Of a DNA stretch of 24,601 nt, positions 1-24,601 are shown in pieces. Source of the DNA: a virus; IMG/VR virus record IMGVR_UViG_3300028571_000112, positions 1-24,601 of that record; one strand, written 5' to 3'. Each line of letters begins with the position of its first letter. Positions within the stretch are counted from its first letter, which is position 1. Made by a program: the position numbers and the translations under genes. The notes under the pieces are model-generated. The model was not told the DNA's origin. It did no database searches and was given only the letters and a program-made list of their open reading frames with translations.

Positions 1-893
1 CATGCGGTTGCTGCGCAGAGGGGGACTTGTCCATTTCCAATGGCTTTAAGTCTGTCATTCCTAGCGGCCACCCCATTAGCCACTCTACCCACATCGGGTT
101 CAACTGCCCACCAATCAATTCGGGATTGTCTGTGGCTATCGTGCCACCCAACATAACTTGTAGGCTTTTTGTCCTGTGCCGAACTACTGCGTTCTTCGCA
201 TCGTTGGATTGAGGTGTCGGAAACTTTGCCGCAAATGATTGAAGTGTCCTCCCCGATTGAGATTTGGCTTGTGGGTTGTAATCTTTCGTTAGGCCTCTTT
301 GACTCGCATCGGGTGTTGGCAATAATCTTTTTCTTAGCGCTTTTCTGCTGTTGCTGCCCCCGTCCAACCCTGTTGTGCAAGGTGTGTGAAAAAATGTTTC
401 GTTGTTTGGCGACAATCCAGATTCTGTCCCTCTGATGGTTTGCGCCAACGTCAGCTGCTCCCAGCACTCCCCATCTCGCATCAAACCCCATTGCGGCCAA
501 GTCTCCAAGAACTCGTCCAAGTCCCCTAGAAGTGAGCATTGGTGAGTTTTCCACGAACACGAATCTGGATTGTACTTCACAAATGATCCTCGCCATTTCT
601 CCCCACATTCCTGATCGTTCTCCATCAATCCCTGCGCCTCGTCCTGCGGCTGAGATGTCTTGGCATGGAAATCCTCCAGATATAACGTCAACAATTCCTC
701 TCCAAGGTCTTCCGTCAAAGGTTTGAACGTCATCCCAAATCGGGAAAGGCGGGAGAAGCCCGTCATTTTGTCTGGCGCACAGTACGCTTGCGGGGTATTG
801 CTCCCACTCGACTGCGCAGACTGTTCGCCATCCGAGAAGTTTTCCCCCAAGTATTCCTCCACCAGCGCCCGCGAATAAAGCCAACTCATTCAT
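1..893 (-). CDS. DNA cytosine-5 methyltransferase (orphan phage Dcm type), C-terminus cut by window edge
   Basis: Transfers a methyl group from S-adenosylmethionine to C5 of cytosine in DNA, probably protecting phage DNA from host restriction. Reading the minus strand from ATG 893 gives 297 uninterrupted codons. Motif I is ELALFAGAGGGILGG (residues 3-17), the catalytic motif IV is GGFPCQ (73-78, nucleophile Cys77), motif VI is ENSP (115-118) and motif VIII is QRDRIW (154-159). The C-terminal part has the LLPTPDAS and GQLNPMWVEWLMGWP stretches seen in compact phage and metagenomic Dcm proteins; classical motifs IX and X are not obvious. The start overlaps the previous gene's stop as ATGA, with GGGAG just upstream. 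No restriction endonuclease is next to it in the window. The stop codon lies beyond position 1, but the last motif seen suggests only a short tail is missing. The family call is secure; the recognition sequence cannot be read from this. Confidence 0.93.
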   Translation of the reverse strand, partial: MNELALFAGAGGGILGGKLLGWRTVCAVEWEQYPASVLCARQNDGLLPPFPIWDDVQTFDGRPWRGIVDVISGGFPCQDISAAGRGAGIDGERSGMWGEMARIICEVQSRFVFVENSPMLTSRGLGRVLGDLAAMGFDARWGVLGAADVGANHQRDRIWIVAKQRNIFSHTLHNRVGRGQQQQKSAKKKIIANTRCESKRPNERLQPTSQISIGEDTSIICGKVSDTSIQRCEERSSSAQDKKPTSYVGWHDSHRQSRIDWWAVEPDVGRVANGVAARNDRLKAIGNGQVPLCAATA

Positions 894-1291
894 TTTCTCC
901 CACCATATTGTTTTCTAAGTTCTGCCAATTTAGCCAGGGCTTCAGCTTTAACTCTGTCGCTTTCAATCTGCTCATGAATAGTCATCTTGCGCTCGATCAA
1001 GACGGTTTCTACAGGTTTGACAGGAATCCTTGGGCCTTGATTGCATAAATTTCTGAATTTAATGGCGCTTGGCACAAAGTCATCATTTAAATGCAATATT
1101 GCAAAGTCCATGCTTGGCCTGTAAGTCAAGAATCTTCCCAACTGGTTTGCCCACTCTTGGCGAATCAACTCATGGTCAACGCCTTCCCAATGCCTAAGAA
1201 ATGCCGCACCATAAATTGCACTCATGCGCCCAAAAATGTAGTCCAAACCTTGTTCTGTTTCGCAAAAATCAGTTTCCGAGTAATTTGACAT
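890..1291 (-). CDS. Putative replication protein, lambda P-like (helicase loader candidate)
   Basis: A 133-residue protein directly downstream of the O-like initiator. The region LDYIFGRMSAIYGAAFLRHW (about 16-35) followed by an ExxxVxW-like helix and SAIKFRNLCNQ (about 78-88) resembles the small C-terminal domain found in lambda P-type replication proteins of many proteobacterial phages. Members of that family recruit or load the host DnaB helicase at the phage origin. The C-terminus (about 98-130) is rich in E, K, R and A and is probably helical. I chose ATG 1291 because GGAGGG lies 8-9 bases upstream; a GTG at 1315 in the same frame has no better signal. It overlaps the preceding gene by 23 bases and the methyltransferase start by 4. 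The helicase-loader role is inferred from family resemblance and context. Confidence 0.6.
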   Translation of the reverse strand: MSNYSETDFCETEQGLDYIFGRMSAIYGAAFLRHWEGVDHELIRQEWANQLGRFLTYRPSMDFAILHLNDDFVPSAIKFRNLCNQGPRIPVKPVETVLIERKMTIHEQIESDRVKAEALAKLAELRKQYGGRK

Positions 1292-1940
1292 TGCTCTGCC
1301 CTCCAAGTAAGCCACGGGTTAAACCTGACAAAACATTAGCGTTGCGCTGACCAGTTTTGCTTAGATTTCGTTCATCAGGTTTAAGCCATTCAGCTTGTAA
1401 ACCTTGTGACCCTCTAGCGCACCAAACACTCAGGAAGTCGCTGAACGCCATGTTTGCTTTAGCGGCTTCTTTTCGTGCGCTGTTTACCACGGTTTCTGTA
1501 ACGGGGGCTTTCTTGGCTTTGCGTAACTGTTTCCAATCGTCCCAAATTTGCTGATCAACATCTTGAGGGCAAGCAACGATAGTTGCTATCTCTCTCTTTG
1601 TCTCTTTCTTTGTCTCTGTCTCTGTCTCTCTCTCTGGTCTATCACTTTGATATTGCTCTGATATCGCATTGATATCGTCGTGTTCCAACCAATGAGACAA
1701 CTTGATAATGATTTCTTTTGTTTTCAGTTCTGTCAATCTAAGACGAAAAGCAAGAGTTTTGTTGTCAGGAATGCGCCCATCGTTCTCGCTGGCTATCAAC
1801 CAAAGCATGACTAGCACTTTGGCGGCTAATGGGTCTAATTCATGCCATTCAAGGTCATCAAGAATGTCACGATACAGCTTTACCCAAGGAGGCCGCCTAT
1901 CCTTAAAGTGCTGAAACTTTGTCCAATTTTTAATTCTCAT
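1269..1940 (-). CDS. Phage replication initiator, lambda O-like organisation
   Basis: A 223-residue protein, first of the replication pair. Residues 1-85 (starting MRIKNWTKFQHFKDRRPPW) look like the winged-helix N-terminal domain of phage replication proteins; KTLAFRLRLTELKTKEIIIK (61-80) is a plausible recognition region. Residues about 101-118 are a charged E/T/K/R linker. Residues about 128-190 (QIWDDWKQLRKAKKAPVTET, then a CARGSQGLQAEWL segment) match the C-terminal domain common in DnaT-like and O-like phage primosome proteins. Such proteins bind the origin and recruit a helicase loader. The gene itself carries three 11-bp repeats and a pyrimidine tract between the two domain-coding parts. 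The start is the only good ATG before the conserved N-terminus; no strong Shine-Dalgarno is visible, and a hairpin with T8 lies just upstream, so translation or transcription may be controlled. Identity as a replication protein is well supported, exact family less so. Confidence 0.72.
   Translation of the reverse strand: MRIKNWTKFQHFKDRRPPWVKLYRDILDDLEWHELDPLAAKVLVMLWLIASENDGRIPDNKTLAFRLRLTELKTKEIIIKLSHWLEHDDINAISEQYQSDRPERETETETKKETKREIATIVACPQDVDQQIWDDWKQLRKAKKAPVTETVVNSARKEAAKANMAFSDFLSVWCARGSQGLQAEWLKPDERNLSKTGQRNANVLSGLTRGLLGGQSNVKLLGN
1589..1636. repeat. Pyrimidine-rich TCTCTG/TCTTTG tract
   Basis: About 48 bases of almost pure C/T with scattered G on the plus strand, built of imperfect TCTCTG and TTTGTCTC units. 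In the O-like gene it encodes the charged linker RETETETKKETKREI (about residues 104-118). Strong strand asymmetry next to the iteron-like repeats could make it an easily distorted or unwound element of an origin; alternatively it is just a simple-sequence linker. Confidence 0.6.
1646..1678. repeat. Three 11-bp direct repeats (iteron-like), candidate phage origin core
   Basis: TTTGATATTGC, TCTGATATCGC and ATTGATATCGT follow one another without spacing; the shared core TGATAT begins at 1648, 1659 and 1670, exactly 11 bases apart. Eleven is not a multiple of three, so the repetition is not one of protein sequence (the encoded residues 88-98 are DDINAISEQYQ). It lies between the DNA-binding and C-terminal coding parts of the O-like gene, the same place as the lambda origin iterons. 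A pyrimidine-rich tract follows at 1589-1636. Confidence 0.55.
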
Positions 1941-1948
1941 AAAAGCCC

Positions 1949-2031
1949 AAAAAAAAGGGCTACACCTGAAGTCTCACCCTTGCGGATGTTGGCGGACTGG
2001 CGTAGTAACCAGCAGACTTCATGTGTAACCC
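1949..2031 (-). terminator. Long imperfect hairpin followed by T8, between cro-like gene and replication genes
   Basis: On the minus strand GGGTTACACATGAAGTCT (2031-2014) pairs with AGACTTCAGGTGTAGCCC (1974-1957): an 18-position stem with one G-T wobble and one mismatch, followed directly by eight T (1956-1949). The 39-nt loop holds a smaller CTGG/CCAG hairpin. The layout fits a rho-independent terminator or attenuator, comparable in position to lambda tR1. The T8 is also flanked by GCCC and GGGC, giving an alternative small hairpin just before the replication gene's start codon. A 20-codon open frame inside the stem-loop (ATG within the left arm) is probably incidental. A regulatory antisense RNA of the phage C4 type is another reading. 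Confidence 0.6.
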
Positions 2032-2065
2032 TACTACATTAACACCGCCAAGTGTTTGCATAATC

Positions 2066-2221
2066 TTACTCTAAAAACCAATCAGGACGCAACAACTTTA
2101 ATTGCCAAATTCTTGCTTGTGGAACAGTTTTCCATTGAGAAATAGCTGCTTGGCTAATGCCCAATAATTTGCCTAGCTCACTCTGTGAGCCTGCTAGTGC
2201 AATAAATTTATTTTTGTCCAT
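2066..2221 (-). CDS. Cro-like HTH transcriptional repressor, 51 residues
   Basis: Minus-strand frame from ATG 2221 to TAA 2068-2066. The sequence begins MDKNKFIALAGSQSELGKLL and continues GISQAAISQW, then ends with RPDWFLE. SQSELGKLLGISQAAISQWK (13-32) is a clear helix-turn-helix of the Cro/YdaS type, with the usual glycine at the turn and Ser-Gln-Trp at the end of the recognition helix. It is the first gene of the leftward early transcript and is divergent from the recombination operon, the classical place of Cro. It probably binds the palindrome at 2234-2249 and represses its own promoter. No Shine-Dalgarno is seen; a TATAAT box 7 bases before the ATG suggests a leaderless or nearly leaderless mRNA. 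The repressor call is strong; its exact partner sites are inferred. Confidence 0.85.
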   Translation of the reverse strand: MDKNKFIALAGSQSELGKLLGISQAAISQWKTVPQARIWQLKLLRPDWFLE

Positions 2222-2227
2222 GCGGAA

Positions 2228-2233
2228 ATTATA
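2228..2233 (-). promoter_or_regulatory. Putative -10 box for the leftward cro-like transcript
   Basis: TATAAT on the minus strand, ending 6 bases before the ATG at 2221. No good -35 is seen 16-18 bases upstream (GTGGGG at 17), so the promoter may be weak or need an activator. If used, transcription would start at or next to the ATG, giving a leaderless message. Confidence 0.5.
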
Positions 2234-2249
2234 TATTAGCCACCTAATA
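2234..2249. promoter_or_regulatory. 16-bp palindromic operator candidate
   Basis: TATTAG-CCAC-CTAATA is a perfect inverted repeat with a 4-base centre. It lies just upstream of the leftward -10 box and 10 bases from the rightward -35 box, so a bound Cro-like dimer would block the leftward promoter and could influence the rightward one. No second full copy was found in the 109-bp divergent region. Confidence 0.55.
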
Positions 2250-2258
2250 ACCCCACGG

Positions 2259-2287
2259 TTGACTTGGTTATATAAGGTGCGTTATAG
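2259..2287 (+). promoter_or_regulatory. Sigma-70-type promoter for the rightward early operon
   Basis: TTGACT (2259-2264), a 17-base spacer and TTATAG (2282-2287) match the -35 and -10 consensus well. The spacer contains the symmetric TTATATAA. The predicted start is near 2293-2295, leaving a leader of about 36 bases before ATG 2331, with GAAAGG as ribosome binding site. Confidence 0.6.
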
Positions 2288-2330
2288 TCCATCCACGCCC
2301 TAATTTTGGGGTCTATTTAGAAAGGTAAAG

Positions 2331-2603
2331 ATGATTGACTACAAACTCCAATATTACTTTGATGAATTTGTCTCTTACGACAATTGCATAACCATTGAAA
2401 AAGTCAAAGTTGGTTATGACTACTACCCCCCAGAAAACAATATGCCCCATGACCACAACACGGCAGAAATCTATGATGTGTCTGTCTACAACTTAAACGG
2501 TGATGACATTTCTTGTGATCTGCCTTTATCCGAATTCGAACACATTGTGTCTGAAGCCAAGATTCACCACGCTCGTATGCTGAAAGAAAAAAATGAAATC
2601 TAA
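2331..2603 (+). CDS. Hypothetical early protein, 90 residues
   Basis: First gene of the rightward early operon. It starts at ATG 2331 with AGAAAGG upstream. The protein is acidic and rich in Tyr, Asp and Asn (YDYYPPENNMPHDHNTAEIY around 29-48), with no membrane segment, signal peptide or known motif visible. Early small acidic phage proteins at this place often interfere with host functions, but nothing in the sequence shows a target. The last codons overlap the next tiny gene by 11 bases. Confidence 0.75.
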   Translation: MIDYKLQYYFDEFVSYDNCITIEKVKVGYDYYPPENNMPHDHNTAEIYDVSVYNLNGDDISCDLPLSEFEHIVSEAKIHHARMLKEKNEI

Positions 2604-2685
2604 GATTATTCAAACACTTGTTGAATGTTTTTTAGCCATCGTCATCTTTGGCGGTATTGGCGTATTACTCGCATGGAGGGGCTAA
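2593..2685 (+). CDS. Tiny single-pass membrane protein, 30 residues
   Basis: ATG 2593 to TAA 2683-2685, product MKSKIIQTLVECFLAIVIFG followed by GIGVLLAWRG. Lys residues at the N-terminus, then one hydrophobic helix (about residues 5-28) and a Trp-Arg end: the shape of a small inner-membrane protein, positive end probably inside. It overlaps the preceding gene by 11 bases and the next start shares its stop as TAATG, which supports real translational coupling. Function unknown; an early membrane peptide could be for superinfection exclusion or host take-over, but that is a guess. Confidence 0.6.
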   Translation: MKSKIIQTLVECFLAIVIFGGIGVLLAWRG

Positions 2686-2843
2686 TGAACACACGTTACC
2701 TCAAACAAGTAAGACGTATATTTTCACAATATGACGCACCGCCTGAAGTTATACGTTCATATCAGCGCCAGTGGGTGCGCTGTGTTCGCAGACTTGGTAA
2801 TAAATGGCTAATTGCTAAAAACATTGAAAGGATTGAACCATGA
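2685..2843 (+). CDS. Small basic hypothetical protein, 52 residues
   Basis: ATG 2685 is preceded by GGAGGGG (5 bases away) and overlaps the previous stop (TAATG). I prefer it to an in-frame ATG at 2625, which would run through the tiny membrane gene and has no ribosome binding site. The product MNTRYLKQVRRIFSQYDAPP and the rest is basic and rich in Arg, Gln and Trp (SYQRQWVRCVRRLGNKWL), and likely helical. No family recognised; the charge would suit nucleic-acid binding. It overlaps the annealing-protein start by 4 bases (ATGA). Confidence 0.68.
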   Translation: MNTRYLKQVRRIFSQYDAPPEVIRSYQRQWVRCVRRLGNKWLIAKNIERIEP

Positions 2844-3397
2844 CAGTTGCACATCTTTTGACGCTGAACGTTAACGATCACACAGAAAAAAAAGCCAATC
2901 TAACTTACTTGTCATGGGCTTGGGCATGGGCTGAAGCACTCAAAGCTGACCCTAAAGCCACGTTCAAAGTAGAAATGTTTGGTGACAAATGTTTTATGGA
3001 CATCAACGGCACAGCAATGGTCTGGGTCACAGTCACCATGTTTGATAAGCCAATGACTTGCCAGCTGCCTGTGATGGATCACCGCAACAAAGCTATTGTG
3101 AACCCTGATGCTTTTCAAGTTAACACATCAATCATGCGTTGCATGACCAAAACACTTAGCTTGCATGGCCTTGGGTTATACATTTATGCCGGTGATGATC
3201 TTCCGCAAGGTGAAGAACCTGAGTCAACCATTGACCCAAACACAATGACAGACTTGTTCTTGGCCATCCACAATGCCGCCACACAAGACGAACTGAAGTT
3301 GGCCTACAAAATAGCTTATGCCGCTTGTGATGGTGACAAGGCTTGGCAGATCAAAGTCATTGCAGCTAAAGACGAAGCAAAGGCTAAGTTGTCATGA
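2840..3397 (+). CDS. Single-strand annealing protein, DUF1071/Sak3-like
   Basis: A 185-residue protein predicted to coat ssDNA and anneal complementary strands in phage recombination. The segment NLTYLSWAWAWAEALKADP (20-38) matches the YLSWA(D/W)AW signature of the DUF1071 (Sak3-type) annealing proteins, and the core continues with NTSIMRCMTKTLSLHGLGLY (95-114), where family members have a conserved RC.TKA..HGLGLY block. The C-terminal third (about 130-185) is helical and charged. The family normally sits with an exonuclease, and a YqaJ-type exonuclease follows one gene later, so the module corresponds to lambda Red beta plus alpha. ATG 2840 overlaps the preceding stop by 4 bases. The SSAP call is strong by motif and context; assignment to the exact subfamily is from memory of the motif. 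Confidence 0.8.
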   Translation: MTVAHLLTLNVNDHTEKKANLTYLSWAWAWAEALKADPKATFKVEMFGDKCFMDINGTAMVWVTVTMFDKPMTCQLPVMDHRNKAIVNPDAFQVNTSIMRCMTKTLSLHGLGLYIYAGDDLPQGEEPESTIDPNTMTDLFLAIHNAATQDELKLAYKIAYAACDGDKAWQIKVIAAKDEAKAKLS

Positions 3398-4029
3398 GTT
3401 ACATCGTGGCATCACTTCCGCCCCTTAAATGTTTTGTTCGTAAAGAGTTTCTTTACAACTTTCAAAAAGGTCATGGCGAGTATGAGCCTGCGGTCTGGGT
3501 AAGTTTAAAAGCATTGCGTGGCCAAGTGTTTCGCATTGAATCACTACTGCCGGCGTATGGCGCTTTGTACGACAAACTGCCTATCCATGCTTATGTTTGG
3601 CATTTAGAACATGGTGATCTGCCAGTTGATACATTGCAGCTTTGGGATTGCATGGGTTATCGCTTCACCATCATCGAAAAGATTGGCTTGCGTAACCTTG
3701 GGATTAAGTTCTTAGGCAAAGACAAAGAATGGCACTTTGGGCGCTATTTGTTTACCGTGGATTTTTGTGCTGATGGCATGGATGTAGACACAGGGTTTAC
3801 TGAGCAGGCCGAGGAACACAAATCTTTTAACTGGATTGCTTTGGACAATGGCCAGTTTGCTTGCCAGCCAAACAATCGATGCTTGTGGTATGACCAAAGT
3901 CTTATCCCTGCTGAGACAAAGTTTCCTGACTTTCAGGCCGCTAAGTCTATGTGGACAGTTGACGGGACTCGCAAATGGTCTGCTGGTGATGATTGGTTTT
4001 ATGACATAAAGGAGAGAAATCATGATTGA
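3394..4029 (+). CDS. Unknown phage protein within the recombination module, 211 residues
   Basis: It sits between the annealing protein and the exonuclease, overlapping the first by 4 bases (ATGA) and the second by 8, so it is co-translated with them. The protein has many aromatic residues (Trp, Tyr, Phe), a segment of mixed beta character (VWVSLKALRGQVFRIESLL, about 35-53) and a C-terminal half with several Trp-containing strands (RKWSAGDDWFYDI near the end). No catalytic motif, zinc site or membrane segment is evident. I do not recognise the family. Tight coupling suggests a role in recombination or DNA metabolism, for instance a partner of the annealing protein or exonuclease, but this is inference. 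Confidence 0.75.
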   Translation: MSYIVASLPPLKCFVRKEFLYNFQKGHGEYEPAVWVSLKALRGQVFRIESLLPAYGALYDKLPIHAYVWHLEHGDLPVDTLQLWDCMGYRFTIIEKIGLRNLGIKFLGKDKEWHFGRYLFTVDFCADGMDVDTGFTEQAEEHKSFNWIALDNGQFACQPNNRCLWYDQSLIPAETKFPDFQAAKSMWTVDGTRKWSAGDDWFYDIKERNHD

Positions 4030-4639
4030 ACAAGGCACAGACGAATGGTTTGCAGTACGAATTGGCAAAGTCACCGCATCCCGTGTGGCTGATGTGCTTG
4101 CCAAGACCAAAACAGGCTATTCAACAAGCAGAGAAAACTACATGGCTCAATTGGTGTGTGAGCGCTTAACAGGCCAGAAAGGGGAAAGTTTTACCAATGC
4201 TGCTATGCAACACGGCACAGACACAGAACCACTTGCTAGAGCTGCTTATGAGGCTTTGCACGATGTTCTAGTAGATGAGGTTGGGTTTATACCCCATCCA
4301 ACAATCATTATGGCCGGCGCCTCTCCTGATGGCTTGGTTAGTGATGATGGCTTGCTAGAAATAAAATGCCCTAATACTGCCACGCACATTGAGACTTTGC
4401 TGAGTCAGACCGTGCCAGGCAAGTACAACACGCAAATGCAATTCCAAATGGCTTGCACAGACCGTAGTTATTGTGACTTTGTGTCTTTTGACAATCGTCT
4501 ACCCCCAGAGCTTCAATTGTTTGTTAGACGTGTCCCAAGGGACAATATGTATATCAGACTAATGGAAGATGAAATCGTCAAATTCTTAAATGAACTTGAT
4601 CTTAAAATTGCTCAACTTATGGAAATTAAAAATGTCTAA
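4022..4639 (+). CDS. YqaJ-type viral recombinase / lambda exonuclease-like 5'-3' exonuclease
   Basis: A 205-residue PD-(D/E)XK nuclease that would resect dsDNA ends to give 3' ssDNA for the annealing protein. N-terminal QGTDEWFAVRIGKVTAS (4-20) is the classical YqaJ opening. MQHGTDTEPLARAAYE (62-77) carries the conserved Glu69. The active site is GASPDGLV (99-106, Asp103) followed by LLEIKCPN (111-118, Glu113 and Lys115). The Gln-rich YNTQMQFQMACTDRSYCDFV (135-154) is the downstream family block. GGAGAG precedes ATG 4022. All catalytic residues appear intact and the length is normal for the family. Confidence 0.92.
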   Translation: MIEQGTDEWFAVRIGKVTASRVADVLAKTKTGYSTSRENYMAQLVCERLTGQKGESFTNAAMQHGTDTEPLARAAYEALHDVLVDEVGFIPHPTIIMAGASPDGLVSDDGLLEIKCPNTATHIETLLSQTVPGKYNTQMQFQMACTDRSYCDFVSFDNRLPPELQLFVRRVPRDNMYIRLMEDEIVKFLNELDLKIAQLMEIKNV

Positions 4640-4868
4640 ACTATACGAAATTACGATTGTTTCAGGTAAATACAAAAACAAAGAGGGTCAAGAAAAATCC
4701 CGTTACCAAACCATCGGATCGGTCATTGAGACAAAGAATGGGCCAATGCTTAAACTTGATAGCATCCCACTTCTTGACGGCGGTTGGAACGGCTGGGCTT
4801 ACTTAAACACACCCAAAGCCAAAGATGGTTATCAAGATTCATCAAAAGACGAAGACATCCCATTTTAA
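4632..4868 (+). CDS. Small ssDNA-binding-like protein with SSB-type acidic tail, 78 residues
   Basis: The product begins MSKLYEITIVSGKYKNKEGQ and ends SSKDEDIPF. The final DEDIPF is nearly identical to the C-terminal tip of bacterial SSB, the docking tail for DNA repair and replication enzymes. The body (about 1-60) is predicted beta-rich with basic and Gly residues, compatible with a reduced OB fold. It starts at ATG 4632, overlapping the exonuclease stop by 8 bases; an upstream in-frame ATG at 4590 lies inside the exonuclease gene without a binding site and is rejected. Position right after an SSAP-exonuclease pair supports an accessory ssDNA-binding role. The tail is seen directly; the fold is inferred. 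Confidence 0.65.
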   Translation: MSKLYEITIVSGKYKNKEGQEKSRYQTIGSVIETKNGPMLKLDSIPLLDGGWNGWAYLNTPKAKDGYQDSSKDEDIPF

Positions 4869-4873
4869 ACAAC

Positions 4874-4930
4874 GGGGGGAAAGCTGTGCAAAGGAAATTC
4901 CTAGCTTGCAGACGAGCAGTTAGTACCCCC
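4874..4930 (+). ncRNA. Possible structured leader/intergenic RNA element
   Basis: In the 79-base gap between the SSB-like and winged-helix genes, G6 (4874-4879) faces CCCCC (4926-4930), enclosing a smaller stem: TGCAA plus AGG (4887-4894) against CCT and TTGCA (4900-4910), with an AGC bulge. The ribosome binding site TTAGGAG follows at 4937-4942. It could be a translational or attenuation element of the downstream gene. It is only weakly supported without covariation. Confidence 0.25.
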
Positions 4931-4947
4931 ACCTTTTAGGAGTAATC

Positions 4948-5313
4948 ATGGACTATAAAGAAGCATTTAGACAAATTTTTGCCATGCCCGATTTCCCAAG
5001 AGTCAAGGCAAATGATCCTCTTACATCGTTTGAGGCAGCAGAGTTAATCAAACCCGTTATCGCAGCACATCACCAAGTTATCTTGGATTGCTTACTCATG
5101 CACGGTGCATTAGGCAAAGATGGTATTGCACACCATACAAACCTTGATGGCAACCAAGTGGCCAGACGGTTAAACGAAATGAAAGTGATTGGCCTTATAG
5201 AACTTACGGGTAACACCGTTAAGTCAAATTCAGGCAGAAATGAAAGGGAATGGAAAGCCTTTTCTTTGTCACAAAAAGAGCCTACGATTTCATTGCAACA
5301 ATCGGTTGCGTAA
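4948..5313 (+). CDS. Putative winged-helix DNA-binding protein, 121 residues
   Basis: ATG 4948 follows a good TTAGGAG. Residues about 20-115 read as a winged helix: NDPLTSFEAAELI (22-34), then HHQVILDCLLMHGALGKDGI (41-60) with AHHTNLDGNQVARRLNEM (61-78) as the helix-turn-helix and recognition helix, followed by the wing KVIGLIELTGNTVKSNSGR (79-97). The DPxTSxxAA opening with an ILxxLxxxG...VxRRLxEL...GLI pattern recurs in phage proteins next to replication or recombination genes. It may act as an early regulator or DNA-structure-specific factor; target unknown. Confidence 0.7.
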   Translation: MDYKEAFRQIFAMPDFPRVKANDPLTSFEAAELIKPVIAAHHQVILDCLLMHGALGKDGIAHHTNLDGNQVARRLNEMKVIGLIELTGNTVKSNSGRNEREWKAFSLSQKEPTISLQQSVA

Positions 5314-5323
5314 GGGGAACACC

Positions 5324-5545
5324 ATGAAATTTGAAATGAACATTGGCTACATTGAAAATGAGAAAATTACAATCGAGACGTGGGATTTCGACAAAATTGA
5401 AATCATCAAATCTTTTATTGATTTTCAAGAAGAACACGGCTGGGCAGTTGAATATGAAGCAATTGACCCACTTGATTTTGAAGATGAAGAAACAGAAGAA
5501 GAAGAAATGACACCTGTAGGTTTAACTTCTGACGAAGAACTGTAA
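5324..5545 (+). CDS. Small acidic hypothetical protein, 73 residues
   Basis: Last gene of the rightward operon. AAGGGGAA precedes ATG 5324 by about 4 bases, so the longer frame from 5240, which overlaps the winged-helix gene, is not used. The product is strongly acidic: the second half has DFEDEETEEEEM (51-62) and ends LTSDEEL. No motif recognised. Acidic phage early proteins of this type can mimic DNA or bind host polymerase or nucleases; this is only a possibility. Confidence 0.7.
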   Translation: MKFEMNIGYIENEKITIETWDFDKIEIIKSFIDFQEEHGWAVEYEAIDPLDFEDEETEEEEMTPVGLTSDEEL

Positions 5546-5560
5546 CTTATAAGATACAAA

Positions 5561-5590
5561 GGGGCTTACTTGGCCATCAAGTAAAGCCCC
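5561..5590. terminator. Hairpin at the convergence of the two operons (likely shared terminator)
   Basis: GGGGCTTACTTG (5561-5572) pairs with CAAGTAAAGCCCC (5578-5590), with one bulged A and a 5-base loop. It lies 15 bases after the last plus-strand stop and contains the stop codon of the minus-strand gene. The T-tracts are poor on both sides (ACATTT plus, TTTGTATCTT minus), so termination may be partial in both directions. Confidence 0.65.
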
Positions 5591-5709
5591 ACATTTCCTA
5601 TTGCATAGCCGATATATACCACTGCCATATACGGGTTTCCTTTAAACAGTTGTTCTGCCGCAATGTATGCGTAGATCAACCCCGTGATAATGATTAACGG
5701 CCCACTCAA
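5566..5709 (-). CDS. Small two-helix membrane protein, 47 residues (TTG start)
   Basis: The minus-strand frame starts at TTG 5709, which overlaps the stop of the phosphoesterase gene as TTGA, and ends at TAA 5568-5566 within the convergent hairpin. The product starts (M)SGPLIIITGLIYAYIAAEQ, has the short polar turn LFKGNPY and continues MAVVYIGYAIGNVGLYLMAK. It has two hydrophobic helices (about 4-19 and 28-45), a hairpin membrane protein; small phage proteins with this GPL..ITG...YIAAEQ and YAIGNVGLYLMAK pattern recur next to late genes. A holin-like or membrane-accessory role is possible, not shown. The stop-start coupling and clean membrane pattern support it despite the unusual start. Confidence 0.68.
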   Translation of the reverse strand: MSGPLIIITGLIYAYIAAEQLFKGNPYMAVVYIGYAIGNVGLYLMAK

Positions 5710-6692
5710 AACGCTGAAACGTCTATGACGTTCCCTCTGAACTGGATGTGATTTTCTGATTGTTTAGCCACTATTTCTGGCCATAACAGTTCACCATTAA
5801 AAAAGTTTAGTACCGCAAATCCTGACCTGTGATTGTTAGGGTTTAATTCCGCATAGGTGAATTGTGGGCCATCAGTCTCAGCCAATGTTCCGGTATCAAT
5901 ACCATACCGAACTCCGTTATAGTCACTAAACGGGGTGACTTTCAAGGAATGCAAGTGCCCAGTAACGATTGACACACCCGCATTCACAGTATTGTTGTGT
6001 GTGGCGTGAATCCCACCCTTGTAGCGATGTTTAACGATGACGTTCTCAGTAGGCCATACTGCCCAACAGAAGTCCCAATCTGGGATATGGTCTGTCAACT
6101 TAAAACCGACAACATCTTTAAACTGTGGCGCGTGTTGAGCAAGCCTATTACCAAATCTAACGTCATGGTTTCCCCATGTAAACAGTAGCTTTACATTGTG
6201 CCTTGCTGCTTTAGCGGTTTCCTCAATTTCGCCTAATGCACCCTGGCAGGCTTTTAATTCTTGAACAACAGAAGTTTGAGGTTGGTCAGTTACATCGTGG
6301 CGTGATATAGACGCACCGTCAAACGCATCCCCGTTACATATCACCGCCTTGGGTTTAAGTTCTTGGATGGCCCATAAAAGCCCTTTAAACGCTGTTGTGC
6401 GTTGGCCAGGTATGAAGTGAGCATCAGAGAACACAATCACACATCCATCTAGCATTCCAAGTTCAACTTGTTTTAAAGGAGAAAAAGACTTGGGTCTGTT
6501 TTTATCGTAATAAACACCACGATGGTCACTTGAATTAAGTGACATTTTGTATTCTTTTTCTATATACCTTCTTCGTAAGTGAACTGCTCGGATGCTAATT
6601 CCAAGATGTTCAGATATTTTTGTGGCTGACTGAAGTTGACCCCATAACTGGATGAACTCGGTATCTGTACAAGTTTCATTATGACTGCCCAT
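5706..6692 (-). CDS. Calcineurin-like metallophosphoesterase with N-terminal HTH
   Basis: A 328-residue protein. Residues about 12-48 (ATKISEHLGISIRAVHLRRR at 23-42) form a helix-turn-helix. The rest is a metallophosphoesterase with the full metal-ligand set in order: FSDAH (88-92), GDAFDG (121-126), GNHD (174-177), HATHNN (229-234) and GHLH (245-248). Such enzymes hydrolyse phosphodiester or phosphomonoester bonds using two metal ions; substrates in phages are mostly unknown and might be DNA or nucleotides. The HTH makes a nucleic-acid substrate plausible. It overlaps the HExxH gene upstream by 14 bases and the small membrane gene downstream by 4. Location in the late block after lysis suggests a late or packaging-associated role, which is inferred. 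Confidence 0.85.
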   Translation of the reverse strand: MGSHNETCTDTEFIQLWGQLQSATKISEHLGISIRAVHLRRRYIEKEYKMSLNSSDHRGVYYDKNRPKSFSPLKQVELGMLDGCVIVFSDAHFIPGQRTTAFKGLLWAIQELKPKAVICNGDAFDGASISRHDVTDQPQTSVVQELKACQGALGEIEETAKAARHNVKLLFTWGNHDVRFGNRLAQHAPQFKDVVGFKLTDHIPDWDFCWAVWPTENVIVKHRYKGGIHATHNNTVNAGVSIVTGHLHSLKVTPFSDYNGVRYGIDTGTLAETDGPQFTYAELNPNNHRSGFAVLNFFNGELLWPEIVAKQSENHIQFRGNVIDVSAF

Positions 6693-7053
6693 TGGAATCC
6701 TTTGAGAGTAATTTTTCTAAAAGATTGATGACTCTATGCTCTTGCATCTCTATCTCATCTTGAGATGATTTAGGGTCTTGAGCCACAGTCATAAGATCGT
6801 GTAGGAATACATGAAGCAGCTCATGCAAAGCTGTCTGATCTAAAGATTCTGGGGTAATCTTTTCTGCACCAAAGTCACCCAAACGGTACGTTGCAAGTCT
6901 TGCTGCATCATTAAACTCAACAGAGGCCATGGCAGCCTTTGCGGGCTTGATGCCTTTCTCAATGCGCCAGTCGCCAAGACTTAGCACTTGTTGCCACTTT
7001 TTAACACTTTGTGCAAAGTATGCGGCGTCGTGTGGTGTAGGAATGTTAGCCAT
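6679..7053 (-). CDS. HExxH putative zinc metallopeptidase-like protein, 124 residues
   Basis: The motif ALHELLHVFLHDL (75-87) contains HExxH (His77, Glu78, His81), the zinc-binding and catalytic signature of metallopeptidases. The N-terminal part has KKWQQVLSLGDWRI (18-31) and ATYRLGDF (54-61), the pattern of small phage proteins with an aromatic beta strand before the zinc helix. A third zinc ligand is not clear; His85 or Glu100 are candidates. No signal peptide. It follows the endolysin by 30 bases and overlaps the phosphoesterase by 14. It might process a virion protein or act in the host; substrate unknown. Confidence 0.7.
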   Translation of the reverse strand: MANIPTPHDAAYFAQSVKKWQQVLSLGDWRIEKGIKPAKAAMASVEFNDAARLATYRLGDFGAEKITPESLDQTALHELLHVFLHDLMTVAQDPKSSQDEIEMQEHRVINLLEKLLSKDSNGQS

Positions 7054-7083
7054 TTCAACACCTTAAACAAGATTTATGACAGT

Positions 7084-7527
7084 TTAATTTAACAAAGCGC
7101 ACTCGGCTTGTCTGCGTTTTGTCAGTCCTAACAAAACTTTACCTCCGCCTTTGTTCCAAAGCATCAATTGCTCTTTTGCGCCTTCCCAATCTTGGGCGTT
7201 AATTTTGCGCTTTAAAGTAGATGTTTGGAGTCTGCCAATGCCGAGGTTGTAAACAAAATCCACGGCCGCGTTGCACTTGCGTTCATCTGTCAAAAGAATA
7301 GGACAATTTCTAATAACACCGGGCAAATATGTGTGATGTAACTCCATCATCAGTAACGCTCTTGCTGTAGACTCATCCATAGGGGCGTCTTCTAAGGTCA
7401 CCTTGCGCCCGTCAGAATAGTAAGTTGAGCCATAACCAATGGTTGCAACATTTGCAGGGCAAAGGTAAGGCTTAGACCTAAACCCCTCAAACTGGCGACA
7501 AAGGGATGCTGCCAGTTCTAAGTTCAT
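7084..7527 (-). CDS. Endolysin, GH24 T4-lysozyme-type muramidase
   Basis: A 147-residue peptidoglycan glycoside hydrolase that cuts the host wall at the end of infection. The opening FEGFRSKPYLCPANVATIGYG (13-33) carries the family triad with exact spacing: Glu14, eight residues, Cys23, five residues, Thr29 (family pattern Glu-8-Asp/Cys-5-Thr). AAVDFVYNLGIG (87-98) is the second conserved block and GGGKVLLGLTKRRQAECALL the third, ending with the GL..RR..E motif. There is no signal peptide or signal-arrest-release helix, so release needs a holin. The start overlaps the holin stop as ATGA (7527-7524). Confidence 0.93.
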   Translation of the reverse strand: MNLELAASLCRQFEGFRSKPYLCPANVATIGYGSTYYSDGRKVTLEDAPMDESTARALLMMELHHTYLPGVIRNCPILLTDERKCNAAVDFVYNLGIGRLQTSTLKRKINAQDWEGAKEQLMLWNKGGGKVLLGLTKRRQAECALLN

Positions 7528-8018
7528 AACCCACGCTTAGACAATGTACGGTCAAGAAACCAATAGTTAATTGTTCCTGAGAGTAAAGCAGAAAAGTCTG
7601 GTGTCATCATTGTTTTAAAGACTTCTATTGCTGGCGCACCATTTAACCAAGCGTTGTATGCAAACCACACATGGATAAATGACCAAACAAATAAAACCCA
7701 ATAAGTGACCACAGGACGCACAGAAGCAGAAAGTGAGGCTACCCATCCACCCGCTGCCTTTACCATCGTTGCCTGCTGTTCTATGGCCGATTGAAAGGCA
7801 TTCATAACGCCTATATCTACTGCAGCTTCTCTGACCGCACCTATTTCAGCTAATTTCTGTTGACCACGTTGGGCTTCCAAGTCGCATTGAAACTTAAACA
7901 TATTAAGTTCATGTGCCCGTTCATTTTTCTTATCAAGCCACTTTAAAACCTCTGGGGCCATACGAAAGATGCCGCCAAAGATGGAGCCTAGCAAGCCCCC
8001 AGATAAAACTTCAAACAT
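7524..8018 (-). CDS. Holin, 3-TM type (GTA_holin_3TM-like)
   Basis: A 164-residue membrane protein. The N-terminal GGLLGSIFGGIF (7-18) is hydrophobic; the middle (28-90) is a charged helix; SVRPVVTYWVLFVWSFIHVW (99-118) is a strong membrane segment; the end has the ALLSGTINYWFLDRTLSKRG block (144-163), typical of the 3-TM holin family found with phage and gene-transfer-agent lysis genes. It would permeabilise the inner membrane and free the cytoplasmic endolysin encoded immediately downstream with a 4-base overlap. Arrangement and end motif make this the best holin candidate here. Confidence 0.8.
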   Translation of the reverse strand: MFEVLSGGLLGSIFGGIFRMAPEVLKWLDKKNERAHELNMFKFQCDLEAQRGQQKLAEIGAVREAAVDIGVMNAFQSAIEQQATMVKAAGGWVASLSASVRPVVTYWVLFVWSFIHVWFAYNAWLNGAPAIEVFKTMMTPDFSALLSGTINYWFLDRTLSKRGL

Positions 8019-8020
8019 AT

Positions 8021-8485
8021 TTAATCCTTTATCGTAAACATTAGGTTTTTGTGCGACGGATAATTTACAATAACTTCACCTTTTGGGCACTTGTATTTGA
8101 TGTGCGCCATCAACGTAGCAACGCCGGGCGTTACTTGCGCGGTAGTGTCTAGTTTAAATTTGTACCCAAACTTATCCACTGTGTCGCTGGCTGGGCCTGA
8201 AAACGTTGCAATGCTAGGCTTGGCTGGGTGTACAACCAATTCAGAATCTCGCACCTCTATCTTAAATGACGTAACTTCGCAGTTATCTCTAATTTTTTGA
8301 CGAGCCACTACAACCTTGAATTCGCCGTTTGCAGGCGCATCAGATATTTCAAAGTGTTCTGGCGCCCATTTAAGAATGTCTTTATGGAACACACCAAACT
8401 TATCAGCAAGCGTATAACCACCACCAATCATGGCAGTTGAGGCAGTTATTGCGCCAATAATTTTGGTGTAATACTCAAGCTCCAT
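8021..8485 (-). CDS. Membrane-anchored protein with beta-rich domain in lysis region, 154 residues
   Basis: ATG 8485 gives MELEYYTKIIGAITASTAMI at the start, with a single membrane helix (about 8-25) preceded by few charges, then a soluble region predicted beta-rich (EFKVVVARQKI, TSFKIEVRDSELVVHP, YKFKLDTTAQVTP). An in-frame TTG at 8530 would add 15 residues but lies within the preceding tiny gene; GGGGAT upstream of the ATG supports 8485. It is adjacent to the holin with a 2-base gap. An accessory lysis role, for example a spanin-like or anti-holin protein, is possible, but no spanin coiled coil or lipobox is seen. Family not recognised. Confidence 0.68.
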   Translation of the reverse strand: MELEYYTKIIGAITASTAMIGGGYTLADKFGVFHKDILKWAPEHFEISDAPANGEFKVVVARQKIRDNCEVTSFKIEVRDSELVVHPAKPSIATFSGPASDTVDKFGYKFKLDTTAQVTPGVATLMAHIKYKCPKGEVIVNYPSHKNLMFTIKD

Positions 8486-8486
8486 T

Positions 8487-8579
8487 TTATCCCCAAATCC
8501 ATACGATAGTAAAAGTACCCCAAACAACAAAGATGGTTAGAAAGGCCGCAACAATAAACGCTTCGGCCCAATCTCTCAT
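8487..8579 (-). CDS. Tiny membrane protein, 30 residues, lysis region
   Basis: ATG 8579 to TAA 8489-8487. The product starts MRDWAEAFIVAAFLTIFVVW and continues GTFTIVWIWG: almost one continuous hydrophobic helix after a charged N-terminus. Its start overlaps the previous stop as ATGA, and its stop is 1 base from the next ATG, the same tight spacing as its neighbours, which argues for a real gene. Could be a small holin-like or lysis accessory protein; this is inferred only from size and place. Confidence 0.62.
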   Translation of the reverse strand: MRDWAEAFIVAAFLTIFVVWGTFTIVWIWG

Positions 8580-8797
8580 TTGTCTACCTTAGAGTCAAGT
8601 TTGTCAAAGATTTTGCCAAGCATGTCTTTGATGTCACGCATGTCAGCACGGTAATCATCGCGGGTGACGTAGTTCAAAGGCATCGCCCGCACGTCAGTGT
8701 CTAAACGCTCAAGTGAACGGTAAATGTTATTCAACACCCAGCCGCCAAGAAACCCAGCAATACTGACCGCAATGTTGAATAAAATTTGGATGTCCAT
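8576..8797 (-). CDS. Small protein with N-terminal TM and coiled-coil, 73 residues
   Basis: ATG 8797 overlaps the stop of the ejection-type gene (TGATG); a GTG one codon earlier is less likely. MDIQILFNIAVSIAGFLGGW (1-20) starts a membrane helix reaching about residue 22. It is followed by NNIYRSLERLDTDVRAMP and the segment YVTRDDYRADMRDIKDMLGK, which then ends in an amphipathic coiled-coil-like helix. This TM plus YV.RDDY..d...Ik..L.kI..KLD layout is widespread in phage late regions and often called a membrane-associated or putative holin/tail protein. Function unproven. Confidence 0.72.
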   Translation of the reverse strand: MDIQILFNIAVSIAGFLGGWVLNNIYRSLERLDTDVRAMPLNYVTRDDYRADMRDIKDMLGKIFDKLDSKVDK

Positions 8798-10692
8798 CAC
8801 TTTTTACCTGTTCCACGAATTTCCATGCGGAAAGGTTCGTTAGCCAATGCGTTTTTGTTGGCAGGCGCCATGGCGTTTGGTTGTTTAAGCGCTTCTTTTA
8901 CTTTGCCTTTAACTTCCATGGTGCGAACAGCTTCAGCAGCTGGTTTGGCGCCTGGAAACCTTAATGATTGCAAAGCCTCAAGCCCACGCAAAACAGCACC
9001 AGAAGTGTTGCTGTAATTTACGGCGCCAGGCTCTTTGACCAATACATCTTTGACGGCATCACGCAAATCCATGATTTCATCGCGCCCTTTTTTGCCAAAC
9101 ATGTAAACCAGTTTGTCTTCGGCATCAAGTTGATTGACAAGAGTGTTAAGGTTTCTAAAAGACGGTTGATCGCTTTTGATCAACATATCTTTCATGTGCT
9201 GAATAGTTTGGCCTTTTAATTCTGCATAAGCCTGTTCACCCTCTTTGCCGCCTTTTTTAAGCAACTTTGTGACTGTGCGCATTTCTTCTAATGAGCCGTC
9301 AAGCACCACATACTTAAACACGTCATCAAGCGCTACTTGGCGGTCAGCGTAACCGGCCTTTGTTCCAAGTAATTTGTCAACGCGATAAACATCATCAAAC
9401 TCTTTAGCCAACTGCGCTCTAGCTGCTCTTGCTTTTTGATATAACTCACCCCCAGCACCCTCACCCATTTGGGTAATAAGCAACTTCATTTCTGGTGCGC
9501 TTGCAGAACCTTTAACTTTACCAATTTGTTGGTAAATATCTTCTAATGCCCGAACCGTAATAGTGCCAGTTTTGCCAGGATCATTCATTGCCAATGATTC
9601 AGCCACCGAATCTAAAATAGGATCAAGTTTGCCTCTAGCTGTTGGTGTTTTTGTGTTGATGTAATCAAGTAACTTTTGATATGGAACTTGTTGCAAAGTC
9701 TCACCAGCGTTGTCTGCTTGTGCATACAACGATTTATATATGTCATATTTTTTGGTGTACTCATCATTAAGCGCTTTGTCAACAATCTTGCCAACAGCAC
9801 GCATTTGGGTTGGATCAGCCACTTCAGCGCCAATTTCATTAGTCATGCGCTCAAAATTTTGCACAATTGCTTTTTGTTGGTTTGCTTTAAATGCACGCAT
9901 TTGTTCAGCTAATGTAGTTTTGGCATCTTCTGAAATGCCAGTTACTACACCGCGCCCAACTTCTGCTTCAAATTGCTGTTGTGCCAAGTTCTTGGTGCGC
10001 TCGCCAGCTGTCGCAGGAATGTTAAGACGGCTTAAACGCTCTTGGCGCCTTAAGGCTTCATCAGTGGTGGCAGCGCCCATGCCAACCATAGCAGGCTGTT
10101 GTTCGCGTGTCATCACGTTGGCCAACGCATTTTGAACTGGCGCTGCTACTTGTCTTACAATAGGACGGGCAAGCACATTGGCTTGCGTTGCAACAGCAGG
10201 CGCCAAAGCGTTAAGAGTTGCACCAGTTGCACCTAATGTTGGTGGCAAAGCGCTAGTAACTGGTTGCAAAAACTCGCCAACAGCGCTTAAAGCCTCTCTA
10301 GCCGTCTGTGTGCGCGGTTGGTACTGCACAGCCTTCATAGCCTCTTCGCCTGCGCGAATGCCTTCTTGCGTGCCGTATTTGCCACTGGCCAAAGTGCCTG
10401 CAATACCAACAAACGGTGCAATTGCAGCGCCACCTAAAGTTGCACCAAGCGCCAATGGCGTTTCAATCACGCCCATGATGCGGTCACGCAACGGCACTGT
10501 TGGCGCAGCTTTGCCGGTTATCACGCCTTCAGCGCCAGGTATTGCCGCAGCTGTGCCCAAACCAATGGTTTTGTAGAACTCTATTTTTGGAATCTTTGAA
10601 TAGAATTTTTCATGCAATGAGTCGGCCAGAGTAAGGTCTGGCACGGCATCATATTGTGGATACTGTGCGCGGAACTCGGCAAGTGTGGCCAT
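8797..10692 (-). CDS. Internal virion / DNA ejection protein candidate, 631 residues
   Basis: The N-terminus has ATLAEFRAQYPQYDAVPDLT (2-21) followed by LADSLHEKFYSKIPKIEF (22-39), a short module at the N-terminus of large phage internal or ejection proteins. A Gly/Ala-rich hydrophobic stretch follows (about 43-115), capable of membrane insertion. The remainder is long, helical and charged with many Gln, Ala and Lys residues, without a catalytic motif. It ends Lys-rich (TGKK). It is the third in a row of three ejection-type genes after the tailspike and cupin, matching P22-type genomes in which three such proteins leave the virion with DNA and build a channel across the envelope. Start is contiguous with the previous gene (single-base overlap at 10692). 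Confidence 0.65.
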   Translation of the reverse strand: MATLAEFRAQYPQYDAVPDLTLADSLHEKFYSKIPKIEFYKTIGLGTAAAIPGAEGVITGKAAPTVPLRDRIMGVIETPLALGATLGGAAIAPFVGIAGTLASGKYGTQEGIRAGEEAMKAVQYQPRTQTAREALSAVGEFLQPVTSALPPTLGATGATLNALAPAVATQANVLARPIVRQVAAPVQNALANVMTREQQPAMVGMGAATTDEALRRQERLSRLNIPATAGERTKNLAQQQFEAEVGRGVVTGISEDAKTTLAEQMRAFKANQQKAIVQNFERMTNEIGAEVADPTQMRAVGKIVDKALNDEYTKKYDIYKSLYAQADNAGETLQQVPYQKLLDYINTKTPTARGKLDPILDSVAESLAMNDPGKTGTITVRALEDIYQQIGKVKGSASAPEMKLLITQMGEGAGGELYQKARAARAQLAKEFDDVYRVDKLLGTKAGYADRQVALDDVFKYVVLDGSLEEMRTVTKLLKKGGKEGEQAYAELKGQTIQHMKDMLIKSDQPSFRNLNTLVNQLDAEDKLVYMFGKKGRDEIMDLRDAVKDVLVKEPGAVNYSNTSGAVLRGLEALQSLRFPGAKPAAEAVRTMEVKGKVKEALKQPNAMAPANKNALANEPFRMEIRGTGKK

Positions 10693-12284
10693 TATCTGCC
10701 TCCAGGTATTACCAAACCTAATGGATTGGTTGCCGTTGCATTCGGTATGCCACCAACGCCGTCACCACCACCGCCTGCAACGCCAGTTTGGTATTGCTGA
10801 ATGTTTTTAGCGCCAGGGCCAGCTTGGATTTCCATTGCTTTAAGTGCAAGGTTTCTAGCTTTTTGTTTTTGTGCAATAACAGTTGCATCATCACCAGGCT
10901 TGGGAAAATATTTCTTTTCTTCTGTAATAAATTCAGCTGGCAAAATAGTTGCGCCAGATTCTTTACGCAAATTAGCGGTAATAAAGTTAAGCCTAGCTTG
11001 TGCAACTTGTTGTTGCTCTGGGCTTAAACCGCCCATAATTTGAGGCAAAACATTAAATACAGATTCAGTCATGCCTGTTAGCTTGTCGCCAATCAATGGA
11101 ACTACTCCCACAATACTACCAGTGACACCACTAATCAATCCAGTATTTTTAACTCCAGCTTGTTCTAAAGTAGTCAAAATTGAATTGGCTTCTTTCATTC
11201 GCATGCCAAATGCTGTTGCATTGCTTTGAGTTTCGGTCAACGCCGTGCCTTTGCCGCGCAATGGCGTACCAGCCGCAGGGGCTGCTGCTGGCGCTTGTTG
11301 ATCTAACACGCTTGTCATGCCAGGAATAGCTTGAACGGCAGGCGCAGGAGCGCGAGCGCTTGGCATACCAGCACCAGCCATTGGTGCGGCAGCTGGCGCA
11401 GCGCCACCCACCGTAACAGGAAAGGCTTGCAGGGTGCGCTTGTTGACACCCACAATTGAGCCGTCTTCAGCTTCTTTAAGTTCAAAGCCAGGGTTGGCTT
11501 GTTCCCATGCAAATTTTTGTTGTGCCAAATTAAGTTGGCCAGCAGAAGTTGCCGCTTGTCTTGCGGCAGTAAGATCGGCAAAGGTTTGGGTTTTAGACAC
11601 AGCACCGCCAGCAATTGGCATACCGTAACCTGGCAATCTTGGATTGTCTTGGATGGTTTGAATTTGACCACCAATGTCCCGATCGCGTGTTTTTGGCAAC
11701 ATAAAACCAAGTTTGTCTTTGGCGTCCACAAGACCCAAAACTTTTTCAATTCGGTATTCTTTATATTGTTCAGGCGTCATGCTTTGAAGTTTCTGTGCTT
11801 CTGCGGTTGCAGTAGAAAGATCAAAATAACCTTTTGTAACGCCTTCATTAAGTTTTTTAATAGCATCTTGCGGTGTTGGTGAATCACCCAAAGACTTCAA
11901 TCCATAATTGAGTTTGTCTTGAGTTAGCTTAAATTTACCAGCCTCAGTCTCTTGCGTAGTCTTGTCTAGCGTGGCCTGCTTAGTTTGCGACTCAAGCAAT
12001 TTGCTTTGAATTTCTGGCAACATACTTGCAGCTCTAGACCTTGCAACATTGCTAATTAACATTTTTTGATCTAGCTGACCAGTATCAGGGTTAATTGATC
12101 TTTGGTAAGCATCAGACAAAGCGTTTTGCACTTCTTCCTGACGACGGGCACTGCCAAGCTGGAACTGTGCCAATGCGTTTTGATTTTGTGCATTCTGAAT
12201 GGCGGCAATCTGGCCATATTGGGCCAAAGGGTTTTGGAACTCAACGCTGCGGACACCAAGAGCAATGTTTGGATCAATGGCCAT
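10692..12284 (-). CDS. DNA ejection/internal virion protein candidate, 530 residues
   Basis: Mostly helical, Gln/Ala-rich (QIAAIQNAQNQNALAQFQ at 25-42), with an Ala/Pro-rich flexible middle (about 293-345). Near the C-terminus is a conserved-looking block: FITANLRKESGATILPAEFI (about 436-455), then KKYFPKPGDDATVIAQKQKA, and an R..AL..ME...G tail. The LRKESGA..L..EF...YFP.PGD...VI..K pattern is common in large structural or ejection proteins of podoviruses. It ends in a Gly-rich tail. It lies 3 bases after the gp7-like gene and overlaps the next gene by 1 base. A DNA-delivery role is inferred from the gene order. Confidence 0.65.
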   Translation of the reverse strand: MAIDPNIALGVRSVEFQNPLAQYGQIAAIQNAQNQNALAQFQLGSARRQEEVQNALSDAYQRSINPDTGQLDQKMLISNVARSRAASMLPEIQSKLLESQTKQATLDKTTQETEAGKFKLTQDKLNYGLKSLGDSPTPQDAIKKLNEGVTKGYFDLSTATAEAQKLQSMTPEQYKEYRIEKVLGLVDAKDKLGFMLPKTRDRDIGGQIQTIQDNPRLPGYGMPIAGGAVSKTQTFADLTAARQAATSAGQLNLAQQKFAWEQANPGFELKEAEDGSIVGVNKRTLQAFPVTVGGAAPAAAPMAGAGMPSARAPAPAVQAIPGMTSVLDQQAPAAAPAAGTPLRGKGTALTETQSNATAFGMRMKEANSILTTLEQAGVKNTGLISGVTGSIVGVVPLIGDKLTGMTESVFNVLPQIMGGLSPEQQQVAQARLNFITANLRKESGATILPAEFITEEKKYFPKPGDDATVIAQKQKARNLALKAMEIQAGPGAKNIQQYQTGVAGGGGDGVGGIPNATATNPLGLVIPGGR

Positions 12285-12287
12285 GGT

Positions 12288-13019
12288 TTACCCCACGTTA
12301 AAATTATACATTTCAGCCAACTGCGCATTGCTTGGGCTAGTTGATTGTGGCAACAAACGGTTAAGTAAATTTTGACTTTGCGTGTAGTTCATATATTGAC
12401 CTAAACCACTTGTCAATGCATTAGCGCCACCAACATAACCAGATGCACGGGCTGCACCCCCGCTAGTTAGCAAGTTGCCTGCGTTAGTGCCGTAGTTGGC
12501 TGCGACATTGCCCATTGTGTTAGCCGCAGTTTGGCCAGCACCCATCAAACTTTGCAAGGGTTGCAACTGGTTAGCACGATTGGTTTGGTAGCGGTTAAAC
12601 GCATTTGTAAATTCTTGCGAACCCATTTCTTGGCCGTAACGTTGTGCTGCTTTTAAAGCCCCACCAGAAATCAAACCACCACGGGCGGCTGCTTGACGAT
12701 CCAAAGCCTTTTGGCCTTCAGATAAACGAAACCCATAGCCTGGGTCTGTGGTGAAGTCAGACATGCCAAAATCTCTAGCATACTTACCATAATCAGTGCC
12801 TTCTGTACCGCCAGGCAAACCAAAGTAAGTCAGAAGTCTATTTTGGGCGGCCATGCCACCTTGACGAAATGGTTCTTGAAGCCTGTTTTGCTCCTCAAAC
12901 ATTTGACGTTGGATTTCGCCTGCACGATCTGTTGAGGCGGCTTGTGTTTTAGCAGCACTTTTAGATGCGCTTGCACCGAGTAAGGCGCTACCGCCAATTG
13001 CTAGGGCCGTCCATGGCAT
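12288..13019 (-). CDS. P22 gp7-like DNA transfer/ejection protein, 243 residues
   Basis: ATG 13019 has a strong AGGAG 6 bases upstream; a longer frame from 13079 overlaps the cupin gene and is rejected. The product begins MPWTALAIGGSALLGASASK, a hydrophobic Gly/Ala N-terminus, then a helical region with QRQMFEEQNRLQEPFRQGG, GLPGG, TTDPGYGFRLSEGQKALDRQ (approx. 95-114) and RGGLISGGALKAAQRYGQEM. The DPGY.FR..EG.kal....aarGGl.SG...k.l..yg pattern is frequent in phage gp7/injection-type proteins. Predicted to be carried in the virion and ejected with DNA. Confidence 0.75.
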   Translation of the reverse strand: MPWTALAIGGSALLGASASKSAAKTQAASTDRAGEIQRQMFEEQNRLQEPFRQGGMAAQNRLLTYFGLPGGTEGTDYGKYARDFGMSDFTTDPGYGFRLSEGQKALDRQAAARGGLISGGALKAAQRYGQEMGSQEFTNAFNRYQTNRANQLQPLQSLMGAGQTAANTMGNVAANYGTNAGNLLTSGGAARASGYVGGANALTSGLGQYMNYTQSQNLLNRLLPQSTSPSNAQLAEMYNFNVG

Positions 13020-13020
13020 A

Positions 13021-13362
13021 TTAGTTCTCCTGTAGGCACTTGGCCAATTCTTGCACCTTGGCGTCATCGCTTGGCACAATTAAAACTTCGTCAATCTCAT
13101 CTGTGTCAGTGCAGTCAGTCGCATGAATGCAATACCACACAACATCTGTAAGCGATTTTACGCCATGATGCTTGTCAGCTTCAATAGTCAAACAGGCTGG
13201 TGCGTGAATAATCTTGCGCTCACCGTCAACCATTAACTCAATTGAGCCACTGGCCAAAATAGACAAATGGCTAAACTTGTGCTTATGCTGAACAAGCACA
13301 TGCCCCGCTGGTATCAGCGTTTCTTTGGCGTAAACCCCTGCACTAAAATGGTGGTTGATCAT
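13021..13362 (-). CDS. Cupin-fold protein in the tail gene cluster, 113 residues
   Basis: A single-domain cupin: PAGHVLVQHKHKFSHLSILA (18-37) contains the metal-binding His residues (HxHxxxH pattern), ASGSIELMVDGERKIIHAP (37-55) the small-residue turn and beta strands, and EADKHHGVKSL (61-71) the second histidine motif. The barrel is followed by an acidic region and KVQELAKCLQ. The start overlaps the tailspike stop as ATGA and the stop is 1 base from the next ATG, so it is a fixed part of the late operon. Small cupins at this position recur in environmental podoviruses; function unknown, perhaps binding a sugar or metal in the virion or during assembly. Confidence 0.8.
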   Translation of the reverse strand: MINHHFSAGVYAKETLIPAGHVLVQHKHKFSHLSILASGSIELMVDGERKIIHAPACLTIEADKHHGVKSLTDVVWYCIHATDCTDTDEIDEVLIVPSDDAKVQELAKCLQEN

Positions 13363-16300
13363 AGGGCGGCAATCACAAAGGCCAACAATTCTTCGTAGCG
13401 TACACCAAGAACCGTTACGCCGTCTACGTCGTCCGAGCAGAAAATGCCATAGCGGTTAGCGTCTAAACCTTCAGCAGCAAAGGCCGCTTGCACGTCTTGC
13501 GCTATAACACCAACGTGGATTCGGGCGCCATTACCCTTGGCAACCACAGCATCTTTAAATTTAAAGGTCTTAAACAAGCCTTTGATGCGTTTAGCTACGG
13601 CCAATTCGGCGGCAGTTAGGTCAGCAATCTGCTCTTTCTCGTTTGCATCCGACGTGTTAATCGTGCCCGTTGTGGCGTAAACGGTTGTCCAGCGGAAGCC
13701 AGAAGTGCCAAGCGACATGACGTTGTCAGTGCCAGGGGCAACCGCAGCGCCTGAGCTGTTGATAAAGAAGCCATTACCACCACTTGCCGCAAACGCCATC
13801 AAGTTGTTTGATGACGACAGGGTAAAGCTACTAGTTGTCAGCGTACCACCGGACAAACCTGATGCTGTACCAGTTGTGTTTTGGTTAAGCGTTGGGAATG
13901 TACAGTTGGTCAAGTTACCAGACGACGGTGTGCCCAAGGCGCCGCCTGTTTGGTATGGGGTAAACCCTAATGCACCTGTAACATCACCGCTAGACAAAGT
14001 GACAACACCCGTGCGGGTGTTGAAGCTAGTCACACCACTGAATACTGGTGCAGCCCATGTGCCGTCATTGCGCAAGAAAGTCGATGTGCTACCTGATGGG
14101 GCAGAAATTGCGTAGCTATTCCAGACAAACTGGCCAGCTAAATAAAACGCAGTCCACGCAAATGAAGCCGCACCCAAGTTGACGCTATTGTTAACCGCAG
14201 GCAAGAATGAATAAGTTGCGCCAGCAGTAAACAAACCAACAGTAAAGGTGCTGTTAGACAAGTTCAACTGAGCGCCAGCAGACGCTACGGTTGAGATTGC
14301 TGACACCGCACCAACAGTCACGCCATTTAAAACCTGATTGGCCGTAAATGTGTTTGCAGATGACAAACTAGCTGGCGTGTAGGTCAACGCGCTTGTTACG
14401 TCTGAACTAAGCAAAGACACTGCGCCAGTACGGGTGTTAAAGCTAGACACGCCACCAGAAGACGATGCAGGAACAGCCCAAGTGCCATCGTTACGCAAGA
14501 ACTTAGTGGTGTCGCCTGTTGGTTGGACAATACCGTAACCGTTCCATGTAAACGTGTTGCTCAAATAGAAACCGTTCCAACGACGTGCTGCACCACCTAA
14601 AATTAAAGCATTGGCTGCGCCTGAGTCTGCACTAGGCTGAAAGTTTGCTAAATTAAAATCAATTGCGCGAGGGGTAGCTGCCGTGCCGTTGTTGGTCAGA
14701 TACATTGTGCCGTCATAGGTGGCAACACCCATAGGGCCGCCTGGGGCCGCGCCGCCTACACCAATACCGTTACCAGCCGCAGTCTGTCCAAACACGCCAT
14801 TAAGCGTAGTGATGTTGCCCGCCGCCGTTACTTGCGCCAATGTTGGCGTTGTGCCGCCCGTGCCGTTAGCCGCCGCAGTAACACGGCCTTGCGCGTCAAC
14901 AGTGATGTTTGCGCTTGTGTATGATCCAGCGGTCACAGCGGTGTTGTTAAGACTAATCGTGCCAGACGTTGTGATCGTGCCACCATTTAAACCTGTGCCT
15001 GCCGTAATACTAGTAACCGTACCGCCGCCAGTGCCTGTGGCTGCTGACCACACACCATCGTTACGCAAAAACAATGTTGTACTGCCTGTAGGTGCAGGGA
15101 TTGCATACCCATTCCAATTAAACGCATTGTTTAAATAAAAACCATTCCAACGGCGTGCTGCACCGCCCAAGACCAAAGCGTTAGCAGCTGAACTGTCAAC
15201 GCTAGGTTGGACGTTTGCACCGTTAAAGTCAATGGCAAAAGGATTAGCAGCCAAACCATTAGGTGTCAAATACAAAGTGCCGTCATACGCAGAGATGCCT
15301 GATGGGCCACCAGCGGTAGCACCACCTATGCCGATACCATTGGTCAATGCAATTGTTTGATTGAAAATACCATTAAGGCTAGAAATGTTGCCAGCGGTCA
15401 AAACAGCTTGCAAAGTGCCTGCCCCACCACCACCGCTAATTGGGTTGCCGGCCAAATCAAGATACGCAGCTGCTTCTACTGGGTCTTCAAATCTGTTAGA
15501 CGCGCCTTGTTTGTATTGGTCAACAGCGCTGTAAAAGTCACAACCTACCAAAGCCAATTTAAATGCGTTTGACACGTTGTTGATTGTGGGACGGCCTGCA
15601 TTTGCTGTGTAACCAGACAAGCCAGCCCATCCACAACCATTAAACGTGATAGGAAATGCAAAGGAGGAGTTTGATGCGGCTAAATAAACTTGTTGTTGAG
15701 GATAGCTTGCGCCCAAAGCATTGAAACTACAAGCGTTTACAACGCCAGTGATGCCAGGGCGTGAAACCGTCTGCTGCACTTGAAACTGCGCTTGACCGCC
15801 GTTGCCTTCAAAATAAACGCCACTGATGTTAAATGCGCAAGCAGATTGTTGGGCAAGTTTTCCACCCGCATCAACAATTGCCAAACCCCACTTACCACTA
15901 GACAAGTCAGTGCCAAAACCATTAGCCTCAATAGAGCCGCCAGTGTAATTAAACGTGCCTGCGCCAATGACCTTACCGCCGTAAGAATCGTTGTTGCCAA
16001 CAGTACAGTTGGACATGATGATGGCGTTTGGTTCAGACACAAACCCAAATGCGGCGTTTGGCTCAAAGTAAAAACCACCATCATTAAAGCGGATCACCAA
16101 GTCATTAAACGTGGACGACAAGACGTTAGCGCCGTACAAGCCGGTTGACCAGCCTGCAAGGTAGACGTTGTTGATTGTGACAAACGCAATGTCTTTAAGG
16201 GCCATGCCCAATTTATTCTTTTGGTAGCCGTAAAGCGTAAAGTCTTGGAACAGGCAGTAACCAGCTGGTTGTGGGTCATGGCCAATAATTTCAATACCAT

Positions 16301-16976
16301 TGGCGTTGGCCGTTTGGTAGATTGTGGTGGCCGCCATACCGTCGCCAGACATAGATGGGCGCTTAACAGGGTCTATTAAACTGCTATTCATTGTGAACAC
16401 TAGCGCAGCTGAAATCTTATAAGTACCAGCGGGCAAATAAACATTCCCACCATATTGGCACGCTAAGTTAATACCAGCTTGAATAGCTGCCGTGTCATCT
16501 GCTATACCGTCACCCACCGCGCCAAAGTCTTTGACAGACACCAAGTCTTGCATCTTGTTGTTTAAAGTCTTGCCAACAGCGCCAGGCATAATTCCCAACG
16601 AGTAAGTTTGCTTAAAACCAATTAAAGCATCACCTAAAGCAATGTTAGATTGGTTAGCCAAATTAGCGGCTAAGGTGTCAGCGCTACTAATGCCTGGGAT
16701 GTTGTCCCAAGAACCAATCAAAATATTGTTTTCGTCTTCTAAAACAAATTTATAGTTTGTTTGTGCAGTTAACCAAATTTCTTCTGGCACACGGCCACCA
16801 GCATCCAACACAATTGGGTTCGCGTGCGCAGACAATCCAGTTGCTGATGTATAAGTTGCTTCAGCAGATGTTGTTCCAGCGGTATAGGTGTAAAGCAAAC
16901 CACCCACTAAAGGCACGCCATTGTTATCAAAGAACTGTGCGCCAGCTCCTGCAAATAGGGAAATGTTGACGGTCAT
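13359..16976 (-). CDS. Tailspike/tail fibre with pectate-lyase-like domain and self-cleaving S74 chaperone
   Basis: A 1205-residue receptor-binding protein. Residues 1-95 include FDNNGVPLVGGLLYTY (16-31) and the LDAGGRVPEEIWLT (58-71) and YKFVLED blocks, a head-binding module. VSVKDFGAVGDGIADDTAAI (147-166) and GGNVYLPAGTYKI (176-188) open a right-handed beta-helix of pectate-lyase type, likely a polysaccharide-binding or degrading domain, running to about 510. Residues about 520-980 hold long repeats. The C-terminus (1109-1205) is a Peptidase S74 intramolecular chaperone: TSDANEK at 1108-1114 gives Ser1109 and Lys1114, and GVIAQDV follows; cleavage is expected before Ser1109 after trimer formation. 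Downstream is a cupin and ejection genes; upstream a short fibre-like gene. Confidence 0.9.
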   Translation of the reverse strand: MTVNISLFAGAGAQFFDNNGVPLVGGLLYTYTAGTTSAEATYTSATGLSAHANPIVLDAGGRVPEEIWLTAQTNYKFVLEDENNILIGSWDNIPGISSADTLAANLANQSNIALGDALIGFKQTYSLGIMPGAVGKTLNNKMQDLVSVKDFGAVGDGIADDTAAIQAGINLACQYGGNVYLPAGTYKISAALVFTMNSSLIDPVKRPSMSGDGMAATTIYQTANANGIEIIGHDPQPAGYCLFQDFTLYGYQKNKLGMALKDIAFVTINNVYLAGWSTGLYGANVLSSTFNDLVIRFNDGGFYFEPNAAFGFVSEPNAIIMSNCTVGNNDSYGGKVIGAGTFNYTGGSIEANGFGTDLSSGKWGLAIVDAGGKLAQQSACAFNISGVYFEGNGGQAQFQVQQTVSRPGITGVVNACSFNALGASYPQQQVYLAASNSSFAFPITFNGCGWAGLSGYTANAGRPTINNVSNAFKLALVGCDFYSAVDQYKQGASNRFEDPVEAAAYLDLAGNPISGGGGAGTLQAVLTAGNISSLNGIFNQTIALTNGIGIGGATAGGPSGISAYDGTLYLTPNGLAANPFAIDFNGANVQPSVDSSAANALVLGGAARRWNGFYLNNAFNWNGYAIPAPTGSTTLFLRNDGVWSAATGTGGGTVTSITAGTGLNGGTITTSGTISLNNTAVTAGSYTSANITVDAQGRVTAAANGTGGTTPTLAQVTAAGNITTLNGVFGQTAAGNGIGVGGAAPGGPMGVATYDGTMYLTNNGTAATPRAIDFNLANFQPSADSGAANALILGGAARRWNGFYLSNTFTWNGYGIVQPTGDTTKFLRNDGTWAVPASSSGGVSSFNTRTGAVSLLSSDVTSALTYTPASLSSANTFTANQVLNGVTVGAVSAISTVASAGAQLNLSNSTFTVGLFTAGATYSFLPAVNNSVNLGAASFAWTAFYLAGQFVWNSYAISAPSGSTSTFLRNDGTWAAPVFSGVTSFNTRTGVVTLSSGDVTGALGFTPYQTGGALGTPSSGNLTNCTFPTLNQNTTGTASGLSGGTLTTSSFTLSSSNNLMAFAASGGNGFFINSSGAAVAPGTDNVMSLGTSGFRWTTVYATTGTINTSDANEKEQIADLTAAELAVAKRIKGLFKTFKFKDAVVAKGNGARIHVGVIAQDVQAAFAAEGLDANRYGIFCSDDVDGVTVLGVRYEELLAFVIAAL
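14470..15420 (-). repeat. Long imperfect repeats within the tailspike gene
   Basis: Two copies of a roughly 125-residue unit, near residues 520-645 and 712-835 (about 15420-15042 and 14840-14470), share NGxxxGGAxxGGPxG, YDGTxYLT, AANALxLGGAARRWNGFYL, FxWNGYxI and FLRNDGxW. A third, shorter copy at 14190-14040 has FYLAGQFVWNSYAI and FLRNDGTWAAP. Corresponding DNA tracts are recognisably similar, so they are recent or conserved duplications that could recombine. Confidence 0.8.
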
Positions 16977-16985
16977 TTTCGTTCC

Positions 16986-17657
16986 TTAAACAATGCTTGT
17001 GATAATACCGTTTACCACGGTAACGGTCTTTAAATCTGTAGTGGTAAATGTACCCGAAGCGCCTGTGTTTTGGGTGGCCATAGTGCCCAAACCAAGGTTA
17101 GTCCTTGCGTTTGCGGTAGTCGTTGCGCCTGTTCCGCCGTTTGCTACTGCTATTGCTGTGGCGTTCCAAGTACCTACGGTCAATGTGCCGACACCTGTGA
17201 TGCCTGTATATGACCCAGATATACGCGCCGAGTTAATTGTACCAGCCGTGATCTGGTTGGCGTTAATTGCAATTGGCGTGTTGACCGAACTGGTCAATTG
17301 CCCTTGCGCGTTGACTGCGTAAGTTGGCACGCTAGACGCAGTGCCATAAGTGCCTGCGGTCACGCCAGTGTTTGCCACATTAACTGTAATTGAGCCTGCA
17401 CCATTGGTGACGTTAATCCCATTGCCTTGCGTCAGCGTATTTAGTTTGTATTTTCCTGTGTCGCCAATCAGCAATTGGCCATCTGTAGGAATGGCGTTTG
17501 TACCTGTACCGCCGTTGGTTGGGTCAATAATACCGTTGCCACCACCCAAAATAGTATACAAATTGTTTAAAAAACGAAACCATTCACGCGAAATCGTGCC
17601 CGTGCGCTCGTCTATTAACGGCACGCGAGGGGCAGGGATTTGGGTGGTATTAAGCAT
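16986..17657 (-). CDS. Short tail-fibre-like protein, 223 residues
   Basis: N-terminal region APRVPLIDERTGTISREWFR (9-28) followed by FLNNLY is a recurring opening of small phage tail or neck-appendage proteins. Residues 45-223 are rich in Gly, Thr, Asn and Val with the NGGTGATTTANARTNLGLGT block (about 173-192), the trimeric shaft-like repeat of tail fibres. Similar GGTG motifs occur in the tailspike encoded next. It overlaps the gp10-like gene by 8 bases and ends 9 bases before the tailspike start. It is probably a minor fibre or an adaptor for the spike; role inferred. Confidence 0.72.
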   Translation of the reverse strand: MLNTTQIPAPRVPLIDERTGTISREWFRFLNNLYTILGGGNGIIDPTNGGTGTNAIPTDGQLLIGDTGKYKLNTLTQGNGINVTNGAGSITVNVANTGVTAGTYGTASSVPTYAVNAQGQLTSSVNTPIAINANQITAGTINSARISGSYTGITGVGTLTVGTWNATAIAVANGGTGATTTANARTNLGLGTMATQNTGASGTFTTTDLKTVTVVNGIITSIV

Positions 17658-19185
17658 TTGTCGGGCTTGCCTGTAATTCTGCGCCTACGATGGCTATCTT
17701 AACGGGATCAGTACCTGACACCTCATAAACCCTGTCGCGCAGTTTTAAAGTCATACCAAGGCGACGCCAGATGGTGCGGTGGCCATACTCGCCAATTCGC
17801 CCCATAGATGTCCAATGCTCATTTGACCATGTATGACCACCATCATCTGACCAACGAAGCATGGCTTGCGGTGGCTCAATTGGAATTGCGCCAATGGACG
17901 ACAAAATAAACTCGTTGCTTTCAGTGATTAACGGTTCGCCAGCTTCTGTTGTTAAGTAGACGTTTTCACCAATAGTTAGACCATTTAAGCCCACGCCAGT
18001 CTCAGCGTCTAATTGCAGGCTGTGGTGGGCGGTGCGCTTTAGATTGTTTTGGCCAGTAGGCAGGGCACGCCATGAACGCAGCCATTTTTGTTCTTGCCCG
18101 TTATCTGCGTAGACATCTAAATCAAAAGTGTAAATGTTGCCGTTTTCAAAGTCGCCAACAACGGTATTGCCATTAAAGTTGCACTGACAATTAGAACGGT
18201 GGCGCGTAAACTGACCATTGACCAACCCTGCACGTTCATGCCAAGCCTGTGTGGCAGCGTCGTACACCCAAGTCGCATTGGCGCTTGGGAAAGTCAAAAC
18301 ATAAAAGCCATGGCCTTCTTGCTGATAGGTGTAAGCCAAAGCGTCTGAAATGTTGCCGTACTGTGCAATAGCGTACTCAATGGCATGGGTAGAAACCCTT
18401 TGTCCAGTGTAGCCATTTGCTTTGTAGACAATACCTTGGCCACGAGCGTCAGTTCCTAACCAAAACAGACTGTTGTCTAGTTTGGCAATAGAGAAAGCGG
18501 CCACACAGCCAATTTCGTTAAACGCACCTTGGATACGCTGAAGCGGGAAGTCTGTGCCGCCCACGTTGTACCAGACCTCAACCGAGTCAGTTCCAAAGAG
18601 CCACGCTTCGCGGTGATCGACATTGACCGCCACCAAGCCGTCTGGAGAGCCTTCAGCGCTTGCAAAATCAAGTGGATCAACAGATGATCCATCCAAAAGC
18701 GCAGTCACCCATATACGCTGGCTATTTGGTTCGTTGAAAACAAAGTAACCATCTAAGTAACCCACGGTCACAGCGCCTGGGAAGTCTGGGTCTGTGATCT
18801 GTTTAAATGTTTGCGTAGATTTGTTAAAAATGTAGCTTGGGCCATTGCAAGCAAAAAACACTTGCGTGCCGTTGTCAGCAATCGACACGGGGCCGCCATC
18901 AGCCACGTCGCCAATCTTGACTGGCGTGCCAGTTAAGCTGCTCAGTTGGTACACCTCAGTGCCAGAGACAACAAAGAAACTTGAGCCGTTAATTTGGTGC
19001 GCCCACAATGCGCGGATAGGGCCAGTGCCTACAGTTCTTTGAAACTTTAAGCCCGGGGCGCGGTTCAGAAAGCCAGGCTCTTTGCCGCCTTCAGGTATAA
19101 CCTCTGGAAACAAATTGACCATGCGATTGTCGGCAGCATTGATACTGCGGGCAACATAGCTTGAGCCAAGAATTGGCGTTTTCAT
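17650..19185 (-). CDS. P22 gp10-like packaged DNA stabilisation protein (tail hub/needle adaptor)
   Basis: A 511-residue protein. The opening KTPILGSSYVARSINAADNR is followed by MVNLFPEVIPEGGKEPGFLN and APGL, the typical start of the Phage_stabilise family (P22 gp10), which closes the portal after packaging and carries the tail needle. Further family-like blocks are GYLDGYFVF, ESNEFILSS (C-terminal part) and MLRWSDDGGHTWSNEHWTSM, ending with the conserved arginine-rich turn RIGEYGHRTIWRRLG. ATG 19185 overlaps the preceding stop (TGATG), chosen over a TTG one codon earlier. It lies directly after the gp4-like gene, as in P22. Confidence 0.88.
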   Translation of the reverse strand: MKTPILGSSYVARSINAADNRMVNLFPEVIPEGGKEPGFLNRAPGLKFQRTVGTGPIRALWAHQINGSSFFVVSGTEVYQLSSLTGTPVKIGDVADGGPVSIADNGTQVFFACNGPSYIFNKSTQTFKQITDPDFPGAVTVGYLDGYFVFNEPNSQRIWVTALLDGSSVDPLDFASAEGSPDGLVAVNVDHREAWLFGTDSVEVWYNVGGTDFPLQRIQGAFNEIGCVAAFSIAKLDNSLFWLGTDARGQGIVYKANGYTGQRVSTHAIEYAIAQYGNISDALAYTYQQEGHGFYVLTFPSANATWVYDAATQAWHERAGLVNGQFTRHRSNCQCNFNGNTVVGDFENGNIYTFDLDVYADNGQEQKWLRSWRALPTGQNNLKRTAHHSLQLDAETGVGLNGLTIGENVYLTTEAGEPLITESNEFILSSIGAIPIEPPQAMLRWSDDGGHTWSNEHWTSMGRIGEYGHRTIWRRLGMTLKLRDRVYEVSGTDPVKIAIVGAELQASPTNA

Positions 19186-19898
19186 CAATAGTTACCGGCA
19201 TAGATGTTGAAACGCTGGCGGTTAGCCACCAATGCGTAAGGCAAGGCCATCACATCATCTGGGTTGTTGATGCGCTTTAGATCGCGCTTAGATGTCATGG
19301 CAATGCGTTGCACTTGTGGGCTTGGCTCAACGCCAAACTCAGGGGCAAACTCCATGGCCAAGTTATAGGTAAACGCCCGCAGATAGCCTGGGGGGTAGTG
19401 CAAAACCGTTGACAAATTAACGGGTCTGTCTAATTCTTGCACCGACACAAAATGAAACTCTAAGTTTTGTGTGGGTCTTGGGTAAAGGTATATCTCAATA
19501 TCAGGAAACGTCATGTTTACCCACATAACTTGTGGAAATGTAGACGTGACAGTCTTAACAGCAATACCGTTGTACTGCTGTTGATTGATCATTTTGATGC
19601 CATACGACACGCCACTTGGCGCTTTAAAGTATGTTGAATCGTCAAGCAAAATAGGGCGGTTGCCTACAAAGTCACCTGTTGGGCCAAGGGTACGGCTAAT
19701 GAGACTTGCAGGCCAAGTAAAGACTTGATCTTCTGTGCAAAACACTGACAAACGCTCAGTGTTCCAACTGTCAATCATCTGATTGAGCGCCATTAAGGCG
19801 TCTTGCGACATGGAAGCGGAGGGCGTCTCACCCTCGGCCAATATACCTAACAGGCGCAAAGCGCGGTTAATTTGATCGCCAGCGGTATACGTTGCCAT
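19185..19898 (-). CDS. P22 gp4-like tail accessory factor (head-tail connector)
   Basis: A 237-residue protein, predicted to bind under the portal and receive gp10. It begins ATYTAGDQINRALRLLGILA (2-21) with EGETPSASMSQDALMALNQM (22-41) and IDSWNTERLSVF (42-53), the helical core of connector proteins of the P22 gp4 kind. The LDRPVNLSTVLHYPPGYLRA (155-174) and FTYNLAMEFAPEFGVEPS stretch is the C-terminal family block. In P22 gp4 also has lysozyme-like activity; no catalytic motif is seen here, so I claim only the connector role. It is tightly linked to the gp10-like gene. Confidence 0.82.
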   Translation of the reverse strand: MATYTAGDQINRALRLLGILAEGETPSASMSQDALMALNQMIDSWNTERLSVFCTEDQVFTWPASLISRTLGPTGDFVGNRPILLDDSTYFKAPSGVSYGIKMINQQQYNGIAVKTVTSTFPQVMWVNMTFPDIEIYLYPRPTQNLEFHFVSVQELDRPVNLSTVLHYPPGYLRAFTYNLAMEFAPEFGVEPSPQVQRIAMTSKRDLKRINNPDDVMALPYALVANRQRFNIYAGNY

Positions 19899-19900
19899 GT

Positions 19901-20089
19901 TCAGACTCCTTCAGTTGCTTCCTCTGCCGATTTACGGCGGCGCTTAATCTCCAACGTATTTACGGGAGCCACCTGAACAGGCGTGTCTGAATTATAACGA
20001 ATCCAGCCATTTTTTTCATCTTCTTCAGCCTCTAAATCCATTGTTGCGATTTTGGCGCCGTGGACAGGGTGAATCATTGTAATGTTCAT
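19901..20089 (-). CDS. Small hypothetical virion-region protein, 62 residues
   Basis: Contains IHPVHGAKIATMDLEAEEDE (6-25) followed by KNGWIRYNSD and a basic tail EIKRRRKSAEEA. The ...HPxHG...a...E.EEdeKnGW layout is met in small proteins near head-tail genes of podoviruses. It ends 2 bases before the gp4-like gene. Preceded on the minus strand by a hairpin terminator (20095-20117), so it may begin a separately controlled unit. No biochemical role recognised. Confidence 0.65.
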   Translation of the reverse strand: MNITMIHPVHGAKIATMDLEAEEDEKNGWIRYNSDTPVQVAPVNTLEIKRRRKSAEEATEGV

Positions 20090-20094
20090 AATAG

Positions 20095-20118
20095 AAAGGG
20101 GGTGATTAGCCCCCTTTT
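20095..20118 (-). terminator. Hairpin terminator upstream of the small head-tail gene
   Basis: On the minus strand AAAGGGGG, a 7-base loop and CCCCCTTT, followed by CTATT. Eight base pairs with five G-C. It lies just after the stop of the head-protein gene at 20122 and before ATG 20089, whose ribosome binding site is close to it. Confidence 0.65.
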
Positions 20119-20121
20119 GGT

Positions 20122-20442
20122 TTAAGACAACAAGCCAAGAGTTTGAAGTTTAGTTTCCAATTGTGTCACGCGGGCTTGCAAATTTGCAATTACCGCCAAC
20201 ACTGAATTACCCTCATCTTTGGTAACAAAACCAAATGGGGTGGTAGATGTCAAGTCTTGAATTGCAAAGTCTGGCGTGCCAGGTGCAGTGGACGTGATTG
20301 TCGTTAAGGCAGCGGTGTTGGCTGCAGGCTTGGTTACTGGAGTAGCACCATAAAAACCTGCAGTACCACCAGATTTGCCCATAATTGCACCGTCAAGTTG
20401 CGCGTCTTCAAACGCAACGCCTACAGCAATAGTATTTGGCAT
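20122..20442 (-). CDS. Putative head fibre/decoration protein, 106 residues
   Basis: ATG 20442 has AAAGGAAAC upstream; a longer frame from 20481 passes through the preceding hairpin and is rejected. The product begins MPNTIAVGVAFEDAQLDGAI and has GFYGATPVTKPAAN, a stretch common in small capsid-associated phage proteins. The Thr/Pro-rich middle is followed by SVLAVIANLQARVTQLETKL (about 80-99), a heptad coiled coil typical of trimeric head fibres. Probably sits on the outside of the head; assembly partner is presumably the coat protein gene three places upstream. Confidence 0.65.
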   Translation of the reverse strand: MPNTIAVGVAFEDAQLDGAIMGKSGGTAGFYGATPVTKPAANTAALTTITSTAPGTPDFAIQDLTSTTPFGFVTKDEGNSVLAVIANLQARVTQLETKLQTLGLLS

Positions 20443-20457
20443 GATTTTGTTTCCTTT

Positions 20458-20482
20458 AAAAATGGGAGCCGAAACCCCCATT
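20458..20482 (-). terminator. Hairpin terminator between two capsid-associated genes
   Basis: Minus-strand AATGGG, a 10-base loop and CCCATT followed by three further T (five T in all). It lies just after the stop of the gene at 20487 and overlaps the leader of the gene starting at 20442. Similar to hairpins at 20095 and 20927. Confidence 0.6.
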
Positions 20483-20486
20483 GGAT

Positions 20487-20894
20487 TTAGCCTAAACGAT
20501 ACACAACGTAAGTACCGTCGCCGGTCTTGCGGAAGCGGAACAGTTGGCTGGTTGTCACAGCGATAGCAACCAAAGCGTTGCCGCCATCAGTTACACCAGT
20601 ATTAACAGCCAAAGTCACTGCGCCAGAGGAAGTGCCGATGTTCACAATTGACAAGTCAAAAGTGCTGCCAACGGTAGCGTTAGGAACAGCAGCGTCAATT
20701 GCCGTGCCCAAAGGTAGCGTGTATGTTGCAGCAGTTGTGGAGGGGTTAGCCACCAACATCTGATTGCAAATTTGCGCTGCCGTTAGGGTTGCAGTAGCCG
20801 TAGCTGTCTGAGGGGCGGCCATTGCGCCCATGATAGTTTCTTGACGGTTGCCTGCACCAACTTGGTAACCGCCTGCGCCATTAGGTAATGCCAT
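20487..20894 (-). CDS. Putative capsid-associated/decoration protein, 135 residues
   Basis: Opens ALPNGAGGYQVGAGNRQETI (2-21), then AAPQTATATATLTAAQICNQ and TYTLPLGTAIDAAVPNATVG, followed by STFDLSIVNIGTSSGAVTLA, and ends DGTYVVYRLG. The taTaTLTaaQi... TYTLP.g and sFDlsivN... layout is shared by small beta-rich proteins placed right after the coat gene in podovirus genomes. Beta-strand-rich, no cysteine clusters, one Cys (about 43). Predicted to be a structural capsid accessory; specific role not shown. It follows the coat gene with a hairpin between them. Confidence 0.65.
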   Translation of the reverse strand: MALPNGAGGYQVGAGNRQETIMGAMAAPQTATATATLTAAQICNQMLVANPSTTAATYTLPLGTAIDAAVPNATVGSTFDLSIVNIGTSSGAVTLAVNTGVTDGGNALVAIAVTTSQLFRFRKTGDGTYVVYRLG

Positions 20895-20925
20895 GATAAT
20901 TTCCTTAAAAAGATGTTAAGACGAA

Positions 20926-20940
20926 AGGGGCCGAAGCCCC
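20926..20940 (-). terminator. Hairpin terminator after the coat protein gene
   Basis: GGGGC-TTCG-GCCCC on the minus strand, followed by TTTCGTCTTAA. A 5-bp G-C stem with an exceptionally stable UUCG tetraloop, 7 bases after the coat stop. T-tract is short, so it may be partial. Confidence 0.7.
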
Positions 20941-20947
20941 AATCAGA

Positions 20948-22150
20948 TTAGCCCCAGATGCGGCAGCCCATTTGTGGACGAATTGTGCTGAAACCGTACA
21001 AAACGTCAATACGGCAAGGCATACGGTCATTGTTGATGTCGTACTGACGAACAACACGCAAGCTGATACCGTTGTGAACTGCGCGTGCAGCCATGTCAAC
21101 ACCTTGTGGGAGTAACAAGTCAGCAGTAGCAAACGTGATGGCATCCTTGTGGTAAACCAAGTTCTGAGCGTACTGGCTAGATGCAGCGCCCACAAACACA
21201 ACGGCAGCACCGGAAGCAGGGAAGCTGTCAACGGTGGCCAAAGCATTGGCGGCGGTGTAAATAGGAGCAACAGTCACAACGATTGCAGTGCCAGTGGCAG
21301 TGGCGTCAGCCAAAGCAACGAACTGGAACAACGAACCAGTGGATTCACGGGTTTGTGGGTTTACAGCAAAGCAACTACCAACAGTAAACACGTCGCCTTG
21401 TTTAACTGTCAGGCCAGAGCCGATAGTCAAAGCAATGCTAGAAGCGCCTTCAGTAGACACAGTGGTGGTCACAGAATTGCCAGTAGCAACGCGTGAGCCA
21501 GTCATGTGCTGCTTGATAGACTGAGACATGTTGACCTCGTCATAACCGAGAACACCAGTGCCCATCATGCCGTTCTTGAACTGCTTGCTGATGGTGTCTG
21601 TAGGATTGAACAAACCCTTCATGCCTTCAACCAAACCAGCGTTAGCAGCTGGGTTAACGGTGGCGTAACGGGGGTTCATCACAGCGGCGTTTTCGTTTAG
21701 CTTCTGTTGGGCTTGGAGCAAGACCAAAGAAGTTGAGGGCGTAGTGCCAGGCGTGCCAACGGTGTTACCGATGGATTTGTACGCATTGGCCACGTCAGCA
21801 TCAATGGAAGATGCCAACTGGCTAATACGAGGCTTTAACACACGCTCTGCGAAGTCGTCCAATTGCATGGTCAATTCAGCAGATGTGAAGTTAACACCAA
21901 TGTGCTTTTGTGAAGCAACAGTCAGTGTGGTGAACTGTTCGTTGTCGTCTTGAACTTGCAAGGCGGCGCCGTCAGTTACCAAAGCACGGTCAGGTAAACG
22001 AATACGCAATGTAGAGCCGATCTTTGCGCCTTCAACAGCGAAAGAGTCGTCATATTGGCGGTTTACGTTACGGGTGATCACCAAGTTGTTCTCAAGAATT
22101 TCGAGAGCCTTACGGGTGATCATGTCAATCGTCAGAATACTATTAGACAT
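20948..22150 (-). CDS. Major capsid protein, P22 coat (gp5)-like
   Basis: A 400-residue protein forming the icosahedral shell (P22 coat has 430). It opens SNSILTIDMITRKALEILEN (2-21) and NLVITRNVNRQYDDSFAVEG (22-41), then AKIGSTLRIRLPDRALV, the N-terminal arm and first strands of the P22_CoatProtein family. SQKHIGVNFTSAELTMQLDD (79-98) and FAERVLKPRISQLASSID are the long spine-helix region, and the C-terminal QYDINNDRMPCRIDVLYG (near 372-389) the conserved end. A strong GAAAGGA ribosome binding site precedes the ATG. Scaffold is directly upstream, decoration-type genes downstream. Confidence 0.93.
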   Translation of the reverse strand: MSNSILTIDMITRKALEILENNLVITRNVNRQYDDSFAVEGAKIGSTLRIRLPDRALVTDGAALQVQDDNEQFTTLTVASQKHIGVNFTSAELTMQLDDFAERVLKPRISQLASSIDADVANAYKSIGNTVGTPGTTPSTSLVLLQAQQKLNENAAVMNPRYATVNPAANAGLVEGMKGLFNPTDTISKQFKNGMMGTGVLGYDEVNMSQSIKQHMTGSRVATGNSVTTTVSTEGASSIALTIGSGLTVKQGDVFTVGSCFAVNPQTRESTGSLFQFVALADATATGTAIVVTVAPIYTAANALATVDSFPASGAAVVFVGAASSQYAQNLVYHKDAITFATADLLLPQGVDMAARAVHNGISLRVVRQYDINNDRMPCRIDVLYGFSTIRPQMGCRIWG

Positions 22151-22168
22151 GTTAGTCCTTTCAAAAAA

Positions 22169-22957
22169 TTAGCGGTTGCGTTGCGCTTCGTACTTTTTTA
22201 TCTGGCGGGCACGTTCAGCTTCGATCCACTGCGAGGTTGTCATAGACTTGATTGACCTTGGGTCAGTCGTGTCATGGCTCGGAGCGCCGTTTGAACGTGC
22301 TGTTACCGGACTAATCGGTGCTGGCGCGTTTGAAGTTTTTTTGACCGGAGGGTCTGAAGCCAATCTGGCCTCAATCTTTCCAATCTCTTTGGCCTGCATG
22401 AAAGGCGTTAAACGGGCGATTCTTGCCGCTTCCTTGACGTTAGAACCTAAGTAGTAAGCTACTTCGGGGCCAACGTCAGATTCATAGATCGCTTCAGCCA
22501 TTACCTCGGTGATGGGCACGTTAGGGTTACGGGCTACCTGATCGTAGTCGTCGTATTTGTCCCTGACCTTTTCCTCACTGTCGGCATAAGCCTCCATGAT
22601 CTCGGCTTGCTGCTTTGCGGCATCACGTTGGGCGACAAGTTCTTGGGCCTTCTGAAGTGCCAGTGCTTGCGCATAGTCTTCAGGGTTTACAAAACTGTCA
22701 GCACTCGGTGCTTCCGCTGGCATAGACCTTAAAGTTTGCGTCTCCGCTACTCTTGTGGCCTGATCTCTTTCCCATTTGCGCTGTTCTCTTGCGAGGCGCT
22801 TACCGATCATTGCGTCAATTTCAGCTTGCGTATAAGTTTTTTCCGCTGGCTGGTCTGTCTGCTCTGTCGATACTTCCGGCGTATTAACTTCGGGTTCAGG
22901 GGCAGCCGTTGCTTCCTGTTCCGGCGCGGGTACTACCGCTAAGTTTTCATTGTCCAT
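22169..22957 (-). CDS. Scaffolding protein
   Basis: A 262-residue, highly charged helical protein immediately before the coat gene. Residues 1-40 are acidic and Pro/Glu-rich; 41-130 are coiled-coil-like (AQALALQKAQELVAQRDAAK and QQAEIMEAYADSEEKVRDKY); the C-terminus is basic and helix-turn-helix-like: SMTTSQWIEAERARQIKKYE followed by AQRNR. In P22 the basic C-terminal helix-turn-helix of scaffold binds coat protein. It directs procapsid assembly and leaves before packaging. The ribosome binding site lies within a small hairpin (22962-22975). Confidence 0.85.
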   Translation of the reverse strand: MDNENLAVVPAPEQEATAAPEPEVNTPEVSTEQTDQPAEKTYTQAEIDAMIGKRLAREQRKWERDQATRVAETQTLRSMPAEAPSADSFVNPEDYAQALALQKAQELVAQRDAAKQQAEIMEAYADSEEKVRDKYDDYDQVARNPNVPITEVMAEAIYESDVGPEVAYYLGSNVKEAARIARLTPFMQAKEIGKIEARLASDPPVKKTSNAPAPISPVTARSNGAPSHDTTDPRSIKSMTTSQWIEAERARQIKKYEAQRNR

Positions 22958-22961
22958 TTTT

Positions 22962-22993
22962 GAATCCTAAGATTCCCTGGTGTGCTGCACCAG
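22962..22993 (-). promoter_or_regulatory. Two adjacent hairpins covering the scaffold gene leader
   Basis: On the minus strand CTGGTG-CAGCA-CACCAG (22993-22977) is followed by GAATC-TTAG-GATTC (22975-22962). The AGGA Shine-Dalgarno of the scaffold gene lies in the loop and 3' arm of the second hairpin, 4 bases before the ATG region. This could lower or control scaffold translation. No terminator-like T-tract follows. Confidence 0.45.
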
Positions 22994-23015
22994 TACAGTT
23001 TGAAACATTCTATTA

Positions 23016-23513
23016 CTAAATTGTTGGCCAATCAATAGTCCAAGGAAATCCAGCTTGTAATGGTACATCACGCAAGGCTTGGCGGTATGTAGCCCATGCA
23101 GTTTTATCTGCGGTGCTGTCGGCAATCTGTGTCCAGTCGCTGTCGCTGAGTAATTGAGTACGTTGATTGCGTACATTTGTAGCCTGCTCTGCGTCTTTCA
23201 TGGCCTTGTAAGCTGCCTCATGCTCAATAGCAGATGTGACATTGCCAGACTCATCTGTAGTGTCTGTAAAGACAGGGCCAAGCACATACTTGGTGTACCA
23301 CTTACCATCAATCTGCTCTACACCTTGTGCTTGAGAGTATTGGTAAACAGTACCACCTGTGGCTTGTGGGCCTTCAAAGACTACATCAGCACCCAAAGCC
23401 TCCAAGACTTCGGTTGTTGTTGTCTCCCATGATGGGCCTCCATTGGCTTTTGTGTATGCACGAAATTCACTTTCGTACATGACTTGTCCAGTTGATCGTA
23501 AACGAATCTGCAT
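23016..23513 (-). CDS. Tail fibre assembly chaperone-like protein, 165 residues
   Basis: C-terminal half holds NQRTQLLSDSDWTQIADSTA followed by WATYRQALRDVPLQAGFPWT and IDWPTI, the RN.lL..SDWTQ...WA.YRQALRD...Q.GFPW signature of phage tail assembly chaperone (APC) proteins found next to tail fibre genes. The N-terminal half (1-90) is predicted beta/alpha (MQIRLRSTGQVMYESEFRAY) and may bind the fibre tip. It is immediately downstream of the fibre gene (9-base gap), which supports a chaperone or attachment role for it. Role in assembly is inferred. Confidence 0.8.
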   Translation of the reverse strand: MQIRLRSTGQVMYESEFRAYTKANGGPSWETTTTEVLEALGADVVFEGPQATGGTVYQYSQAQGVEQIDGKWYTKYVLGPVFTDTTDESGNVTSAIEHEAAYKAMKDAEQATNVRNQRTQLLSDSDWTQIADSTADKTAWATYRQALRDVPLQAGFPWTIDWPTI

Positions 23514-23522
23514 ATAAGTCCT

Positions 23523-24601
23523 TTAAGCAATTGCTAAATAAATGTAGGTTTCGCCTTGAATATTTGTTGCTTCTCTGTAAGCAATAAATCCTGACGAGTC
23601 TGGGTTTATCATATCTAAAGTGTTTTCGGCAGAAGTGCTATTTAATTCTAAATATGGGTCACCAGTTAAAGGAGGGTTAATGCCTCTAGCTGTATCAAAA
23701 ACCCACCAACCATAAGAGCTACTTGACGCTATTTTTATCATTACAAATCTTGCACCAGATGTAAAACCACAGTCAATTGTTTGTGGCCCAGTAGTGTTGT
23801 GAGTGCCTACATATGAGCCTACTTTGGAAACACCAGCGCAGGTTGCAAAAAGGTAGGCGACATATGTACCACCGGACAAGTTCCCAAAGTTTGCACTAGC
23901 GTTTCCTGCTGGGAATAGTGTTGCTGACAAAGTTCCCGTGCCAAACCAACCGCCAGTTCCTGCGTTGTACCAGCCAGTTGTTGAATTCAAAATCAGGTTG
24001 TAGTCAGCGGATGGTCGTGCATTTGAGTAAACACCCCAGTTCACATCACCAGACCCGCCAGCGTTTCTGCGCTTGACAATAAACAACTCAGGCACAACTC
24101 CAAGATTGTGGTTAATGCTTCTATTGCTTGTTCCATCCCCTGTATAGCAAACCTCATCAAAGAAGCTGGGGGCACGTCTGAACATCCACCAAACTTCTGA
24201 AACACCTTGATTCCAACTACCAACTTTTGCAGTTGTATTCCAAAGGTCATACAAAGATGGTGCTTGGCTTGTTGTTACCTCAGCGTCTGTTGTGTTCGTC
24301 TTTAAATAATTTTGAGATGCACTTGAGTTTGAGTTCGCAAAGTTAACAAGCCTTGAATAGTTTGCTTTATATAAAGTTCCTGTTCGCCATGCGTCAATGT
24401 ACATATCAGCAGGAAAACCAACGCTCAAACTATCGCCTGCGCTGTATGTTCCAGTTTGCGCACTAAACACACTCGTCCCACTCGTAGGCACTTTCATCGG
24501 GCCTCTACGAATGGCTATGTAGATGAATGGTGCAGAGGCACTCATGTTGCCTAAACTTTCAAACCCAGTTGCAGTTGGGCCAAAATCATTTGTAGTTGAT
24601 T
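23523..24601 (-). CDS. Tail fibre protein (DUF7483-like C-terminal region), N-terminus beyond the window
   Basis: The frame is open to the right edge: in front of the ATG at 24545 it reads ...NDFGPTATGFESLGN in frame, so this ATG is internal and the gene is cut by position 24601; at least 358 codons are present. The region FESLGN, MSASAPFIYIAIRRGPM, KVPTSGTSVFS and later VPELFIVKRRNAGGSGDVNW (about 150 residues after the ATG) matches a common phage fibre/structural domain of beta-sandwich type with repeated GTY.Y.F and GSYVG strands. It ends with GETYIYLAIA, echoing the IYIAIRR strand. Likely receptor-binding or virion surface protein; a chaperone gene follows. Confidence 0.78.
   Translation of the reverse strand, partial: STTNDFGPTATGFESLGNMSASAPFIYIAIRRGPMKVPTSGTSVFSAQTGTYSAGDSLSVGFPADMYIDAWRTGTLYKANYSRLVNFANSNSSASQNYLKTNTTDAEVTTSQAPSLYDLWNTTAKVGSWNQGVSEVWWMFRRAPSFFDEVCYTGDGTSNRSINHNLGVVPELFIVKRRNAGGSGDVNWGVYSNARPSADYNLILNSTTGWYNAGTGGWFGTGTLSATLFPAGNASANFGNLSGGTYVAYLFATCAGVSKVGSYVGTHNTTGPQTIDCGFTSGARFVMIKIASSSSYGWWVFDTARGINPPLTGDPYLELNSTSAENTLDMINPDSSGFIAYREATNIQGETYIYLAIA

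Follow-up and report, generated by a model that had tools for sequence, protein, structure and literature searches.

Our analysis of a complete viral contig (24,601 nucleotides, 24.6 kb; hereafter the window) indicates that positions 1572-1676 very probably form a replication origin that lies inside the gene of its own initiator and would work as that of phage lambda does. Both the origin activity and the binding of the repeats by the initiator's N-terminal domain (NTD) are predicted from sequence, namely from constraint on the array at the DNA level, its specificity for one NTD type, the co-divergence of the two, and a conserved layout. The features concerned are collected in Table 1.

Table 1. 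Features of the initiator region in window coordinates.
Feature	Position	Strand	Basis or remark
P-like helicase-loader gene	890..1315	-	PHROG 109, E 3.4e-4 (weak); 47-nt overlap with initiator 3' end
O-like replication initiator gene, 223 aa (NTD type A, linker, C-terminal domain)	1269..1940	-	ORF and PHROG matches
C-terminal domain coding region, PHROG 678-like	1272..1571	-	Common to genes with unrelated NTDs
Dyad AGCAAC-N4-GTTGCT, tract/C-domain junction	1572..1587		Compensatory changes in homologues
Strand-biased purine tract, (GAGACA)n on coding strand, C/T-rich on plus strand	1589..1636	-	TRF; codes RERETETETKKETKRE linker; candidate opening/assembly region
Degenerate iteron 4 / half site, GATAGACCAGA	1633..1643	-	GAT kept in 15/15 at +33 from iteron 1
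Iteron 3, AATATCAAAGT	1644..1654	-	Read (G)A TAT CAA = Y-Q; GATATC in most homologues
Iteron 2, GATATCAGAGC	1655..1665	-	Read (G)ATA TCA = I-S
Iteron 1, GATATCAATGC	1666..1676	-	Read GAT ATC = D-I; conserved in homologues
N-terminal putative DNA-binding domain, type A (KNWxKFQHFKDRRPPW), codons 1-84	1689..1940	-	Alignments; helical in model; weak HTH-type fold matches
Cro-like repressor gene, upstream of initiator	2066..2221	-	Pfam P22_Cro, E 3.3e-10

The initiator matches PHROG 26426 with its NTD (E = 5.5e-14) and PHROG 678, "replication initiation O-like", with its C-terminal domain (residues 92-199, E = 1.3e-13). The gene order cro-O-P is lambdoid, a P-like gene is kept behind the PHROG 678-like C-domain in 101 of the genes examined, and genes for a Sak annealing protein and a YqaJ/RecE-type exonuclease lie farther out in the window. 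AlphaFold models of moderate confidence display a helical NTD and a helical C-terminal domain; confidence is low in the linker, which corresponds to the tract and the end of the array. Fold searches with the full and NTD models gave HTH-like matches, none of them significant, and a PDB sequence search returned chance matches only. The lambda O N-terminal family (Phage_rep_O) gave no Pfam match to the NTD at E ≤ 1 and no NCBIfam match at E ≤ 0.1. After the P-like gene, the minus strand at 3-893 holds a truncated gene that by eye resembles a C-5 cytosine DNA methyltransferase; the annotation of MW202462.1 places a cytosine methyltransferase after the initiator.

The initial annotation had reported three 11-bp TGATAT repeats starting at 1648, 1659 and 1670, exactly 11 bp apart, between the DNA-binding and C-terminal coding parts of the gene, and all of this is present in the window sequence. 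On the coding (minus) strand the order is GATATCAATGC GATATCAGAGC AATATCAAAGT GATAGACCAGA, the last being a degenerate fourth unit absent from the earlier list; a purine tract resembling (GAGACA)n comes next. The cores are GATATC-like with an exact 11-bp pitch. The 48-base C/T-rich tract described with the repeats occupies 1589-1636, preceding them on the plus strand and following them on the coding strand. The array corresponds to codons 89-97 of the 223-residue initiator, between the two predicted helical domains, and its cores span all three reading frames (Table 1). With up to three mismatches, the triple pattern has three matches in the window, which are one array seen in three registers, versus 0.05 expected from dinucleotide shuffles; 0 of 100 such shuffles reach three, so that the repeats exceed chance expectation. 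GATATC itself occurs at two sites in the 24.6-kb window, against six expected, and both are within the array.

The array is under DNA-level constraint. We fetched 80 viral loci by protein similarity, blind to the repeats, and the array of GATATC cores at 11-bp pitch (GATATC/11) was present in 42/42 pattern-independent genes that encode a type A NTD; a repeat-free homologue with the same NTD, the case that the initial annotation had named as contrary to its proposal, was looked for and not found. It had also proposed asking whether homologues keep the repeats at synonymous sites, and they do so strongly, as judged from fixed codons and from protein-preserving shuffles. Among 16 genes below 93% identity, whose codon counts are not independent of each other because the sequences are related, the first Ile codon is ATC in 15/15 (gene background 0.23), the second Ile is ATA in 16/16 (0.21), Ser is TCA in 16/16 (0.25), Tyr is TAT in 16/16, and Gln is CAA in 15/15. 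The usual Ile codon, ATT (0.57), is used at neither array position. Glu in the tract is GAG in 62/62 cases versus 0.24 elsewhere in the genes, and the Leu and His codons adjoining the array vary freely in the same genes. Protein-preserving codon shuffles gave p = 0.0024 for lag-11 self-match in the window gene alone, and p ≤ 0.025 in 13/14 type A and 6/6 type B genes (type B is described below).

Frame rotation, the unbiased scans and a second core sequence do not depend on these codon counts. Three loci (L096, L187 and L203) keep the type A domain and carry the array in another reading frame, resulting in a different peptide, and in L118 the array is doubled to six units. All three genomic GATATC sites of Xanthomonas phage PBR31, and both of those in Limnohabitans phage DC33, fall in the array. 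The 39-kb DC33 record (PQ492659.1) encodes a lysis peptidase and has genes resembling those of podovirus-type relatives; its Inoviridae label looks like a taxonomy error.

Among the scanned phage contigs, the GATATC/11 array is specific to initiator NTD type A. Searching 2.9 million IMG/VR contigs for three GATATC cores spaced 11 bp apart yielded at least 120 matches, and 102 of the 120 arrays among the matches listed adjoin this NTD. Changing the pitch abolished the association: the same pattern was found in 14 contigs at 10 bp and in 19 contigs at 12 bp, beside NTD type A in 0/14 and 0/19, respectively. The other 18 listed arrays occur mostly in unrelated contexts, one of them (L146) in an initiator truncated at its 5' end. 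Two arrays (L124, 1200-1255, five units; L160, 200-227) accompany initiator-like proteins whose NTDs lack type A similarity, possibly through convergence or cassette transfer. In L132 (540-567) and L169 (1449-1476), GATATC/11 is positioned directly upstream of, not inside, an HTH replication-initiator-like gene.

A different NTD comes with a different core sequence at an unchanged pitch and position. A second NTD, type B (QHYKDR), is homologous to type A (about 36-39% identical) and is accompanied by [GC/GT]TAGC, GCTAGC, GCNNGC and GCTATC cores at the same pitch and position, with the same tract after them. When GCTAGC/11 was used for the scan, 118/120 among the matches listed adjoined a type B domain and 0/120 a type A domain; in the remaining two no NTD could be detected in the available DNA. 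In the pattern-independent sets, 81/84 type B genes carry the array by the strict pattern, and the other three have variants of it. GCTAGC-like units spaced by 11 bp were also seen in more distant relatives, from Iodobacter, cyanobacterial and Manatee Spring phages.

Initiators with a DUF1376 (PF07120) NTD, which is unrelated to that of the present gene, share its C-domain and P-like loader and likewise have linker repeats of non-triplet length, in their case 7-bp AACCANN units. Among the matches listed from an AACCANN scan, 115/120 fall within DUF1376-type ORFs, and of the five remaining ones most seem to be truncated; a 7-bp array, either AACCANN or ACACANN, is present in 29/29 DUF1376-type genes of the pattern-independent sets. 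The second heptamer type, ACACANN, was seen in the linkers of six initiators with the same C-domain (L044, L054, L055, L056, L062 and L065), and GATACA hexamers were present in L039 and L060. Identical C-terminal domains were found behind several of NTD types A, B and DUF1376, which argues that NTD and repeats travel as one cassette. We consider it likely that phage initiators mix and match in this way, each NTD family having its own linker array and the two being swapped jointly onto shared C-domains. The pairs would, with similar likelihood, be type A with GATATC/11, type B with GCTAGC/11, and DUF1376 with AACCANN/7.

The purine tract is present with NTD A in 41/42 genes and with NTD B in 84/84. 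It is purine-biased with about 44% GC, and thus is not an AT-rich unwinding region. The dyad at its junction with the C-domain is largely set by the peptide A-T-x-V-A. Coordinated changes in homologues nevertheless preserve it, albeit in small counts (ACAAC/GTTGT, TCAAC/GTTGA and GCCAC/GTGGC), and in the xPEGV class of C-domain the third positions covary in a purely synonymous manner (ACG with GGC, and ACA or GCA with GGT; again small counts).

Iterons, tract, dyad, C-domain and loader gene together are the layout that a lambda-like origin needs. In the mechanism we propose, the NTD would bind the 11-bp array and, since the GATATC cores are one helical turn apart, the initiators would be placed on one DNA face. 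The initiator would assemble there, the adjoining strand-biased tract may be opened or may serve in loading, and the P-like helicase loader, encoded directly downstream, would be recruited by the C-terminal domain, leading to origin firing. Since a single gene holds the iterons next to the binding domain, the two would be inherited, and swapped, as one specificity cassette.

The lambda origin in gene O and the origins of Stx phages (PMC7466680) likewise have in-gene iterons between DNA-binding and C-terminal parts, and share with the present array a strand-biased tract alongside, a helicase-loader gene downstream and lambdoid gene order. Four or six tandem iterons occur in lambda/Stx origins (PMC7466680) and in the present family, and extra iterons lengthen the protein, by 13 aa in Stx (PMC7466680) and by 11 aa in L118. 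In contrast to the longer lambda iterons (PMC7466680), those described here have palindromic hexamer cores at a one-turn pitch of 11 bp and, unlike lambda's, read through all three frames. The proposal of a lambda-type origin within the initiator was therefore borne out in its in-gene iterons between domains, their conservation at the DNA level and the P-like gene downstream, but not in two other respects: the tract is not AT-rich, whereas lambda's is, and the NTD belongs to another family. For these two reasons we do not file the system under the lambda O family. On our best reading of the sequences, what would be new relative to the lambda origin is the different NTD family and the one-turn iterons. 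In Francisella phage KIRK (PMC7924643), repeats in a replication gene have been proposed as a putative lambda-like origin, as here; that case concerns a single phage with another gene and other repeats, and the portion of the report available to us describes no comparative test. We found no equivalent in literature searches on 11-bp or GATATC iterons or on a replication-initiator role for DUF1376.

In hundreds of uncultivated phages, these results give the position of a very probable replication origin together with the domain expected to bind it, and GATATC versus GCTAGC offers matched homologous domains with different cores, from which recognition rules may be derived. If initiators do mix and match, DUF1376 (PF07120) gains a predicted function and a predicted DNA site, and origins become readable directly from uncultivated phage genomes. 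The array is also a clear example of a single DNA segment that is subject to two codes simultaneously, its period running through all three reading frames.

The initial annotation expected GC skew to switch near the array; of three complete relatives, two do not show this. The cumulative minimum lies near the array in PBR31 only (302 versus 1471) and about 8 kb from it in the two others; in the window and the three relatives, skew follows gene direction. The skew, the tract that is not AT-rich and the probable bacterial operators described below lower our confidence in an origin more than in iterons acting at the DNA level.

It is improbable that the array is instead a transcriptional operator, serving autoregulation of the O-P operon or as a site for a ribbon-helix-helix (RHH) repressor. 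Identical GATATC/11 triplets do exist in bacteria just upstream of SPFH genes with an adjoining RHH gene, and of RHH antitoxin genes, so the motif alone is not diagnostic. The present array, however, sits 260 bp into a coding region, always within the initiator linker and not upstream of an RHH-linked gene; its core varies with the type of initiator NTD rather than with any repressor; and no RHH match was found among the early-region window proteins scanned. Iteron arrays can also serve in handcuffing or partition. That the array serves copy-number control, incompatibility or partition and that initiation takes place elsewhere is a marginally less probable reading than an operator: in two viral contigs a related GATATC/11 array occurs just upstream of the start of a ParA-like gene (L102, 8972-8999; L176, 11420-11447), but the array in the window is coupled to tract, dyad and P-like gene, as an origin would be, and among the window genes examined none was recognised as a par gene. 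Protein constraint or slippage in a low-complexity linker (ETETET) is the least probable reading, since, although the array amino acids are conserved too, neither 11 bp nor 7 bp is a multiple of three (an argument the initial annotation had already made from the period), two Ile sites have different fixed codons, frame-rotated arrays preserve DNA and alter protein, and protein-preserving shuffles reject it; we rejected a protein repeat on this codon and frame evidence.

A scan of bacterial genomes for the array returned mostly probable operators of SPFH/RHH genes or chance matches, not initiators. In many bacterial phyla, SPFH/Band_7 genes are closely preceded by three GATATC at 11 bp (L210, 2407-3500; L256, L204, L208, L209, L213, L214, L245, L248, L262, L265 and others), with a 63-aa ribbon-helix-helix gene coming next in L210 and L256. 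The SPFH-linked array probably acts as an operator through which a widespread SPFH-RHH operon is autoregulated. By eye, arrays of the GATATC/11 type are also found upstream of FitA/VapB-like ribbon-helix-helix antitoxin genes (L220, L261, L287 and L215). A short ORF of Aeromonas tecta (L211, 4586-4745) contains over a dozen GATATC cores spaced 11 bp apart.
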